Below are positions 1 to 64,000 of a DNA stretch of 64,000 bases, in pieces; the stretch's first letter is position 1; every line of letters starts with the position of its first letter. The stretch is from Streptosporangium brasiliense (lineage in GTDB: Bacteria; Actinomycetota; Actinomycetes; Streptosporangiales; Streptosporangiaceae). The stretch is from assembly GCF_030811595.1 (NCBI RefSeq), contig NZ_JAUSRB010000002.1:3038001-3102000 (forward strand), read 5' to 3'. Below the pieces are notes generated by a model, which worked only from the letters and a program-made list of their open reading frames with translations, did no database searches and was not told the DNA's origin. The translations under genes were made by a program, and so were the position numbers.

Positions 1-2802
1 AGCGAGCCGCAGTTCCGCCAGCACGTGCTCGGCGGCATCAAGTGGGCCGCGGGGAACGTCCAGGGCGACTGCGGCGGCACCGTGTGGAACCGTTTCCAGA
101 AGGTGACGCTGGACAGCGCCCCCGACCAGCCGATGCAGCTCGACATCGCGGCCGACGGGCACGTGTACTACATCACCCGCACCGGCAAGCTCGTGGCCAT
201 CCACGAGGACGGCGAGATCGTGGTCACCGGCACGCTGAACGTCTACACCGGCGGTGAGGACGGCCTCATCGGCATGGTCCTCGACCCGGGCTTCGCGACC
301 AACCACTGGGTCTACCTGAACTACTCCCCGGCCGGCTCGGCGGCGGTCAACCAGGTCTCCCGGTTCACCCTCAACGACCACACCCTCGACCTGAGCAGCG
401 AGAAGAAGCTGCTGACCATCCCCGCGACCAGGACCGACGAGCCCGGCCACACCGGCGGGCAGCTCGCCTTCGGGCCCGGCGGGAACCTCTACATCGGGGT
501 CGGCGACGACATCAACCCCTTCGCCTCCGACGGCTACGCGCCGATCGACGAGCGCGCCGGGCGGCAGAACTTCGACGCCCAGCGCAGCTCGGCCAACACC
601 AACGACCTGCGCGGCAAGATCCTACGGATCCACCCGGAGAGCGACGGCACCTACACGGTCCCCTCGGGCAACATGTTCCCGGCGGGCACCGCGCAGACCC
701 GGCCGGAGATCTACGCGATGGGCTTCCGCAACCCGTTCCGGTTCGCGGTGGACCCCGAGACCGGCTGGATCTCGATGGCCGACTACGGACCCGACGCCGG
801 AGCGGCCAACGCCAACCGGGGGCCCGAGGGCACCGTCGAGTGGAACCTGATCAAGTCGCCCGGCTTCTACGGCTGGCCGTACTGCGTCGGCAACAACACC
901 CCCTACAACGACTACGACTTCGCCACCTCGACCTCGGGGGCCAAGTTCAACTGCGCGGCGCCGGTCAACAACTCGCCCAACAACACCGGCCTGACCAACC
1001 TGCCCGCGGCCAAGGCCGCCACGGTCTGGTACACCTACCACCTCACGCCCGAGTGGCCCGAGATGGGCGACAGCGGCGGCGCGGCCCCGATGGGCGGTCC
1101 GTTCTACCACTACGACGAGGCCAACCCCTCGACGACCAAGTTCCCCGCCTACTTCGACAAGACCCCGTTCTTCTACGAGTGGAGCCGCAACTACCTCGCC
1201 GAGATGCGGCTGGACGGCGGCGGGAACGTCCTGAAGGTCAACCGGTTCCTGTCCAACCTCGGGTTCAGGTCGCCGATGCACATGAAGTTCGGCCCGGACG
1301 GCTCGATGTACCTGATCGAGTGGGGCGCCGGCTACGGCGGGTCCAACCCCGACGACGGCGTCTACCGGATCGACTACGTCAGCGGCTCCCGGTCCCCGGT
1401 GGCCAAGGCGAGCGGGACGCCCACCTCCGGCAAGGCCCCCCTCCAGGTGCAGTTCTCCTCGGCCGGGTCGGCGGACCCGGACGGCGACCCGTTCACCTAC
1501 GCGTGGGACTTCACCGGTGACGGCACGACCGACTCCACCGCGGCCGGCCCCTCCTTCACCTACACCGCCAACGGCACCTTCACCGCCAAGCTGACGATCA
1601 CCGACTCCTCGGGCAAGAGCGGCTCGGCGACGGTGCCCATCACCGTCGGCAACACCGCGCCGGTCGTGACGTTCGGCTCGCCGCCCAACGGCGGGGTCAT
1701 CTCCTTCGGGGACTCGGTCGGCTACACGGTGACGGTCACCGACCCGGAGGACGGCACGATCGACTGCTCCAAGGTCGTCGTGGTCACGGCCCTCGGCCAT
1801 GACACCCACAGCCACGACACGGGCCAGTTCACCGGCTGTTCGGGCACCGTCTCGACCACCGCCTCCGGGCACGACGCCGACGCCAACACCTACTACGTCC
1901 TCACCGCGACCTACACCGACAAGGGCGGGCTGGCCGCGAGCGCCAACCTGATCCTGCAGCCACGGCAGAAGCAGGCGGAGTACTTCACCGGCTCCTCCGG
2001 CGTCCGGGTGGTCGAGCAGGCCGGCGCGCAGAACGGCAAGCGCGTGGGCGACATCTCCAACAACGACTGGATCTCCTTCTCGCCGATGAGCGTGCAGGGG
2101 ATCACCTCGGTGGCCTACCGGGTCTCCTCCCCCTACGGGGGCGGCACCATCGAGCTGCGCGCCGACTCGCCGACCGGCCAACTGCTGTCCACCACCGCCG
2201 TGCCGAACACCGGCGGCTGGGACACCTACCAGTCGCTGACCGCCACACCCGTGGCGGCCCTGTCCGGCAGCCACCCGCTGTTCCTGGTGTTCAAGCATCC
2301 GACGGCCAACCAGTTCGACCTCGACTCCTTCACCCTGAACGGGGCGGGCGTCGGCGCTCCGGGCGGCCCCGTGGCGGACGCCGTCTACACCCTGACCGCC
2401 GCGCACAGCTCCAAGGTGGCCGACGTCGAGGGCCAGTCCACGGCCGACGGCGCCAAGGTGGTGCAGTGGGGCGGAAACGGCGGGACCAACCAGCAGTGGA
2501 AGGCCGTCGACAGGGGGAACGGCAACTTCGCCCTCTTCTCGGTCAAGAGCGGTAAGTGCCTGGACGTCAACGCCGGGTCCACCGCGGCGGGCGCACTGAT
2601 CATCCAGTGGACCTGTCACACCGCCGCCAACCAGCAGTGGAAGTTCGCGCCGGCGGCGAACGGCAACTGGAAGATCACCTCCGTGGGCAGCGGCCACTGC
2701 CTGGAGGTCCCCGGCGCCACCACGGCCGACGGCACCCAGCTCACCCAGGGGACCTGCGGGACCGGCACCAACCAGCAGTGGAAGCTCACGCGGGTGAGCT
2801 GA
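1..2802 (+). CDS. Secreted multidomain sugar dehydrogenase-type protein, 5' partial (ThuA tail, PQQ/sorbosone dehydrogenase, PKD, CBM6, ricin lectin)
   Basis: The frame is open from base 1, so the gene starts upstream; 933 residues are visible. The first ~22 residues (GGIKWAAG, then DCGG) resemble the end of a ThuA domain. Residues ~33-455 read as a six-bladed PQQ-dependent glucose/sorbosone dehydrogenase (LAFGPGGNLYIGVGD, GFRNPFRFAVDPETG). A PKD domain follows (~460-550, DPDGDPFTYAWDFTGDG), then a second Ig-like module, a CBM6-like carbohydrate-binding module (~655-780) and a ricin-B lectin ending with three QxW repeats (NQQWK). The family is extracellular and oxidises aldoses or binds polysaccharide. 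Location beside a sugar ABC operon suggests it processes that operon's substrate, which is inference. A strong hairpin terminator follows. Confidence 0.85.
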   Translation, partial: SEPQFRQHVLGGIKWAAGNVQGDCGGTVWNRFQKVTLDSAPDQPMQLDIAADGHVYYITRTGKLVAIHEDGEIVVTGTLNVYTGGEDGLIGMVLDPGFATNHWVYLNYSPAGSAAVNQVSRFTLNDHTLDLSSEKKLLTIPATRTDEPGHTGGQLAFGPGGNLYIGVGDDINPFASDGYAPIDERAGRQNFDAQRSSANTNDLRGKILRIHPESDGTYTVPSGNMFPAGTAQTRPEIYAMGFRNPFRFAVDPETGWISMADYGPDAGAANANRGPEGTVEWNLIKSPGFYGWPYCVGNNTPYNDYDFATSTSGAKFNCAAPVNNSPNNTGLTNLPAAKAATVWYTYHLTPEWPEMGDSGGAAPMGGPFYHYDEANPSTTKFPAYFDKTPFFYEWSRNYLAEMRLDGGGNVLKVNRFLSNLGFRSPMHMKFGPDGSMYLIEWGAGYGGSNPDDGVYRIDYVSGSRSPVAKASGTPTSGKAPLQVQFSSAGSADPDGDPFTYAWDFTGDGTTDSTAAGPSFTYTANGTFTAKLTITDSSGKSGSATVPITVGNTAPVVTFGSPPNGGVISFGDSVGYTVTVTDPEDGTIDCSKVVVVTALGHDTHSHDTGQFTGCSGTVSTTASGHDADANTYYVLTATYTDKGGLAASANLILQPRQKQAEYFTGSSGVRVVEQAGAQNGKRVGDISNNDWISFSPMSVQGITSVAYRVSSPYGGGTIELRADSPTGQLLSTTAVPNTGGWDTYQSLTATPVAALSGSHPLFLVFKHPTANQFDLDSFTLNGAGVGAPGGPVADAVYTLTAAHSSKVADVEGQSTADGAKVVQWGGNGGTNQQWKAVDRGNGNFALFSVKSGKCLDVNAGSTAAGALIIQWTCHTAANQQWKFAPAANGNWKITSVGSGHCLEVPGATTADGTQLTQGTCGTGTNQQWKLTRVS

Positions 2803-2830
2803 TCCGCCCCCCTTCGGGCCGGCCGGTCCA

Positions 2831-2870
2831 GCCCGCCGACTTTTGCGTGAATCCGCAAAAGTCGGCGGGC
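2831..2870. terminator. Strong hairpin terminator after the dehydrogenase gene
   Basis: A perfect 17-bp inverted repeat (2831-2847 and 2854-2870) with a 6-base loop lies 28 bases past the stop codon. The lower stem is GC-rich and the upper part carries TTTT/AAAA. There is no long T tract, as is usual in high-GC actinomycetes. Confidence 0.85.
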
Positions 2871-2871
2871 A

Positions 2872-2952
2872 TTTAGCTAAAAGGTCTTCACAACACGAGC
2901 AGAAGGAGGTTAGCTTCTGCACACCAACTCCGAATGCGGAGGTGTTGTGAAG
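2872..2952 (+). promoter_or_regulatory. Nested palindromes over the ROK gene leader (candidate operator)
   Basis: Three nested symmetries sit between the terminator and the ROK start: a perfect 10-bp palindrome TTTAGCTAAA (2872-2881); an 11-bp inverted repeat CTTCACAACAC (2886-2896) / GTGTTGTGAAG (2942-2952) whose right arm covers the GTG start codon; and an inner pair GCAGAAG (2899-2905) / CTTCTGC (2914-2920). ROK repressors commonly autoregulate through such sites. The Shine-Dalgarno GGAGG lies just before the right arm, so an mRNA hairpin could also hide the start. Confidence 0.5.
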
Positions 2953-4128
2953 CGCATTACCGCTCGTCCGGAGAGTCCGCACCAGGCTGTGCTGCTCCGG
3001 CTGCTCCGTGAGAGAGCGCGCTCGCGCGCCGAGCTCGGCGACGTGGTCGAGCTGTCACGCTCCAAGCTCAACCTCGAACTCGACCGGCTGATCGAGCTGC
3101 GGCTGGCCGAGCAGGCGGGCCTGGCGGCCTCGCGCGGCGGGCGCAGGTCGGGCCTGGTACGGCTGGCCGCGAACATGCGCTTCGCCGGTGTCGACATCGG
3201 CGCCACCTCGGTCGACGTGGCCGTCACCGACGGCGAGCTGGGGATCCTCGGCCGCGCGAGCGAGCCGTGCGACGTGCGCGACGGACCCGTGACCGTGCTG
3301 GACCGGGCCGCGGAGATGCTCGCCAAGCTGCGCGGCCAGGGACTGTTCACCCAGCTCCACGGGGTGGGGGTCGGCATCCCCGGGCCGGTCAGCTTCCGCG
3401 AGGGAGTGCCGGTCGCGCCGCCGATCATGCCCGGCTGGGACCGCTACCCCGTCAGGGAGACGCTCGGGCAGGAGCTCGGCTGTCCCGTGGTGGTCGACAA
3501 CGACGTCAACATCATGGCCCTCGGCGAGCTCCACGCGGGGCTGGCCAAGCAGGTGGACGACTTCCTGTTCGTCAAGATCGGCACCGGCATCGGCTGCGGG
3601 ATCGTGGTGGACGGCAAGATCTACCGAGGGGTCTCCGGCAGCGCCGGGGACATCGGCCACATCCGCGTCGACGACATGGGCCCCACCTGCGCCTGCGGGA
3701 ACGTCGGCTGCCTCGAGGCCTACTTCGGCGGTGCCGCCCTGGCCAGGGAGGCCATGGCCGTCGCCGACCGCTCGCCGTACCTCGGTGAACGGCTCCGCCG
3801 GACGGGCACGCTGACCGGCGAGGACGTCGCCGCGGCGGCCGAGCTGGGCGACGCCGAGGCGGTGCGGCTCATCAGGGACGGCGGTCGCCGGGTCGGCCTG
3901 GTGCTGGCCGGGCTGGTCAGCTTCTTCAACCCCGGCCTCGTGATCGTCGCGGGAGGCGTGGCCCGGCTGGGCCACGTGCTGCTGGCGGAGATCAGAAGCG
4001 TCGTCTACCGCCGCTCACTGCCACTGGCGACCGGCAACCTGCCCATCGTGCTGTCGGAGCTCGGCGACAGCGCCGGCGTGATCGGCGCGGCCCGGCTCGG
4101 CAGCGACCACGTTTTCTCGGCCCCATGA
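2947..4128 (+). CDS. ROK-family transcriptional regulator
   Basis: A 393-residue protein of typical ROK repressor length. An N-terminal winged helix-turn-helix (~12-60, SRAELGDVVELSRSKLNLEL) precedes a sugar-kinase-fold domain (~80-380) starting GVDIGATSVDVAV. The zinc-binding ROK signature is intact around residues 237-257 (GHIRVDD then CACGNVGCLE), and the DNDVN motif lies near residue 184. The GTG start has GGAGG 4-8 bases upstream. It is the first gene of a co-directional run; its stop overlaps the ABC ATPase start (ATGA). The likely role is substrate-responsive repression of the downstream transporter. The inducing sugar cannot be read from the sequence. Confidence 0.9.
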   Translation: MKRITARPESPHQAVLLRLLRERARSRAELGDVVELSRSKLNLELDRLIELRLAEQAGLAASRGGRRSGLVRLAANMRFAGVDIGATSVDVAVTDGELGILGRASEPCDVRDGPVTVLDRAAEMLAKLRGQGLFTQLHGVGVGIPGPVSFREGVPVAPPIMPGWDRYPVRETLGQELGCPVVVDNDVNIMALGELHAGLAKQVDDFLFVKIGTGIGCGIVVDGKIYRGVSGSAGDIGHIRVDDMGPTCACGNVGCLEAYFGGAALAREAMAVADRSPYLGERLRRTGTLTGEDVAAAAELGDAEAVRLIRDGGRRVGLVLAGLVSFFNPGLVIVAGGVARLGHVLLAEIRSVVYRRSLPLATGNLPIVLSELGDSAGVIGAARLGSDHVFSAP

Positions 4129-5660
4129 ACGATCAGCGAGGCCCCATGTCCGAAGACAGCCCCCTGCTCGTGATGAGGGGGATCGTCAAGCAGTTTCCCG
4201 GCGTGCGCGCCCTGGACGGCGTCGATCTCGACGTCCGCGCGGGGGAGGTGCACTGCCTGCTCGGCCAGAACGGCGCGGGCAAGTCCACCCTCATCAAGAT
4301 CCTCTCGGGGGCGCACCAGCCCGACGAGGGCACCATCACCCTGGGCGCCGAGCGGGCGCGGCTGAGCAGCCCGATCGCGGCGATCCGGTCGGGAATCTCG
4401 ACGATCTACCAGGAGCTCGACCTGGTCGACGGGCTGAGCGTGGCGCAGAACATCTTCCTCGGTCACGAACCGGCCCGGCTGGGCTTCGTCAGCCGGGGCG
4501 AGGCCAACCGGGCCGCGCGGCGCCTGCTGGAGCGGCTGGGGCACGCGGAGATCCGGCCCGGCACGGAGGTGGGCCGGCTGTCCCCGGCGGCCAAGCAGGT
4601 GGTCAGCATGGCGCGGGCGCTCTCGCGCGACACGCGGCTGATCATCATGGACGAGCCGTCGGCGGCCCTGGCCCACGACGAGGTGGGCAACCTGTTCCGG
4701 ATCATCCGGGAGCTGACCGCCCAGGGTGTGGCGGTGATCTACATCTCGCACCGGCTGGAGGAGATCCGGGAGATCGGCGACCGGGTGACCGTGCTCAAGG
4801 ACGGGCGCACGGTGGCGGTGGGCCTGCCGGCGCAGCAGACGCCGACCTCGCAGGTGGTGGCGTTGATGACCGGCCGCAGCGTCGAGCACGTCTTCCCGCC
4901 GCGCCCGGCGCCCGGCAGTCATGCGGGCCGGCCGGAGGTGCTGCGGGTGGAGGGGCTCGGCGTGGCGGGGGTCTTCGCCGACGTCTCCTTCTCGGTGCGG
5001 GCGGGGGAGATCGTGGGGCTGGCCGGACTGGTCGGCTCGGGCCGCTCGGAGATCATCGAGGCGATCTACGGCGCGCGCCGGTTCTCGGGGCAGGTGGTCC
5101 TGGAGGGCCGGCCGGTACGGCGCGGCGGCACGGCCGGGGCGGTGCGGCTGGGCATGGGCCTGGCCCCGGAGGAGCGCAAGGCCCAGGCGCTGCTGCTGGA
5201 CCAGAGCGTGACCCGCAACATCTCCCTGGCCGGCCTCGGCGGATACTCCCGGTTCGGCTGGCTCGACCGGCGCCGCGAGGCGCGGGACGCGCACGCTCTG
5301 GTCGAGACGCTGGGCATCCGGCCCGCCGATCCGGAGCGGCCGATCAAGACGTTGTCGGGCGGCAACCAGCAGAAGGCGGTGCTGGCCCGCTGGCTGCTCA
5401 ACGGCCGCAAGCTGCTGCTGCTGGACGAGCCGACCCGGGGGGTGGACGTGGGCGCGCGGGCGGAGCTGTACGCCGTCATCCGCGACCTGGCCGACAAGGG
5501 CATCGGGGTGCTGCTGGTCTCCAGCGAGGTGCCGGAGGTGCTGGGCCTGGCCGACCGGGTCCTGGTGATCCGCGAGGGCGCGATCATCCATCAGGCCGAC
5601 GCCCGCGAACTGGACGAACATCGAGTAATCGACATGATCATGGAAGGGAGTGCGCTGTGA
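4125..5660 (+). CDS. Sugar ABC transporter ATP-binding protein (RbsA/XylG/MglA type)
   Basis: A tandem two-NBD ATPase of 511 residues, the usual size for carbohydrate uptake transporter 2 (CUT2) systems. NBD1 has Walker A GQNGAGKST and Walker B LIIMDEPSAAL. NBD2 has the degenerate Walker A typical of the family (GLVGSGRSEI), an intact LSGGNQQKA signature and LLLLDEPTRGVDVGA. ATG 4125 overlaps the ROK stop; an in-frame ATG at 4146 (MSEDSP) has a GAGG 4 bases upstream and is an equally plausible start. The stop overlaps the permease GTG (GTGA), which implies translational coupling. It energises import by the permease and binding protein that follow. Confidence 0.92.
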   Translation: MNDQRGPMSEDSPLLVMRGIVKQFPGVRALDGVDLDVRAGEVHCLLGQNGAGKSTLIKILSGAHQPDEGTITLGAERARLSSPIAAIRSGISTIYQELDLVDGLSVAQNIFLGHEPARLGFVSRGEANRAARRLLERLGHAEIRPGTEVGRLSPAAKQVVSMARALSRDTRLIIMDEPSAALAHDEVGNLFRIIRELTAQGVAVIYISHRLEEIREIGDRVTVLKDGRTVAVGLPAQQTPTSQVVALMTGRSVEHVFPPRPAPGSHAGRPEVLRVEGLGVAGVFADVSFSVRAGEIVGLAGLVGSGRSEIIEAIYGARRFSGQVVLEGRPVRRGGTAGAVRLGMGLAPEERKAQALLLDQSVTRNISLAGLGGYSRFGWLDRRREARDAHALVETLGIRPADPERPIKTLSGGNQQKAVLARWLLNGRKLLLLDEPTRGVDVGARAELYAVIRDLADKGIGVLLVSSEVPEVLGLADRVLVIREGAIIHQADARELDEHRVIDMIMEGSAL

Positions 5661-6718
5661 CCGATCCGCAAGGCCAGGCTCCCGCGAGCCCGGTGGACGA
5701 GGTGGGACCGGCCGAGCCCGGGCCGGGGCGCGGCGGGGCGGCCGGGTCCAGGCCCGCCGCGGCTCCCGGACCGCTGGCCCGGCTGGGCGAGGTGCCGCAT
5801 CTGGGCCTGGTGGCGGCGCTGGCGCTGCTGGCGGTGGTCGGCCTGGTGACGGTGCCCGACACCTTCGCCACCACCTCCAACCTGGTGAGCATCCTGGCGC
5901 TGGCCGCGACGATCGGGGTGATCACCGTCGGCGCGACGTTCGTGATCATCGGTGGCGGGATCGATCTGTCGGTCGGCGCGGTGATGGCGCTGGCGTCGGT
6001 GTGGGCCACCACGCTGGCCACCCAGTCCTACGGCCCCTTCATGATGATCGTGTGCGCGGTGCTGGTCGGCACCGGCGCCGGGCTGGTCAACGGGCTGCTG
6101 ATCGCCTACGGGCGGCTGGTGCCGTTCATCGCGACGCTGGCGATGCTGGTGGCCGCCCGGGGACTGGCGCAGCGGATGTCGGACCGCAAGACGCAGCTGG
6201 TGGCCCAGGGCAACGAGCTGATCGTGGAGCTGTCGACCACCCGGCTGCTGGGCCTGCCGCTCCTGGTGTACGTCTTCGCGCTGGTGGTCGTGCTGGGCTG
6301 GGTGCTGCTGAACCGCACGACCTTCGGCCGCCGGACCTACGCGGTGGGCGGTAACGCCGAGGCGGCGCGGCTGGCGGGCATCGACGTGCGTCGGCACACG
6401 ATGTGGCTGTACGCGCTGTCGGGACTGTGCTGCGGCATCGCGGCGGTTCTGATCATGGCGCGGACCACGACGGGCTCCTCCACGCACGGAGACCTGTACG
6501 AGCTGGACGCGATCGCCGCGGTCATCATCGGCGGCACGCTGCTGACCGGCGGCCGGGGGTCGATCATCGGGTCGATCCTGGGCCTGCTGATCTTCACGGT
6601 GATCACGAACCTGTTCATCCTCAACGGGCTCAACACCAGCGACCAGCTGATCGCCAAGGGGCTGATCATCGTGGTCGCCGTGCTGCTGCAGCGGCGCGGG
6701 CTGAGGTCGCCGACCTGA
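5657..6718 (+). CDS. Sugar ABC transporter permease (RbsC type)
   Basis: A 353-residue membrane protein with about eight to ten hydrophobic segments after a Pro/Ala/Gly-rich cytoplasmic N-terminus (~1-40). Diagnostic CUT2 permease motifs are GGIDLSVGAVMALASV, the EAA-like GGNAEAARLAGIDV and GGTLLTGGRGSIIGS. It starts at a GTG overlapping the ATPase stop. As a homodimer it would form the channel paired with the preceding ATPase and the following lipoprotein. Confidence 0.93.
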   Translation: MTDPQGQAPASPVDEVGPAEPGPGRGGAAGSRPAAAPGPLARLGEVPHLGLVAALALLAVVGLVTVPDTFATTSNLVSILALAATIGVITVGATFVIIGGGIDLSVGAVMALASVWATTLATQSYGPFMMIVCAVLVGTGAGLVNGLLIAYGRLVPFIATLAMLVAARGLAQRMSDRKTQLVAQGNELIVELSTTRLLGLPLLVYVFALVVVLGWVLLNRTTFGRRTYAVGGNAEAARLAGIDVRRHTMWLYALSGLCCGIAAVLIMARTTTGSSTHGDLYELDAIAAVIIGGTLLTGGRGSIIGSILGLLIFTVITNLFILNGLNTSDQLIAKGLIIVVAVLLQRRGLRSPT

Positions 6719-6720
6719 AC

Positions 6721-6765
6721 GACCCGCCTGGCGCGGGCCGGTCAGGGGTCCACGGCAGGCGGGTC
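6721..6765 (+). terminator. Intercistronic hairpin between permease and binding-protein genes
   Basis: A 10-bp perfect inverted repeat GACCCGCCTG (6721-6730) / CAGGCGGGTC (6756-6765), with more complementarity inside the 25-base loop, lies just after the permease stop. It could be a partial terminator or an mRNA-stability element. Such elements often let the binding protein exceed permease expression. Confidence 0.45.
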
Positions 6766-6835
6766 CCGGCCGGTACCGGGCACATCCTTCCTTCCTCCTG
6801 AAACACGCCTTCCCCCTCCGCAAAGGAGCATGGTC

Positions 6836-7897
6836 ATGACAGACAGACTCGCCCGCCGGGGTTTCCTGGTCGGCGGAGCCGTAATCGGCGCCGGTGCCCT
6901 GGCCAGTGCCTGCACCAGCAACACCCCGGCCGCGGCGCCGAGCACGGCCGCGGCGGCGCCGGCGCCGGCGGCCACCGGCGGCAACGACGTCCCCGGCGAG
7001 AAGGTCGCCATCGGCTTCTCGGCGCCGGCCGCCGACCACGGCTGGATCGCCGCGATCGCCAAGAACGCCGAGGCCGCGGCCAAGCAGTACGCCGATGTGG
7101 AGTTCCGGCCGGTCGAGCCGACCAACGACATCAACGCGCAGATCTCGGCGGTGGAGTCGCTGATCGCGGCCAAGGTCTCCGCGCTGGTGATCCTGCCCAA
7201 CGACGGCCAGCAGCTCAACCAGATCGCCCGGCAGGCCGCCGACGCGGGCATCCCGGTGATCAACCTGGACCGGGTCTTCCCCGACAAGCTGTCGTACCGC
7301 ACCTGGATCGGTGGGGACAACTACGGCATGGGGGTGGCGGCCGGGCACTACATCGGCAAGACGCTCAAGGACAAGGGGGTGGCCGACCCGGTGATCCTGG
7401 AGATCCAGGGCATCGCGACGCTGCCGCTGACCCAGGACCGCAGCAAGGGCTTCGCCGACGCGCTGAAGACCTACGGCTTCGAGGTGACGGCCAGGCAGGA
7501 CGCGCAGTTCACGGTGGAGTCGGGCACCAAGGTGACCAGCAACCTGCTGCAGGCGCACAAGAAGATCGACGCGATCTGGAACCACGACGACGACCAGGGC
7601 ATCGGGGTGCTGGCCGCGGTCAAGGAGGCCGGGCGTGACGAGTTCTTCATGGTCGGCGGGGCCGGGTCGGCCAACGCGATGCGCGAGATCCAGGCGGGCA
7701 CCGGGGTGCTGAAGGCCACCGTCACCTACAGTCCCACGATGGCCTCCTCGGCGATCAAGCTGGCCCGCCTGGTCGCGCAGGGCAAGGGGATGAGCGACCT
7801 GCTGGAGAAGCAGGTGCCGCAGTCGATCACGCTGGCCTCGGAGACCATCACCAAGGACAACGTCGACGCCTACCTCCCGCTCGGATTCGAGTCCTGA
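6836..7897 (+). CDS. Sugar-binding lipoprotein of the ABC transporter (Tat-exported)
   Basis: A periplasmic-binding-protein-like domain (LacI/RbsB type I fold) of about 353 residues. The N-terminus combines a twin-arginine motif (ARRGFLVGG), a hydrophobic stretch and a lipobox ending ASAC, so it is probably exported folded and lipid-anchored. An Ala/Pro/Thr linker precedes the mature domain (EKVAIGFSAPAADHGWIAAI). ATG 6836 is chosen over ATG 6830 because the AAAGGAG ribosome site (6822-6828) is 7 bases away from it but only 1 base from the earlier ATG. The stop overlaps the next gene (TGATG). Confidence 0.9.
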   Translation: MTDRLARRGFLVGGAVIGAGALASACTSNTPAAAPSTAAAAPAPAATGGNDVPGEKVAIGFSAPAADHGWIAAIAKNAEAAAKQYADVEFRPVEPTNDINAQISAVESLIAAKVSALVILPNDGQQLNQIARQAADAGIPVINLDRVFPDKLSYRTWIGGDNYGMGVAAGHYIGKTLKDKGVADPVILEIQGIATLPLTQDRSKGFADALKTYGFEVTARQDAQFTVESGTKVTSNLLQAHKKIDAIWNHDDDQGIGVLAAVKEAGRDEFFMVGGAGSANAMREIQAGTGVLKATVTYSPTMASSAIKLARLVAQGKGMSDLLEKQVPQSITLASETITKDNVDAYLPLGFES

Positions 7898-9084
7898 TGG
7901 CCGCTGACGACAGGCCGACGCTGGGGATCGGCATGGTCGGCTACGCGTTCATGGGGCGGGTGCACTCCCAGGCCTGGCGCAGTGTCGACGCCTTCTTCGA
8001 CCTGCCGGCCAGGCCGGTGATGGCGGCACTGGGCGGGCGTTCGAAGGAGGCCACCGCCACCGCGGCCCGCCAGATGGGTTGGGCGGCGGCCGAGACCGAC
8101 TGGCGTGACCTGATCGCCCGCGACGACGTGCAGGTGGTCGACATCTGCACGCCGGGCGACTCGCACGCCGAGATCGCGATCGCCGCGCTGGCCGCGGGCA
8201 AGCACGTCATCTGCGAGAAGCCGCTGGCCAACAGCGTGGCCGAGGCCGAGGCGATGGCCGAGGCCGCCCGCACCGCGGCCGAGCGCGGCGTGCACGCGAT
8301 GGTGGCCTTCAACTACCGGCGGGTCCCGGCCGTCGCGCTGGCCCGCCGCTGGGTCGCCGAGGGCCGCCTCGGCCGCCTGCACCACGTGCGCGCCCAGTAT
8401 CTGCAGGACTGGATCGCCGACCCCGCCTTCCCGCTGGTGTGGCGGCTGCAGCGGGACAGGGCGGGCTCGGGGGCGCTGGGCGACATCGGCGCGCACATCA
8501 TCGACACCGCCCAGTTCATCACCGGCGACCAGATCACCGGTGTGTCGGCGCTGACCGAGACCTTCGTCCGGCAGCGCCCGCTGGCCGAGGGGTCCGCCGG
8601 CCTCAGCGCGGGCGGCACCTCGGCGCGGAGCGGCACGGTCGACGTCGACGACGCCGCGCTGTTCCTGGCCCGCTTCGCCGGTGGGGCGGTCGGCTCGTTC
8701 GAGGCCACCCGCTTCGCCACCGGCCGCAAGAACGCGCTGCGCATCGAGGTCAACGGCTCGGCCGGCAGCCTGGCCTTCGACTTCGAGGCGATGAACGAGC
8801 TGTGGTTCCACGACCACACCTTGCCCGCGGCCGAGGCCGGCTTCCGCCGTATCCTCGTCACCGAGGCCGAGCACCCCTACGCCGGAGCCTGGTGGCCACC
8901 CGGCCACGGCCTGGGCTACGAGCACACCTTCACCCACGAGATCAAGGACTTCGTCGAGGCCGTGGCGGCCGGCGCGGCCCCGGCCCCGGCGTTCGCCGAC
9001 GGGCTGCGGGTGCAGCGGGTGCTGGCCGCGGTCGAGGCCAGCGCGGCCGATGAGAGCCGCTTCACCGCTGTGGAGGGACCGTGA
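7897..9084 (+). CDS. Gfo/Idh/MocA-family NAD(P)-dependent oxidoreductase
   Basis: A 395-residue protein. The N-terminal Rossmann fold begins [18 protein letters not shown], and the family motif EKP occurs as [18 protein letters not shown]. The C-terminal substrate domain starts near residue 135, and the catalytic-type motif [12 protein letters not shown] is present. Members oxidise or reduce sugar or inositol ring positions. It overlaps both neighbours by 1-4 bases, so it belongs to the transporter operon and probably performs the first intracellular step on the imported sugar. The exact substrate is not evident. Confidence 0.9.
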
Positions 9085-10088
9085 CCCGACCCATCACCCT
9101 GTTCACCGGACAGTGGGCCGACCTGCCGTTCGAGGAGGTGTGCAAGCTGGCCTCCGGATGGGGCTACGACGGTCTGGAGATCGCCTGCTGGGGCGACCAC
9201 TTCGAGGTCGACAAGGCCCTGGCCGACGACGCCTACGTCGAGCGCAAACGGGAGGTGCTGGCCCGCCACGGCCTCAAGGTCTGGACCATCTCCAACCACC
9301 TGGTCGGCCAGGCGGTCTGCGACCACCCCATCGACGGCCGCCACCGCGCCATCCTGCCGGCCCGCATCTGGGGCGACGGCGAGCCCGAGGGCGTGCGCCG
9401 CCGCGCCGCCGAGGAGATCAAGGACACCGCCCGCGCCGCCGCCAAACTCGGCGTGGACACCGTCGTCGGCTTCACCGGCTCGGCCGTCTGGCACACCGTC
9501 GCGATGTTCCCCCCGGTCCCACCCTCCATGATCGACGACGGCTACGCCGACTTCGCCGACCGCTGGAACCCGATCCTGGACGTCTTCGACGAGGTCGGCG
9601 TCCGCTTCGCGCACGAGGTGCACCCCAGCGAGATCGCCTACGACTACCACACCACCGTCCGCACCCTGGCGGCCATCGGCCACCGGCCGGCCTTCGGCCT
9701 GAACTGGGACCCCTCCCACATGGTCTGGCAGGAGCTCGACCCGGTCGGCTTCATCCTGGACTTCGCCGACCGGATCTACCACGTCGACTGCAAGGACGCC
9801 AAGGTCCGCACCGGCGACGGCCGCCGTGGCCGGCTGGCCTCCCACCTGCCCTGGGCCGACCCGCGCCGCGGCTGGGACTTCGTCTCCACCGGCCGCGGGG
9901 ACGTGCCGTGGGAGGACTGCTTCCGGGCGCTGAACAGCATCGGCTACACCGGGCCGATCTCGATCGAGTGGGAGGACGCCGGGATGGACCGCCTGGACGG
10001 CGCCCCCGAGGCGCTGGAGGTGATCCGCAGGCTCAACGCCATCACCCCGCCGGCGGCCGCCTTCGACGCCGCCTTCTCCTCCGAGTGA
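9081..10088 (+). CDS. Sugar phosphate isomerase/epimerase (xylose isomerase-like TIM barrel)
   Basis: A 335-residue AP-endonuclease-2-type TIM barrel. Likely metal ligands appear in [33 protein letters not shown] and the terminal IEWEDAG. GTG 9081 overlaps the preceding stop. Pairing of such an epimerase with a Gfo/Idh/MocA enzyme and a ThuA-containing secreted protein is common in actinobacterial loci for inositols, keto-sugars or disaccharides, so it probably converts the oxidised sugar from the preceding enzyme. It ends the operon; a hairpin follows 60 bases later. Confidence 0.88.
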
Positions 10089-10148
10089 ACGCCGCTCCCC
10101 CCTCGGGATGAGGGATGGGACACGGCCTCGGGGCGAGGGATGGGACAC

Positions 10149-10184
10149 GGCCCGCGCCCGCCGATCGCGACGGCGGCGCGGGCC
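10149..10184. terminator. Hairpin terminator of the sugar operon
   Basis: Arms GGCCCGCGCC+CGCCG and CGGCG+GCGCGGGCC pair over about 14 bp with one bulged C and a 7-base loop. An 18-bp direct repeat (GAGGGATGGGACACGGCC at 10110 and 10135) lies between the stop codon and this hairpin. The 246-base gap to the convergent gene holds no ORF with a ribosome site. Confidence 0.7.
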
Positions 10185-10293
10185 GTACCGGAACGGGCCG
10201 GACCGGACCGGGCGTGGGAGCTTCCCGAGGGTGAGCACTCCTGGCTACCGGACCTTGAGTCCCACCCAAAGATCGTGCCCCGCTGGTCGGCCG

Positions 10294-10344
10294 GGAGAGT
10301 TGATCGCCACTGGGATGTCGTGCCGCACGACGGATCAACTCTCC
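10294..10344. terminator. Nested cruciform at the end of the permease-hydrolase gene
   Basis: A perfect 12-bp inverted repeat GGAGAGTTGATC (10294-10305) / GATCAACTCTCC (10333-10344) encloses a second perfect hairpin GTCGTGC-C-GCACGAC (10317-10331). The minus-strand stop codon (10335-10337) lies inside the right arm, so it would act as terminator for that gene. Confidence 0.65.
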
Positions 10345-12545
10345 GCGCGACAGACGGTGTTCCTGGGTGGGACGCGGAGGTCGATGAAGTACCGGTTGGC
10401 GTGCGCGATCGTGCACGGATCACCCGTGTGGTACAGCCCGTGCCCATGTCCCTCGAAGCGGATCGTGCCCGAGCCCGGCACCCGGAGGGCGAGGTCGGCG
10501 GTGTCCGCGTAGTCGGTCCACGTGCCCGCGCCGACGAACGGCGGCAGCCGGTCCACGGGAAGAGGAGCGGTGGGATTGCGTACCGGTTCCGGCCAGCCCA
10601 CGCAGCCCAGCGGGTGCCACAGCTCGTTACCGGACAGGTGCGGTGCGATCCGGTCACCCAGGGCTCGCAGGCGGCGGTACTCCGCGTAGTCGCGATAGCG
10701 GATTCCATCCAGGCAATGGGTCATGTTCATCCCGACGAACGAGGGCGGCTTCAGGCTGCCCAGCGTTCCCGCCTTGACGTAGTCGGAGAATCCGGTGGCG
10801 TCCCCCTTCTCGGCCCGCCTGATCGCCTGGGCCAGTTCCTTCCACCGGGCGTTGTCCACGCCGGGCGTGACGAGGTGGGGCATGGCGGCCACGGTGATGT
10901 CGAAACCGCTGTACGCGACCCCCTTCTCGGCGGGCACGGGGGAGCGGTCGGCCGTGGAGCGGAGTTCCTTCCAGGCTGTGCCGATGTCGCGTCCATGCAG
11001 TGCGCAGGCGGGGTCGTCCGCGCACCACCGGGAGAAGCGGGTGAACTGCGCCTCCATGAGGGCGTATCGCGTTTGCTCCTCCTCGCTCTTGTCTCGGAGC
11101 GTGTTGACGGTCCCGTCCAGGTACATCGCTCGTACCCGGCCGGGGAAGAGCCTGGCATAGGCGAGCCCGGGAACGCCGCCGTAGGAGGTGGCCATGAAGG
11201 TGAGCTGCCGCTCGCCCATCGCCGAACGGATCGCGTCGATGTCGCGCGCGAACGAGGCGGAGTCGAGGTGACCGAACAGGTCAGGGTCGGCGGCGCGACA
11301 GCTCTCGGCGGCCGCCCGGTTCGAGCGGGCCAGCGCGGCCCACTCGTGCTCGTTGTCCGGCGTGGTGATCCACGGACCGGTGCTGAGGCAGTCCTGGTCG
11401 AGGAGGCCCAGCTCGATGCCGTTGCGCGGCAGGAGGCTGACGACGTCGAAGCGGTCCCGGATCTGGGCGAAGCTGCCCGCGTGCCGCTCGAGGTCCTGCA
11501 CCCCGGACCCGCCGGGCCCGCCGGGGATGGAGAACAGCACGCCGACGCGGTGGCGCCTGCCGGTGTGGGGCAGCATCGCGAGGGGGAGCGTGATCGTGCG
11601 GCCCTGGGGTCTGGCCCAGTCGACGGGGACACGGATCTCACTGCAGAGCATCTTGTCGCAGGGCTTCCACGCCAATGTGGACTCGGGAGTGGCGGCGGCG
11701 GATACGGGCGCAGCGCCCACCAGGAGGATTGTGGCGGCCGAACCGGCGAGCAGCGGCCGGAGGCGGTGTCCGCGCAGCGCGATGGCGGCCGCTGCGGCGG
11801 CCAGGGCGGCGACGGCGTAGGCGGCCAGCAATGCGCCCGCGGCGATCGGGGTGAGCAGGCCGTCAGCGGCTATCTGGCCGGGCAGCGCCCCGATGAGGTG
11901 CGCGCCGATCTGGTAGCCGAGCGGGCGCGGCAGGGTCTGCGCGGCGGCGGGCAGGATCAGCAGCAAAACAATCAGCGTGACCAGCGTGCCCGCCGTGGAA
12001 CGGATCGCCGTGCCGAGTCCTAGCCCCATGAGCGCGACCAGCGGCATCGAGGTGCCGGTGATCAGCAGTCCCGCCAGGACGCCCGGCTCGGACAGGGAGG
12101 CACCGAGCGTCTCCCCGCCCAGCAGCACCGTGTCCGCTCTGGTGCCGAGGACCGCCATGGTGGCGGCGTACATGCCGAAGACCAGCACCTGCCCCGCGAC
12201 CAGGCTCACGGCCACCAGGACCGGGATCTTCGCGAGGAGGAAGGTACGGCGAGCAGGGACGGCCGTCAGGCTCGTGCTGATGTGGCCCGTGCCGTATTCG
12301 GTGGTGATGGAAAGCGCGCCGAGCGCGCCCATCACGAGGTAGGCGAAGGGCAGACCGGTGCCCAGCCCGTCGCCCAGGCTGTCGAAGCGCCGCAGGTCCG
12401 CGCCCCGCTGGGCATCGAAACCACGCGTGACCAGGAAGGCCACGCCCGCGCTAAGGCCCACCGCGATCAGTGCGGAGATCAGCAGGTAGGGGTTGGAGCG
12501 GAGCGTTCTGAACTTCAGCCACTCCGCCGCGATCGCGTCCTTCAT
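10335..12545 (-). CDS. ABC-2 type permease fused to an extracellular alpha/beta-hydrolase (tripeptidyl-aminopeptidase-like)
   Basis: One uninterrupted 736-residue reading frame. Residues 1-~257 form an ABC-2 permease with about six membrane segments (start MKDAIAAEWLKFRTLRSNPY). Residues ~258-283 form a seventh hydrophobic segment that looks like a signal peptide (PLLAGSAATILLVGAAPV). Residues ~285-736 are a tripeptidyl-peptidase-type hydrolase: SIPGGPGGSG oxyanion loop, nucleophile Ser454 in TSYGG, a His in GHGHG near the end and an Asp probably in WTDYAD. Seven membrane passes with an inside N-terminus would place the hydrolase outside the cell. ATG 12545 overlaps the ATPase stop. No ATG/GTG/TTG start with a ribosome site was seen at the junction, so a true fusion is favoured over two genes. 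Confidence 0.82.
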   Translation of the reverse strand: MKDAIAAEWLKFRTLRSNPYLLISALIAVGLSAGVAFLVTRGFDAQRGADLRRFDSLGDGLGTGLPFAYLVMGALGALSITTEYGTGHISTSLTAVPARRTFLLAKIPVLVAVSLVAGQVLVFGMYAATMAVLGTRADTVLLGGETLGASLSEPGVLAGLLITGTSMPLVALMGLGLGTAIRSTAGTLVTLIVLLLILPAAAQTLPRPLGYQIGAHLIGALPGQIAADGLLTPIAAGALLAAYAVAALAAAAAAIALRGHRLRPLLAGSAATILLVGAAPVSAAATPESTLAWKPCDKMLCSEIRVPVDWARPQGRTITLPLAMLPHTGRRHRVGVLFSIPGGPGGSGVQDLERHAGSFAQIRDRFDVVSLLPRNGIELGLLDQDCLSTGPWITTPDNEHEWAALARSNRAAAESCRAADPDLFGHLDSASFARDIDAIRSAMGERQLTFMATSYGGVPGLAYARLFPGRVRAMYLDGTVNTLRDKSEEEQTRYALMEAQFTRFSRWCADDPACALHGRDIGTAWKELRSTADRSPVPAEKGVAYSGFDITVAAMPHLVTPGVDNARWKELAQAIRRAEKGDATGFSDYVKAGTLGSLKPPSFVGMNMTHCLDGIRYRDYAEYRRLRALGDRIAPHLSGNELWHPLGCVGWPEPVRNPTAPLPVDRLPPFVGAGTWTDYADTADLALRVPGSGTIRFEGHGHGLYHTGDPCTIAHANRYFIDLRVPPRNTVCRAES

Positions 12546-13435
12546 CGTGCCACGTACTCCCTGCTGCCGTCGGTCAGCTCCATGAATGCCTCCTCCAGGG
12601 AGGCCTCGCGCGGCGTGAGCTCGTACAGCGCGATGCCGTGGGCGAAGGCCAGCTCGCCGATGCGCCTGGCTTCGAGCCCGGTCACCGCCAGCCCGTCCTC
12701 CGCCCGGACGACGCCCCCGTCGGCCTGCAGGACCATCGCCAGCGCCGCCGGGTCGGCGGCGTGGACGAGCACGTCGCGCCGGTACCGCTCGGCGAGGACC
12801 GCCATGGCCGTGTCGGCGATCAGGCGGCCGCGCCCCACCACCACGACGTGGTCGGCGGTCACGGCCATCTCGGCCATCAGGTGGCTGGAGACGAGCACCG
12901 CCCGACCCTCCGCGGCCAGCGTGCGCATCAGCTCGCGGATCCACCGCACGCCCTCCGGGTCCAGTCCGTTGACTGGTTCGTCGAACATCAGCGCCTCCGG
13001 GTCGCCCAGCAGCGCTACCGCGATCCCGAGCCGCTGCTTCATGCCCAACGAGAACCTCGCGATCCGTTTGCCCGCCACGGACGTCAGCCCCACCCGGTCG
13101 ATCACCTCCTCCACTCGGGCCAGGCCGATGCCGTTGCTGCGCGCCACGCACGCCACGTGCGCCCGTGCGGTGCGGCCACCGTGTACGGCTCCGGCGTCCA
13201 GCAGCGCCCCGAGCGTCAGCAGCGGGCGTTCGAGCGAGGCGTAGGGCCGCCCGGCGACCAGGGTGGTGCCGGCGTGCGGGGCTTCCAGACCGAGAACGGC
13301 TCGCATCGTGGTGGATTTCCCGGCGCCGTTGGGTCCGAGGAAACCGGTCACCCGGCCCGGTTCCGCGGCGAAGGTGAGCTCGTCCACCGCGGTGGCGTCG
13401 CCATATCTGACTGTTAGGCCATTGACTTCGATCAC
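12542..13435 (-). CDS. ABC transporter ATP-binding protein (drug/lantibiotic exporter type)
   Basis: A 297-residue ATPase: Walker A GPNGAGKST, signature FSLGMKQRLG, Walker B ALMFDEPVNGLD, H-loop SSHLMAEM, followed by a ~90-residue C-terminal extension typical of ABC-2 export ATPases. GTG 13435 (VIEVNGLTVRYGD) is preferred to the in-frame start at 13489 because the family begins there and GAGG lies 9 bases upstream. The frame runs into the permease-hydrolase gene (ATGA). Divergence from a two-component system points to export or resistance controlled by that system, which is inference. Confidence 0.9.
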   Translation of the reverse strand: MIEVNGLTVRYGDATAVDELTFAAEPGRVTGFLGPNGAGKSTTMRAVLGLEAPHAGTTLVAGRPYASLERPLLTLGALLDAGAVHGGRTARAHVACVARSNGIGLARVEEVIDRVGLTSVAGKRIARFSLGMKQRLGIAVALLGDPEALMFDEPVNGLDPEGVRWIRELMRTLAAEGRAVLVSSHLMAEMAVTADHVVVVGRGRLIADTAMAVLAERYRRDVLVHAADPAALAMVLQADGGVVRAEDGLAVTGLEARRIGELAFAHGIALYELTPREASLEEAFMELTDGSREYVAR

Positions 13436-13493
13436 GGGGTCCAACCTCGCCGCGTGTGCTCGCGTCCTCCATCCGCTCACGCCCAGCACATGA

Positions 13494-13533
13494 GGTGGGA
13501 TCTCCCACCCTCGAAGGTAGGGCTGGGCCTACC
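13494..13533. promoter_or_regulatory. Two tandem palindromes in the divergent exporter/two-component promoter region
   Basis: GGTGGGA-TC-TCCCACC (13494-13509) and GGTAGG-N6-CCTACC (13516-13533) share the half-site GGTRGG and their centres are 23 bp apart, about two helical turns. They lie between the minus-strand ATPase and the plus-strand histidine kinase. They are good candidate sites for the LuxR-type response regulator encoded nearby. Confidence 0.55.
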
Positions 13534-13566
13534 GTGCGGCCGGTGATCGGCAGGCAGACTGGCGGG

Positions 13567-14616
13567 GTGAGCAGAGCCAGGAGGGGGTTGATCGCGGCGG
13601 CCGGGGTGCCGCTGAACGCGATCATGGGTGTGGCCGTGGTCCTCGCCTGGGTGCCGACCATCCGCGCGGCTGTCGTCTCGCTGCAGCGAGCGTGGGCGGG
13701 AGCGGCTCTGGGGCGGGACATCCCCGCGCGTGAGCCCGGCCTGCGCGTGCTGGCCTGGCTGGCGATCAACGCTGTCGTCGGCCCGGCCCTCCTGACGGCG
13801 GTGGCCGCCGTGGTGAACACCGTGGGTGTCATCTTCTACCTGCAGCCCGCCGTCAACGGCCCGAGTGTGACCTTCACGCTCAGCCTGGCGCTGCTCACCC
13901 TCTCGGCACTCGCCCTGGCCGTCGCCGCGCTCATGGGACTGGCCGAGGCCCGGCTCGCCGAACTGCTCCTCGGTAGTGGTGGCCCGCTGGCCCGGCGGGT
14001 GCGGGAGCTGACCGCCTCCAGGGCCGCCGCCGTCGACGCGCGGGCGGCCGAACTGCGCCGGATCGAGCGCGACCTGCACGACGGCGCCCAGGCCAGGCTC
14101 ATCGCGGTACGGATGAACCTCGGCCTGGCCAGGAGCGCCAATGACCTTGAGCAGGCCCGCGAGCTGATCGAGGAGGCATGGGAGTCAGTCGGACAGGCCC
14201 TCACCGACCTGCGCGATCTGGTGCGCGGCATCCACCCGCCCGTGCTCGCCGACCGCGGCCTGGCGGGCGCGATCGAAGCGACCGCCCTGCTCTGCCCCGT
14301 CCCGGTCGCCACGGACCTCGTCCTGACCGGCCGCCCCGAGCCGCCGGTCGAGTCCGCGCTCTACTTCGCCGCTGTCGAGGCCATGTCCAACGTCACCAAG
14401 CACAGCCAGGCCACCCGTGCATGGGTACGGGTGCGCCACACCGGCGACGGTCTCCGCCTGGTCGTCGGCGACAACGGGCACGGCGGTGCGGATCCGGCGG
14501 CGGGCACCGGCCTGCGCGGGATCGCGGAACGCCTGTCCGCCTTCGACGGCACGCTGACCGTGCAGAGCCCGCCGGGCGGTCCGACCATCCTCACCATGGA
14601 GCTGCCGTGCGCGTAG
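13567..14616 (+). CDS. Two-component sensor histidine kinase (NarL/DesK class)
   Basis: About 349 residues. Three to four hydrophobic segments occupy the first ~130 residues. The dimerisation/phosphoacceptor helix RIERDLHDGAQARLIAVRMN (HisKA_3) and a HATPase domain with AMSNVTKHSQA (N box) and GDNGHGG...GTGLRGIAERL (G boxes) follow. The start is uncertain: GTG 13567 (VSRARRGLI) fits the first membrane segment, while the open frame reaches back to 13456 through the palindromic promoter region. It overlaps the response regulator by 10 bases and probably phosphorylates it. Confidence 0.88.
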   Translation: MSRARRGLIAAAGVPLNAIMGVAVVLAWVPTIRAAVVSLQRAWAGAALGRDIPAREPGLRVLAWLAINAVVGPALLTAVAAVVNTVGVIFYLQPAVNGPSVTFTLSLALLTLSALALAVAALMGLAEARLAELLLGSGGPLARRVRELTASRAAAVDARAAELRRIERDLHDGAQARLIAVRMNLGLARSANDLEQARELIEEAWESVGQALTDLRDLVRGIHPPVLADRGLAGAIEATALLCPVPVATDLVLTGRPEPPVESALYFAAVEAMSNVTKHSQATRAWVRVRHTGDGLRLVVGDNGHGGADPAAGTGLRGIAERLSAFDGTLTVQSPPGGPTILTMELPCA

Positions 14617-15278
14617 TGATCGCCGAGGATCTCGCCCTGCTTCGCGACGGCCTGATCCGGCTACTGTCGGCGCACGGCTTCGAGGTCGTCGAGGCGGTGG
14701 ACAACGGCCCCATGCTCCTGACGGCCCTGGTGGAGCAGACCCCCGACGTGGCCGTCATCGACGTGCGGCTCCCGCCCACCTTCACCGATGAGGGCCTGCG
14801 CACCGCCCTGGAGGCCCGGCGCCGCCGGCCGGGGCTTCCGGTGCTGATCTTGTCGCAGTACGTCGAGCAGCTCTATGCCCGCGAGCTCCTCTCGGACCGG
14901 TCGGGCGGCATCGGATACCTCCTGAAGGACCGCATCGGCGATGTGGCGGAATTCGTCGAGTCGGTGCGCCGGGTCGCCGGCGGCGGCACCGCCATGGACG
15001 CGGAGGTGATCTCCCAGCTCCTGACCCGCCGATCGAGGGACGAACCCCTGGCGGAGCTGACCGTCAGGGAGCGCGAGGTCCTCGCCCTGATGGCGGAGGG
15101 CCTGTCCAACCTGGCGATAGCGACCCGCTTCGGGGTCACGGACAAGGCGATCGGCAAGCACACCAACAACATCTTCGCCAAGCTCGGCCTCCCGCCCTCT
15201 GACGACCACAACCGCCGTGTCATGGCCGTCCTCGCCTACCTCCAGGCGGGCCCCGTCTCTCCGGATCCGTCCTGGTAA
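14607..15278 (+). CDS. LuxR-family response regulator (NarL/DesR type)
   Basis: A 223-residue response regulator. The receiver domain begins RVVIAEDLALLRDGL, with the phosphoacceptor Asp in VAVIDVRLP and the conserved Lys in YLLKDRIGD. The C-terminal LuxR helix-turn-helix is LTVREREVLALMAEGLSN, then AIGKHTNNIFAKLGL. GTG 14607 lies inside the kinase gene, so the pair is translationally coupled. It most likely controls the divergent ABC-hydrolase operon through the palindromes at 13494-13533. Confidence 0.92.
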   Translation: MRVVIAEDLALLRDGLIRLLSAHGFEVVEAVDNGPMLLTALVEQTPDVAVIDVRLPPTFTDEGLRTALEARRRRPGLPVLILSQYVEQLYARELLSDRSGGIGYLLKDRIGDVAEFVESVRRVAGGGTAMDAEVISQLLTRRSRDEPLAELTVREREVLALMAEGLSNLAIATRFGVTDKAIGKHTNNIFAKLGLPPSDDHNRRVMAVLAYLQAGPVSPDPSW

Positions 15279-15309
15279 CAGTGCGGATGCTCTGATTGTT
15301 GCGGCCCGG

Positions 15310-15324
15310 GGCGTGCCGCACGCC
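15310..15324. terminator. Short hairpin after the response regulator
   Basis: GGCGTGC-C-GCACGCC is a perfect 7-bp stem with a one-base loop, 31 bases past the stop codon. The rest of the 263-base gap to the next gene shows nothing beyond a ribosome-binding site near its end. Confidence 0.5.
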
Positions 15325-15541
15325 GCCGACAACGTTCGATCCCTCCGAAATCCCGGTTCAGGCGCGGTCCGGCGGCTCATCGCACAGATCTTGACGTCAC
15401 CCGGATTCCACCGGAGCGGGGCAATCTGCCAGGGGAATTGTGGATGTATGAGGGAAATGCCGGTAAAACAGAAGTCTGTCCGGTTTGTGTTGCGTGCGGC
15501 TCCAGGACGAGAGCCGTGAGTCCCACCGGGAGGAGACGCCC

Positions 15542-15832
15542 ATGAAGGGCAGACGGTCGTCGGCGCTCGGCGCGGCAATCATCGCCACGGTCGCGCTCTG
15601 GCCGGCCGGGATCTCGGCGGTGGCCTCGACCTCGGGCCCCGCCGGGGCGGTGGCGGCCGCCTCTTCCCGGAGTGACATCTCCACCGCCAGGCCCTGCCGG
15701 CGCAAGGGCCCTCTGGTCTGCTGCGGGTCCGAGAAAGGCGTCAGGTGCCACCGGAGCTTGCGGGAGCGCCGGGACGGGCTGGAGGACCTCCATGACGAAT
15801 GGCGGGAGCGCCACAGAAGAGACGACCAGTAG
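15542..15832 (+). CDS. Small secreted Cys-containing basic protein, unknown function
   Basis: A 96-residue protein with a strong ribosome site (GGAGGAG about 7 bases before ATG 15542). The N-terminus MKGRRSSALGAAIIATVALW is a classic Sec signal peptide. Cleavage is probable near residues 30-40 in an Ala/Ser/Gly-rich stretch. The mature part has four Cys in a short segment (PCRRKGPLVCC...VRCH) and a highly charged tail (LRERRDGLEDLHDEWRERH). I recognise no family. An extended ATG-less frame upstream is unlikely to be used. The Cys pattern could form two disulphides or bind a metal. A 40-bp perfect palindrome follows the stop. Confidence 0.6.
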   Translation: MKGRRSSALGAAIIATVALWPAGISAVASTSGPAGAVAAASSRSDISTARPCRRKGPLVCCGSEKGVRCHRSLRERRDGLEDLHDEWRERHRRDDQ

Positions 15833-15854
15833 CCGGCGGCGGGCCGGCCCGTCC

Positions 15855-15894
15855 GTCCGCCTGGCCGGCTCGGGCCCGAGCCGGCCAGGCGGAC
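15855..15894. terminator. 40-bp perfect palindrome, bidirectional terminator
   Basis: Two 20-base arms meet with no spacer (15855-15874 / 15875-15894). It lies between the convergent small secreted protein gene and the alcohol dehydrogenase gene, so it probably terminates both. Confidence 0.75.
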
Positions 15895-15969
15895 TGCCGC
15901 CGATGCGCCGGTCCGGCGGGCAGGAGGCACAGCCGCTGCCGCCGGCGCCTTCACGGCCTGTCACATGAC

Positions 15970-17055
15970 CTAGTCCATGACGACGACCTGGCGCAGCACC
16001 TCGCCGGCCCGCAGCGCGGCCACGGCGTCGTTGAGGTCGGCGAGCTTGATGCGGGCGCTGATCATGCTCTCCAGGTCGAGCTTGCCCGCCTTGTACAGCT
16101 CGGCGAAGAACGGGAAGTCACGGCGGACGTCCGACCCGCCGTACATCGAGCTGAAGATGTTCTTGCCCTCGAACAGCAGGTTGAAAGCGCTCAGCGGGAC
16201 GGTGTCGTCCATCGCGCCCGCGCCCACCACGATCACGTCGCCGCCGCGGCGGGTGGCCTGCCAGGCGGTCATGATGGCGGCGGACTTGCCGACGGCCTCG
16301 AAGCCGTAGTCGAATCCCCGGCCGCCGGTCAGCGACCCGAGCGCGTCCATGAGCTGGTCTGGGGTGATGGCGTGGGTGGCTCCGACCTTCTTGGCCAGCG
16401 CGTGCTTGGACTCCAGCGGGTCGATCGCCAGGATCGTGGTCGCGCCGGAGATCCGGGCCCCCTGGATCACCGACAGGCCGATGCCGCCGCAGCCGACCAC
16501 GGCCACGGTCGAGCCCGCCCTCACCCGGGCGGTGTTGAGCGCCGCCCCGACGCCGGTGGTGACGCCGCAGCCGATCAGCGCCGCCGCCTCGTAGGGCACC
16601 TCGGGGTCGATCTTGATCGCGCCCTGCCAGGGCACGATGATCTCCTCGGACCAGGTGCCGCACCCGGACATGCCGAACGCCGGAGTGTCGCCGCCGTAGC
16701 GGAAGCGGGCGTTGACGAAGCTGTCCATTATGTAGGTCATGCACAGGAACGGCTGGTTCACCAGGCAGTTGGCGCAGGTGCCGCAGGCGGGGGCCCAGTT
16801 GATGATGACGTGGTCGCCGGGCTGGACCGTGGTCACGTGGTCACCGACCTCGACCACCTCACCCGCCCCCTCGTGACCGGGGAGGACGGGGAGCGGCATG
16901 GGCAGCACCCCGCTGATCACCGACAGGTCGGAGTGGCAGACGCCGGTCGCCTTGATCTTGACGCGGACGTCCGTCGGGCCCGTCGGGGTGAGGGTGAAGT
17001 CGTCGCGGATGTCGAGCTTGTCGTCGCCGACGGCATGCAGAAGCGCACCACGCAT
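15970..17055 (-). CDS. Zinc-dependent MDR alcohol dehydrogenase (NDMA-dependent type)
   Basis: 361 residues, class III/NDMA-dependent alcohol dehydrogenase architecture. The catalytic zinc region is CHSDLSVISG with GHEGAGEVVEVG; the structural zinc loop is CGTCANCLVNQPFLC; the NAD fold carries VVGCGGIGLSVIQG followed by AIDP. AGGAGG precedes ATG 17055. It is the last gene of a three-gene operon behind a KstR-type box, after PPOX and ferredoxin genes. In sterol degraders an ADH oxidises the 26-hydroxy steroid made by CYP125, and this gene may do that; the assignment rests on the box and the ferredoxin, not on sequence alone. Confidence 0.9.
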   Translation of the reverse strand: MRGALLHAVGDDKLDIRDDFTLTPTGPTDVRVKIKATGVCHSDLSVISGVLPMPLPVLPGHEGAGEVVEVGDHVTTVQPGDHVIINWAPACGTCANCLVNQPFLCMTYIMDSFVNARFRYGGDTPAFGMSGCGTWSEEIIVPWQGAIKIDPEVPYEAAALIGCGVTTGVGAALNTARVRAGSTVAVVGCGGIGLSVIQGARISGATTILAIDPLESKHALAKKVGATHAITPDQLMDALGSLTGGRGFDYGFEAVGKSAAIMTAWQATRRGGDVIVVGAGAMDDTVPLSAFNLLFEGKNIFSSMYGGSDVRRDFPFFAELYKAGKLDLESMISARIKLADLNDAVAALRAGEVLRQVVVMD

Positions 17056-17066
17056 TGGGGGTCCTC

Positions 17067-17261
17067 CTAGTTCTCCTCAAGGGAGAGGGCGGCTTTGGGA
17101 CAGGACCGCACGGCGTGCCGGACACGGTCCATCATCTCCGGCGGCGGCTCAGGCAGCAGCAGGTGCAGCTGGTCGTCGTCGTCGAGCTCGAAGACCTCCG
17201 GGGCGAGTCCTGTGCAGACCGCGTTGGCCTCGCAGACCAGATAGTCGACCTTCACTTTCAT
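17067..17261 (-). CDS. Ferredoxin of the P450-partner type (probably 3Fe-4S; FdxD-like)
   Basis: A 64-residue acidic ferredoxin with Cys10, Cys16 and a C-terminal CP. The position that would supply the fourth cluster ligand of a 4Fe-4S site is Asn13, as in actinobacterial [3Fe-4S] ferredoxins that feed cytochromes P450. AGGAGG 5 bases before ATG 17261 overlaps the preceding PPOX stop codon, so the two are coupled. No P450 is adjacent. The CYP125-like gene at 39.4-40.7 kb has the same class of operator and is the obvious candidate partner. It resembles the KstR-controlled FdxD of mycobacteria in size and motif. Confidence 0.9.
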   Translation of the reverse strand: MKVKVDYLVCEANAVCTGLAPEVFELDDDDQLHLLLPEPPPEMMDRVRHAVRSCPKAALSLEEN

Positions 17262-17270
17262 GTGAGCCTC

Positions 17271-17711
17271 CTAGACCGGGATGGTGAGCTTACGGTGATC
17301 CCATGAGATCACTCGAGTGGGCTCCACCACGAAGGCGACCCTCTTGCGGCCGGTGTGGGCGACATACTCCGTGAGGAGCTCCTCGGCGTCAGGCATTCCC
17401 GCCATCCGCCGGGCGACGTTCATGCCGACCTCAAGGATGCCCTCGGAGTCGTCGATCCGCCGGGCGACGCCGTACACCAGGACACCGCGCAGGTCGGAGT
17501 ATTCGTCGCCGGCCTCGATCAGGCAGCTCACCCGGGCGTCCCGCTGGATGTTGAGCGCCTTCTGGGCCTTCCCGTAGGTCCAGAACGAGATCCGGCCCCC
17601 GGACAGCCCGTAGAACATGGTCACCAGGTGCGGTGTCCCGTCAGGGTTGACCGTGCCGAGCTGGAGCTTCCGCGATTCGGCGATGAAGGCGGTGATCTCG
17701 TCCTCGGTCAT
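17271..17711 (-). CDS. PPOX-class flavin/F420-binding split-barrel protein
   Basis: About 146 residues with the pyridoxamine-phosphate-oxidase-like split barrel: KLQLGTVNPDGTPHLVTMFY, FWTYGKAQKALNIQRDARVS, YVAHTGRKRVAFVVEPTRVISWD. Many actinobacterial members bind F420 or FMN and reduce diverse substrates. ATG 17711 (MTEDEITAF) fits the family start. GTG 17735 would give a nearly leaderless mRNA. It is the first gene of the operon with ferredoxin and ADH, directly downstream of the box at 17745-17758, so it may belong to the sterol regulon. Its substrate is unknown. Confidence 0.85.
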   Translation of the reverse strand: MTEDEITAFIAESRKLQLGTVNPDGTPHLVTMFYGLSGGRISFWTYGKAQKALNIQRDARVSCLIEAGDEYSDLRGVLVYGVARRIDDSEGILEVGMNVARRMAGMPDAEELLTEYVAHTGRKRVAFVVEPTRVISWDHRKLTIPV

Positions 17712-17744
17712 CACGATGCGAGCGCGCTGGTTCACGGTGCAAAG

Positions 17745-17758
17745 TAGAACACGTTCCA
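17745..17758. promoter_or_regulatory. KstR-type operator box (PPOX-ferredoxin-ADH operon)
   Basis: TAGAACACGTTCCA fits TNNAACNNGTTNNA, the published KstR operator pattern, exactly. It lies 34 bases upstream of the PPOX ATG and 55 bases before the divergent methyltransferase start. Confidence 0.7.
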
Positions 17759-17803
17759 TAAGGTCGGGCAAGGGCCGTTCGGAATGTTGTTCGGTCTAGG
17801 TAG

Positions 17804-18460
<657 letters not shown>

Positions 18461-18462
18461 CC

Positions 18463-21400
18463 TCATCGCCGCTCCCCGGTCACGATGGAGACCGCGACCG
18501 GCTCCTGCACGCCCCTGACCCGGACCACCGCCGAGGCGATCAGGTCGGAGCCGGCCCGCAGCAGCAGCCAGCCGTCCTCATGACCTCCCACGACGGTGAG
18601 CGGCGCCGACGGCGGGCGGTCCGCCCGGGTCAGGCACTGGACGGCCGTCCAGATCCGGGTGGTCACGGTCTCCTCGGGCTCGTCGCAGCACAGCCGTAAC
18701 TCGTCGATCAGCGGGGCGAACGCCGGCCCCAGGGTCCCGCTCGCCCCGCCCACCCGCTCCCAGGCACAGTGGGCCGGGGCGTCCACGCCGAGCACGAGAT
18801 CGCCCAGCCGGCTGCGGGAGGCCCCGCCGTCCATGGTCACGTGGAGCGCCGGATCGAGGCCGAGGGCGATCGCGGCCCGTTGCAGGTAGACGGCCAGCAG
18901 GTTCGGCGGCCACGGGTCACGCCGGGGGATCGGGCCGACGTCCTTCAGCCGCAGCCCGGTCCACGCCGCCACCAGCCGCCCGCGCACGTCGGTGGCGGTG
19001 ACGTCCCAGACGTACTCGCCCCCGTCGTGGTGGCGCTCGGTGGCGTGCAGCCGGACGTCCCCCTGGGACGGGCGGACCACCAGCCGCTCGCCGCCGACCG
19101 GCAGCAGCCGCCGGTGCGGCACGCACGCCTGCAGCGCGTGGATCGTGGCATCGCTCAGCCCCGGGCTGCCCAGCACCGGCCTGCCCTCGAACCAGCCGTC
19201 CGGGCCGTCGCCCTGCAGCTCGCCCCGGCACCCCCGCGCCTCGACGAGGGTGAGCTCCCTGACCCGCTGGAACCGGCCGGTGTGGAAGCACAGCGCGCCG
19301 TACAGCTCCCCGGCGTCCAGCGGCTCGGTGCCGTCCCGGTTCAGCTGTGGCACGGCGAGCGTCTCGTCGGCCGGGTCCACCGGGAACACGGCCCTGAAGT
19401 GGTCGACGTGGAATCCCGTCTCCTCGCTGCGGACCACCACCTCGACGCTCTGCCCGTGCCGGAGCGCGCACACCCGGATCGTGGTGCCGCCCTCGTCGGG
19501 CACGACCACCGGCCGGTCGAACGTCATCTGCCCGGCCTCGTCCAGCGGCCGCCCCGCCAGCACCCCCGCGGCCTGCGCCATCGCCTCCAGCGCCACCACC
19601 GCGGGCAGCACCGCCAGCCCGTCGATCCGGTGGTCGTCCAGGTAGGCGTCGCTCTTGAGCGACAGGCGGCTGTCGGCGACCAGCTCCACCCCGGGGACGT
19701 GCACGCGCACCTCGTCGAGGAAGCGGCCCCCTCCCTGGCAGGGGGCCGCGGGCCCGTCCAGCCTGCCGTGGACGGCCACGCCGGACGGCAGGTCCCCGCT
19801 CGTGAGCAGCGTGAGGAACAGCTCCGTCCCCTCCCGCGGCGTGAGAACCGTCGCGTCCGCGCCGCCCGGGGACCCGGCCGGCCCCGGTCCGGAGCCGTCG
19901 ACGGCCCACGCCGGCCAGTCGACGTGCAGCCCGCCGATCCTCCCGACCCGGTCGCGCACCAGCCCGCAGGCCAGCGCCCGGCAACTCTCGCCCGCCATGC
20001 CGTACCGGCCGGCCACCGATCCGAACGTCACGACGTGCCGGGGCGCGGCCGCGGCGAGCAGGTTGTCCAGGCCGGTCAGCTCGGAGGTGACGTGCCGCGC
20101 GAAGTCCTCGGCCGTGAGGTCGGCGAACCGGCCCGGCCGGCCGCCGCGCGTCGAGTGGATCACCATGGTGACCGGCCCCAGCGTGCTCTCCAGCTCCCGT
20201 ACGGCGTGCCCCACCTCCTCGGCGTCACCGAGGTCCGCCGCCGCGTAGCCGTGCCGGATCCCCCTGGCGGCAAGCTTCTCCGGATCTCCGGCCGCCACCG
20301 CTCCGGGGTCCGGCCGCTCCCGCCCGAGCAGGGCCAGCGCGCACCCGCTCGCCTCGGCCAGCGCCACGGCACAGGCGGACCCGATCCCCTCGTCGTCCCC
20401 GCTGACCAGCACCACGTCCGCGGGGCCCACCGGGAGCGGTCCCTGCCCGTCGAGGGCGAGTGGCATCCTGCCGCCCGGGTGCCCGGTGCCCAGGTCGAGG
20501 CCGGGATGCTCCAGCCGCAGCGACGCCAGGAACCCGGACAGGGCGTCGCCCTCGCAGACCACGGTCAGCCCCTCGAGGCCCGCGATCGCCTCATGGACCG
20601 CCGTGACCAGGGTCTCGACCGCCCCGGGCCGGAGCGGGTCGCCGATCACGACCCGCCTGCCCGGACTGTTCCGGGCCTCCGTCCGCGGCCGGGTGCCGGG
20701 ACGTCCCTTCCCGGTCGTGGGAGCGGCCCCGGCCACCGCGGGACCGGCCCCGGTCGCCACGGGGGCGGCCCGGCCGCCGGCCTCCGGATCCTCGGCGAAG
20801 CACCTCACCCAGCGCGCCACCCCGGCCACCGGCCCGGCGCCGGCCCGCTCCCGGGGCGCCTCCGCGCGGGTCTCCTGCCCGGCGCCGCCGTGCCGGACGG
20901 GCGCGCACGGGCCGGCGACGAAGACGCGGTCGCGCCAGATGTCGACGGGGCGGGCCGGGAGGTCACCGTAGAGGGCGGTGAGGTCCGGGACCATCATGGC
21001 CGCCCAGAGAGCGGCGGCGGTCTCGGCCGAGGGGACCCCGGCGGGGCAGGACCCGGCGGGGAGGGAGGGGGCGGTACCGGCGTCCGGACCCGGCCCGGGA
21101 TAGATCCCCGGCAGGGCGGCCGGCAGGCCGGACCCCGAGGCGTCCAGCCACTCCAGGGCGGTGCCGGCCCGCTCGGCGAGCTGTTCGGCCGACCCCGCCA
21201 CGATCGCGATCCGCGACGGCCCGGCGGGGGCGGTCCCCAGCGCGTGCGCGAGGTCGCACAGCTCCGCCTCCGACCACCGCGCCGCCTGGTCCGCGACACG
21301 CTCCAGCACCGGCCGCACGGCCCCGGCGTCCTCGCCCGAGAAGGCGAACACCACCGGCTCCTCCCACGAGGGCCCGTCGATCGCCCGCCGGGGCCGGACG

Positions 21401-22950
21401 TCCCCCGCTCCGGCGGGGAGGGGATCCGCGCCGGCCGGGCCGGGCGCGGTGAGGACGAGGTGGACGTTGACGCCGCCGGAGCCCATGGCGCTCACCCCCG
21501 CGTGGCGGGGTCCGGCGGGCCACGGCTCGGGGGCGGTCAGGGCACGCAGGGGCGCGCCGGGGACGGTCAGGAGGGGGTGCGGGGACCGGCAGCCGGTGGT
21601 CGGGGGGAGCACGCCGGAGGCGATGCTCAGGGTGGCCTTGATCAGCCCCGCGACCCCGGCCGCCGCCTTGGTGTGCCCGATGTTGGCGCCGACGGACCCG
21701 ATCGCCGCCCGCCGCGCGGTCCCGTTCACTGTCTCCTCCGCGAGGCCGGTCCCGTTCACCGCCTCCTTCGCAGACCCGCTCCTGTTCACCGCCTCCGGAG
21801 CGGGACCTGCGCCGGGCGCCGCCCGCCGTACGGGGTCAGGCTCGGGGACCGCCTGCCGCGCGGCGTCGGAGAGGAGGCGGGTGAGCGCGGTGAGCTCGGC
21901 GGTGTCGGCGGCGGCCGTGCCGGTGCCGCTGCCCTCGAACAGGGCGACCGCGGCGGGGGAGACCTCCGCCCGCGCGTAGGCGCGGCGCAGCGCCAGGAGC
22001 CGGCCGTCGGCCTCCGGGCGGGAGAGGTCGCCCCCGCCGTCGCAGGACACGCCCCAGCCGGCGATCTCCGCGTAGATCCGGGACCCGGCGGCACGGGCGT
22101 CGGCCGTACGCGCCAGGGCGACGATCCCGCAGCCCTCGCCCGGCCAGAAACCGTCCGACCGGACGTCGTAGACCCGCATCCGCTCACCGGCCAGCACGCC
22201 CGCCTTGGCCAGGCCGACCAGCTCGAACGGGTCGAGGCTGAGGTCCACGCCGCCGGCCAGGGCGAAGTCCGCGCTCCCGTCCAGCAGCGAACGGCACGCG
22301 GTGACCACCGCGAGCAGGGACGAGGCGCCGGCGCCGTCCACCGCGTATCCGCCGCCGCGCAGGCCGAAGTGGTCGCAGATGCGCGTGGCGATCGTGCCGG
22401 GCAGGCTCCCGGCCAGGCTCTCGTCGGAGATCTCGGGGAAGGGCCGCAGATACCCGGTCTCCGCCTGGGCCAGCAACCGGGCGGCCGTCTCCTGGGGGAG
22501 CTCGGCCAGGGCCGAGGCCAGCACGCGCCGCACGTACGGCCAGCGCAGCCGGAGGGCGGCGGCCCGGGAGACCTCGCCGGTCAGGGTGTTGCCGACGACC
22601 ACCGTGACCCGGTCCCGGTCGAGCCCCTCCCCGCCGGGGACCCCCGCGTCCGCCAGGGCGCGGGAGGCGGTGTCCAGGGCCAGCCAGTGGGCCGGGTCGG
22701 TGACCCGGTGGACCGCCTCGGGGACGCCGAAGGCGGCCCGGTCGAACTCCCAGCCCTCGATCAGGGCGGCGCGGGTGCTGTGGGTGCGGTCGGGGGCCGA
22801 CCGGTCGGGGGAGTGGTAGTCGGTCAGGTCCAGCCGCTCGACGGGCAGGCGGCGGAAGGCCCGCCGCTGCCACAGCACCGTCTCCCACAGCGCCAGCGGA
22901 TCGGGCGCGTCCGGATAGGTGCAGGCCAACCCCACGATCGCGACGGACAT
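18463..22950 (-). CDS. Degenerate enediyne-PKS-like (PKSE-like) synthase: KS0-linker-KR0-DH, no AT or ACP
   Basis: 1495 residues; ATG 22950 (MSVAIVGLACTYPDAPDP) has GGAGAGG 8 bases upstream. Residues ~1-470 are a ketosynthase fold closest to PKSE by LAGGVDLSLDPFELVGLAKAG. The active-site Cys is Gly208 (VDGAGASSL; codon GGC at 22327-22329), the first His is Ser341 (EGSGTGT), and His426 (NIGHTKAAAG) remains. A ~50-residue repetitive insert (EAVN units, ~365-415) splits the KS. The pre-AT and post-AT linkers survive but no AT core (GHSxGE) or ACP (DSL) motif is visible. A KR-like domain (~845-1000) has Arg where the catalytic Tyr should be. A hot-dog DH domain keeps His1107 in HRIDGLAVLP. The end recalls a phosphopantetheinyl transferase with its W-x-x-K-E motif changed (RIWTAVQCL). 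Condensation looks impossible. Confidence 0.8.
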   Translation of the reverse strand: MSVAIVGLACTYPDAPDPLALWETVLWQRRAFRRLPVERLDLTDYHSPDRSAPDRTHSTRAALIEGWEFDRAAFGVPEAVHRVTDPAHWLALDTASRALADAGVPGGEGLDRDRVTVVVGNTLTGEVSRAAALRLRWPYVRRVLASALAELPQETAARLLAQAETGYLRPFPEISDESLAGSLPGTIATRICDHFGLRGGGYAVDGAGASSLLAVVTACRSLLDGSADFALAGGVDLSLDPFELVGLAKAGVLAGERMRVYDVRSDGFWPGEGCGIVALARTADARAAGSRIYAEIAGWGVSCDGGGDLSRPEADGRLLALRRAYARAEVSPAAVALFEGSGTGTAAADTAELTALTRLLSDAARQAVPEPDPVRRAAPGAGPAPEAVNRSGSAKEAVNGTGLAEETVNGTARRAAIGSVGANIGHTKAAAGVAGLIKATLSIASGVLPPTTGCRSPHPLLTVPGAPLRALTAPEPWPAGPRHAGVSAMGSGGVNVHLVLTAPGPAGADPLPAGAGDVRPRRAIDGPSWEEPVVFAFSGEDAGAVRPVLERVADQAARWSEAELCDLAHALGTAPAGPSRIAIVAGSAEQLAERAGTALEWLDASGSGLPAALPGIYPGPGPDAGTAPSLPAGSCPAGVPSAETAAALWAAMMVPDLTALYGDLPARPVDIWRDRVFVAGPCAPVRHGGAGQETRAEAPRERAGAGPVAGVARWVRCFAEDPEAGGRAAPVATGAGPAVAGAAPTTGKGRPGTRPRTEARNSPGRRVVIGDPLRPGAVETLVTAVHEAIAGLEGLTVVCEGDALSGFLASLRLEHPGLDLGTGHPGGRMPLALDGQGPLPVGPADVVLVSGDDEGIGSACAVALAEASGCALALLGRERPDPGAVAAGDPEKLAARGIRHGYAAADLGDAEEVGHAVRELESTLGPVTMVIHSTRGGRPGRFADLTAEDFARHVTSELTGLDNLLAAAAPRHVVTFGSVAGRYGMAGESCRALACGLVRDRVGRIGGLHVDWPAWAVDGSGPGPAGSPGGADATVLTPREGTELFLTLLTSGDLPSGVAVHGRLDGPAAPCQGGGRFLDEVRVHVPGVELVADSRLSLKSDAYLDDHRIDGLAVLPAVVALEAMAQAAGVLAGRPLDEAGQMTFDRPVVVPDEGGTTIRVCALRHGQSVEVVVRSEETGFHVDHFRAVFPVDPADETLAVPQLNRDGTEPLDAGELYGALCFHTGRFQRVRELTLVEARGCRGELQGDGPDGWFEGRPVLGSPGLSDATIHALQACVPHRRLLPVGGERLVVRPSQGDVRLHATERHHDGGEYVWDVTATDVRGRLVAAWTGLRLKDVGPIPRRDPWPPNLLAVYLQRAAIALGLDPALHVTMDGGASRSRLGDLVLGVDAPAHCAWERVGGASGTLGPAFAPLIDELRLCCDEPEETVTTRIWTAVQCLTRADRPPSAPLTVVGGHEDGWLLLRAGSDLIASAVVRVRGVQEPVAVSIVTGERR

Positions 22951-22979
22951 TCGGCACACCTCTCCGGTGTTCACATGGA

Positions 22980-23918
22980 TCATGGCTGGACGCCCGCCGG
23001 GACCTCGGGCAGGTCCCGCGCGCCGGCGGGGACGGGGACGGTGAGCGGGCGGACGCGGGCGAGCAGGGCCAGGCCCGCCCCCCGGCCGGCGCAGACGATC
23101 AAAAGGGCGGACAGCAGCCCGAACACGACGTGGAGCTGGACCAGCAGGCCGTAGACCGCCGCCGCGGCCAGGCCGAACCAGACCTGGTTACGGGGCCTCG
23201 CCGGAGTCGTGTCCAGGTCGGTGACCAGGTAGGTGGTGTAGAGGACGAACGCCGCACCGGTCATCGGCAGCAGGGCGCCGAGCGGCGGGAGGCCGGCCGC
23301 CGCGCCCCGGACGAGCCCCTGCAGGGCGGACCCGACCGCCCAGCCCAGGGCCAGCGGCAGCCTCCCGGCCAGCCCGGCGTTCGCCGCGCCCAGCGCCAGC
23401 AGGGCCAGCGGCACGAGCGCGTCGAACGGCCCCGACACCCATTCGGTGAACTGGTACGGCGGCGCGGCGCCGACCCACGGCATCAGCAGCAGCACGGCGG
23501 CGGCGCCGGAGCACGGCGGGTTCAGGTAGTGCCTGCCGGGCGTGCCCGCCGCCGTGCCGGGCACCCTGACCCGCAGGACGTAGGTGCTGCCGACGCCGAT
23601 GAGGACGGCCAGCGCGACCGGCGCCGGGTGCGCGCTGCCGGACAGCAGCATCGCGCACGTCAGCCCGGTGATGTAGGAGGGCAGCAGGAAGCCGGCCACC
23701 CGGCCGGGCCCCGCCCCGCGGTACCGCGCCCGGCGCCGCCACGCCCACGCCTCCACGGTCTCCAGCGCGAACTCGGCGGTCACCCCGGTGACCGCGCCCA
23801 CGATCGGCGCCAGATAGGCCTGCTCGAAGCCGAGCACGGTGTGCCCCAGCACCGTCACCAGGGTGATGGACCCGGCGAAATACCGGAGCGCCCTGTCGCG
23901 TTCCCGGGCGGTGGTCAT
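22980..23918 (-). CDS. UnbU-like integral membrane protein (enediyne-cluster-associated)
   Basis: 312 residues with about eight hydrophobic segments in an RnfD/NqrB-like layout (SITLVTVLGHTVLGFEQAYL, GLTCAMLLSG, GRHYLNPPCSGAAAVLLLMP). ATG 23918 is 2 bases past the UnbV stop, and the frame ends 30 bases before the PKSE-like start. UnbU, UnbV and UnbL form a trio found beside PKSE genes in enediyne clusters; no biochemical role is established to my knowledge. The identification rests on membrane layout plus the neighbouring UnbV and DUF1702 genes. Confidence 0.75.
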   Translation of the reverse strand: MTTARERDRALRYFAGSITLVTVLGHTVLGFEQAYLAPIVGAVTGVTAEFALETVEAWAWRRRARYRGAGPGRVAGFLLPSYITGLTCAMLLSGSAHPAPVALAVLIGVGSTYVLRVRVPGTAAGTPGRHYLNPPCSGAAAVLLLMPWVGAAPPYQFTEWVSGPFDALVPLALLALGAANAGLAGRLPLALGWAVGSALQGLVRGAAAGLPPLGALLPMTGAAFVLYTTYLVTDLDTTPARPRNQVWFGLAAAAVYGLLVQLHVVFGLLSALLIVCAGRGAGLALLARVRPLTVPVPAGARDLPEVPAGVQP

Positions 23919-23920
23919 GA

Positions 23921-26107
23921 TCAGTCCATCTCCCGGGCGCGGCCGTCGGCCAGCAGGAGCCGGTGCCAGCCGGGCCGTACGGACACCGACGCGGCGTGGA
24001 GGACGCCGCAGGCGTCGCGCCAGGACAGCTCGACCGGGTACGGGCCGTCCGGCGCGCCGTCGCCCAGGCCGAACAGCAGCTCCGGCGCGGAGACGCCGTT
24101 GTGCCCGTTGGCCGGGTAGAGCTGCCGGCTCAGCGTCCTCCCGCCGGGCAGGCGCACCGTGGCGGTGGCTCCGACGGCCGGACGCGTCCGGACCCGGCCG
24201 GGCGCGGCGGAGCGGGACCGGACGGCGCCTGACGCGGCCGGGCCGACGAGCGCGGGGAGCGTCAGCCGCGGCCGCTCCAGCGGCGGGCCGGTCGGGAGAG
24301 GGCTGATGAGCGCCGAGAGCGCCGCGACGGGGTGGGGTGAGAGGGGGCCGGTGAGCCCGGGGGCGGAGCGGGACGGGAGGGGGCTGATGAGCGCGGAGAG
24401 CGCCGTTGCCGGGCCGGTTGAGGTGAGAGGCGCCGGGAGGGGGCGGGCCTGGGCCGGGAAGGGATGGGCCTGGGCGGGGGCCGTGGCGCAGGGACCGGCG
24501 GGAAGACGTGGGCGCAGGCCCACGAACGGCGCGGTGGCGCCGTCGTTGCGGTAGAGCGCCGAGGCGGCCCACTGGTTGGCGACCGCGAAGTCCAGCCGCC
24601 CGTCGTCGTCGACGTCACCGACGGCGAAGGACCGGCTGACCGTGTCCCCGCCGACCCCGGCCCGCCGGGCCACGTCCACGTAGCGGCCGTCGGCGCCCCG
24701 GGCGAAGAAGCTGTTGGTGTCGCGGCCCGACAGGTCGTCCCCGGCCCCGAGGCGCGGCCACAGCGCCGGCTCCCGCAGGAACAGGTCGTTGGACATCGCC
24801 GCCTCCTGCAGCTGCGCCCACCGGCTGACCTCCCCCCGGACCGCCCCGGTCGCGTGCATGATCTCGTCGGTGCCGTCGTTGTCGAAGTCGGCGGCCTTGA
24901 CGTCCCAGGACCAGCCGGTACGGCCCAGCCCCAGCTCCTCGCCGCGGTCGTCGTAGGGCGCGTGGCCCCCGTGGAGCCCGCCCGGCCGGGAGACGAAGGC
25001 GAAGTTGCTCTCGTGCAGCGCGTAGTCCTCGGTGAGGTTGCTGACCAGGATGTCCGGTGTGCCGTCGGCGTTGAGATCGGTGAAGCCGACCCCCATGCCC
25101 TTGAAGGAGTCCTGGCCGACCACGCGGGACTTGGGCGTGGCCAGGTGCCGGGTGCCGCGCGCCTCCCGGAAGCTGATCCTGCCGGGCGCGGACTCGTTGA
25201 CCAGCAGCTCGTCCGGGCCGAAGTCGTTGGCCACGTACAGCTCGGGCAGCCCGTCGCCGTCCAGGTCCTGGGCGCCCAGCGCGAGCGTCCACCCCCTGCC
25301 CCCGGACTCGCCGAACACCCCTTCGGCCTCGGCGAACCGGGCGGGCCCCGTCGCCCGGTAGAGCCGGTCGGCACCCCCGTCCCCGGCGTCGGACAGCGAG
25401 CCGGGCAGCACGATGTCGCCGTGGTCGCCGGTGTCGTCCAGCACCCTGGCGCCGTCCGGGAAGTAGTTGCCGAAGACCAGGTCGAGGCGGCCGTCGCCGT
25501 CGAAGTCACCGGCCGTGGCGGCGCTGGTGTTCCAGACCTCCGGCCGCGGGGTCAGGTCCCGGTGGCGGAAGGCCGCCCCGGACGGCGGGACCCCGGGCAC
25601 GCGCAGGAACAGCGAGGGGGAGCGGCCCCAGTAGTAGACGACCAGGTCCTGCCAGCCGTCCTGGTCGAGGTCGGCCGGCAGGCACCCCGTCGGCGCCTCG
25701 TACGGCATCCGCCCCGGCGCGGACAGCGTGAACGGCCGGTAGCGCCGGGGCGTCCCCGGCGCGGGGCTCACGGTCACCGTGTCATGACGCGGGTCGACCA
25801 GGCACACGTCGTCGGAGACGACCGCGTTGTCGACGTCGAACAGCGCGACCCCCGCGCCCGTCGAGGAGACCCAGGCCCGGAGGTTCCGGTAGCCCGGCGC
25901 GACCGGCCGGAGGCTCCGGTCGCCCGGCCGGTCGGCCGGGCCGAGGCGGCTGGCGGCGAAGGAGAAGCCCGCGGCGGCCTCCACCGTGGAGGCGCGCGGG
26001 GGGCCGGTCAGCAGCCAGCCGGCGGCGCAGGCCGTCAGGGCCAGCGCCCCCGCCGCGCACCTGCGGATCCCCGGCACCGCTTTCACGACTCCCCGAGCTG
26101 TGGTCAT
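23921..26107 (-). CDS. UnbV-like FG-GAP repeat protein (CRTAC1/ASPIC-UnbV family)
   Basis: 728 residues. A signal peptide or anchor (residues ~10-32, CAAGALALTACAAGWLLTG) precedes about six FG-GAP beta-propeller repeats with calcium-type loops: DLDQDGWQDLVV, DFDGDGRLDLVFG, DLDGDGLPELYVA, DLNADGTPDILVS, DFDNDGTDEIMHA, DVDDDGRLDFAVA. The C-terminus has the ASPIC/UnbV domain (ATVRLPGGRTLSRQL...LLFGLGD). Between them sits an unusual ~85-residue Pro/Ser-rich insert containing ALSALISPLP twice. ATG 26107 overlaps the UnbL stop (ATGA). It is probably extracytoplasmic. Confidence 0.88.
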   Translation of the reverse strand: MTTARGVVKAVPGIRRCAAGALALTACAAGWLLTGPPRASTVEAAAGFSFAASRLGPADRPGDRSLRPVAPGYRNLRAWVSSTGAGVALFDVDNAVVSDDVCLVDPRHDTVTVSPAPGTPRRYRPFTLSAPGRMPYEAPTGCLPADLDQDGWQDLVVYYWGRSPSLFLRVPGVPPSGAAFRHRDLTPRPEVWNTSAATAGDFDGDGRLDLVFGNYFPDGARVLDDTGDHGDIVLPGSLSDAGDGGADRLYRATGPARFAEAEGVFGESGGRGWTLALGAQDLDGDGLPELYVANDFGPDELLVNESAPGRISFREARGTRHLATPKSRVVGQDSFKGMGVGFTDLNADGTPDILVSNLTEDYALHESNFAFVSRPGGLHGGHAPYDDRGEELGLGRTGWSWDVKAADFDNDGTDEIMHATGAVRGEVSRWAQLQEAAMSNDLFLREPALWPRLGAGDDLSGRDTNSFFARGADGRYVDVARRAGVGGDTVSRSFAVGDVDDDGRLDFAVANQWAASALYRNDGATAPFVGLRPRLPAGPCATAPAQAHPFPAQARPLPAPLTSTGPATALSALISPLPSRSAPGLTGPLSPHPVAALSALISPLPTGPPLERPRLTLPALVGPAASGAVRSRSAAPGRVRTRPAVGATATVRLPGGRTLSRQLYPANGHNGVSAPELLFGLGDGAPDGPYPVELSWRDACGVLHAASVSVRPGWHRLLLADGRAREMD

Positions 26108-27615
26108 GAGTCGCGGTTGCGCCGCGCCCAGGTCTTCCTGATCCCCGCCCGCCAAGCCTGGTAGTGGTCGCCGCTGTGCGCGTTGTGCCCCAGGGCGATG
26201 AGCGCGGTGTCGGTCCAGCCGGCGGCCTCGTCGACGTCCGCCCCGCACAGCGCGGGCGCGGCGGCGGCCGTGTGCTCGGGCACGGTCCCGGAGATCAGCC
26301 TTGCGGCGCAGGCGGAGGCGCTGCCCTGGACGAGGTGGGCGCGGAAGCCGTCCTCGGCCGCCGCCGCGCCCAGCCGTTCCAGCTCGGCGGCGCCCGCCCC
26401 GCCGGTGTACGTGGCGGCCATGCCCACACCGCTCCACAGGTCGGCGCGGCGGCCCGGAGGGAATTCGGCGATGCGGAGGATGACGTCGTCCACGCCCGCG
26501 CACTCGTGGAACCAGAGCATCCGGCCCAGTCCCTGATCGAAGATCGCCCGGCGCGTCCGGTCCATCAGGCCGGCCGTACGCTGCCGCCCGACCGTCCGGT
26601 CGGTGGCGAAGAAGCCCTGGTGGAAACCGAAGCCGTCGAAGGCCAGCCAGCGCAGCAGCGGGTGGACCGAGCGGATGCCCCACATCGGCCGCATGCGCAG
26701 CCGGGCGTACGCCCAGCCGGTGCCCAGGTGGATCATGTGCGGATGGCGCATGCCGGGCCCGTTGAGCAGGCCCCTCAGCCGTCGGCCGCCGGTGCCCGTC
26801 AGCACGTCCAGGGTCGCGCAGGCCGCTCCCGCGCCCCCGTAGGCGTATCCGCGCAGCTCGTCGTGGATGTCGTCGATCCGCTCGACCTCACCGGCGATCA
26901 CCGCGTTGTAGCCCGTCAGGAACGACCGGCCCGAGTTCTCCAGCCGCTCGCGGGCCGGTCCCAGCCGGAACCGGCGCGGCCCGGAGTCGGCCCGGGCGAG
27001 GTCCTGCCAGAGCAGGCTCGTCAGGCCACGTGGTCTGGTCAGCTCCAGCTCCGCCGGGTCCATGAGGGTGGGGGCGTCCGGAGCCGACGGGCCCGGAGCG
27101 GCCGGGGAGGCCGGGAGCGGAGTGCCCGGGGAAGGGGTGGCCCGGGCAGAGGCGACCGGAGTCGAGGTGGCCGGAGTCGAGGTGGCCGGGGACGCAGGGA
27201 GTGGGGTGCCCGGGGAAGGGGCGGCCGAGGCTGATGCTGCCGGGGCGACCGGGAGTGGGACGACCGGGAGCGGGGCGGTCGGCGTGTCCAGGGATGGGAC
27301 GGCCGGGGCGGTCGGCGTGTCCAGGGATGGGACGGCGGGGGCGGCCGGAGACGTGGAGGCCGGGGAGGCGGGAGACGCGGAGGCCGGGGAGGCCGGCTCC
27401 GGCACGTCGCCGGACGGCGCCTCCGGATCGGGGGCCGCGCCGGAGGGATCGGAGGCCGCGCCGGAGAACCACCCCTCCTCGGGGGCCTCCCCGGTGCCGG
27501 GGACCTGGGCCACGTCGGGGGCCTTCGCCGCGGAGACCTCCTCGGCTCCGTCACTCTGAGCTGTTGTCCGGGTGCCCTCCGCATTGCTCACAGGCCCGAA
27601 CGTAGTAAGCCGCAT
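26104..27615 (-). CDS. UnbL-like DUF1702 protein with a long repetitive N-terminus
   Basis: 503 residues. Residues ~190-503 match the DUF1702/UnbL layout (RFRLGPARERLENSGRSFLTGYN, MIHLGTGWAYARLRMRP, AFDGFGFHQGFF, GLGRMLWFHECAGV, ALGHNAHSGDHYQAWR). The first ~185 residues are a Pro/Ala/Ser/Thr low-complexity tail with repeats such as VPSLDTPTAP (twice) and SPGTPLPASP (twice), far longer than DUF1702 needs. ATG 27615 (MRLTTFGPV) with GAAGGG 4 bases upstream is preferred to TTG 27627. It is the first gene of the UnbL-UnbV-UnbU-PKSE-like operon. Confidence 0.8.
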   Translation of the reverse strand: MRLTTFGPVSNAEGTRTTAQSDGAEEVSAAKAPDVAQVPGTGEAPEEGWFSGAASDPSGAAPDPEAPSGDVPEPASPASASPASPASTSPAAPAVPSLDTPTAPAVPSLDTPTAPLPVVPLPVAPAASASAAPSPGTPLPASPATSTPATSTPVASARATPSPGTPLPASPAAPGPSAPDAPTLMDPAELELTRPRGLTSLLWQDLARADSGPRRFRLGPARERLENSGRSFLTGYNAVIAGEVERIDDIHDELRGYAYGGAGAACATLDVLTGTGGRRLRGLLNGPGMRHPHMIHLGTGWAYARLRMRPMWGIRSVHPLLRWLAFDGFGFHQGFFATDRTVGRQRTAGLMDRTRRAIFDQGLGRMLWFHECAGVDDVILRIAEFPPGRRADLWSGVGMAATYTGGAGAAELERLGAAAAEDGFRAHLVQGSASACAARLISGTVPEHTAAAAPALCGADVDEAAGWTDTALIALGHNAHSGDHYQAWRAGIRKTWARRNRDS

Positions 27616-27761
27616 TCGGCCCTTCAAGCACCGCGTTTCGGGTTCCGGGCAAAGAAAGCGTTAGATCCCGGGTGGTCCCGTCAGGCCCGCGGGCCCGTCG
27701 ACGGGATCACGGACACGGGTCACCGGCTCCGGGTCCGCGCGGGGAAACAGACCCGGGCCCG

Positions 27762-27908
27762 TGAGCGGCACGGGCTCGCTCCGGAGTGTCACGTCCGTGC
27801 GGGGCGCGGACTCAGGTCCCGTAGGTGCCACAGGGCCAAGTCCTGAGCGGCACGGGCTCGGTCCGGAATGTCATGGCCCGCGCCCGTGCGGGGCACGGGC
27901 TCAGGTCC
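27762..27908. repeat. Imperfect tandem duplication upstream of unbL
   Basis: A segment starting TGAGCGGCACGGGCTCG and ending CTCAGGTCC occurs at 27762-27819 and again at 27844-27908, the second copy with about 7 extra bases. The second copy ends over the stop codon of the terpenoid-cyclase-fold gene. The 285-base gap otherwise holds only the presumed UnbL promoter. Confidence 0.65.
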
Positions 27909-28953
27909 GCGAGGGGGCGTGGCTGCAGCCGCAGGCCGCCGTGGGGCGGTCGGTCACGTGACTGCCCGCGTCCCGGAAGATGCCCGCGGCGGGGGTGTGC
28001 CCGGTCAGCGCGTCGGAGGCCAGCACCACGGCGGCCGCGGTGTAGGCGGAGCGCTCGTGCGGGAAGTGCTTGCCGTTCACGAACTGCCAGCCGGTCCAGT
28101 AGGAGCCGTCCTCGTGCCGGAGGTGCTGCATGTCGGCGAAGAGCTTCAGCGCCCGGTCCCGCTCGCCCAGGGCGTCCAGGGCGAGCACCAGCTCGCATGA
28201 CTCGGCGCCGGTCACCCACGGCTGGTCGGAGACGCAGCGGATGCCGAGGCCCGGCTCCACGAACGTGTCCCACTCCTCGGCCAGCCGTGCCTGGGCGGCC
28301 GGGCCGCGGAGCGCGCCGCCGAGGATCGGGTAGTACCAGTCCATCGAGAAGCGGCTCTTGTCGGCGAACGCCTCAGGATGGGCGGCGAGCACGTGGCCGA
28401 GCTGGTCGGCCGCGAGCTCCCAGTCGGGCTGCGGATCGCCCAGCCGCTCACCCAGCAGCACGCCGCTGCGGAGCCCCTGGTAAACGGAGGAGCAGCCGGT
28501 CAGCAGGGCGTAGCGGGCAGGCGTGCCGTCGGCCGCCCGCTCCCAGACGATCTCACCCCGGGTGGTCTGCAGTTCGACCACGAAGTCCAGCGCCGCCCGG
28601 ACGACCGGCCACATCTCGCGGGCGAATCCGTCGTCCCCGGTGACCAGCAGCTCATGCCAGACGCCGACCGCGACATATGCGGCGTGGTTGGACTCCCCGC
28701 CCTGCTCGACCGCCCTGCCGCCGACCAGCTTCATCGGCCAGGAGCCGTCGGCCCGCTGCGTGCGGACCAGCCAGTCGTAACCCTTGCGGGCCGGTCCGGA
28801 GAGCCCCGCCACGCTCATCGCCATCAGGCATTCGACGTGGTTCCAGGCGTCCACGTGTCCCTCGGGCCACGGGATGCCGCCGTCGGCCTCCTGCACGTCC
28901 GCGATGCTCTGAGCGGTCTGGACGACCTGCTCCCACTCCAACCGGTCGCTCAC
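27901..28953 (-). CDS. Prenyltransferase/squalene-oxidase-repeat (alpha-alpha toroid) protein
   Basis: 350 residues with QW-like repeats of the terpenoid cyclase/protein prenyltransferase toroid: DVQEADGGIPWPEGHVDAWN, GYDWLVRTQRADGSWPMKL, MQHLRHEDGSYWTGWQF. It lacks an obvious DxDD or DCTAE cyclase motif. The C-terminus is unusual (TAACGCSHAPSRT). GTG 28953 has a GGGGAG only 2 bases upstream, so the start is moderately sure. It follows a methyltransferase and GT4 gene on the same strand and may act on a polyprenyl-linked or surface glycolipid substrate, which is inference. Confidence 0.78.
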   Translation of the reverse strand: MSDRLEWEQVVQTAQSIADVQEADGGIPWPEGHVDAWNHVECLMAMSVAGLSGPARKGYDWLVRTQRADGSWPMKLVGGRAVEQGGESNHAAYVAVGVWHELLVTGDDGFAREMWPVVRAALDFVVELQTTRGEIVWERAADGTPARYALLTGCSSVYQGLRSGVLLGERLGDPQPDWELAADQLGHVLAAHPEAFADKSRFSMDWYYPILGGALRGPAAQARLAEEWDTFVEPGLGIRCVSDQPWVTGAESCELVLALDALGERDRALKLFADMQHLRHEDGSYWTGWQFVNGKHFPHERSAYTAAAVVLASDALTGHTPAAGIFRDAGSHVTDRPTAACGCSHAPSRT

Positions 28954-29032
28954 CGCTCCCCATTCGCTCCGCGGTCCGCCCCGTCCCTCCGCGGCCCACT
29001 GCGCCCGCCGCGTCGGATCCGCTCCCAGTAGA

Positions 29033-29746
29033 TCATGCGGGTTTCCGCACGTAGAGCACCACGCTCTTGCCGATGAGCGGGTTGAGCAGCGCCTCGGCGA
29101 TCCTGGTCGCGGCCGGGCGCTTCATGATGTCCCAGACCAGGATCTCGTGGTAGGCCTTGGCCAGCGGGTGGTCGTCGTTGTTGACGCCGACCGCGCACTT
29201 GATCCACCAGTACGGCGCGTGCAGGCCGTGGGCGTGGTGGTGCGGGCCGATCTCCATGCCGATCGACTTCAGCTTGGCGCTCAGCTCGGCCAGCGTGTAG
29301 ATGCGGACGTGCCCGCCGGGGGCGGTGTGGTAGGCCTCGTCCAGCGCCCAGCAGATCCGCTCCGGCAGGAAGCTCGGCACGGTGATGGCCGCCCGGCCGC
29401 CCGGCTTGAGCACCCGGAAGATCTCCCGCATCGCGGCCATGTCGTCGGGGATGTGCTCCAGCACCTCGGCCGCGATCACCCGGTCGAAGCTGGCGTCCTC
29501 GAACGGCATCTTGAGCGCGTCGCCGGTCACGGTCTCGGCCGTCGCGCCCGCGGGCACCTCGCCGGCCTTGTCCATCGCGGCGAACATGCTCGCCACGCCC
29601 TCCAGCTCCTCGGCGTCCATGTCGAAGGCCACGACGTCGGCGCCCCGGCGCAGCACCTCGAACGCATGCCGTCCGCCGCCGCAGCCCAGGTCCAGAACTC
29701 GGGTTCCGGGCCCCACGGGCAACCGGCCGAAGTCGACAGTCAGCAC
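29033..29746 (-). CDS. Class I SAM-dependent methyltransferase (UbiE/Methyltransf_11 type)
   Basis: 237 residues. SAM motif I is RVLDLGCGGGRHAFEVLRRG, motif II VVAFDMDAEELEGV, and ASFDRVIAAEVLEHI with LKPGGRAAITVPSF completes the fold. A C-terminal extension includes HHHAHGLHAPYWWIKCAVG. GTG 29746 has GAGGAG about 8 bases upstream. It sits between a GT4 glycosyltransferase and a terpenoid-cyclase-fold protein with short gaps (46 and 79 bases), so an operon is likely. Confidence 0.88.
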   Translation of the reverse strand: MLTVDFGRLPVGPGTRVLDLGCGGGRHAFEVLRRGADVVAFDMDAEELEGVASMFAAMDKAGEVPAGATAETVTGDALKMPFEDASFDRVIAAEVLEHIPDDMAAMREIFRVLKPGGRAAITVPSFLPERICWALDEAYHTAPGGHVRIYTLAELSAKLKSIGMEIGPHHHAHGLHAPYWWIKCAVGVNNDDHPLAKAYHEILVWDIMKRPAATRIAEALLNPLIGKSVVLYVRKPA

Positions 29747-29792
29747 TCGCCGCTCCTCTTGAGCCTTTTGAGATGTTCGGTTTGAGATCCGG

Positions 29793-31037
29793 TCACTTCG
29801 CCCGGCGGGCCTGGATGGCCTCGTGGTAGGCCTCCACGGTCCGCTGGGCGACGACGTTCCAGGTGTAGCGCTCCATGACCCGCTCGTAGCCCTTCCTGCC
29901 CACCGCGGCCCGCTCCTCCGGGGAGTCGTGCAGCCGGCGCAGGACGGCGGCCAGCTCCTCGGGGTCGCCGGGGGCCACCTGGACGGCCGCGTCGCCGACC
30001 ACCTCGGGCAGCGCGCCGGTACGGCTGGCGACCAGCGGGGTGCCGCAGGCCATGTGCTCGACGGCCGGCAGCGAGAAGCCCTCGTAGAGCGAGGGCACGA
30101 CCGAGATCTCGGAGGTGGCGATCAGCTCGCCCAGCTCGGTGTCGGAGATGCCGTGCACGAACCGGACCCGGTCGTGCAGGGAGAGCTCGGCGACCAGCTT
30201 CTCGGTCGGGCCGCCGGGGGTGGGCTTGCTGACCACGGTCAGGTTGACGTCGCGCTCGGTGGCGAGCTTCGCCACCGCGCGCAGCAGCGTCGCCACGCCC
30301 TTCATCGGGGAGTCGGCGCTGGCCACCGCGACGATCGAGCCGGGCCGCTTGGGCATCTCGGGGCGCGGGTGGAAGTAGCGGGTGTCCACGCCGAGCGGGA
30401 TGAGCCGCATGTTGGCCTGGGGCACGTTGAAGTCGCGGTGGATGTCGGCGAGGGAGGACTCGCTGACGGTCAGGATCGGGTTCAGCCGGGGAGCGACCTT
30501 GGCCTGCATCCGCACGAAGCCGTACCACCGTCTGAGCGAGAGCTTCTTGCGCAGCGGCGCGGCCTTCAGCTCGATCCGGCGGTCCACGCTGATCGGGTGG
30601 TGGATGGTGCCGACCACGGGGAACAGCTTCTGGATGCCGAGCAGGCCGTAGCCGAGCGTCTGGTTGTCCTGCACGACGTCGAAGTCGCCGACGCGCTTGC
30701 TCAGCTCGCGGCGCGCCCGGAGAGTGAAGGTCAGCGGCTCGGGGAACCCGGCGGTCCACATGGTCGCGACCTCTAGACAGTCGATCCAGTCGCGGTACTC
30801 ACCCAGCTTGGGGGTGCGGAAGGGGTCCTCGTCGCGGTAGAGGTCCAGGCTGGGGACCTTGTTGAGGATGACGCCCTCGTCGAGCTCCGGGTACGGCTGG
30901 CCGGAGAAGACCTCGACGTGGTGCCCGAGGGCGACCAGTTCCCGGCTGAGGTGACGCAGGTAGACGCCCTGGCCGCCGCAGGTCGGCTTGCTGCGGTAGG
31001 ACAGCAGCGCGACCCGCAGTGAGTCCGCACCTGGCAC
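29793..31037 (-). CDS. GT4-family glycosyltransferase
   Basis: About 414 residues in two Rossmann-like halves: SLRVALLSYRSKPTCGGQGV at the start (glycine-rich acceptor loop), and in the donor half VPSLYEGFSLPAVEHMACG and PLVASRTGALPEVVGDAAV, containing the family E-x7-E pair. GTG 31037 is chosen because AAGGGG lies 5 bases upstream and the protein begins at the first beta strand; the open frame extends to 31163. It is the first gene of the operon with the methyltransferase and toroid protein, and divergent from GDP-mannose 4,6-dehydratase, so the donor may be a GDP-deoxyhexose (inference). Confidence 0.88.
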   Translation of the reverse strand: MPGADSLRVALLSYRSKPTCGGQGVYLRHLSRELVALGHHVEVFSGQPYPELDEGVILNKVPSLDLYRDEDPFRTPKLGEYRDWIDCLEVATMWTAGFPEPLTFTLRARRELSKRVGDFDVVQDNQTLGYGLLGIQKLFPVVGTIHHPISVDRRIELKAAPLRKKLSLRRWYGFVRMQAKVAPRLNPILTVSESSLADIHRDFNVPQANMRLIPLGVDTRYFHPRPEMPKRPGSIVAVASADSPMKGVATLLRAVAKLATERDVNLTVVSKPTPGGPTEKLVAELSLHDRVRFVHGISDTELGELIATSEISVVPSLYEGFSLPAVEHMACGTPLVASRTGALPEVVGDAAVQVAPGDPEELAAVLRRLHDSPEERAAVGRKGYERVMERYTWNVVAQRTVEAYHEAIQARRAK

Positions 31038-31139
31038 GGCAACCCCTTCCTCACCCTGTCCGGAAGGGGACAGGTACCGTGAAAGATGACCTTCGTAGTC
31101 GGACCCTACCATTCGGGAGCTCTCTTGGACCGGAGGTGT

Positions 31140-31158
31140 AATTGTTCCCAGAACAATT
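31140..31158. promoter_or_regulatory. Perfect inverted repeat in the gt4/gmd divergent region
   Basis: AATTGTTC-CCA-GAACAATT is a perfect 8-bp inverted repeat with a 3-base centre, about 100 bases upstream of the GT4 start. It is AT-rich in a GC-rich genome and is a plausible repressor or activator site. Confidence 0.5.
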
Positions 31159-31205
31159 CGCACAGGGCCCGAACTGCGGAGTTAGGCTGACCGAGTATGA
31201 TTCGG

Positions 31206-31219
31206 TGAAACGCGTTCTA
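31206..31219. promoter_or_regulatory. KstR-type box upstream of GDP-mannose 4,6-dehydratase
   Basis: TGAAACGCGTTCTA fits TNNAACNNGTTNNA exactly and differs by one base from the box before the P450 gene (TGAAACGTGTTCTA). It lies 96 bases upstream of the dehydratase TTG start. Confidence 0.5.
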
Positions 31220-31314
31220 GTCGTGGTGTGACCGACATGGTGCCCATCTATGGGCATGGCGGTACATTCGCCAATCAGCGGTACGAGGTCCGCTCGACGA
31301 ACAAGGAGGACGCG

Positions 31315-32343
31315 TTGGCCAGGCGCGCACTGATCACCGGTATCACCGGGCAGGACGGTTCCTATCTGGCCGAGTGCCTGCTGAATCAGGGATACGAGGT
31401 GTGGGGTCTGGCCCGCGGGCAGGCCAACCCGCGCGTCTCCCGGGTGCGCAAGCTCCTGCAGGACGTCCAGCTCGTCCGCGGCGACCTGCTCGACCAGGGC
31501 TCGTTGATCTCCGCCGTGGAGAAGGTCCAGCCGGACGAGGTCTACAACCTGGGGGCCATCTCGTTCGTCCCGATGTCGTGGGAGCAGGCCGAGCTCACCG
31601 CCGAGGTGACGGGCATGGGCGTGCTGCGCATGCTGGAGGCCATCCGGGTCTGCTCGGGCATCTCGTCCTCGCGGACGGCCGCCGGATCGGGGCAGATCCG
31701 CTTCTACCAGGCGTCCTCGTCGGAGATGTTCGGGCAGGTCCGCGAGACCCCGCAGACCGAGATCACCCCCTTCCACCCCCGCTCGCCGTACGGCGTGGCC
31801 AAGGCGTACGGCCACTTCCTGACCCAGAACTACCGCGAGTCGTACGGCATGTACGCGGTGTCGGGGATCCTGTTCAACCACGAGTCCCCGCGCCGGGGCG
31901 CGGAGTTCGTCACCCGCAAGGTGAGCCTCGGCGTGGCCAGGATCAAGCTCGGCATCGCCTCCGAGCTGCGCCTGGGCAACATGGAGGCGCGCCGCGACTG
32001 GGGCTACGCGGGCGACTACGTCCGCGCGATGCACCTGATGCTCCAGGCGGACGAGCCGGAGGACTACGTGATCGGCACCGGCCGTACCCACAGCGTCCGC
32101 GAGCTGGTGGAGGCCGCCTTCGCCGCGGCCGGCCTCGACTGGGAGCGGTACGTGGTCGGTGACCGGTCCCTGCACCGCCCCGCCGAGGTGGACCTGCTCT
32201 GCGCCGACCCGAAGAAGGCCCGCGTCCAGCTCGGCTGGGAGCCGTCGGTCTCCTTCGAGGAGCTCGTCGCGATGATGGTCGAGTCCGACGTCAAGCTCCT
32301 GTCCGACGGCGGCGACCCAGACCAGGACTCCTCCTGGCCCTGA
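31315..32343 (+). CDS. gmd: GDP-mannose 4,6-dehydratase
   Basis: 342 residues. NAD fold GITGQDGSYLAECLL, then YQASSSEMFG, the catalytic YGVAK (SPYGVAKAYGHFLTQNYRE), NHESPRRGAEFVTRK and RRDWGYAGDYVRAM, all standard GMD features. It converts GDP-D-mannose to GDP-4-keto-6-deoxymannose, the precursor of GDP-fucose, GDP-rhamnose and related sugars. TTG 31315 has a perfect AAGGAGG 5 bases upstream and gives the family start (RRALITG); the open frame reaches 31228. No reductase (GMER/RMD) is adjacent, so the final sugar is not determined here. Confidence 0.93.
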   Translation: MARRALITGITGQDGSYLAECLLNQGYEVWGLARGQANPRVSRVRKLLQDVQLVRGDLLDQGSLISAVEKVQPDEVYNLGAISFVPMSWEQAELTAEVTGMGVLRMLEAIRVCSGISSSRTAAGSGQIRFYQASSSEMFGQVRETPQTEITPFHPRSPYGVAKAYGHFLTQNYRESYGMYAVSGILFNHESPRRGAEFVTRKVSLGVARIKLGIASELRLGNMEARRDWGYAGDYVRAMHLMLQADEPEDYVIGTGRTHSVRELVEAAFAAAGLDWERYVVGDRSLHRPAEVDLLCADPKKARVQLGWEPSVSFEELVAMMVESDVKLLSDGGDPDQDSSWP

Positions 32344-32370
32344 GTCCCGGTCCGGCCCCGGCCTCCGGCT

Positions 32371-32462
32371 GACTCCGGGCCTGCCGTCCGGCTCCGGGCT
32401 CCGGCCTGACTCCGGGCCTGCTGTCCGGCCCCGGGCTCCGGCTGACTCCGGCCTTGCCGTCC
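32371..32462. repeat. 2.5-copy tandem repeat after gmd
   Basis: Units of 37 and 36 bases beginning GACTCCGGGCCTG (32371-32407, 32408-32443) and a partial third copy (32444-32462). This GC-rich tract fills much of the 252-base gap before the next gene. Confidence 0.7.
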
Positions 32463-32595
32463 TCGGGTGCCCCCTTCCGGTCGACCCGCCCACCCTCTCC
32501 CCGTTTCACTACCTTCCGTGACGGAAATGTAGCTGTGCGTAACGGGTGGGGGACGGTGCTCCGTGCGCCTCCCCCGAGTGAGAGGTAGGACAGCG

Positions 32596-32946
32596 ATGAC
32601 CGAACAGCTGACACAGATCCCCATCTCCGTCGATGGCTCCGAGGAGGACGGCGCGCTCGCCACCGGCACGTACCACCTGTACTGGTACGGCAAGGGCCTC
32701 AAGAAGACCCGCGAGGAGGCGCGCGTTTTCGCCGCGGCCCAGGGGGAGGGCCGCCAGTTGGCCGACATCCCCTCCGACGTGTGGCGTACCAGCGCCGCCA
32801 AATACCTCGACGGCCCGACGTGGATCTATTCCTGGAGGGGTGACCACTACGGCGACGACAACGTCGTGCTCCACCCCAGCGGGGCGATCGGCACCGTGGA
32901 GGACGGCAGCCAGCGGCTCCCCTTCCTGATCAGCTACGTGAAGTAA
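32596..32946 (+). CDS. Hypothetical protein, 116 residues
   Basis: ATG 32596 has TAGGA 5-9 bases upstream. The protein is soluble, without signal peptide or membrane segment, and rich in aromatics: YHLYWYGKGLKKTREEARVF and TWIYSWRGDHYGDDN. The end (GSQRLPFLISYVK) looks like a beta strand. I recognise no family. It stands alone, with a tandem repeat before it and a good hairpin terminator after it, so it is probably a single-gene transcription unit. Confidence 0.65.
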   Translation: MTEQLTQIPISVDGSEEDGALATGTYHLYWYGKGLKKTREEARVFAAAQGEGRQLADIPSDVWRTSAAKYLDGPTWIYSWRGDHYGDDNVVLHPSGAIGTVEDGSQRLPFLISYVK

Positions 32947-33013
32947 CGGCCGTCCCGCCCGGCGGCGCCGTGATCGCGCGTCTCCGGGCGGGGGTGGCCC
33001 GCGAGGTCACCGG

Positions 33014-33046
33014 GGCCGCACAGCCGGCACGGCGGGCTGTGCGGCC
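33014..33046. terminator. Hairpin terminator after the 116-residue gene
   Basis: Perfect 12-bp inverted repeat GGCCGCACAGCC / GGCTGTGCGGCC with a 9-base loop, 68 bases past the stop. Confidence 0.75.
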
Positions 33047-33067
33047 CTATGTGTTAATCTCTAACGA

Positions 33068-33083
33068 GACGATACGTTTCGTC
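33068..33083. promoter_or_regulatory. TetR-type palindrome in the glycosyltransferase promoter
   Basis: GACGATACGTTTCGTC is a 16-bp palindrome with one symmetric mismatch. It lies just downstream of an AT-rich stretch (TTAATCT) that could be a -10 region and 30 bases before the glycosyltransferase start, a classic repressor position. Confidence 0.5.
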
Positions 33084-33112
33084 ACGTATGACGACGCAAC
33101 CAGAGGAGTGAC

Positions 33113-34327
33113 ATGACGCGCCGCGCGCACATCGCCATGGTCAGCATCCCCGCCCCGGGTCATGTGAACCCCGGCATCGAGGTGATCAGGGAGCTGGTGG
33201 CGCGGGGGCACCGGGTGACCTACGCCAACGACCCGTCCTTCGCCGAGGTGATCGAGGCGGCCGGGGCCGAGCTCGTGCCGTACGGCTCGACCCTGCCGAT
33301 GGGCGACACCGCGACCTGGCCCGAGGACACGATCGCCCAGCTCGACGTCTTCCTCGACGACGCGATCTCCATGCTGCCGCAGCTCCGTGACGCCTACGGC
33401 GACGACCGGCCCGACCTGTTCCTCTACGACATCGGCGGCTACTCGGCGCGGATCCTCGCCGAGAACTGGGGCATCCCGGCGATGCAGCTCTCGCCGACCT
33501 ACGTGGCCTGGGAAGGCTACAAGGAGGACACGGCGCCGATGATCGAGGAGCTGAAGAAGGCCCCCGGCGGAGCCGAGCACTACCGGCGGTTCGACCGGTG
33601 GCTGGCCGACAACGGCATCACCGGCACCGACTCCCAGGCGTTCGTCGGCTCTCCGGAGCGGGCGCTCGCGCTCATCCCACGGGTCATGCAGCCCAACGCC
33701 GACCGGGTCGACCCAGCGCGGATCACCTTCACCGGGCCGTGCTTCGGTGAGCGCTCCCACCAGGAGGCGTGGAAGCGGCCGGACGGCGCCGGAAAGGTGC
33801 TGCTGGTCTCCCTCGGCTCGGCCTTCACCGACCTGCCCGATTTCTACCGCTCCTGCCTGGCCGCCTTCGGCGACCTGCCCGGCTGGCACGTCGTGCTCCA
33901 GATCGGCAGGTTCGTCGACCCGGCCGAGCTCGGCGAGATCCCCGCCAACGTGGAGGTGCACCGCTGGGTGTCCCAACTGTCGATCCTGGAGCAGGCCGAC
34001 GCGTTCGTCACCCACGCGGGCATGGGCGGCACCCAGGAGGGCCTGTACTGCGGCGTCCCGATGATCGCCGTCCCGCAGGCCACCGACCAGTTCGACAACG
34101 CGGACAAGATCGTCGAGCTCGGTGTCGGCCGGCGGATCGACACCGCGCAGGCGACGCCCGAGGCGCTGCGCGCCGCCCTGCTGGAGCTCACCTCCGACCC
34201 GGAGGTCGCGCTGCGGTTGGAGAAGATCCGCGCCGAGGTCCGGGCCGAGGGCGGCACCACCCGCGCGGCCGACCTCATCGAGGAACTGCTGGAGACCACC
34301 GCGCCGTCGCGGACCTCCGACGGGTGA
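33113..34327 (+). CDS. Macrolide-type glycosyltransferase (MGT/OleD family, GT1)
   Basis: 404 residues. The N-terminal acceptor domain begins HIAMVSIPAPGHVNPGIEVIRELV; the C-terminal nucleotide-sugar domain carries HAGMGGTQEGLYCGVPMIAVPQATDQFDNA, the MGT signature. Relatives glucosylate macrolides and other hydrophobic compounds, often for self-protection or detoxification. GAGGAG precedes ATG 33113. It appears monocistronic, controlled by a palindrome overlapping its promoter; no TetR gene is adjacent. A biosynthetic rather than detoxifying role cannot be excluded. Confidence 0.9.
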   Translation: MTRRAHIAMVSIPAPGHVNPGIEVIRELVARGHRVTYANDPSFAEVIEAAGAELVPYGSTLPMGDTATWPEDTIAQLDVFLDDAISMLPQLRDAYGDDRPDLFLYDIGGYSARILAENWGIPAMQLSPTYVAWEGYKEDTAPMIEELKKAPGGAEHYRRFDRWLADNGITGTDSQAFVGSPERALALIPRVMQPNADRVDPARITFTGPCFGERSHQEAWKRPDGAGKVLLVSLGSAFTDLPDFYRSCLAAFGDLPGWHVVLQIGRFVDPAELGEIPANVEVHRWVSQLSILEQADAFVTHAGMGGTQEGLYCGVPMIAVPQATDQFDNADKIVELGVGRRIDTAQATPEALRAALLELTSDPEVALRLEKIRAEVRAEGGTTRAADLIEELLETTAPSRTSDG

Positions 34328-34482
34328 GGACGGGGTGAAGCGGTGCCCGGACCCGAGGGTGTCCGGACCGATCGTGGGGTCAGATCGGGCCGGGGCGGGC
34401 CTGGCCGGGGTGGGCCGGGGCGGGCCGGAAAAATCTTCGGCGGCACCGATGAGTCCGAGCGGCGGGCGTCGTTACAGCTCAC

Positions 34483-35274
34483 ATGACACTGCTACTCCAG
34501 GACAAGAACGTGATCATCTATGGGGCCGGCGGGGGGATCGGCGGCGGCGTCGCCCGGACCTTCGCCCGGGAGGGGGCCCGGGTCTTCCTCACCGGGCGGA
34601 CCCTGAAGACACTAGAGGCGGTCGCCGAGGACATCGCGGCCGACGGCGGGTCCGCCGAGGTGGCCGAGCTCGACGCCCTCGACGGGCGGGCCGTCGAGGA
34701 GCACGTCCGGGCCGTGACCGCCCAGGCGGGTGGTGTCGACGTGTCCTTCAACCTCATCTCACGCGGGGACGTGCAGGGGATCCCGCTGGTCGACATGACC
34801 GTCGCGGACCTGACCTGCCCCGTCACGACGGGTCTGACGTCGACCTTCCTCACCGCACAGGCGGCCGCGCGCCAGATGATCAAGCAGGGGTCGGGCGTCA
34901 TCCTCTCGTTGACCAGCGGGTCCTCCAAGGCCACCACCCCGATGATGGGCGGTACCGGACCGGCTGACGCGGCGGTCGAGACGTTCCTCCGCTATCTGGC
35001 GGCCGAGGTCGGGCCGCACGGGGTCCGCGTCGTCGGCCTGCACACGGCCGGGGTCGTGGAGACCATGTCGCGGGAGAAGGTCGTCGAGGTCAACGACGGG
35101 ATGGCCGACTTCGACCCGGCGGCGTTCGAGCAGATGCTCGCCGGGATGACCATGCTCCGCCGGGCGCCTCGGCTGGCCCAGGTCGCCGACGTGGCGGCGT
35201 TCCTGGCCTCGGATCGGGCCAGTGCCGTGACCAGCACGATCACCAACGTGACCTGCGGTCTGGTCGCCGGCTAG
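34483..35274 (+). CDS. SDR-fold protein lacking the catalytic Tyr-Lys pair
   Basis: 263 residues with the short-chain dehydrogenase Rossmann motif GAGGGIGGGVARTFAREG and the C-terminal VTSTITNVTCGLVAG typical of classical SDRs. The active site is altered: the NNAG motif reads FNLISR, and where YxxxK should occur the sequence is TGPADAAVETF, placing Thr and Asp at the Tyr and Lys positions by manual alignment; a Ser in SLTSGSS remains. It could be a regulatory pseudoenzyme or use a different mechanism. It stands alone between the glycosyltransferase and a repeat-rich gap. Confidence 0.8.
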   Translation: MTLLLQDKNVIIYGAGGGIGGGVARTFAREGARVFLTGRTLKTLEAVAEDIAADGGSAEVAELDALDGRAVEEHVRAVTAQAGGVDVSFNLISRGDVQGIPLVDMTVADLTCPVTTGLTSTFLTAQAAARQMIKQGSGVILSLTSGSSKATTPMMGGTGPADAAVETFLRYLAAEVGPHGVRVVGLHTAGVVETMSREKVVEVNDGMADFDPAAFEQMLAGMTMLRRAPRLAQVADVAAFLASDRASAVTSTITNVTCGLVAG

Positions 35275-35299
35275 CCGGTCCAGGACGGTGCGGCGGCCG

Positions 35300-35427
35300 C
35301 CGGGGTCCGGGGAGCCGGGTGAGGCGGTCGCCGGGGCCTGGCGAGCCGGTCCGGGGCGGTTAAGGCGGGGCCGGGGTCCGGGGAGCCGGGTGAGGCGGCT
35401 GCCGGGGCCTGGCGAGCCGGTCCGGGG
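35300..35427. repeat. 57-bp direct repeat, two copies, in the gap before the sigma factor gene
   Basis: Copies at 35300-35356 and 35371-35427 differ at only two adjacent bases (TC versus CT). The 336-base gap is otherwise GC-rich low-complexity sequence with a partial third copy near 35446. No gene is visible there. Confidence 0.8.
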
Positions 35428-35610
35428 TCGTCTCACCGTCTCCCGGGGGCCCGGGGAGCCGGTCCGCTCGCCCGAGGGGGCGAGGGGCGATGCCCGCGGG
35501 GATTTTGCCCAGCCGATGCCCCGCCGATGCCCTGACCGATGAGTTCCCGGCCACCGCACGTTGTACGGTCCATGAACCGTCACCACGCTCCCGGACGAGA
35601 GAGCCGTTCC

Positions 35611-36609
<999 letters not shown>

Positions 36610-36639
36610 CGCGCCACCCCCGCCCCCGCCGCCCCGCGC

Positions 36640-36775
36640 AGGCACGGGCCACCCCGTCTCGCGCAGCCACGGGCCACCCCGCGCAGCCACACCACGGGCC
36701 CGCCCCGCGTCGCATCATGGCGGGCTGCGCGTCGCATGGCGGGCTGAGAGGGATCTCAGCGACGCTCAGCGTCGC
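36640..36775. repeat. Short direct repeats and a hairpin before the polyprenyl synthase gene
   Basis: CGCAGCCACGGGCCACCCC-like units and CGTCGCAT(CAT)GGCGGGCTG occur twice each between 36640 and 36746. A perfect 8-bp hairpin GCGACGCT-C-AGCGTCGC follows at 36759-36775, possibly the sigma gene terminator. Confidence 0.55.
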
Positions 36776-36833
36776 CTCAGCGGTGATCGGGCAGCGTGGA
36801 GGGCGTAATCAGGTGACCTGAGGAGGAATCGCC

Positions 36834-37814
36834 GTGCTCACCCATGTCACGCGTCCCGAGGAGATCCTCGGCAGCCCGGCCGTCTCGGCCGGGCTGCTGC
36901 GGGTGGAGCGCCGTATCCACAGACTGAGCACCTCCTCCCGGCTGCCTCTCATCAACAGCGCGGCCGGGCGCATCACCGGCGCCGGCGGGAAGCGGCTGCG
37001 GCCCGCGCTGACGCTGGCGACCGCGCTCGCGCTGGGCGGGTCCGTCAGCGACCGGGTGGTCACCGCGGCGGCGTGTGTGGAGCTCATCCACGCCGGCTCG
37101 CTGGTCCACGACGACCTCATGGACAAGGCCGTCGAGCGCAGGGGAGTGCGGACCCTGAACGCCGAGCTCGGCGACGCCAGGGCGCTGGTGGTCGGGGACT
37201 TCATGCTGGCCAGGGCCGGGCTCGCCGCGCTCGCCCTGGTCTCCAAGCCGGTCGCCGCGACGCTCGCCGCCGTGGTCGTCGAGCTCGCCGAGGGGCAGTT
37301 CCAGGAGGCCGCCGAGCTGTTCGACCCCGGCCGCACCCCGGAGGACGCGCTGCGGTCGATCACCGGGAAGACCGCGTCCCTGTTCCGGGCGAGCTGCCTG
37401 GTCGCGCACCCGGACGGGCGGAGCATGGCCGAGTACGGTGAACGGTTCGGCGTGCTCTTCCAGGTCCTCGACGACCTGCTGGACCTGGCCTCCACCGCCG
37501 ACCGGCTCGGCAAGCCGGTCGGCAACGATCTCCGGCAGGGCGTCTACACCCTCCCGCTGCTGCTGGCGCTGCGCGACGACTGCGGGGACCTGCGCTCCTT
37601 CCTCGGCAGGCGGCTGCGCGAGGACGAGATCACGATCCTGCTCGCCCGCCTGCGGCGCAGCCACATGGTCGAGGGCACCCTGGCCTACTGCCGCGATCTC
37701 GCCGCCGAGGCGCTGGCCTCGCTCCCGGCCGTCGCCGACCCGCGGATCGCCGCCGCCCTGCACGACCTGCCGACGGCCTACATCAACTGGGCCGAGTCGC
37801 TGGTCGCCGGCTGA
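36834..37814 (+). CDS. Polyprenyl (isoprenoid) diphosphate synthase
   Basis: 326 residues. The trans-prenyltransferase fold has both aspartate-rich motifs, DDLMD at residue 93 and DDLLD at residue 213, plus GGKRLRPAL and GKTASLFRAS. AGGAGG lies 7 bases before GTG 36834. It would condense isopentenyl diphosphate onto an allylic primer to make a C30-C50 side chain (quinone or carrier lipid). The chain length cannot be read with certainty. No menaquinone or carotenoid genes are adjacent. Confidence 0.92.
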   Translation: MLTHVTRPEEILGSPAVSAGLLRVERRIHRLSTSSRLPLINSAAGRITGAGGKRLRPALTLATALALGGSVSDRVVTAAACVELIHAGSLVHDDLMDKAVERRGVRTLNAELGDARALVVGDFMLARAGLAALALVSKPVAATLAAVVVELAEGQFQEAAELFDPGRTPEDALRSITGKTASLFRASCLVAHPDGRSMAEYGERFGVLFQVLDDLLDLASTADRLGKPVGNDLRQGVYTLPLLLALRDDCGDLRSFLGRRLREDEITILLARLRRSHMVEGTLAYCRDLAAEALASLPAVADPRIAAALHDLPTAYINWAESLVAG

Positions 37815-37844
37815 ACCTCCGGGGTGGGCGGTACGGTGGCGCGG

Positions 37845-37951
37845 GCCGTACCGCCGCGCGGGCCGTACGGCGGCGCGGGCTGGACCCCAGGGCGGGGCTC
37901 TGTATGGCAGGGCGGGCGGACCCCAGGGCGGGCCGTACGGCGGGGCGGGCG
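37845..37951. repeat. GC-rich direct repeats between convergent genes
   Basis: GGGCCGTACGGCGG occurs near 37860 and 37930, and GGACCCCAGGGCGG near 37882 and 37918. They fill the 169-base gap between the polyprenyl synthase and the convergent methyltransferase gene. Confidence 0.55.
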
Positions 37952-37983
37952 GTCTCCCGCCGGTCCGCGTGCCGGCGCTGCCG

Positions 37984-38625
37984 TCAACGGCGCCCCGGCC
38001 CGTCCCCCGCGGCCGGGGGCGGGCCCTCCGAGGCCGTGAAGACCAGCGCGGGCGGGACGTTGTGCCAGACCGGGCCCATGGTGCCGACGGTGGTGAAAGT
38101 GCTCTCCAGCAGCCCGCGGAACAGCCGGAAGCGCCGGAAGGGCATCGCGGTCAGGGTGGTGACGGTGCTGAACATCCCGCCCAGGGCGAGCGCGGCCGAC
38201 ACCTCGTCCAGGATGCGCTTCTGCTGCCGCTCGTCGAACAGGGTCCAGGGCAGGGAGGAGACGACCGCGTCGACCTGTGTCACCCCGGCCCGCCCCAGAA
38301 ACCTGCCCAGGTCGCCCGCGTCGCCGGCGATCACTTCCAGCCAGGGGCGGCTGCGCCGTAGGTGGCGGACCATGTCGTGGTTGAGCTCGATGGCGAGCTG
38401 CCGCCCGTCCGGCGGCAGGCGGTCGCGGATCGCGTCGCTGATCACGCCGCCGCCGGCGCCGAGCTCGACGACCACGGCTCCGCGGGTGCCCGGGACGACC
38501 GAGGTGGCCAGCCGGGCGACGGCCTTCGAGCTGGGCGCGATCGCGCCCAGCTGGTGGGGATTACGCATGATCGCACCGAGGAAGGTGCGGGTGTCGCCGT
38601 CGCCGGGACGGGTTCCAGGCAGCAC
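37984..38625 (-). CDS. PmtA-like SAM-dependent methyltransferase (phospholipid N-methyltransferase type)
   Basis: 213 residues. FLGAIMRNPHQLGAIAPSSKAVARL is the typical N-terminus of the PmtA/rRNA-adenine-like group. VVVELGAGGGVISDAI is SAM motif I, followed by AIELNHDMVRHLR and DAVVSSLPWTLF (the NPPY-equivalent position). Relatives methylate phosphatidylethanolamine or other lipids. GTG 38625 is the likely start. A hairpin (38638-38654) overlaps its promoter region. Confidence 0.8.
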   Translation of the reverse strand: MLPGTRPGDGDTRTFLGAIMRNPHQLGAIAPSSKAVARLATSVVPGTRGAVVVELGAGGGVISDAIRDRLPPDGRQLAIELNHDMVRHLRRSRPWLEVIAGDAGDLGRFLGRAGVTQVDAVVSSLPWTLFDERQQKRILDEVSAALALGGMFSTVTTLTAMPFRRFRLFRGLLESTFTTVGTMGPVWHNVPPALVFTASEGPPPAAGDGPGRR

Positions 38626-38637
38626 CAGCAGCTTATT

Positions 38638-38654
38638 CCCCCACCACTAGGGGG
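38638..38654. promoter_or_regulatory. Hairpin/palindrome CCCCC-N7-GGGGG upstream of the pmtA-like gene
   Basis: A 5-bp G/C inverted repeat embedded in AT-rich flanks, 13 bases upstream of the pmtA-like start and 28 bases after the TetR stop. It may be the TetR gene terminator or a regulator site. Confidence 0.35.
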
Positions 38655-38681
38655 TTATGTCAGATTTACGAACTTTAGTGA

Positions 38682-39344
38682 TCAATGACTGTTTTCTGGC
38701 ACGCTGTCATGAGGCTTCTCCGCCCGGGTAGCGTGTTCGAAGAGGTCGGCCAGCTCGCGTGCGTGCGCGTCGAGGTCGTGCTCGGGGTGGGTGACCCAGT
38801 AGGCGAACATGTTGTCGATCGAGCCGGCGTGGGCCACGGCCATCACCCGCAGGTCGAAGGCGCGGAACTCCCCGCTCCGCTGGCCGAGGCGGTAGATCTC
38901 CTCCAGTGCCTGGAAGAGCGGCTCGCTGGCGGCGATGCCGAAGCGCGGCGAGCCGTCGGGCTGGCGCAGGTTGTAGAAGATCTCGCCGAGCGCCTTGATC
39001 TGGGTCCTGTTACCGCGCATGTGTTCGGCGACGGTCAGGATATGCGTGCGCAGCAGGCCCGTCGCGGTCTGCTCCTGCTCCATCCGGGCTGTGACGAACG
39101 CGAGGATGCCGTCGTAGACGTGGTTGACGACCTCCTCCATCAGCTCGTCCTTGCCGGCGAAGTGGTAGGAGATCACACCCTTGCTGATGCCGGCGTGCTT
39201 GGCGATCAGGGCCAGTGACGCCTTCGCGAACCCCGCGTCGGCGATGACCTCGACGGCGGAGGTGATGATCTGGGCGCGCCTGGCCTGCTCGATGAACGAC
39301 CGCCGCTTCTGGCCGTCTGGCTCATTTTCTGGCCGCATGGCCAT
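38682..39344 (-). CDS. TetR/AcrR-family regulator
   Basis: 220 residues with an N-terminal TetR helix-turn-helix (IITSAVEVIADAGFAKASLALIAKHAGISKGVISYHFAGKDEL) and a ligand domain. No ribosome site precedes ATG 39344, so translation may be leaderless; an alternative ATG lies two codons downstream. It follows the P450 gene on the same strand with 80 bases and a hairpin between them. Its targets are not evident; it is not the KstR-like regulator, which lies at 57 kb. Confidence 0.88.
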   Translation of the reverse strand: MAMRPENEPDGQKRRSFIEQARRAQIITSAVEVIADAGFAKASLALIAKHAGISKGVISYHFAGKDELMEEVVNHVYDGILAFVTARMEQEQTATGLLRTHILTVAEHMRGNRTQIKALGEIFYNLRQPDGSPRFGIAASEPLFQALEEIYRLGQRSGEFRAFDLRVMAVAHAGSIDNMFAYWVTHPEHDLDAHARELADLFEHATRAEKPHDSVPENSH

Positions 39345-39398
39345 AATTTAGCACGATCGGCCAGAAGGGGGGCGTGAGGCCCGCCGGAACCGGCCGCG

Positions 39399-39419
39399 GG
39401 CCGACCGGGGCGGTCGGCC
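39399..39419. terminator. Hairpin terminator of the P450 gene
   Basis: GGCCGACC-N5-GGTCGGCC, an 8-bp perfect stem 5 bases past the P450 stop codon. Confidence 0.65.
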
Positions 39420-39424
39420 GCGCG

Positions 39425-40651
39425 TCAGGCGAGGGTGACCGGCAGATCCTTGATGCCGTTGATGAAGTTGGAGCGGAGCCGGCGGGCCGGGCCGGCCTGG
39501 GCCAGCTTGGGCAGCCGCTCGGCCAGCACCTCGAAGAGCACCCGGAGCTCCAGCTTGGCGAGGTGGTTGCCGAGGCAGAAGTGGGCCCCGCCGCCGCCGA
39601 AGCCGATGTGCGGGTTGGGGTCACGGCCGATGTCGAAGGTTCCGGGGTCGGCGAACACGTCCTCGTCCCGGTTGGCGGAGCTGTAGAAGACCACGATCTT
39701 GTCGTCCTCCTTGACCTCCTGCCCGCCGATCGTCGTGTCGGCGGTGGCCGTACGGCGGAAGAGGTTCACCGGGGAGACCCAGCGGACGATCTCGTCGGCC
39801 GCGGTCCGGGCGAGGGCGGGCTCGGCGACCAGCCGCCGCCACTGGTCGGGATGCTCGAAGAAGGCGAGCATGCCCCCGGAGGCCGCGTTGCGGGTGGTCT
39901 CGTTGCCCGCGACGACCAGCAGGAGCACGAACAGGTCGAACTCCTCCTCGGTGAGGGTCTCGTCGGCCGCGTCGGGCATGATCAGTTTGGTGGCGATGTC
40001 CTCCCGGGGCTGCTCGCGCCGCTCGGCGGCCAGGGCGTTGGCGTAGGCGTAGACCTCCATGGCCGCGTTCTGGCCCTCGGTGGGGTCGGCCGCGTAGTCC
40101 GGGTCCTCGGCCCCGATCATCTGGTTGGACCAGTTGAAGATCTTGTCCCGGTCCTCGACGGGGGCGCCGAGCAGCTCGCAGATCACATACAGCGGCAGCG
40201 GGGCGGCGATGTCCCTGACGAAGTCGGTCGACCCGCGCCCCTTGGCCTCGTCCACCAGCCCGTGGCAGATGTCGCGGATGTGCTGCTCCAGGGCGCCCAT
40301 CATGCGCGGGGTGAAACCCCGGTTGACCAGGGAGCGTCGCCGGGTGTGCTCCGGTGGGTCCTGGTTGAGCATCATCATCCGCTGGAGCGCGCGCTGGTCC
40401 TCGGGCATCTCGTTGAACAGCGCGAGCTTCCGGCTGGAGGAGAACAGGTCGGAGTGGCGGGAGACGTGCACCACGTCGGCGTGTCTGGTGACCGCCCAGA
40501 AGCCGGGCCAGCCCCGTTCGGGGTCGCCTCCGTGCCGGTAGACCGGCGCGTTGGCCCGCAGCCAGGCGAGCTGGCCGTGCGGCGCGCCGCTCCGCTGGTA
40601 GAAGTCCTGGTCGACAAGGTCGATTTCCATCTGCTCTCCCATGAGAACCAT
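39425..40651 (-). CDS. cyp125: CYP125-like cytochrome P450, steroid C26/C27 monooxygenase
   Basis: 408 residues, full length. Oxygen-activating I-helix AGNETTRN, ExxR region DEIVRWVSPVNLF, and the heme-Cys loop FGGGGAHFCLGNHLA. The stretch HPDQWRRL...AADEIVRW.SPV..FRRTA and SNQMIGAEDPDYA match the CYP125/CYP124/CYP142 group that hydroxylates the sterol side-chain terminus. GAGGAG lies 8 bases before ATG 40651. A perfect KstR-type box sits 141 bases upstream. Redox partners are not adjacent; the ferredoxin at 17 kb is a candidate. It could be CYP124 or CYP142 by subfamily. Confidence 0.85.
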   Translation of the reverse strand: MVLMGEQMEIDLVDQDFYQRSGAPHGQLAWLRANAPVYRHGGDPERGWPGFWAVTRHADVVHVSRHSDLFSSSRKLALFNEMPEDQRALQRMMMLNQDPPEHTRRRSLVNRGFTPRMMGALEQHIRDICHGLVDEAKGRGSTDFVRDIAAPLPLYVICELLGAPVEDRDKIFNWSNQMIGAEDPDYAADPTEGQNAAMEVYAYANALAAERREQPREDIATKLIMPDAADETLTEEEFDLFVLLLVVAGNETTRNAASGGMLAFFEHPDQWRRLVAEPALARTAADEIVRWVSPVNLFRRTATADTTIGGQEVKEDDKIVVFYSSANRDEDVFADPGTFDIGRDPNPHIGFGGGGAHFCLGNHLAKLELRVLFEVLAERLPKLAQAGPARRLRSNFINGIKDLPVTLA

Positions 40652-40791
40652 ACGAGCATCTCCTCGATGCCCTTGACGAGACCGGAGCGCGGCCGTCGCG
40701 CCTCACCGGCGGGCCGGACACCCGCCACCCGCCTCCCGGGGGCTCGCTCCGCCGTCAGGTATTTGATCAAGCGCTTGGTTACTTCTCTTTC

Positions 40792-40805
40792 TGAAACGTG
40801 TTCTA
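40792..40805. promoter_or_regulatory. KstR-type operator box upstream of the P450 gene
   Basis: TGAAACGTGTTCTA fits TNNAACNNGTTNNA exactly, in the noncoding region between the P450 start and the end of the fucosidase gene. Confidence 0.7.
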
Positions 40806-40950
40806 TTACGGGTGGCCGGGACAGTCAAGGGCCGGGGCCCGCGCGAGGCCCCGGCTCCCGGCCGTCCCGGCCGGTTGGCCGGTTGGGTGGGTCAGGTCGG
40901 CCGGTTGGGTGGGTCAAGGTCAGCAGGCCGGGCCGTCGGCCGGGCCGGGG

Positions 40951-43900
40951 TCAGAAGGCCAGGTCCTGCCAGGTGCCGACCTCGGCCGGGGGCAGGGCTC
41001 TGGGCAGGATGGCCATGCGGTCGACGGCTCCGGTCAGGCGCTGGCCGCCACCTTGGTCGGCGGCGAAGCGCAGGGGGCGGGAGGCGCAGCCGTTGACGCC
41101 GCTCGCGGTGGTGGTGCCGCCGCCGATCCGGGCGCCGTCCACGTAGACGGAGATCGCGCCGGTCCGGTCGGCGGTGACCACGAGGTCGACGTAGCGGCCG
41201 GTCGGAACGGTGGCGTCGGTGGTCACATTGCGCCCGGCGCCGATGAAGCGCAGCTTGCCGGCCGGGGTGATGTCGACGATGACGCCGTCGGTGCCGGGGT
41301 CGCCGGAGGGCTGGGAGTCGAAGAGCCGGCGGTAGCCGGTCCCGCCGATCTTGACCTCGGCGGCGAAGGTGGCCTCGCGCAGGAAGCCGAGTGTCGTGTT
41401 CGCGGTGGTGAGGTAGGTGGAGCCGTTCAGGACCAGCCCGCTGCCGGTGGGCGCCGAGCTCTCGTAGGTCGCGGTGCCGGTGACCGTCGCGTCGCGGCCG
41501 TTGCCCGAGTCGTCGGCGACCGCCGTACCCGACGACGGGTCCCAGGCGACGACCGGCCGGTCGGCGGGGGCCGGCGCGCAGGGCGGGACGGCGCCTTCAT
41601 CGGTGATCGTGTAGGTCTTGCCCGCCTGGGCGTTCCAGGTGAGCGTCTCGCCGTCGCGGCCCGGGGTGACCGTCGCGCCGGTCTCGTCCTGGACCCGGTA
41701 GCGGCCCGCGACCAGGGCCGCGCGGACCTTGAGGGTCCCGCTCCTCCCGGGACGCAGGGTGATCTTCTCACCGGTGCCGTTGCGCCAGGAGACGTCCACG
41801 GTCACGTCGCCCCGGGCGCGCAGGCCGGTGACCGAGCCGGTCGGCCAGGCCGACGGCAGCGCGGGCAGCACGTGGACCGTGCCGTGCTGGCTCTGCAGCA
41901 GCATCTCGGCCATGCCGGAGGTGGCGCCGAAGTTGCCGTCGATCTGGAACGGGGGGTGGGTGTCCCAGAGGTTGTCCAGCGTGGAGGACTTGAGCTGCTC
42001 GCTGAGCATCTTGTGGGAGTGGTCGCCGTCCAGCAGCCGGGCCCAGAAGTTGACCTTCCACGCCTTGCTCCAGCCGGTGCCGCCGTCGCCGCGCGCGGTG
42101 AGCGAGACCTTGGCGGCCGCGGCCTCCGGCGTGCCCGCCACGATCTGCCGCCCGGGGTGCAGGGCGAACAGGTGCGAGACGTGCCGGTGGGTGTTGGCGC
42201 GGTCGTCCCAGTCGGTCTTCCACTCCTGCAACTGGCCCCAGGAGCCCACCCGGATGCCCCGGTCGAGCTTGGCCAGCGCGGCCGTCACCTCGGCCTGGAA
42301 GGCGGAGTCGACGTTCAGCTTCTTCGCCGCCTCCAGGCTGTTGGTCAGCACGTCGAAGACGATCTGCTGGGACATCGAGGCGCCCGCGGAGAAGTCGCCC
42401 TGCTCGGGGGAGTAGCTCGGGGAGACCACGAGCTTGCCGTCCCGCGGGTCGAGGTGCAGGTTGTCCAGCCAGAACTCGGCCGCGCCCTTCATCACCGGGT
42501 AGGCGGTGTCCCGCAGGTAGGCGGTGTCGCCGTTGAAGCGGTAGTGATCGTACATCTGCTGGGTCACCCAGGCCGCCGCCTCGGGGAACCAGAAGGCGGT
42601 GGCCCAGTCGTGCACGCCGGTGAACCCGAACGGGTTGGTCTCGTTGTGCACCACCCAGCCGCGCGAGCCGAACATCTCCTGCGCGGTCTTCCGGCCGGGG
42701 GCCACCATGGCCTTGATGTAGCGGTCGTAGGCGACGGTCGTCTCGGTGAGGTTGGTCTGCTCGGCGAGCCAGTAGTTCATCTGCAGGTTGATGTTGACGT
42801 GGTAGTCGGCCGACCAGGGCGGGCTGGTCGAGTTGTTCCACACCCCCTGCAGGTTGGCCGGCAGCGCCTCGTCGCGCGAGGAGGAGATGAGCAGGTAGCG
42901 CCCGTAGGCGAAGAACATCGCCTCCAGGGCGCGGTCGTCGGCCGAGGTGCCGCCGGTGTAGGCCGCGCGGAGCCGGTCGGTGGGGATCGCCGGGACCCGC
43001 CGGCCGAGGTCCAGCTTCACCCGGTCGAACAGCTTGCGGTAGTCGTGCTGGTGGGCCGTCTTGAGCTGGTCGAAGCTCTTGGCGGCGGCCGTGTCGACGG
43101 CGGCGGTCACCGCGGCGTGCGGGTCCGGGCCCCGGTAGGAGGGATGGACGCCGGCGTAGTCGGTACCGGCCGACAGCACGAACATCGCGCTGTCGGCGCC
43201 GGTGACGGTGACCCGGTCGGTCCCGTCGGTACGGCTGCCGCCCTGGGTGATGACCTGGATCTGCGACTCGAACCGCATGCCGTTGTCGGCGAGCGCGCCC
43301 CGGACGGTCAGGCGGCCGCCCGCGACCGAGACCTGCCTGTCCGAGCGGGGGGAGGAGGTCCGGAGCGTGAAGGAGACCTTGCCCGCCTGGCTGGCGGAGA
43401 TCCGCCCGACGATGACGCCGCCGGGGTGGCTGGCGAAGTACTCCCGGGAGTAGGTGACGCCGTCGGCGGTGTAGCCGACCCGGGCGATCGCCTCGCGCAG
43501 GCTCAGCTCCCGCCGGTAGCCGGTGGGGGCGGCCGGGGCGTCCGGCACGTCCAGCCAGAGGTCGCCGAAGGTCTGGTAGGCCCCGAACCCGCTCTTGGGC
43601 TGGCCGAGCTTGGCCGCCACCGCCGAGGGGGACATCTTCCCGTCCCGGTCGATCTGCGCCTGGACCTCGGCGATGGCGTTCGGCCGGGGGGTGGTCCAGT
43701 TGCCGGAGTTGTATCCGCTGGAGCCGGGGCCGCCGGTCCACAGCGTCTTCTCGTTGAACTGGATCTGCTCGCTCGCGACCCCGCCGAACACCATGGCGCC
43801 CAGCGCGCCGTTGCCGATCGGCAGCGCCTGGGTCTCCCAGTCGGTGGCGGGCTTGTCGTACCAGAGCGTCAAATCGTCGGGTGTCTGTACGGCTGCCGCA

Positions 43901-44007
43901 CCCTTCTTCGGCTCCGCATGGGCCAGATTCTGCCCATAGAAGCTGGTGGCAAGGGTGATTGCGGCTAGCGCGGTGATGCTGAGTCGTCGTCTTGGGGGGT
44001 GGGACAA
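40951..44007 (-). CDS. Secreted GH95 alpha-L-fucosidase with C-terminal LamG-like domain
   Basis: 1018 residues. A Sec signal peptide (~1-31, LSITALAAITLATSFYGQNLAHA) precedes an N-terminal beta domain (LWYDKPATDWETQALPIGNG, GGVASEQIQFNEKTLW) and the (alpha/alpha)6 barrel. NINLQMNYW carries the two Asn that assist water activation in GH95, and HRHVSHLFALHPG the acid/base region. Residues ~790-1010 form a concanavalin/LamG-like module. TTG 44007 has GGAGGA 5 bases upstream. It releases L-fucose from glycans outside the cell and is divergent from the fucose catabolic operon, sharing its 333-base regulatory region. Confidence 0.92.
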   Translation of the reverse strand: MSHPPRRRLSITALAAITLATSFYGQNLAHAEPKKGAAAVQTPDDLTLWYDKPATDWETQALPIGNGALGAMVFGGVASEQIQFNEKTLWTGGPGSSGYNSGNWTTPRPNAIAEVQAQIDRDGKMSPSAVAAKLGQPKSGFGAYQTFGDLWLDVPDAPAAPTGYRRELSLREAIARVGYTADGVTYSREYFASHPGGVIVGRISASQAGKVSFTLRTSSPRSDRQVSVAGGRLTVRGALADNGMRFESQIQVITQGGSRTDGTDRVTVTGADSAMFVLSAGTDYAGVHPSYRGPDPHAAVTAAVDTAAAKSFDQLKTAHQHDYRKLFDRVKLDLGRRVPAIPTDRLRAAYTGGTSADDRALEAMFFAYGRYLLISSSRDEALPANLQGVWNNSTSPPWSADYHVNINLQMNYWLAEQTNLTETTVAYDRYIKAMVAPGRKTAQEMFGSRGWVVHNETNPFGFTGVHDWATAFWFPEAAAWVTQQMYDHYRFNGDTAYLRDTAYPVMKGAAEFWLDNLHLDPRDGKLVVSPSYSPEQGDFSAGASMSQQIVFDVLTNSLEAAKKLNVDSAFQAEVTAALAKLDRGIRVGSWGQLQEWKTDWDDRANTHRHVSHLFALHPGRQIVAGTPEAAAAKVSLTARGDGGTGWSKAWKVNFWARLLDGDHSHKMLSEQLKSSTLDNLWDTHPPFQIDGNFGATSGMAEMLLQSQHGTVHVLPALPSAWPTGSVTGLRARGDVTVDVSWRNGTGEKITLRPGRSGTLKVRAALVAGRYRVQDETGATVTPGRDGETLTWNAQAGKTYTITDEGAVPPCAPAPADRPVVAWDPSSGTAVADDSGNGRDATVTGTATYESSAPTGSGLVLNGSTYLTTANTTLGFLREATFAAEVKIGGTGYRRLFDSQPSGDPGTDGVIVDITPAGKLRFIGAGRNVTTDATVPTGRYVDLVVTADRTGAISVYVDGARIGGGTTTASGVNGCASRPLRFAADQGGGQRLTGAVDRMAILPRALPPAEVGTWQDLAF

Positions 44008-44309
44008 CCGATTCCTCCGATCACAGGGCCGACCTGTCTCAAGGAGATAGCACCGAAACCTCGGAGTAACAAGGCTCGTCCTCCGATGTTTGAAGCCAGT
44101 GGATCAACGAAACCGCCCGCGCCATAGGAGTTCCTGTGGATGGGCCGCGCGGCCGCCCGCCCCGGTTAAATCCGATGACTGGTCGGGGTCGGTCGGGAAA
44201 GATCCCGTCATAAGGCCACCATCTGCGGTTTCTCCTCTATAACGGATCGGATGTATCCCTCGGTGAGGGGTTGACATCGGGCTTTGGCGTCCTCCAGCAT
44301 CACGGAACA

Positions 44310-44324
44310 AGACATCCGATGTAT
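44310..44324. promoter_or_regulatory. GntR-type operator at the fucose operon promoter
   Basis: AGACATCCGATGTAT matches the palindrome AGACATC-N-GATGTCT found before the GntR gene (54553-54567) with one mismatch. It lies 16 bases before the first operon start. The 333-base divergent region (44008-44340) also contains half-sites GGATCGGATGTATCC (near 44244) and GACATCGG (near 44273); no gene was seen in it. Confidence 0.7.
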
Positions 44325-44340
44325 GACTGAAGGGTGCGGT

Positions 44341-45186
44341 GTGAAGCTGCTGCGAGTTGGACCCGTCGGCCAGGAGCGACCGGCCGTCATGGACCAGGCC
44401 GGTAACCTCCGTGCAATCTCGGACCCCGAGATCGACGGTGCTTTCCTCGCTTCCGGGGGAGTGGCGCGCGTCCGCGAGGCGCTGGAGCGGGACGAGCTGC
44501 CCGTGCTGGAGGCCGAGGGGCTGCGGATCGGCGCACCGATCGCCAGGCCCGGGAAGGTCGTGTGCATCGGGCTCAACTACCGCGACCACGCGGAGGAGAC
44601 GGGCGCCGCGATCCCCGCCGAGCCGATCGTCTTCATGAAGGCCCCCAACACGGTCGTCGGCCCCTACGACGAGGTCCTGATCCCCAGAGGCAGCGTGAAG
44701 ACCGACTGGGAGGTCGAGCTGGCCGTCGTCATCGGCCGGACCGTCCGCTACGCGGAGACCGACGAGGAGGCCCTCGCGGCGGTCGCCGGCTACGCGATCT
44801 CCAACGACGTCTCCGAGCGCGAGTTCCAGCTCGAACGCGGCGGCCAGTGGGACAAGGGCAAGTCCTGCGAGACCTTCAACCCGCTCGGCCCCTGGCTGGT
44901 CACCGCCGACGAGATCGCCGACCCGCAGGCCCTGGGGCTGCGGCTGTGGGTGGACGGCGAGCCGTACCAGGACGGCGGCACCAAGAACATGATCTTCCAG
45001 GTCGCCGAGACCGTCCGCTACCTCAGCCGGTTCATGGTCCTGGAGCCCGGTGACGTCATCAACACCGGCACCCCGGCCGGCGTCGCGCTCGGCCTGCCGG
45101 GCACGCCGTACCTGCGCGCGGGCCAGGTCATGGAGTTGGAGATCGACGGTCTGGGCCGGCAGCGGCAGACGGTGGGCCAGGCATGA
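44341..45186 (+). CDS. Fumarylacetoacetate-hydrolase-fold enzyme (2,4-diketo-3-deoxy-L-fuconate hydrolase type)
   Basis: 281 residues. The FAH fold starts at [19 protein letters not shown]. Metal ligands are in the [11 protein letters not shown] and [13 protein letters not shown] motifs, and [10 protein letters not shown] is the conserved loop. GTG 44341 ([10 protein letters not shown]) with GAAGGG 6 bases upstream is preferred; the frame is open back to 44284 through the operator. In the non-phosphorylating L-fucose route this enzyme splits 2,4-diketo-3-deoxyfuconate into pyruvate and lactate. First gene of the operon, overlapping fucD (ATGA). Confidence 0.88.
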
Positions 45187-46478
45187 GCGCCTACCGCATC
45201 ACCGCGCTGGAGACCTACGACATCCGCTTCCCCACCTCGCTGGAGCTCGACGGCTCCGACGCGATGAACCCGGACCCGGACTACTCGGCCGCCTACCTGG
45301 TGCTGAGGACCGACGACGGCGCCGAGGGCCACGGCTTCGCCTTCACCATCGGCCGGGGCAACGAGGTGCAGACCGCCGCCATCAAGGCGCTGGAGCCGTA
45401 CGTGCTCGGCAAGGACGTCGAGGACCTGGGCAGGCTCTGGAAGGACATGGTCCACGACTCCCAGCTGCGCTGGCTCGGCCCGGAGAAGGGCGTCATGCAC
45501 ATGGCGATCTCCGCCGTGGTCAACGCGCTGTGGGACCTGAAGGCCCGGCGGGCGGGCAAGCCGCTGTGGCTGCTGCTGGCCGAGATGTCGCCCGAGGAGC
45601 TCGTCGAGCTGGTCGACTTCCGTTACCTCAGCGACGCGCTCACCCCGCAGGAGGCGCTCGACATCCTGCGCGCCGCCGAGCCGGGCCGCCAGGAGCGGAT
45701 CGCCTACCTGAAGGAGCACGGCTACCCGGCCTACACCACCTCGCCCGGCTGGCTCGGCTACAGCGACGACAAGCTGCGCCGCCTGTGCAAGGAGGCGATG
45801 GCCGAGGGCTTCACCCAGATCAAGCTGAAGGTCGGCGCCGACCTGGAGGACGACCGGCGGCGGATGCGCATCGCGCGCGACACCTGCGGCGACGACTTCC
45901 CCATCGCCATCGACGCCAACCAGCGCTGGGACGTGGAGTCGGCCATCGCCTGGGTGAACGCCCTGGCGGAGTTCCGGCCGCACTGGGTGGAGGAGCCGAC
46001 CAGCCCCGACGACGTGCTCGGCCACGCCGCCATCGCGCGGGGCATCGCGCCGATCCCGGTTGCCACCGGCGAGCACGTGCAGAACCGCATGATCTTCAAG
46101 CAGCTCCTGCAGGCCGACGCCATCTCCTACCTGCAGATCGACGCGGCCCGCGTCGCGGGCGTGAACGAGAACATCGCGATCCTGCTGCTCGCCGCCAGGT
46201 TCGGCGTCCCGGTCTGCCCGCACGCCGGCGGCGTGGGCCTGTGCGAGCTGGTCCAGCACCTGTCGATGTTCGACTACGTCGCGGTCAGCGGCTCGATGGA
46301 GAACCGGGTGATCGAATACGTCGACCACCTCCACGAGCACTTCGCCGACCCCGTGGTCATCAAGAACGGCGCCTACGTCGCGCCGAGCCGGCCCGGCTTC
46401 GGAGCCGCCATGCACCCCCGGTCGATCACCGACCACACCTACCCCGACGGCCCGGTCTGGAGGTCCCTCAATGGCTGA
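45183..46478 (+). CDS. fucD: L-fuconate dehydratase (enolase superfamily)
   Basis: 431 residues, very close in pattern to bacterial FucD and human ENOSF1: [50 protein letters not shown]. Catalytic and metal motifs are present: IKLKVG (KxK), [19 protein letters not shown] and [11 protein letters not shown]. It dehydrates L-fuconate to 2-keto-3-deoxy-L-fuconate. Overlaps the FAH gene by 4 bases and the SDR gene by 8. Together with the GH95 fucosidase it identifies the locus as L-fucose catabolism. Confidence 0.95.
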
Positions 46479-47217
46479 GTTCGACGGCCTGCGCGCCCTG
46501 GTCACCGGCGGCGGCTCCGGCATCGGCCTGGCCACCGCCACGCTGCTCGCCGCCCGCGGGGCCACGGTGGCCTGCCTGGACGTCAACCCGCCCGGCGAGC
46601 CGTTCATCCCGGCCACGGCGGACGTCACCGACGAGGCCGCGGTCCGTACGGCGGTCGCCGAGGCGGCCGGGCGGATGGGCGGACTCGACGTCCTGGTGAA
46701 CAACGCCGGGATCGGCGCGGCCGGCACGATCGAGGACAATCCCTACGAGGAGTGGTCCAGAGTCCTGGACGTCAACGTCCTCGGCATCGTCAGGGTGACC
46801 CGGGCGGCCCTGCCGTACCTGCGGCGCTCGGCGAGCGCGGCGATCGTCAACACCTGTTCGATCGCCGCCTCGGCGGGACTGCCCCAGCGGGCGCTCTACA
46901 GCGCCTCCAAGGGCGCCATCCAGTCGCTCACTCTGGCGATGGCCGCCGACCACGTCCGCGAGGGCATCCGCGTCAACTGCGTCAACCCGGGCACCGCCGA
47001 CACGCCCTGGGTCCAGCGCCTGCTCGACGCGGCGCCCGACCCGGCGGCCGAGCGGGCGGCCCTGGAGGGACGCCAGCCGATGGGCCGCCTGGTGAGCGCG
47101 GAGGAGGTCGCGGCCGCGATCGTCTACCTCGCGAGCCCGCTCGCGGCCTCGACCACCGGCACGGTCCTGGCGGTCGACGGGGGCATGCAGGGGCTCAGGC
47201 TCCGGCCGGCGACCTGA
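46471..47217 (+). CDS. SDR dehydrogenase of the L-fucose pathway
   Basis: 248 residues, classical [25 protein letters not shown], a catalytic Ser in NTCSIAAS, and YSASK. The start overlaps fucD. By position it is most likely 2-keto-3-deoxy-L-fuconate 4-dehydrogenase, making the substrate for the FAH-fold enzyme. L-fucose dehydrogenase activity is the main alternative, since both are SDRs in other bacteria. Confidence 0.9.
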
Positions 47218-47336
47218 GGTGACGTGCCGCCGGGCGGCCTCCCCGCCGGGCGGCCAGATGATCGGACAGACGGCCGGATGAGACATCGGCCCAGCAATAT
47301 TTCACCCCCCACATGGTTTCGAATCGAGGCAACGGT

Positions 47337-48398
47337 ATGAAACTCGGAACTGCGGCGACAGGCGCGGCACTGCTCGGGCTCGCCCTCACGATCTCGGCAT
47401 GCGGCTCGTCGGAGACCGCCGGCGCCGGCAGCAGCGCCAAGCCCGCCGCCGACGCCGGAGCCAAGGGCGGCAAGGTCGGGATCGACTTCCCGCGCGCCGA
47501 CTCCGACTTCTGGAACTCCTACAACAAATACGTCCCCCAGCTCGCCGCCGAGCTGGGCGTCGACCTGATGCCGCCGACCAACTCCCAGAACGACGTGGCC
47601 AAACTGGTCGCCAACACCCAGGCGATGATCGGCCAGGGGGCCAAGGCGGTCGTCATGGCCCCGCAGGACACCGGTGCGATCGCCTCCACGCTGCAGACCC
47701 TGGAGAGCAAGAACATCCCGGTCGTCTCGGTGGACACCCGCCCCGACAAGGGCAAGGTCTTCATGGTCGTGCGGGCCGACAACAAGGCCTACGGCACCAA
47801 GGCGTGCGAGTTCCTCGGCGAGAAACTGGGGGGCAAGGGCAAGGTCGTCCAGCTCATGGGCGCACTGTCGTCGATCAACGGCCGGGACAGGGCCGAGGCG
47901 TTCGGCGCGTGCATGAAGGAGAAGTTCCCCGGCATCACGGTCTTCGAGGAGCCGACCGAGTGGGACGGCACCAAGGCCGCCTCGATGCTGCAGACCCGCC
48001 TCCAGCAGCACCCGGACATCAAGGGCATCTACATGCACGCCGGCGGCGTCCATCTGGCCCCGACCCTGCAGGTGCTCAAGGCCAAGGGCCTGATCGCGCC
48101 GCCGGAGGACCCCAAGCACGTCTTCGTGATCTCCAACGACGGGATCCCGCAGGAGTTCGAGGCGATCCGCAAGGGTGAGATCGACGCCACGCTCTCCCAG
48201 CCGGCCGACCTGTACGCCAAGTACGCGCTCTTCTACGCCAAGGCCGCGATCGAGGGCAAGACCTTCCAGCCGGGTCCGACCGACCACGACAGCACGATCA
48301 TCCAGCTGCCGAACGGCCTTGAGGACCAGCTTCCCGCCCCGCTGGTGACCAAGGAGAATGTGGACGACAAGAATCTCTGGGGCAATCAGGTCAAGTGA
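47337..48398 (+). CDS. Sugar (probably L-fucose)-binding lipoprotein of an ABC transporter
   Basis: 353 residues. Signal peptide with lipobox (MKLGTAATGAALLGLALTISAC) and an RbsB-type two-lobe fold (KVGIDFPRADSDFWNSYNKY, VVMAPQDTGAIAS, VHLAPTLQVL). ATG 47337 has GAGG 8 bases upstream. The 119-base gap before it contains a half-site AGACATCGG of the GntR palindrome at 47281. The stop overlaps the ATPase start (GTGATG). Confidence 0.9.
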   Translation: MKLGTAATGAALLGLALTISACGSSETAGAGSSAKPAADAGAKGGKVGIDFPRADSDFWNSYNKYVPQLAAELGVDLMPPTNSQNDVAKLVANTQAMIGQGAKAVVMAPQDTGAIASTLQTLESKNIPVVSVDTRPDKGKVFMVVRADNKAYGTKACEFLGEKLGGKGKVVQLMGALSSINGRDRAEAFGACMKEKFPGITVFEEPTEWDGTKAASMLQTRLQQHPDIKGIYMHAGGVHLAPTLQVLKAKGLIAPPEDPKHVFVISNDGIPQEFEAIRKGEIDATLSQPADLYAKYALFYAKAAIEGKTFQPGPTDHDSTIIQLPNGLEDQLPAPLVTKENVDDKNLWGNQVK

Positions 48399-49891
48399 TG
48401 ACATCTTCTGCTAAGGCGGTTGAAGCGCTCGGGATCACCAAGCGCTTCGGCCCGACCACCGCGCTCAACGGCGCCGGGATCGCCATCACCGAGGGGGAGA
48501 CGCACGCGCTGGTCGGCCGGAACGGCGCGGGCAAGTCCACGCTGGTGTCCATCCTGACCGGGCTGCAGCGCCCCGACGAGGGAGAGGTCCGCTTCGGCGG
48601 GGAGCTCGCGCCGCCGCTGGCCGACCGGGACGCCTGGCGGCAGCGGGTCGCGTGCGTCTACCAGAAGTCGACGATCATCCCCACGCTGACCGTCGCGGAG
48701 AACCTCTTCCTGAACCGGCAGACGGACCGGGGCGCGATCAGGTGGGGCGTCCTGCGCACCCGGGCCAGGCAGCTCCTGGAGCAGTACGGCGTGGACGTGG
48801 ACGCCGACATCCTCGCCGGAGACCTGGGCGTCGAGCAGCGCCAGCTCGTGGAGATCGCCAGGGCGCTGTCGTTCGGCGCCCGGTTCATCATCCTGGACGA
48901 GCCCACCGCCCAGCTCGACGGCCCGGCCATCCAGCGGCTGTTCGAGCGGATGCGGGCGCTCCGGGAGCAGGGTGTGACGATGATGTTCATCTCGCACCAC
49001 CTGGAGGAGGTGTACGAGATCTGCCAGAGCGTCTCGGTCTTCCGCGACGCCCGGCACATCGTCACCGCCCAGGTCGGCGACCTGCCGCACGACCGGCTGG
49101 TCGACGCGATGACCGGTGAGACGACCGCCGCCTACGAGTACCGCTCCCGCACGGCCGACGCCTCGGCGCCGGTCGTGCTCGCCGCCCGGGGACTGAGCCT
49201 CGGCGGCCGCTACGAGAACGTGGATCTGGCCGTCCGGGCCGGGGAGATCGTCGGCCTGGCCGGCTCGGGCAGCAGCGGCAAGGTCGGCCTGGCCGAGACC
49301 CTGGTCGGCCTCCGCCGGGCCGACACCGGCGCGGTGACCGTCAACGGCACCGAGGTCAAGCCGGGCGACGTGCCGTCCGTGCTCGCCGCCGGTCTCGGCT
49401 TCGTCCCCCAGGACCGCCACCACGAGGGCTTCGTGCCGCTGCTGTCGATCGCCGAGAACGCCACCATCCCGATCGCGCACAAGCTCGGCCGGTACGGCGT
49501 GATCTCCCCGGCGAGACGGCGCGCGCACGGCGCCCGGATGATCGCCGAGCTGGACATCAAGACGACCGGTCCCGACCAGCCGGTGGCCGACCTGTCCGGC
49601 GGCAACGCGCAGAAGGTCGTGCTGGCCAGGGCGCTCGCCGACGACCCCCGGGCGCTCGTGGTCATCAACCCGACGGCCGGGGTGGACGTGAAGGCCAAGC
49701 ACTCACTCCTCGGCGCCGTGGAGGACGCGGCGGCCCGGGGGACCGGAGCCGTACTGGTCTCCGACGAACTCGACGACCTGCGGATCTGCGACCGGGTCCT
49801 GGTCATGTTCCACGGCAGGGTCGTGAAGGACGTGCCCCGAGGCTGGACCGACACCGAACTGGTGGCGGCGATGGAAGGTATCGACGACTGA
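48398..49891 (+). CDS. Sugar ABC transporter ATP-binding protein (tandem NBD)
   Basis: 497 residues, CUT2 type. NBD1 is complete: GRNGAGKST, LGVEQRQLVEIARALS and FIILDEPTAQLDG. NBD2 has a degenerate Walker A (GSGSSGKVGLAE), a signature LSGGNAQKVVLARAL, and an altered Walker B (VVINPTAGVDVKA) where the DEPT Asp-Glu pair is missing. The second site is therefore probably non-hydrolytic, more so than in the other CUT2 ATPase of this window. Overlaps both neighbours. Confidence 0.92.
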   Translation: MTSSAKAVEALGITKRFGPTTALNGAGIAITEGETHALVGRNGAGKSTLVSILTGLQRPDEGEVRFGGELAPPLADRDAWRQRVACVYQKSTIIPTLTVAENLFLNRQTDRGAIRWGVLRTRARQLLEQYGVDVDADILAGDLGVEQRQLVEIARALSFGARFIILDEPTAQLDGPAIQRLFERMRALREQGVTMMFISHHLEEVYEICQSVSVFRDARHIVTAQVGDLPHDRLVDAMTGETTAAYEYRSRTADASAPVVLAARGLSLGGRYENVDLAVRAGEIVGLAGSGSSGKVGLAETLVGLRRADTGAVTVNGTEVKPGDVPSVLAAGLGFVPQDRHHEGFVPLLSIAENATIPIAHKLGRYGVISPARRRAHGARMIAELDIKTTGPDQPVADLSGGNAQKVVLARALADDPRALVVINPTAGVDVKAKHSLLGAVEDAAARGTGAVLVSDELDDLRICDRVLVMFHGRVVKDVPRGWTDTELVAAMEGIDD

Positions 49892-50904
49892 TGACCACTA
49901 CGAAGACGACGCCCGTGGCGACCGCGCCCGCACCGGGCCGGCGGATCCAGCTCGGGCGCTTCCGCGACCTCACGCTGGTCCCGGTGATCGTCGTCCTGCT
50001 GATCGCCGGGTCCTTCGTGGACCCGATCTTCCTCACCCCCGGCAACCTGACCAACGTGCTCCAGCAGCAGTCGGCCCTGGCGCTGGTGGTGCTCGCCGAG
50101 GCGCTGATCCTCATCGCGGGCAAGTTCGACCTGTCGCTGGAGTCCACCGTCGGCATGGCCCCCGCGGTGGGGGTGATGCTGGTCATCCCGGTGGCGGCCG
50201 GTGGGTTCGGCCTGGAGCTCCCCGGGATCCTGGCGATCCCGATCTGCCTGCTGATCGGCGGGCTGGTCGGCGCCTTCAACGGCTTCCTGATCATGCGCTT
50301 CCAGCTCTCGGCCTTCATTGTCACCCTGGCCATGATGATCGTCGTCCACGGCCTCCAGCTCGGACTCACCCAGGGCAAGAGCCTGTTCGAGCTGCCCGAG
50401 TCGTTCCTCTACCTCGGCAGCGCCATCTGGCTGGGTGTCCCGGTGTCCATCTGGATCACCGGCCTGCTCTTCGCCGTGGCCATCGCCGCGCTCGGCTACT
50501 TCCGGGCCGGCCGCTCGCTCTACGCCATCGGCGGCAACGCCGACGCCGCCCGCGCGGCGGGCATCCGGGTCGAGCGGGTCGTCTGGGTCGTCTTCGTCGT
50601 CGGCGGTGTGGTCGCCGCGCTCGCCGGAGTGCTGGAGACCGGCCGCCTGGGCGGCATCAGCGCCAACCAGGGCGTCGGCTGGATCTTCATGGCCTTCGCC
50701 GCCGCGGTCATCGGCGGGGTCAGCATGGACGGCGGCAAGGGCACGATCCTGGGCGCCCTCACCGGTGTCCTGGTGATCGGCCTGGTGGAGAACATCCTGA
50801 CGCTGAAGGGCGTCCCCGGCGAGTGGAAGCAGCTGGTCTACGGTTCGATCATCCTGATCGCCCTGATGATCAGCCGCCTCGCCGGCGGCAAGGCGCAGGA
50901 TTGA
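49891..50904 (+). CDS. Sugar ABC transporter permease (RbsC type)
   Basis: 337 residues, many hydrophobic segments. CUT2 permease motifs are AGKFDLSLESTVGMAPAVG, YAIGGNADAARAAGIRVERV and GGVSMDGGKGTILGAL. ATG 49891 overlaps the ATPase stop (TGATG). It is the probable L-fucose channel. Its last codons (GGKAQD) are encoded in a 22-bp sequence repeated just before the next gene. Confidence 0.92.
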   Translation: MTTTKTTPVATAPAPGRRIQLGRFRDLTLVPVIVVLLIAGSFVDPIFLTPGNLTNVLQQQSALALVVLAEALILIAGKFDLSLESTVGMAPAVGVMLVIPVAAGGFGLELPGILAIPICLLIGGLVGAFNGFLIMRFQLSAFIVTLAMMIVVHGLQLGLTQGKSLFELPESFLYLGSAIWLGVPVSIWITGLLFAVAIAALGYFRAGRSLYAIGGNADAARAAGIRVERVVWVVFVVGGVVAALAGVLETGRLGGISANQGVGWIFMAFAAAVIGGVSMDGGKGTILGALTGVLVIGLVENILTLKGVPGEWKQLVYGSIILIALMISRLAGGKAQD

Positions 50905-51020
50905 CGGCGACCGCCCCCCTTCCCGGGCGTCCACGGTCCTCCGGGTCCGTACGGCGGGACACGGAACCGACCACCACCACCCTCCTTCCGAGGGACTACG
51001 GCAAGGCGCAGGATTGACGG
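50886..51020. repeat. 22-bp perfect direct repeat flanking the permease/AKR junction
   Basis: CGGCAAGGCGCAGGATTGACGG, given here as two overlapping halves CGGCAAGGCGC and GCAGGATTGACGG, occurs at 50886-50907 and again at 50999-51020. The first copy covers the permease stop codon; the second supplies the AGGA ribosome site for the aldo/keto reductase. The copies are 113 bases apart. Confidence 0.85.
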
Positions 51021-51022
51021 TC

Positions 51023-51964
51023 ATGACCTTCTCCGTGAGCAAGTACGGCTTCGGTGCCGCTCCGATCGGCAACCTGTTCACCGCCGTGAGCGACGCCGAG
51101 GCCCGGGCGGCGGTGGACGCCGCCTACGACGCCGGGTTCCGCCTGTTCGACACCGCGCCCCACTACGGGCTCGGCCTGTCGGAGCGGCGGCTCGGCGCGG
51201 CCCTGGCCGGGCGGCCCCGCGACTCCTACACCCTGTCCACCAAGGTCGGCCGCCTGCTCGTGCCGTCCACCGGCGACGGTCCCGTGGGCCGGGACGGCCA
51301 GGGCTTCGACGTCCCCGCCGACCTGCGCCGGGTGTGGGACTTCTCGCGGGACGGGGTCCGGCGGTCGCTGGAGGAGAGCCTGGTCCGGCTCGGCCTCGAC
51401 ACGGTCGACGTCGTGCTGATCCACGACCCCGACGACCACTGGGAGCAGGCCGTCTCCGAGGCGTACCCGGCCCTGGCCGAGCTGCGCGACCAGGGGGTCG
51501 TCAAGGCCGTCGGGGTCGGCATGAACCAGGCGGAGATGCTCACCCGCTTCGTCCGCGAGACCGGCGTGGACATGGTCATGTTGGCCGGCCGCCACACCCT
51601 CCTCGACCAGTCGGGAGCCGAGGAGCTGCTGCCGCTGTGCGACGAGCGCGGTGTCTCGGTGGTCGCCGCCGGGGTGTTCAACAGCGGCCTGCTGGCCACC
51701 CACGACCCGTCGGGCACCTACGACTACGCCCCGGCCCCCGAGCCGCTGCTGGCCCGTGCCCGCCGCGTCGCGGCCGTGTGCGAGCGCCACGGCGTCACCC
51801 TGCCCCAGGCGGCGCTGGCCTTCCCGCTGCGCCATCCGGCGGTCGCCTCGGTGGTCGTCGGCGCGAGGTCCGCCGCCGAGGTCACCCGCAACGCCGGCCT
51901 CGTCGCGGAGCCCGTCCCGGAGGACCTCTGGGCCGAGCTCGCGGCCGAAGGGCTGATCGCCTGA
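51023..51964 (+). CDS. Aldo/keto reductase, probable L-fucose dehydrogenase (D-threo-aldose 1-dehydrogenase type)
   Basis: 313 residues. AKR motifs FDTAPHYGLGLSERRLG (catalytic Tyr), the catalytic Lys in STKVGR, VLIHDPDDHWEQ and the C-terminal VVVGARSAAEV. ATG 51023 is 9 bases after AGGA; TTG 51014 would have no spacing. AKRs of this subgroup oxidise L-fucose to the lactone, the first catabolic step. A hairpin follows at 51971, closing the operon. No separate fuconolactonase gene was found in the locus. Confidence 0.87.
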   Translation: MTFSVSKYGFGAAPIGNLFTAVSDAEARAAVDAAYDAGFRLFDTAPHYGLGLSERRLGAALAGRPRDSYTLSTKVGRLLVPSTGDGPVGRDGQGFDVPADLRRVWDFSRDGVRRSLEESLVRLGLDTVDVVLIHDPDDHWEQAVSEAYPALAELRDQGVVKAVGVGMNQAEMLTRFVRETGVDMVMLAGRHTLLDQSGAEELLPLCDERGVSVVAAGVFNSGLLATHDPSGTYDYAPAPEPLLARARRVAAVCERHGVTLPQAALAFPLRHPAVASVVVGARSAAEVTRNAGLVAEPVPEDLWAELAAEGLIA

Positions 51965-51970
51965 GCGGTC

Positions 51971-51989
51971 CCGCTCCCGCGGGGAGCGG
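51971..51989. terminator. Terminator of the fucose operon
   Basis: CCGCTCCC-GCG-GGGAGCGG, an 8-bp perfect stem, starts 7 bases past the aldo/keto reductase stop. Confidence 0.75.
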
Positions 51990-52069
51990 CTGGGTCCCCG
52001 CCGCTCATCGCGCGCCGCGGGGCGGGCGGAGCGGGTGAAAAGGCACGGGCGGGGCAGCGGGGGCGGGGG

Positions 52070-52540
52070 TCAGTAGCCGCCGAACCAGCCGGGGATGTCG
52101 AGCCGGAAGACCTCCGACGGCGTGACCTTGCGCAGGTCGGTCTCCAGCGCGCGCAGGCGCTCCTCCCCGAGCGCCTCCGCCCAGCGGGCCCGCAGGTCGT
52201 CGAAGATGCGCGCCGACCGGACGAGGGAGTCGACACCGCGCTGGGTGAGCCGGATGACCTTGCGCCGCGCGTCACGCGGGTCGGAGCCGCGCTCCACGTA
52301 GCCGAGCTGCTCCAGGGAGTCGATGGTCTTGCCCGCCGCCTGCTTGGAGATCCCCAGCCGGCGGCCGAGCTCGGCGGCCGTGGTGCCCTCGGGGCCGATC
52401 GCCTGGAAGACGAAGCCGTGCATCGGCCGCAGGTCGGGGTGCCCCTGGCGGGCGAGTTCGGCGTGGACTCCGTCGATGAGGACGCGGAAGCCGAGGAACA
52501 GCCGTAGCGGCAGCTCGAAACCCGGCGGGTCACTTGGCAC
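52070..52540 (-). CDS. MarR-family regulator
   Basis: 156 residues. Winged helix TTAAELGRRLGISKQAAGKTIDSLEQLGYVERGSDPRDARRKVIRLT is the classic MarR DNA-binding region. GTG 52540. A small inverted repeat CAAC-TGG-GTTG (52569-52579) lies 28 bases upstream and may be an autoregulatory site. It is convergent with the fucose operon and shows no sign of controlling it. The ligand is unknown. Confidence 0.88.
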   Translation of the reverse strand: MPSDPPGFELPLRLFLGFRVLIDGVHAELARQGHPDLRPMHGFVFQAIGPEGTTAAELGRRLGISKQAAGKTIDSLEQLGYVERGSDPRDARRKVIRLTQRGVDSLVRSARIFDDLRARWAEALGEERLRALETDLRKVTPSEVFRLDIPGWFGGY

Positions 52541-52668
52541 GTCGGACCACCTGGCTCGCTGATTCCGGCAACTGGGTTGTCCAATTTAGGAGATTATCCG
52601 CCGCCTGTCATCCGCCACGCCGGGAGCCGCCGGCCAGGCCGGACAGACCGGACAGGCCGAGACGCGCC

Positions 52669-52775
52669 GTGACACTCGGAGACGCGCCGTGAAGCGCGGT
52701 GACGTGCCGCGAAGCGCCGAGACAGGCCGGACAGGCGTGACACTCGGAGACGCGCCGAGAAGCGCGGAGACGTGC
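52669..52775. repeat. 39-bp direct repeat, two copies, between marR and lrp genes
   Basis: Copies at 52669-52707 and 52737-52775 (starting GTGACACTCGGAGACG) differ at two positions, both T to A. The surrounding 180 bases are built of related GACAGGCCG / GACGCGCCG words and hold no gene. Confidence 0.8.
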
Positions 52776-52785
52776 GGTCACCGCC

Positions 52786-53778
52786 CTAGCCGACCGGCCC
52801 GGCCCAGCGCTCCACCCGGCAGTCCCGCTTGATCAGGAAGGCGCGCTTGAACGTGCGGAGCATCATGGCCGTCTCGACGGCCATGATGCCCGGCAGCCCG
52901 CCGATCTCGCGCAGGAACTCGTACAGCTCCGGCCGGCCGGGCAGGGCGACCTGCGCCACCAACTGGTGGTCGCCGGCCACGGCCATGGCGAACCTGACCT
53001 CCGGGCGGGCGGCCAGCGCGCGCCCCACCGCGTCCACCTCGTCGCCGGCCACCCGCAGCCAGAGCACGGCCTCGGCCGGCAGCCCCAGGCACGCGGGCTC
53101 GATCTCGGCGCGGATGCGCAGGACGCCCCTGCGGAGCAGGGCGTCCAGGCGGCGGCGGGCGGTCGACTCGCTGATCCCGGCGGCCAGCGCGACCTCGGCA
53201 TGGGTGGCGCGGCCGTCGGTGACCACCGCCGCGATGATCCGCTCGTCGTCGGCGGAGGGTTCCTCGCCCGGGCGCGGGGAGCGCTCCGGCGGGGCGTGCC
53301 ACTGCTCGCGCAGCCCCTCGGCCTCCTGCGGGGTGAGCACGCCCAGATGCCAGTCGAGGGGCGTGCTGAAGTATTTCAACGCCGGATACGCGGTGCTCCC
53401 CAGCACCCCGTCGATCGCCGGGATGTCCCGCAGGAGCAGGTCCACCAGCGTGTCGTCGGCCGCCGAGAGCTCCGCCGCGCAGTCCACCGGGCCGGACAGC
53501 AGCGTGACGGACCGGGTCTGGGGCAGCTCGGCCAGGGCCGTCCCCACCTCGACGGCCGATCCGGGACGGCAGCGCACCCGGAGCAGCGCCGAGTCCAGCC
53601 GCCGGTCGTCGACCAGGCCGATCACCGAGAGCACACCCGACTCCATCAGCCGGCCCGCCCGCCGGGCCACGTTGCGGGTGGGCTCCCGCAGCACCCGGCC
53701 GATCCGGTCCCAGGTGGCCCGCCCGTTCACCTGCAGGGCGGCGACCACCCTGAGATCGGCTCCGTCGAGTGGCTGCAT
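52786..53778 (-). CDS. Lrp/AsnC-family regulator with duplicated Lrp units
   Basis: 330 residues, about twice a usual Lrp. Two AsnC helix-turn-helix units are visible: residues ~4-50 (LDGADLRVVAALQVNGRATWDRIG) and ~175-230 (ADDERIIAAVVTDGRATHAEVALAAGISESTARR), each followed by a RAM-like domain. Tandem Lrp proteins are known in actinomycetes. It is co-directional with the GntR gene 76 bases upstream. Effector and targets are unknown. Confidence 0.88.
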   Translation of the reverse strand: MQPLDGADLRVVAALQVNGRATWDRIGRVLREPTRNVARRAGRLMESGVLSVIGLVDDRRLDSALLRVRCRPGSAVEVGTALAELPQTRSVTLLSGPVDCAAELSAADDTLVDLLLRDIPAIDGVLGSTAYPALKYFSTPLDWHLGVLTPQEAEGLREQWHAPPERSPRPGEEPSADDERIIAAVVTDGRATHAEVALAAGISESTARRRLDALLRRGVLRIRAEIEPACLGLPAEAVLWLRVAGDEVDAVGRALAARPEVRFAMAVAGDHQLVAQVALPGRPELYEFLREIGGLPGIMAVETAMMLRTFKRAFLIKRDCRVERWAGPVG

Positions 53779-53854
53779 CGGGTCATCCTCGTGGTCGCGG
53801 GAGCGGTCCGCCCCAAGAGTACGACTTTGTGATCTTTTCTGGTGGGGGATCGGT

Positions 53855-54529
53855 TCAGGCGAGGGCGTTGCGGAGCCACTCCTCGACCCCGGCGATGTGG
53901 ACGGTCGCCCACGCGCGGGCGACCTCGGGCTGCCGGGCGGCGATGGCGTCGCAGATCGCGGCGTGCTGCTCGCGGGTCTTCTCCAGGGCGTTCTCCTGGG
54001 TCAGCCCCCGCCAGATCCGGGCCCTGGTGGTGGGGCCCGACAGGCTCTCTATGAGAGAGCACAGCACCGCGTTGCCCGAGCCCGCCGCGATGCGCTGGTG
54101 GAACTCCAGATCGTTGGCGACGAGCTGCTCGACGCTGGGGTCGGCGGGCAGCTCGGAGAGGATCTTGCGCAGCTCGGCGACCTCGGACTCGGTCATCCGC
54201 GTGGCCGCCATCGCGGTCGCCGCCGGTTCGAGGATCCGCCGGACCTGGAAGAACTGCAGCACGGTGTCGTCCTGGTGGAAGTCCACCACGAACGACATCG
54301 CGTCCAGCAGGAGCCGCGGCTCCAGGCTGGTCACGTAGGTGCCGTCACCCTGGCGCACGTCCAGCACGTTGATCAGGGCGAGGGCGCGGACGGCCTCGCG
54401 CAGGGAGTTGCGCGACAGGCCGAGCCGCTCGGCCAGGTCGGCCTCCTTCGGCAGCCTGCTGCCCGGGGCGAGCTCGCCCGCGAGGATCATCTGCTTGATC
54501 CTGTCGATAGCGGCGTCGGTGACCGCCAC
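53855..54529 (-). CDS. GntR-family regulator with FCD domain, probable regulator of the fucose operon
   Basis: 224 residues. N-terminal winged helix (IKQMILAGELAPGSRLPKEADLAERLGLSRNSLREAVRALA) and an all-helical FCD effector domain with the likely metal-site residues in NDLEFHQRIA and EQHAAICDAI. A perfect palindrome AGACATC-G-GATGTCT sits 24 bases before ATG/GTG 54529. The same motif occurs in front of the fucose catabolic operon at 44.3 kb. FCD regulators bind sugar acids such as galactonate or fuconate, so a fucose-pathway intermediate is a sensible inducer (inference). Confidence 0.9.
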   Translation of the reverse strand: MAVTDAAIDRIKQMILAGELAPGSRLPKEADLAERLGLSRNSLREAVRALALINVLDVRQGDGTYVTSLEPRLLLDAMSFVVDFHQDDTVLQFFQVRRILEPAATAMAATRMTESEVAELRKILSELPADPSVEQLVANDLEFHQRIAAGSGNAVLCSLIESLSGPTTRARIWRGLTQENALEKTREQHAAICDAIAARQPEVARAWATVHIAGVEEWLRNALA

Positions 54530-54552
54530 GCTTCACCATCCTCGGGTCCCTC

Positions 54553-54567
54553 AGACATCGGATGTCT
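54553..54567. promoter_or_regulatory. GntR autoregulatory operator
   Basis: AGACATCGGATGTCT is a perfect palindrome (7 + 1 + 7) in the 36-base gap between the MBL hydrolase and gntR, overlapping the MBL stop codon. Confidence 0.75.
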
Positions 54568-55585
54568 AAGAGTGTAGGGCGTAGCGGACCGGTCCCACCT
54601 CCGCCGTGCGGCGGATCACACCTCGGACCTCCAAGGTGCGCAGATGGGCCGCGGCCTCTCCGGCGGCCATCCCCCTCAGCATCGCCGGGAGCTCCTCCCA
54701 GGGGCGGTTCCAGGTCATCCGGCCGGCGGTCTCCCAGATGGTGAGGGGCTCGCCCGCCTCGGCCAGCAGGGCGGCGAGCCGTAGGAGTTTCTCCTCGTGG
54801 TGCGTGCGGATCTCCACCGCCCGGGCCGCCGTGTCTTGAAATATCCACTCATGAGCGGGCAGGGCTTCGAGCGAGCCCAGGCCCGCCACCTTCGCCAGCG
54901 AGTCCAGGAAGTCGCTGAGCGGGTCCACGTCGGTGCGGTCGTAGGGGTAGACGCCGATGTGCGGGGTGATGCCCGGCAGCACGTGGTCGCCGGTGAAGAG
55001 CCGGCCGGTGTCCTCCAGGTGCAGGCAGATGTGGCCCGGGGTGTGGCCGGGGGTCCAGACCGTGCGGAGCGCGCGGCCGGGCAGGTCGACCAGGTCGCCG
55101 TCGCCGAGCGTCCGGTCGGGCAGCGCGGGCGGCTGCGGCCGCTCCGCCGTCACCTCCGCCACCTCGCCCCCGGTGGCCCCCGCCCGGCGCAGCATGTCGG
55201 CCTGGAAGGCGCGATGCGCGCCCTCGTCGACGTCGCGGATGAGCTTGACCAGCGCGACGTCGGCCTCGTGCATGGCGATCCACGCCCCCGACTCCTCCCG
55301 GACCCGGCCGGCCAGCCCGGCGTGGTCGGGGTGGAAGTGGGTGACCACCACCCCTCGGACCTCGCGGACGTCCATGCCGACGGCGGCCAGCCCGTCCCGC
55401 AGCGCCAGCCAGGCCTCCGGGTGGTTCCAGCCCGCGTCGACCAGCACCGGCCCGGCGGGGGACTCGACGGCGTAGACCAGCGTGTAGCCGAGCGGGTTGC
55501 CGGGGATCGGGACGGGCACGCTCCACACCCCGCCGCCGACGTCGGTCGGGCGCTGCTCGCTGTAGGGCCTGCGGCGGGATCTCAA
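54566..55585 (-). CDS. Metallo-beta-lactamase-fold hydrolase
   Basis: 339 residues. Di-zinc motifs THFHPDHAG, GHTPGHICLHLED, FTGDHVLPGI and ALPAHEW are intact, followed by a ~90-residue C-terminal helical region. TTG 55585 is preferred because GAGGAG lies 8 bases upstream; the in-frame GTG 55609 would place that ribosome site inside the gene. It follows fadA5 on the same strand (103-base gap) and may belong to the sterol regulon as a thioesterase or lactonase. This is inference; the substrate is unknown. Confidence 0.85.
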   Translation of the reverse strand: MRSRRRPYSEQRPTDVGGGVWSVPVPIPGNPLGYTLVYAVESPAGPVLVDAGWNHPEAWLALRDGLAAVGMDVREVRGVVVTHFHPDHAGLAGRVREESGAWIAMHEADVALVKLIRDVDEGAHRAFQADMLRRAGATGGEVAEVTAERPQPPALPDRTLGDGDLVDLPGRALRTVWTPGHTPGHICLHLEDTGRLFTGDHVLPGITPHIGVYPYDRTDVDPLSDFLDSLAKVAGLGSLEALPAHEWIFQDTAARAVEIRTHHEEKLLRLAALLAEAGEPLTIWETAGRMTWNRPWEELPAMLRGMAAGEAAAHLRTLEVRGVIRRTAEVGPVRYALHS

Positions 55586-55688
55586 ATGTGGTGCTCCTCG
55601 TTCTTTCACGGCCGCCGCTGTCTCGCGGCCGCCGTCGTCTCACGGTCTTTCCCGGTCGAGGTCTCTCCCCGCCGCCCGGCGACCGCTC

Positions 55689-56954
<1,266 letters not shown>

Positions 56955-56957
56955 TTT

Positions 56958-57671
56958 TCAGGCGGAAGAAGGCGGCTGGAAGTCGGCGAGCAGGCGGATG
57001 GCGGCGATCTCGATGCGGCGCTGGATCTGCTCGTAGGTGCGCCGGCCGCGGAGCATCTCCAGCAGCTCGTGCACCCAGACGCTGGCCAGGGAGCCGGCGA
57101 GGGCGAACTGCTCCTCGGTGGCGGTCTCCGCGGTGAGCTCGTCGGCGGCCACGCGCAGCAGCAGGCTCGCCATGCGGTCGCCGAACGGGGTGTCCACCTC
57201 GGCCATGATCAGTGAGCGGATGAGTGCGTCGGCGAGCTCCGGCTCGCGCATCAGGCCGCGGGTGGCGCGCATCAGGATGTCGACGGCCCGGCCCGAGGCC
57301 GTGGTGGCGCTGGGCGGGCGGCGCTCGATGCTGCTCTCGAGAAGGTCGATCTCCTCGCCGACGACGGCGACCACCAGATCCATCTTGGAGGGGAAGTAGC
57401 GGTAGAGGGTGCCGAGGGCGACCCCCGCCCGCTCGGCCACGGTGCGCATCTGCATGGCCTCGACGCCGCCGCGGGAGGCGAGGGCGGCGGCGGCCTGGAC
57501 GATGCGCTTGCGCCGCTGGTGCTGGCTCCGGGTGCGGACGCCGGTGGAGGCCGATTCGCTCTGCACGCCAGGTGCCCCCTTGGTCTTGGCCGGTCCGGCG
57601 GCGCCCGGGGCCGGCGGGGTGGGGAGGCGCGAGGCGACCGGCGCCTCGGTGGTCGCATGCGGGGTACGCAT
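56958..57671 (-). CDS. kstR: KstR-like TetR-family repressor of sterol catabolism
   Basis: 237 residues. The helix-turn-helix region RRKRIVQAAAALASRGGVEAMQMRTVAERAGVALGTLYRYFPSK (in two parts, ending ALGTLYRYFPSK) closely tracks mycobacterial KstR, as does the ligand domain (LMREPELADALIRSLIMAEVD, VWVHELLEMLRGRRT). The first ~55 residues are a Pro/Ala/Thr-rich tail, so translation might start later (for example at VRTRSQHQRRKR). A related box lies immediately upstream of ATG 57671. KstR represses cholesterol genes and is released by a CoA thioester intermediate. Four further boxes in the window fit its operator. Confidence 0.88.
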   Translation of the reverse strand: MRTPHATTEAPVASRLPTPPAPGAAGPAKTKGAPGVQSESASTGVRTRSQHQRRKRIVQAAAALASRGGVEAMQMRTVAERAGVALGTLYRYFPSKMDLVVAVVGEEIDLLESSIERRPPSATTASGRAVDILMRATRGLMREPELADALIRSLIMAEVDTPFGDRMASLLLRVAADELTAETATEEQFALAGSLASVWVHELLEMLRGRRTYEQIQRRIEIAAIRLLADFQPPSSA

Positions 57672-57685
57672 GAGAACACGTTATC
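57672..57685. promoter_or_regulatory. Imperfect KstR-type box at the kstR-like start
   Basis: GAGAACACGTTATC keeps the AAC-NN-GTT core but not the outer T/A. It abuts the start codon, a position suited to autoregulation. Confidence 0.5.
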
Positions 57686-57807
57686 TGATTTCCGGTTGCT
57701 CCGATGAGTTACTCGCCAGTCACAAGCGCGGCCCGTCCTTACATGGGATATGTGCTACGTCGGTGTATGTGATGACTTATTGCCACAGATTCCCTATGGA
57801 CAGATAA

Positions 57808-57821
57808 TAGAATCTGTTCTA
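57808..57821. promoter_or_regulatory. KstR-type box before the fadD17 operon
   Basis: TAGAATCTGTTCTA is a good TAGAA...TTCTA palindrome with one core mismatch (AAT for AAC), 44 bases before the fadD17 start. Confidence 0.6.
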
Positions 57822-57864
57822 CTTTTCGGAACGGCTGGCCTGAGCCTCATCGCTGGGAGGCATG

Positions 57865-59547
57865 ATGTCCGGGAAGACGTTGGCGGAGCTGCTGGAGCGG
57901 CGGGCCGGGGACGACCGGCCCGGCCTCCTGTTCGAGGACCAGGTGTGGAGCTGGCGCGAATACGTCGCGGAGTGCCGGGCCAGGGGCGCCTGGATGGACA
58001 CCCTGGGCCGGGCCGCGCACGTCGGGGCGCTGTTCGACAACGTCCCCGAGATGCTGTTCCTGCTGGGCGGCGCCGCCCTGTCCGGCCACGTGCTCGTCGC
58101 GCTGAACACGACCAGGAGCGCCGCCGAGCTCGCCCGTGACGCGGACGCCACCCACGCCGACCTCATCGTCCACGGACCCGCGTACGCGGAGCTCGCCGCG
58201 GAGATCGCCGGACTCCGCGCTACGGCGCCGCCTCCCGCCCGCGCCGGTTCCGCCCGCGCCGGCCCCGCGCGGGACGGGGGCGCCCGGACCGGCTCCGCGC
58301 AGGACGGTCCCGCGCGGGACGGCTCCCTCCGGACCGGCTCCCCGGGGGCCGTGCCGGTGGGTGAGGACGGGCTGGTCATGTTGATCTTCACCTCGGGAAC
58401 CTCGGGCCGGCCCCGGGCGGTGCGGGTCACCCAGCGGAAGATCGCCGTCCCCGGCGTCAGCCTGGCGGCGATGCTCTCGCCCGAGGACGTCGTCTACTGC
58501 TCCATGCCGCTGTTCCACTCCGGGGCCGTCATGGCGGCCTACGCCCCGGCGGTGGCGTCGGGGGCGGCGCTGGTGCTCCGGCGGAGGTTCTCCGCCTCCG
58601 GGCTGATGCCCGACGTCAGGCGCTACGGGGTCACCTACCTGCACTACGTCGGCAAGGCGCTCTCCTACGTCCTGTCCACCCCGCCGGAGCCCGGCGACCG
58701 GGACGGCACGCTCCGGATCGCCTTCGGCAACGAGGGGAGCGCCACCGCGGTCCGGCGGTTCGGCGAACGGTTCGGATGCCACGTCATCGACGCGTTCGGC
58801 TCCACCGAAACCGCGATCGCGATCACCCCCGACCCGGCGGGACCGCCCGGCTGCCTGGGCAGGCTGCCCGACGGCATCGAGATCCGCGACCCGTCCAGCG
58901 GGCGCAGATGCCCGGCCGCCGTCATCGAGGACGGCCGGCTGCTCAACGGGGACGAGGCGATCGGGGAGCTGGTCAACACCGAGGGGCCGGGCCTGTTCGA
59001 CGGCTACTACGACGACCCCGAGGCCGACCGCGAGCGGATCCGGGAGGGCGTGTTCTGGTCGGGCGACCTGGCCTACGCCGACGCGCGGGGCCATGTCTTC
59101 TTCGCCGGGCGCGGCACCGAGCGGCTCCGGGTGGACGGGGAGAACCTGGCGGTCGCGCCGGTCGAGGCGGTCGTCCGCGAGTTCCCCGGCGTGATCGAGG
59201 CGGCCGTCTACCCGGTGCCCGACGCGGCGGCGGGAGACCAGGTCATGGCGGCCCTGGTGCTCGACGGCGACTTCGATCAGGGGGCCTTCGCGGGCTTCCT
59301 GGCCGGCCGGAGGGACCTCGGTCCCAAGGCCATACCTCGATATATCCGCATATGTAAGGAGTTGCCGCAGACCGCTTCGAACAAGGTCGTCAAGCGGGTC
59401 CTCGCCGCGGAGGGCTGGCACACCGGCGACCCCGTCTGGTGGCGGCCCCCGGGACAGCCGGGATGGCGGCCGCTGACCCCCGACGACATCACCGAGATCG
59501 ACGACGAGTTCGTCCGGCACGGCCGGCGGCACCCCCTGGAGCGCTAG
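57865..59547 (+). CDS. fadD17: Steroid side-chain acyl-CoA synthetase (FadD17-like)
   Basis: 560 residues. Adenylate-forming motifs LIFTSGTSGRPRAV (P-loop), YCSMPLFHSGAVMAAY, DAFGSTETAIAI and FWSGDLAYADARGHVFFAGR, with the C-terminal region VYPVPDAAAGDQVMAALVL. RRRFSASGLMPDVRRYGVTY and YVGKALSYVL match mycobacterial FadD17. An insert of ~40 residues with GSARAGPARDG-like repeats (~residues 128-168) is absent from FadD17. ATG 57865 is 4 bases after GGGAGG, better than ATG 57862 (1 base). It activates the shortened sterol side-chain acid to its CoA ester. Confidence 0.92.
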   Translation: MSGKTLAELLERRAGDDRPGLLFEDQVWSWREYVAECRARGAWMDTLGRAAHVGALFDNVPEMLFLLGGAALSGHVLVALNTTRSAAELARDADATHADLIVHGPAYAELAAEIAGLRATAPPPARAGSARAGPARDGGARTGSAQDGPARDGSLRTGSPGAVPVGEDGLVMLIFTSGTSGRPRAVRVTQRKIAVPGVSLAAMLSPEDVVYCSMPLFHSGAVMAAYAPAVASGAALVLRRRFSASGLMPDVRRYGVTYLHYVGKALSYVLSTPPEPGDRDGTLRIAFGNEGSATAVRRFGERFGCHVIDAFGSTETAIAITPDPAGPPGCLGRLPDGIEIRDPSSGRRCPAAVIEDGRLLNGDEAIGELVNTEGPGLFDGYYDDPEADRERIREGVFWSGDLAYADARGHVFFAGRGTERLRVDGENLAVAPVEAVVREFPGVIEAAVYPVPDAAAGDQVMAALVLDGDFDQGAFAGFLAGRRDLGPKAIPRYIRICKELPQTASNKVVKRVLAAEGWHTGDPVWWRPPGQPGWRPLTPDDITEIDDEFVRHGRRHPLER

Positions 59548-60632
59548 TGGACTTCAATCTTGATGAGACCCAGAGTGACCTGCGCAAACTCGCGGTGGAG
59601 CTCCTCGACCGGGAGGTGAGCGCCGGCAGGCTGGAGGCCCATGAGGCAAGCGGCGCGCCGTACGACGCGCGGCTGTGGAGCTCCCTGGCCCAGGCCGGGC
59701 TGCTGGGCGCGTGCCTGCCGGAGGAGGCGGGCGGCGCCGGGTTCGGGCCGGTCGAGATGGCGGTCCTCCTGCGGGAGGTCGGCGCACACGTGGCCCCGGT
59801 CCCCGTCCAGCAGAGCCTCGTCGCGGCGCTGGCCGTCGCCCGGTACGGCTCCCGCGAGCAGCGCGAGGCGCTGGCCCCCCTGGCCGAGGGCGGGCTGGTG
59901 CTGACCTCCGCGCTGCGCGAGCCCGGCCGCGACCTCGGCGCCGCACCCGCCGTGACCGCCCGCAGGGACGGCGGCGGCTGGGTGCTGGACGGGCGCAAGA
60001 GCACGGTGTCGTACGCGGCCCAGGCGTCGAGGATCCTCGTCCCCGCCGTCACGGACGGCGGCGTCGGCCTGTTCCTGGCCTCGCCGGAGGCGATGACCCT
60101 GCGGCCCGAGTCCGTCTCCACCGGCGAGCCCGCCGCCACGCTCATCCTGGAGGCCACCCCCGGTGAGCCGGTGGGGGCCCAGGACGGCGAGGCGTTCGAC
60201 GGCCTGCGGAGGCTGGCGCTGGCCGGGATCATCGCCGTCTCCTCCGGCGTGCTGGCCGGGGCGCTGGCGCTGACCACGGAGTACGTCAGGACCCGCAGGC
60301 AGTTCGACCGGGCGCTGGCCGAGTTCCAGGCGGTGACCGTGCAGATCGCCGACGTCTACATCGCCGGCCGGGCACTGGACGTGGCCGTGTGGTCCGGGGC
60401 GTGGCGGCTGGCCGAGGGCGCGGCAGAGGAGGCCGAGACCGACCTCGCCGTCGGAGCCCTCACCGTGACGGACTCGGCGCTCCGGGCGCTCTACACCTGC
60501 CAGCACCTGCACGGCGGGATCGGCCTGGACGTGACCTACCCGCTGCACCGCTACTTCGCCTGGGGCAAGCACCACGCCCACCTGCTGGGCGGCGTGGAGG
60601 CCCGGCTCGACACGATCGGAGCGCTCGTCTGA
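59547..60632 (+). CDS. fadE28: Acyl-CoA dehydrogenase subunit (FadE28/ChsE1-like)
   Basis: 361 residues, acyl-CoA dehydrogenase fold: helical N-terminus (DFNLDETQSDLRKLAVELLD), mid beta domain and C-terminal helices with YVRTRRQFDRALAEFQAV and the FAD-side QHLHGGIGLDVTYPLHRYF. GTG 59547 shares a base with the fadD17 stop (TAGTG). Position directly before a second acyl-CoA dehydrogenase, chsH2, chsH1 and ltp2 repeats the mycobacterial fadE28-fadE29-Rv3542c-Rv3541c-ltp2 order. The two form a heterotetrameric steroid propanoyl-CoA dehydrogenase. Confidence 0.9.
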   Translation: MDFNLDETQSDLRKLAVELLDREVSAGRLEAHEASGAPYDARLWSSLAQAGLLGACLPEEAGGAGFGPVEMAVLLREVGAHVAPVPVQQSLVAALAVARYGSREQREALAPLAEGGLVLTSALREPGRDLGAAPAVTARRDGGGWVLDGRKSTVSYAAQASRILVPAVTDGGVGLFLASPEAMTLRPESVSTGEPAATLILEATPGEPVGAQDGEAFDGLRRLALAGIIAVSSGVLAGALALTTEYVRTRRQFDRALAEFQAVTVQIADVYIAGRALDVAVWSGAWRLAEGAAEEAETDLAVGALTVTDSALRALYTCQHLHGGIGLDVTYPLHRYFAWGKHHAHLLGGVEARLDTIGALV

Positions 60633-61786
60633 TGATGATCGACCTGACCCCCGGGCAGAAAAGGCTCCGCGACGAGCTGCGCGAGTACTTCCGGGGCTGC
60701 CTGACCGCCGAGGACCGAAAGAAGATCTCCACCGACCCGTTCGGCGACGCCTACATGGAGCACTGCCGCAACCTCGGCCGCGACGGCAAGCTCGGGCTGG
60801 GCTGGCCGCGGGAGTACGGCGGCGGCGGGTACGGCCCGCTGGAGCAGCAGATCTTCGCCAACGAGATCGCCCGCGCCGAGGTGCCCTACCCGATCATCAC
60901 GGTGCAGACCGTCGGCCCCACCCTCATGCAGTACGGCACGGCGGCGCAGAAGGAGTTCTTCCTGCCGCGCATCCTGGCGGGGGAGTGCCACTTCGCGATC
61001 GGCTACAGCGAGCCCGAGGCGGGCACCGACCTGGCGTCCCTGCGCACCACCGCGGTCCGCGACGGGGACCACTACGTCGTCAACGGACAGAAGATCTTCA
61101 CCTCGGGGGCGCACTACTCCCAGTACATCTGGCTGGCCGCCCGCACCGACCCGGAGGCCCGCAAGCACCGCGGCATCACGATGATGATCGTCGACTGCGC
61201 CGACCCCGGCTTCTCGTGGACGCCGATCACGACCATGGACGGGCGCCACCACACCAACTCCACCTACTACGCCGACGTGCGCGTGCCGGTGGACATGGTG
61301 GTGGGGGAGGAGAACAAGGGCTGGGACCTGATCGTCAACCAGCTCAACCACGAACGGGTCACGCTGGGCCCGGCGGGCAACATCGCCCACACCTACGACA
61401 GGTTCCTGCGCTGGGCCCGCGGCACCGGCCTCATCGAGGAGCCGGCCGTACGGCGGGCGCTCGGCCGGGTCTACGCCTGCTTCCGGACCAACGAGCTGCT
61501 GAACTGGCAGGTCGCGGCCAACATGGACCTGGGCTGGCTGGGCGCCCCCGACGCCTCGGCCACCAAGATCTACGGATCGGAGCGGATGCAGGAGGTCGGC
61601 AGGATCGTCGGCGACGTCCTGGCCCGCTACGGCGACCCGGCCGACCCGGAGACGGCCGACTTCGTCGACCGCCTCGACCACGGCGTCAAGGGCGCGATCG
61701 TGCTCACCTTCGGCGGCGGCGTCAACGAGGTCCAGCGCGAGCTCATCGCCATGCTCGGCCTGAGCCTGCCGAGGCCGCCCCGATGA
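60632..61786 (+). CDS. fadE29: Acyl-CoA dehydrogenase subunit (FadE29/ChsE2-like)
   Basis: 384 residues. FAIGYSEPEAGTDLASLRT and GQKIFTSGAHYSQYIWLAART are standard acyl-CoA dehydrogenase beta-domain motifs; YGGGGYGPLEQQIFANEI and RVTLGPAGNIAHTYDRFLRW match the FadE29 side. ATG 60632 overlaps the fadE28 stop (TGATGATG); ATG 60635 is possible. Forms a complex with FadE28 and introduces the double bond into the 3-oxo-4-pregnene-20-carboxyl-CoA side chain. Confidence 0.9.
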   Translation: MMIDLTPGQKRLRDELREYFRGCLTAEDRKKISTDPFGDAYMEHCRNLGRDGKLGLGWPREYGGGGYGPLEQQIFANEIARAEVPYPIITVQTVGPTLMQYGTAAQKEFFLPRILAGECHFAIGYSEPEAGTDLASLRTTAVRDGDHYVVNGQKIFTSGAHYSQYIWLAARTDPEARKHRGITMMIVDCADPGFSWTPITTMDGRHHTNSTYYADVRVPVDMVVGEENKGWDLIVNQLNHERVTLGPAGNIAHTYDRFLRWARGTGLIEEPAVRRALGRVYACFRTNELLNWQVAANMDLGWLGAPDASATKIYGSERMQEVGRIVGDVLARYGDPADPETADFVDRLDHGVKGAIVLTFGGGVNEVQRELIAMLGLSLPRPPR

Positions 61787-62742
61787 CCGCGACGGCGGAG
61801 CCCGCCCTCCACGACCGGCTCATGGCCCTGGCCGGGCGGCAGATCGAGCTCGGCGAGGTCCGGGGTGCGGCCGCCGCGGACCCGGTCAACCTCCCGATGA
61901 TCCGGCACTGGGCCGACGCCATGGGGGACGCCAACCCCGTCTACACCGACGCGGAGGCCGCCGCGGGCAGCGTGCACGGGGAGGTCGTGGCGCCCCCGGC
62001 GATGATCCAGGTCTGGAACATGCCCGGGGTGAACCGGGACCGCGGGCAGCAGAGCACCCCGGTCGACGACGTGCTCAGGGCGCTGGACGGCAGCGGCTAC
62101 ACCGGCGTGGTCGCGACCAACTGCGAGCAGACCTACCACCGCTACCTCAGGGTCGGCGAGCGGCTGGTGCCGGCCACCCGGTTCGCCGGGCTCTCCGGGC
62201 CGAAGAAGACGGCGCTCGGCGAGGGCTACTTCGTCACCTGGAACGTCACGTGGTACTCGGGGGAGGAGCCCGTGGCCCACATGCTGTTCCGGGTACTGAA
62301 ATTTCGCCCCCGGGAGCGGAAAACCACGCCCGAGGCACGCGAGCCGTACCCGCTGAGACCCGCGGTCAACAGGGACACCGCGTTCTTCTGGGAAGGTGTC
62401 GCCAGGGGCGAGCTCCGGATCCAGAGATGCGCGGACTGCGGAGAGCTCCGGCACCCCCCGGGCCCGATCTGCCCGTCGTGCCGTTCGGCCGACCGGACGC
62501 ACGTCGTGGCGGGCGGTACAGGCGAGGTCTACAGCTACGTCGTGCACCACAACCCGCCGGTCCCGGGGCTGAGCACTCCTTATGTGGTCGCTGTGGTGGA
62601 GCTGCCGGAAGGGGTGCGGATCGTGGGCAATGTCGTGGACTGTCCGCCGGAAGAAGTGGGTATCGGTATGCAGTTGCGTGTGACGTATCGCCAGATGGAC
62701 GACGAGCTGATCCTGCCGATGTGGGTCCCCCAGGAGTCATGA
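61783..62742 (+). CDS. chsH2: MaoC-like/DUF35 fusion, steroid enoyl-CoA hydratase subunit (ChsH2-like)
   Basis: 319 residues. An N-terminal MaoC-type hot-dog half (~1-165, PVNLPMIRHWADAMGDANPVY, APPAMIQVWNMPG) is joined to a C-terminal DUF35 module with a zinc ribbon (CADCGELRHPPGPICPSC, ~residues 214-231) and an OB-like domain (VPGLSTPYVVAVVELPEG). This two-domain arrangement is diagnostic of ChsH2. It forms the hydratase with ChsH1 through the MaoC half, while DUF35 docks Ltp2. ATG 61783 overlaps the fadE29 stop. Confidence 0.94.
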   Translation: MTATAEPALHDRLMALAGRQIELGEVRGAAAADPVNLPMIRHWADAMGDANPVYTDAEAAAGSVHGEVVAPPAMIQVWNMPGVNRDRGQQSTPVDDVLRALDGSGYTGVVATNCEQTYHRYLRVGERLVPATRFAGLSGPKKTALGEGYFVTWNVTWYSGEEPVAHMLFRVLKFRPRERKTTPEAREPYPLRPAVNRDTAFFWEGVARGELRIQRCADCGELRHPPGPICPSCRSADRTHVVAGGTGEVYSYVVHHNPPVPGLSTPYVVAVVELPEGVRIVGNVVDCPPEEVGIGMQLRVTYRQMDDELILPMWVPQES

Positions 62743-63152
62743 TGCGGACGCTTACCGAAGACCAGGTCGAGATCGGGTCGGTCCTCCCGGAACTCGTGAT
62801 CGGGCTGACCCCCACCGTGATCATCTCGACGGCGCTGGCGACGATGGACTTCACCCCGGTCCACCACGACGTCGAGGGCGCCAGGGCACAGGGCTCCAAG
62901 GACATCTTCCTCAACATCCTGACCACGATGGGCCTCGTCGAGCGCTATGTCACCGACTGGGCGGGCCCCGAGGCGCTGATCCGCGGCATCAACGTCAAGC
63001 TCGGCGTCCCCGCCTACGCGGGCGACACGCTGACCTTCACCGGCGCCGTCGTCGCCCACGACGACGGCGAGTTCACGGTCGAGGTCCGCGGCAGGGTCAG
63101 CCTCGGCGACCACGCCTCCGGCACCGTCCGCTTCGCCCTGCCCGGACGCTGA
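62742..63152 (+). CDS. chsH1: MaoC-like steroid enoyl-CoA hydratase subunit (ChsH1-like)
   Basis: 136 residues, single hot-dog domain. DFTPVHHD supplies the catalytic Asp/His pair typical of MaoC hydratases. AGGAG lies 5 bases before ATG 62742; ATG 62739 also overlaps the chsH2 stop. Pairs with ChsH2 to hydrate the side-chain enoyl-CoA before retro-aldol cleavage. A 66-base gap follows, before ltp2. Confidence 0.92.
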   Translation: MRTLTEDQVEIGSVLPELVIGLTPTVIISTALATMDFTPVHHDVEGARAQGSKDIFLNILTTMGLVERYVTDWAGPEALIRGINVKLGVPAYAGDTLTFTGAVVAHDDGEFTVEVRGRVSLGDHASGTVRFALPGR

Positions 63153-63218
63153 GCGCCCGCCCCGTCCGGACGCCGGGCACGCCCCCACACGCCCCACCGC
63201 AGAAAGGCACCCATCACC

Positions 63219-64000
63219 GTGGTCTCCCTCCCGGGGAGTACGGCTGTCGCCGGTATCGGCGCGACCGAGTTCTCCAAGCAGTCAGGGCGGTCGGAGCTCC
63301 AGCTCGCCGCCGAGGCGGTGTTCGCGGCGCTGGACGACGCGGGCCTGAGCCCCGCGGACGTCGACGGGCTGGTGACCTACACCCAGGACGCCAACCAGGA
63401 GATCGCCGTGGCCCGCGAGGTGGGCATCGGCGATCTGACGTTCTTCTCCCGCGTGCACTACGGCGGCGGCGCGGCGTGCGGCACCGTGCTGCACGCCGCG
63501 ATGGCGGTCGCCACCGGGGCCGCCGAGACCGTGGTCTGCTACCGCGCCTTCAACGAGCGTTCGGGCCGCAGGTTCGGCCAGCCCGACGCCCGGATCGGCG
63601 GCGAGCCGTCCTCCCAGGGCCTGGAGATGAGCTGGCACGTGCCGTACGGACTGATGACCCCGGCGGGCTGGGTCGCCATGTTCGCCCGGCGCTACATGCA
63701 CGCCTACGGCGTGACGTCCGAGGACTTCGGCCGGGTGGCCGTGGCGATGCGCCGGCACGCGGCCACCAACCCCGCGGCCTGGTTCCACGGGCGCCCGATC
63801 ACGCTGGAGGAGCACCAGGCGTCCAAGTGGATCGTGGAGCCGCTGCACCTGCTCGACTGCTGCCAGGAGAGCGACGGCGCGGTGGCGCTGGTGGTCACCT
63901 CCGCCGAACGGGCCAGGGACCTGCGCAGGTCACCCGCTCTGATCGCCGCCGCGGCCCAGGGGGCCGGCGCCGGCCAGCTGATGATGACCAGCTACTACCG
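63219..64000 (+). CDS. ltp2: Thiolase-fold lipid-transfer protein/retro-aldolase (Ltp2-like), 3' partial
   Basis: Open to the window end; 260 residues visible from GTG 63219. AVAGIGATEFSKQSGRSELQLAAEAV is the usual SCP2-thiolase start, followed by ADVDGLVTYTQDAN, HYGGGAACGTVLHAAMAVATG and WHVPYGLMTPAGWVAMFARRYMH. The ribosome site is weak (AAAGG at a long spacing), so the exact start is uncertain. In mycobacteria Ltp2 binds the DUF35 domain of ChsH2 and cleaves the 17-hydroxy side-chain CoA to androstenedione plus propionyl-CoA. Its position after chsH2-chsH1 supports that role. Confidence 0.9.
   Translation, partial: MVSLPGSTAVAGIGATEFSKQSGRSELQLAAEAVFAALDDAGLSPADVDGLVTYTQDANQEIAVAREVGIGDLTFFSRVHYGGGAACGTVLHAAMAVATGAAETVVCYRAFNERSGRRFGQPDARIGGEPSSQGLEMSWHVPYGLMTPAGWVAMFARRYMHAYGVTSEDFGRVAVAMRRHAATNPAAWFHGRPITLEEHQASKWIVEPLHLLDCCQESDGAVALVVTSAERARDLRRSPALIAAAAQGAGAGQLMMTSYY

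Follow-up and report, generated by a model that had tools for sequence, protein, structure and literature searches.

The enediyne PKS cassette consists of the genes E3/E4/E5/E/E10 (PMC5181780), and the methylmannose-polysaccharide (MMP) cluster of nontuberculous mycobacteria of the four genes meT1/mmpH/pmeT3/manT (PMC9883506). Relatives of both are found in the window analysed here, a stretch of 64,000 nucleotides from Streptosporangium brasiliense. At 18463-27615 the minus strand carries four genes, UnbL, UnbV, UnbU and a PKSE-derived gene, an arrangement that we could confirm; domain matches agree with an earlier sequence-only reading, which described a DUF1702 protein, an FG-GAP/ASPIC protein, a membrane protein and a PKSE-like protein. 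UnbL, UnbV and UnbU are three of the five cassette genes (E3, E4 and E5). The features of the locus and its flanks are:

17813..18460, plus strand, MeT1-like 1-O-methyltransferase, right flank (PDB 6g7d, E 3.9e-77)
18463..22950, minus strand, PKSE-derived protein, KS-KR-DH-PPTase-like, without AT and ACP (domain matches and alignment)
18475..18798, minus strand, C-terminal PPTase-like segment (alignment; conserved W..E..K motif altered)
18934..19692, minus strand, DH domain, catalytic His retained, most conserved part of the synthase
19966..20412, minus strand, KR domain (domain match and residue check)
20449..21186, approximate limits, minus strand, linker at the place of the missing AT and ACP (alignment with intact homologues)
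21241..22947, minus strand, KS domain (domain match and residue check)
22980..23918, minus strand, UnbU, polytopic membrane protein with a predicted RnfD/NqrB fold
23921..26107, minus strand, UnbV (FG-GAP repeats and UnbV_ASPIC domain matches)
26104..27591, minus strand, UnbL (DUF1702; PF08012, E 3.3e-74), probable GTG start
27599..27627, minus strand, promoter-like element TTGAAG-N17-TACGTT, 7 bases before the UnbL GTG, leaderless layout
27901..28953, minus strand, MmpH, methylmannose polysaccharide hydrolase, left flank (PDB 7qsj, E 6.1e-123)
29033..29746, minus strand, methyltransferase at the pMeT3 position (Pfam methyltransferase match; assigned by position)
29793..31163, minus strand, ManT-like mannosyltransferase (PDB 7qsg, E 2.9e-141)

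PDB 6g7d is MeT1, and 7qsg, the entry title of which is D-inositol 3-phosphate glycosyltransferase, is ManT; the PDB matches place homologues of MmpH, ManT and MeT1 together around the locus. The sequence-only reading had no means of recognising these flanks as an MMP cluster. Both MMP flanks border it in 10 of 14 same-genus stretches, and also in G018, G019 and G058. Of the remaining four stretches, one is cut short where its contig stops; in the other three, G002, G004 and G012, a later insert of 13-19 kb separates mmpH from UnbL. Empty sites, where the MmpH and MeT1 matches are convergent and 0-330 bp apart, were seen in 24 of the 47 genomes having both. KS domains from this site group in a single clade (support 100/98, 11 rows), as do the AT domains (96/92, 5 rows). 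Sinosporangium album has a complete cassette at the same site, which points to an origin of the locus from such a cassette, and parsimony suggests a single insertion into the meT1/mmpH spacer.

UnbL most likely starts at the GTG at 27591 and not at the ATG at 27615, since in all 21 loci the GTG is in frame with no intervening stop, the ATG is present in 8 of them, and the spacing from the promoter-like element to the GTG is 6, 7 or 8 bases. The TTGAAG-N17-TACGTT pattern, composed after inspection of the upstream alignment, precedes UnbL in 20 of 21 Streptosporangium, Planobispora and Planomonospora loci and has a single occurrence when both strands of the window are considered; a scan with a generic promoter consensus gave no sites. 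The most likely PKS start is 22950 (MSVAIVG), because a stop lies immediately upstream of this codon in three relatives; 22983 is a possible longer start. The overlapping stops claimed earlier hold for UnbL and UnbV (ATGA), but UnbV and UnbU are 2 nt apart, and an overlap of UnbU with the PKS gene requires the longer start. A Pro/Ala-rich variable N-terminal part precedes a conserved helical domain in UnbL, the N-terminus of UnbV holds a hydrophobic segment (judged by eye), and UnbU, which gave no Pfam match, is 41% identical to the UnbU of a second cluster in the same genome. At a distance of 1.2 Mb from the locus lies an enediyne PKSE that looks intact, together with its thioesterase. In the window and the 8 kb before it, neither a thioesterase gene (best E 0.17) nor a MOSC-like gene (best E 0.43) was found. 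The sequence-only reading was wrong in listing E3-E5 genes as absent, these being UnbL, UnbV and UnbU themselves.

In the 1506-aa ORF, KS, KR and PKS-DH were matched, and, as had been noted before, AT and ACP were not. The KS has Gly in place of the active-site Cys (VDGAGASS) and Ser in place of the EGHGTGT His, and retains the NIGHTK His, while Tyr and Asn of the KR catalytic motif are gone (SHYALAN to SCRALAC). Without AT, ACP, the KS Cys, one KS His and the KR Tyr, the protein cannot work as a PKSE, and the earlier conclusion that the locus makes no enediyne by the known route holds. The protein was also considered as a trans-AT (AT-less) PKS, an assignment rejected because the Cys of a functional KS is gone (VDGAGASS). 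Unlike in the window, the KS Cys is retained in L046, L049 and L057; the synthase of Streptosporangium has lost AT and ACP, and the catalytic residues lost differ by species.

Several dS values are saturated, and the pairwise omega values should be read with this in mind: 0.04-0.125 for UnbL (6 pairs), 0.10-0.20 for UnbV (4 pairs), and 0.07-0.09 for DH and C-terminus (5 pairs), similar to an intact Sinosporangium pair (0.085). Omega of KS is likewise well below 1. The dN/dS check proposed in the sequence-only reading therefore came out in favour of function for UnbL, UnbV, KS and DH. KR (1.41) and UnbU (0.90) appear near neutral in the window lineage, UnbU reaches 1.05 in L057 and KS 1.39 in L049; these values, like the saturation of dS, weigh against our best explanation. 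Indel runs are multiples of three in 62 of 70 cases (PKS 36/44, UnbV 12/12, UnbL 14/14), counts that are not independent since pairs have sequences in common, and internal stops are absent from the aligned coding parts of the relatives' loci. Open frames by themselves are weak evidence, because GC is 75-79% and an antisense ORF of 1461 aa covers the same DNA; the earlier argument from intact frames was in this respect weak, but its conclusion against simple decay is upheld by omega and the indels. Taken together, the sequence comparisons indicate four genuine genes that are for the most part under selection. We propose that the PKS remnant is a pseudoenzyme, with continuing constraint on its DH/C-terminal part and, in the window, on the KS too.

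Among the Streptosporangium genomes 15 of 16 have UnbL, and among those of Nonomuraea 53 of 54. For 33 of the 53 Nonomuraea with UnbL, it is the only DUF1702 found among the candidates scored, and UnbU was found in none of these 33 (three of three controls were positive). With 44 first-look candidates scored in the Nonomuraea DUF1702 search and up to 66 in the UnbU search, only part of the total, such absences are strong but not absolute. The four-gene layout recurs among relatives, as anticipated, but all four genes were seen in only 4 of 16 Streptosporangium genomes, one further locus being interrupted by a contig end; the species retain differing in-frame subsets, and the PKS was lost at least three times within the genus. 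In three other genera the remnant is a dead KS-AT only, KS-AT being all that G023, G026 and G042 keep; G001 retains UnbU and DH without UnbL, the site is empty in G110, and UnbL is interrupted by a stop in G100. No part of the set is kept everywhere, which we count against our best explanation. The cassette is reduced to a lone UnbL in Nonomuraea, Planobispora and Planomonospora. In the tree, lone UnbLs are split between two clades that lie among the UnbLs of cassettes, and 27 residues are invariant across both kinds. The durable unit of the locus is UnbL, not the four-gene set. The repurposing suggested earlier is borne out in part, UnbL being kept independently of the synthase. An envelope complex centred on UnbU/UnbV is not supported, as both were lost repeatedly, and as UnbU evolves almost neutrally in the lineage of the window and UnbL is retained in its absence; where UnbU and UnbV remain, the predicted fold of UnbU and the N-terminal hydrophobic segment of UnbV make a membrane module plausible.

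We consider it likely that the locus is what remains, after vertical descent, of a minimal enediyne PKS cassette in which polyketide making was lost and UnbL was domesticated. A cassette UnbL-UnbV-UnbU-PKSE-TE with a MOSC-like gene would have entered the spacer between convergent meT1 and mmpH in an ancestor shared by several genera of Streptosporangiaceae, and have been inherited vertically afterwards. In Streptosporangium, AT and ACP would then have been excised and TE lost, followed by species-by-species loss of KS and KR residues, with much of the remaining set selected for other work. UnbL, predicted to be all-helical, would be the domesticated part, having its own promoter-like element and the residues common with cassette UnbLs, and being kept without PKSE, UnbV or UnbU alongside; UnbU (RnfD/NqrB-like) and UnbV may form an optional membrane redox module. 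As to biochemical role, we infer tentatively that UnbL might bind or process a long hydrophobic host acyl chain, as it may formerly have done with the PKSE polyene; that UnbL gave no fold match counts against this proposal. A broader version, in which UnbL is a core cellular protein of the Nonomuraea-Streptosporangium lineage (host acyl-chain/MMP metabolism) and the dead PKSE fragments (KS-KR-DH; KS-AT) are binding pseudoenzymes at the same site, is plausible, if short of an even chance.

A still-working AT-less PKS, supplied with AT, ACP and TE in trans, is highly improbable: the intact-looking PKSE elsewhere in the genome could be a source of partners, but the replaced Cys and His of the window KS and the missing KR Tyr argue against it, and G002, G011 and G014 have remnants yet no second DUF1702 match. 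Slow decay only, i.e., random loss of parts from a dead, presently functionless cluster in a stop-poor GC-rich genome, would fit the repeated PKS losses in Streptosporangium, the species differences in catalytic residues lost, the near-neutral KR and UnbU of the window lineage and the occurrence of long chance ORFs. It is nevertheless improbable given that UnbL is kept in all but one genome each of Streptosporangium and Nonomuraea, that DH is as constrained as in the intact pair, that indels are in-frame and that the UnbL start and promoter-like element are conserved.

Enediynes are DNA-damaging antibiotics, and UnbL (with UnbV/UnbU where present) could be an orphan immunity determinant against those of neighbours or of a second cluster. 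DUF1702 loci of classical type occur widely in the family, one cluster in the window genome looks intact, and retention following loss of producer genes would be expected; this reading is unlikely, however, as the 33 Nonomuraea discussed above have no other DUF1702 match, UnbL is without any fold match, and UnbL is not known to have a resistance role. That UnbL serves the MMP pathway (synthesis, acyl loading or turnover), and hence stays beside mmpH, we regard as possible but rather doubtful. In its favour, UnbL is the neighbour of mmpH and is encoded in the same direction in 53 of 53 Nonomuraea, and the fatty-acyl-CoA that MMP is proposed to sequester (PMC9883506) is chemically near a polyene acyl chain. 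A link of MMP to cold adaptation is also described there (PMC9883506). Conversely, among 45 other genera of the family (one genome each) MmpH occurs in 44 and UnbL at the site in only three (G018, G019 and G058), UnbL is still retained in G002, G004 and G012 at 13-19 kb from mmpH, and we found no report of MMP in Streptosporangium or Nonomuraea, neither being named in PMC9883506. Persistence beside the MMP genes may simply reflect vertical descent, a point that also weighs against our best explanation.

In the literature searched we found no stated function for UnbL/DUF1702, DUF1702 being named in one paper, in a figure legend, and the names UnbL, UnbV and UnbU in no paper on enediynes. Dozens of species have UnbL without an adjoining cassette, and no UnbU was found in 33, so that its activity is open to study alone. 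For genome mining, DUF1702 or UnbU/UnbV matches in Streptosporangiaceae need not signify an enediyne cluster. Graded stages at the site, from the whole cassette down to one remaining gene, show how a cluster is dismantled inside a conserved locus, and they include several kinds of conserved dead PKS.

As for the enediyne PKS cassette, the gene families and the UnbL-V-U-PKS order and strand are the same, but the locus lacks AT, ACP and the hot-dog TE (E10), has dead KS and KR, and lies inside an MMP cluster. It shares flanking MeT1, MmpH and ManT homologues with the mycobacterial MMP cluster, and differs by the inserted cassette or its remnants. UnbU resembles the RnfD/NqrB subunits of the Rnf and Na+-NQR complexes in its predicted fold. 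Pseudoenzymes derived from PKS/FAS domains are a recognised class; the synthase is like them in that its sequence is constrained after catalytic residues were lost, whereas here several different truncations of one PKSE occur at one site.

The window (C2:3,038,001–3,102,000 of a 10.49-Mb genome) carries four genes on its minus strand:

UnbL, start favoured at GTG 27591, minus strand, DUF1702 protein (Pfam)
UnbV, minus strand, FG-GAP and UnbV_ASPIC protein (Pfam)
UnbU, minus strand, membrane protein with no Pfam match
PKSE-like gene, 18463–22950, minus strand, KS, KR and PKS-DH domains (Pfam)

The synthase is dead, being without what an enediyne polyketide synthase (PKSE) needs. In an alignment with intact PKSEs its AT/ACP region is absent, as it likewise is in all five Streptosporangium relatives that retain KS. 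In the KS, VDGAGASS replaces VDGACASS and EGSGTGT replaces EGHGTGT, with NIGHTK retained; the Tyr and Asn of the KR motif are gone, and the DH keeps its His. The losses differ in relatives, where the KS Cys is present (L046, L049, L057) or gone (L056 and L059, both of which retain the KR Tyr). A second enediyne locus of the same genome, 1.2 Mb off, looks intact, with a 1959-aa PKSE that has VDGACSSS, EGHGTGT and GHSLGE motifs and is directly followed by a thioesterase (TE). This locus (L066/L067, C2:4,257,811–4,270,000) comprises two tandem DUF1702 genes, UnbV, UnbU, PKSE and TE, followed by frames that by eye look flavin-reductase-like and P450-like. A DUF1702 pair in tandem was likewise seen in 15 of the 100 genomes searched, and in another genus of the family four tandem DUF1702 genes lie downstream of a large KS-containing ORF (L068, G022:C13:109,499–113,343). 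Antisense to the PKS gene of the window runs a 1461-aa open frame (18769–23154, plus strand), a typical chance ORF in GC-rich DNA. Elsewhere in the window, 33113–34327 encodes an MGT-family glycosyltransferase, near macrolide-inactivating enzymes in sequence, that scores above cut-off for TIGR01426 and under it for NCBIfam NF033129 (571.9 bits, cut-off 700).

The flanks form a methylmannose polysaccharide (MMP) cluster, with the locus placed between meT1 and mmpH. MmpH matches PDB 7qsj (E 6.1e-123), and homologues of ManT and MeT1 match 7qsg (E 2.9e-141) and 6g7d (E 3.9e-77), which we take to be ManT and MeT1, respectively; a methyltransferase in the pMeT3 position is assigned by place. The locus lies between both flanking sets in 10 of 14 same-genus stretches, and also in Planobispora longispora (G058), Nonomuraea deserti (G018), and Sinosporangium album (G019). 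The other four comprise one that ends at a contig end (L055) and three (G002, G004, and S. canum, G012) in which a later insert of 13–19 kb separates mmpH from UnbL. Judged by its translations, this insert (L152, L153, and L154 for G002, S. canum, and G004) is partly a sugar-catabolism cluster. MmpH was found in 47 of the 49 genomes searched, as was MeT1, and in 24 of 47, counted from two tables, the site is empty, the two matches being convergent and 0–330 bp apart. Five genera that are more distant have 3.6–4.2 kb of other DNA as the spacer, with no Unb or PKS match; spacer ORFs were inspected in three of these. Unrelated frames (1090 and 1175 aa, or transposase-like, by eye) occupy the spacer in more distant genera (L142, L144, L146), and the spot therefore accepts insertions repeatedly.

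Sinosporangium album has a complete UnbL-V-U-PKSE set at the site, including a 2119-aa KS-AT-ACP-KR-DH frame, together with a YbgC/FadM-type thioesterase and a MOSC-like gene; S. siamense has UnbL-V-U-PKSE, with no TE match at the site.

Gene content at the site in Streptosporangium (n = 16)
UnbL-V-U-PKS: 4
UnbL-PKS: 2
UnbL-UnbU-DH: 1
UnbL-V-U: 7
UnbU-DH without UnbL: 1
Ends at contig end, UnbL-UnbV seen: 1

UnbL stands alone beside MmpH at six Planobispora/Planomonospora and 32 Nonomuraea loci, with UnbV or UnbU at none of the 38; MeT1 follows in 37, and the remaining locus lies where its contig ends. In G023, G026, and G042 the site instead holds a KS-AT frame of 803–1187 aa, with the AT Ser lost and the KS Cys lost (by eye). 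Such KS-AT-only frames (L133, L134, and L135), found beside the MMP genes in three genera other than Streptosporangium, are well conserved despite these losses. In Rhizohabitans arisaemae (L084), an inverted MmpH lies about 7 kb from a complete cassette, and the site is thus rearranged. All 11 site sequences form one clade against cassettes elsewhere in the KS tree (100/98), as do all five in the AT tree (96/92), and the flank tree puts the PKS-less UnbL-V-U state at three places within Streptosporangium. A single insertion, then separate losses, fits.

UnbL is the durable member of the set and stays under selection where no synthase lies next to it. Among Streptosporangium genomes 15 of 16 carry it, among Nonomuraea genomes 53 of 54, and from two tables read together it is the co-oriented neighbour of MmpH, no more than 500 bp away, in all 53 of the latter. 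The Nonomuraea genome without UnbL has a clean empty site (MmpH/MeT1 matches 88 bp apart), and one copy contains an internal stop. In 33 of the 53, the UnbL at the site is the only DUF1702 match of the genome; UnbU was found in none of these 33, with three control genomes giving E 4e-116 to 4e-119. Lone UnbLs form two separate clades among cassette UnbLs, 27 positions are invariant across all groups, and no residue fixed in lone UnbL departs from one fixed in close cassettes. The Pro/Ala-rich N-terminal stretch (27042–27591) is very variable in length in Streptosporangium and Planobispora and, by eye, missing from most Nonomuraea UnbLs and intact Sinosporangium cassettes. A promoter-like element, TTGA[A/G]G-N16-18-TANNNT, precedes a GTG in 20 of 21 Streptosporangium/Planobispora/Planomonospora loci (TTGAAA in the exception, L051), and the window as a whole has a single copy of it. 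All 21 loci have the GTG in frame, 6–8 bases past the element; the ATG start (27615) chosen in the sequence-only reading is present in eight only. Three species keep the element despite an insert parting UnbL from mmpH, and UnbL is therefore independent of mmpH read-through there.

Within Streptosporangium, pairwise ML omega is 0.04–0.125 for UnbL, 0.10–0.20 for UnbV, 0.16–0.32 for UnbU, 0.10–0.28 for KS, 0.11–0.30 for KR, and 0.07–0.09 for DH plus C-terminus, and for the flanks 0.03–0.07 (MeT1), 0.03–0.08 (Zn-ADH), and 0.12–0.22 (PNPOx). Since the AT/ACP deletion is common to the species compared, the PKS values refer to the time since that loss. For the intact Sinosporangium pair omega is 0.059 (KS), 0.089 (KR), and 0.085 (DH) at dS 1.2–2.3. 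Normalised counts on the window lineage are 0.49 (UnbL), 0.41 (UnbV), 0.38 (KS), 0.36 (DH), 0.90 (UnbU), and 1.41 (KR), with flanks at 0.20 (MeT1), 0.41 (PNPOx), and 0.58 (ADH); thus UnbL, UnbV, KS, and DH resemble the flanking genes, and KR and UnbU look nearly free. By lineage-specific counts UnbU in L057 (1.05) and KS of L049 (1.39) are free too. The KS-AT frames show dN 0.20–0.39 and omega 0.01–0.12, with dS mostly saturated. Across PKS, UnbV, and UnbL, 62 of 70 indel runs have a length divisible by three. We consider this evolutionary and selection account of the site likely to be correct.

The product of a PKSE is a polyene. UnbL is predicted with high confidence to be all-helical (pLDDT 92.5), and the model has no match among solved structures; for UnbU an RnfD/NqrB fold is predicted. 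UnbL might bind or process a long hydrophobic acyl chain, as for the PKSE polyene, a role we put forward tentatively and think rather doubtful. UnbU and UnbV may be an optional membrane redox module, and the remaining PKS domains could be pseudoenzymes that might bind partners or acyl groups. The present partner of UnbL would be a host acyl chain, perhaps held by MMP. The published MMP cluster is made up of four genes, meT1/mmpH/pmeT3/manT, and a role of MMP in sequestering newly made fatty-acyl-CoA has been proposed (PMC9883506).
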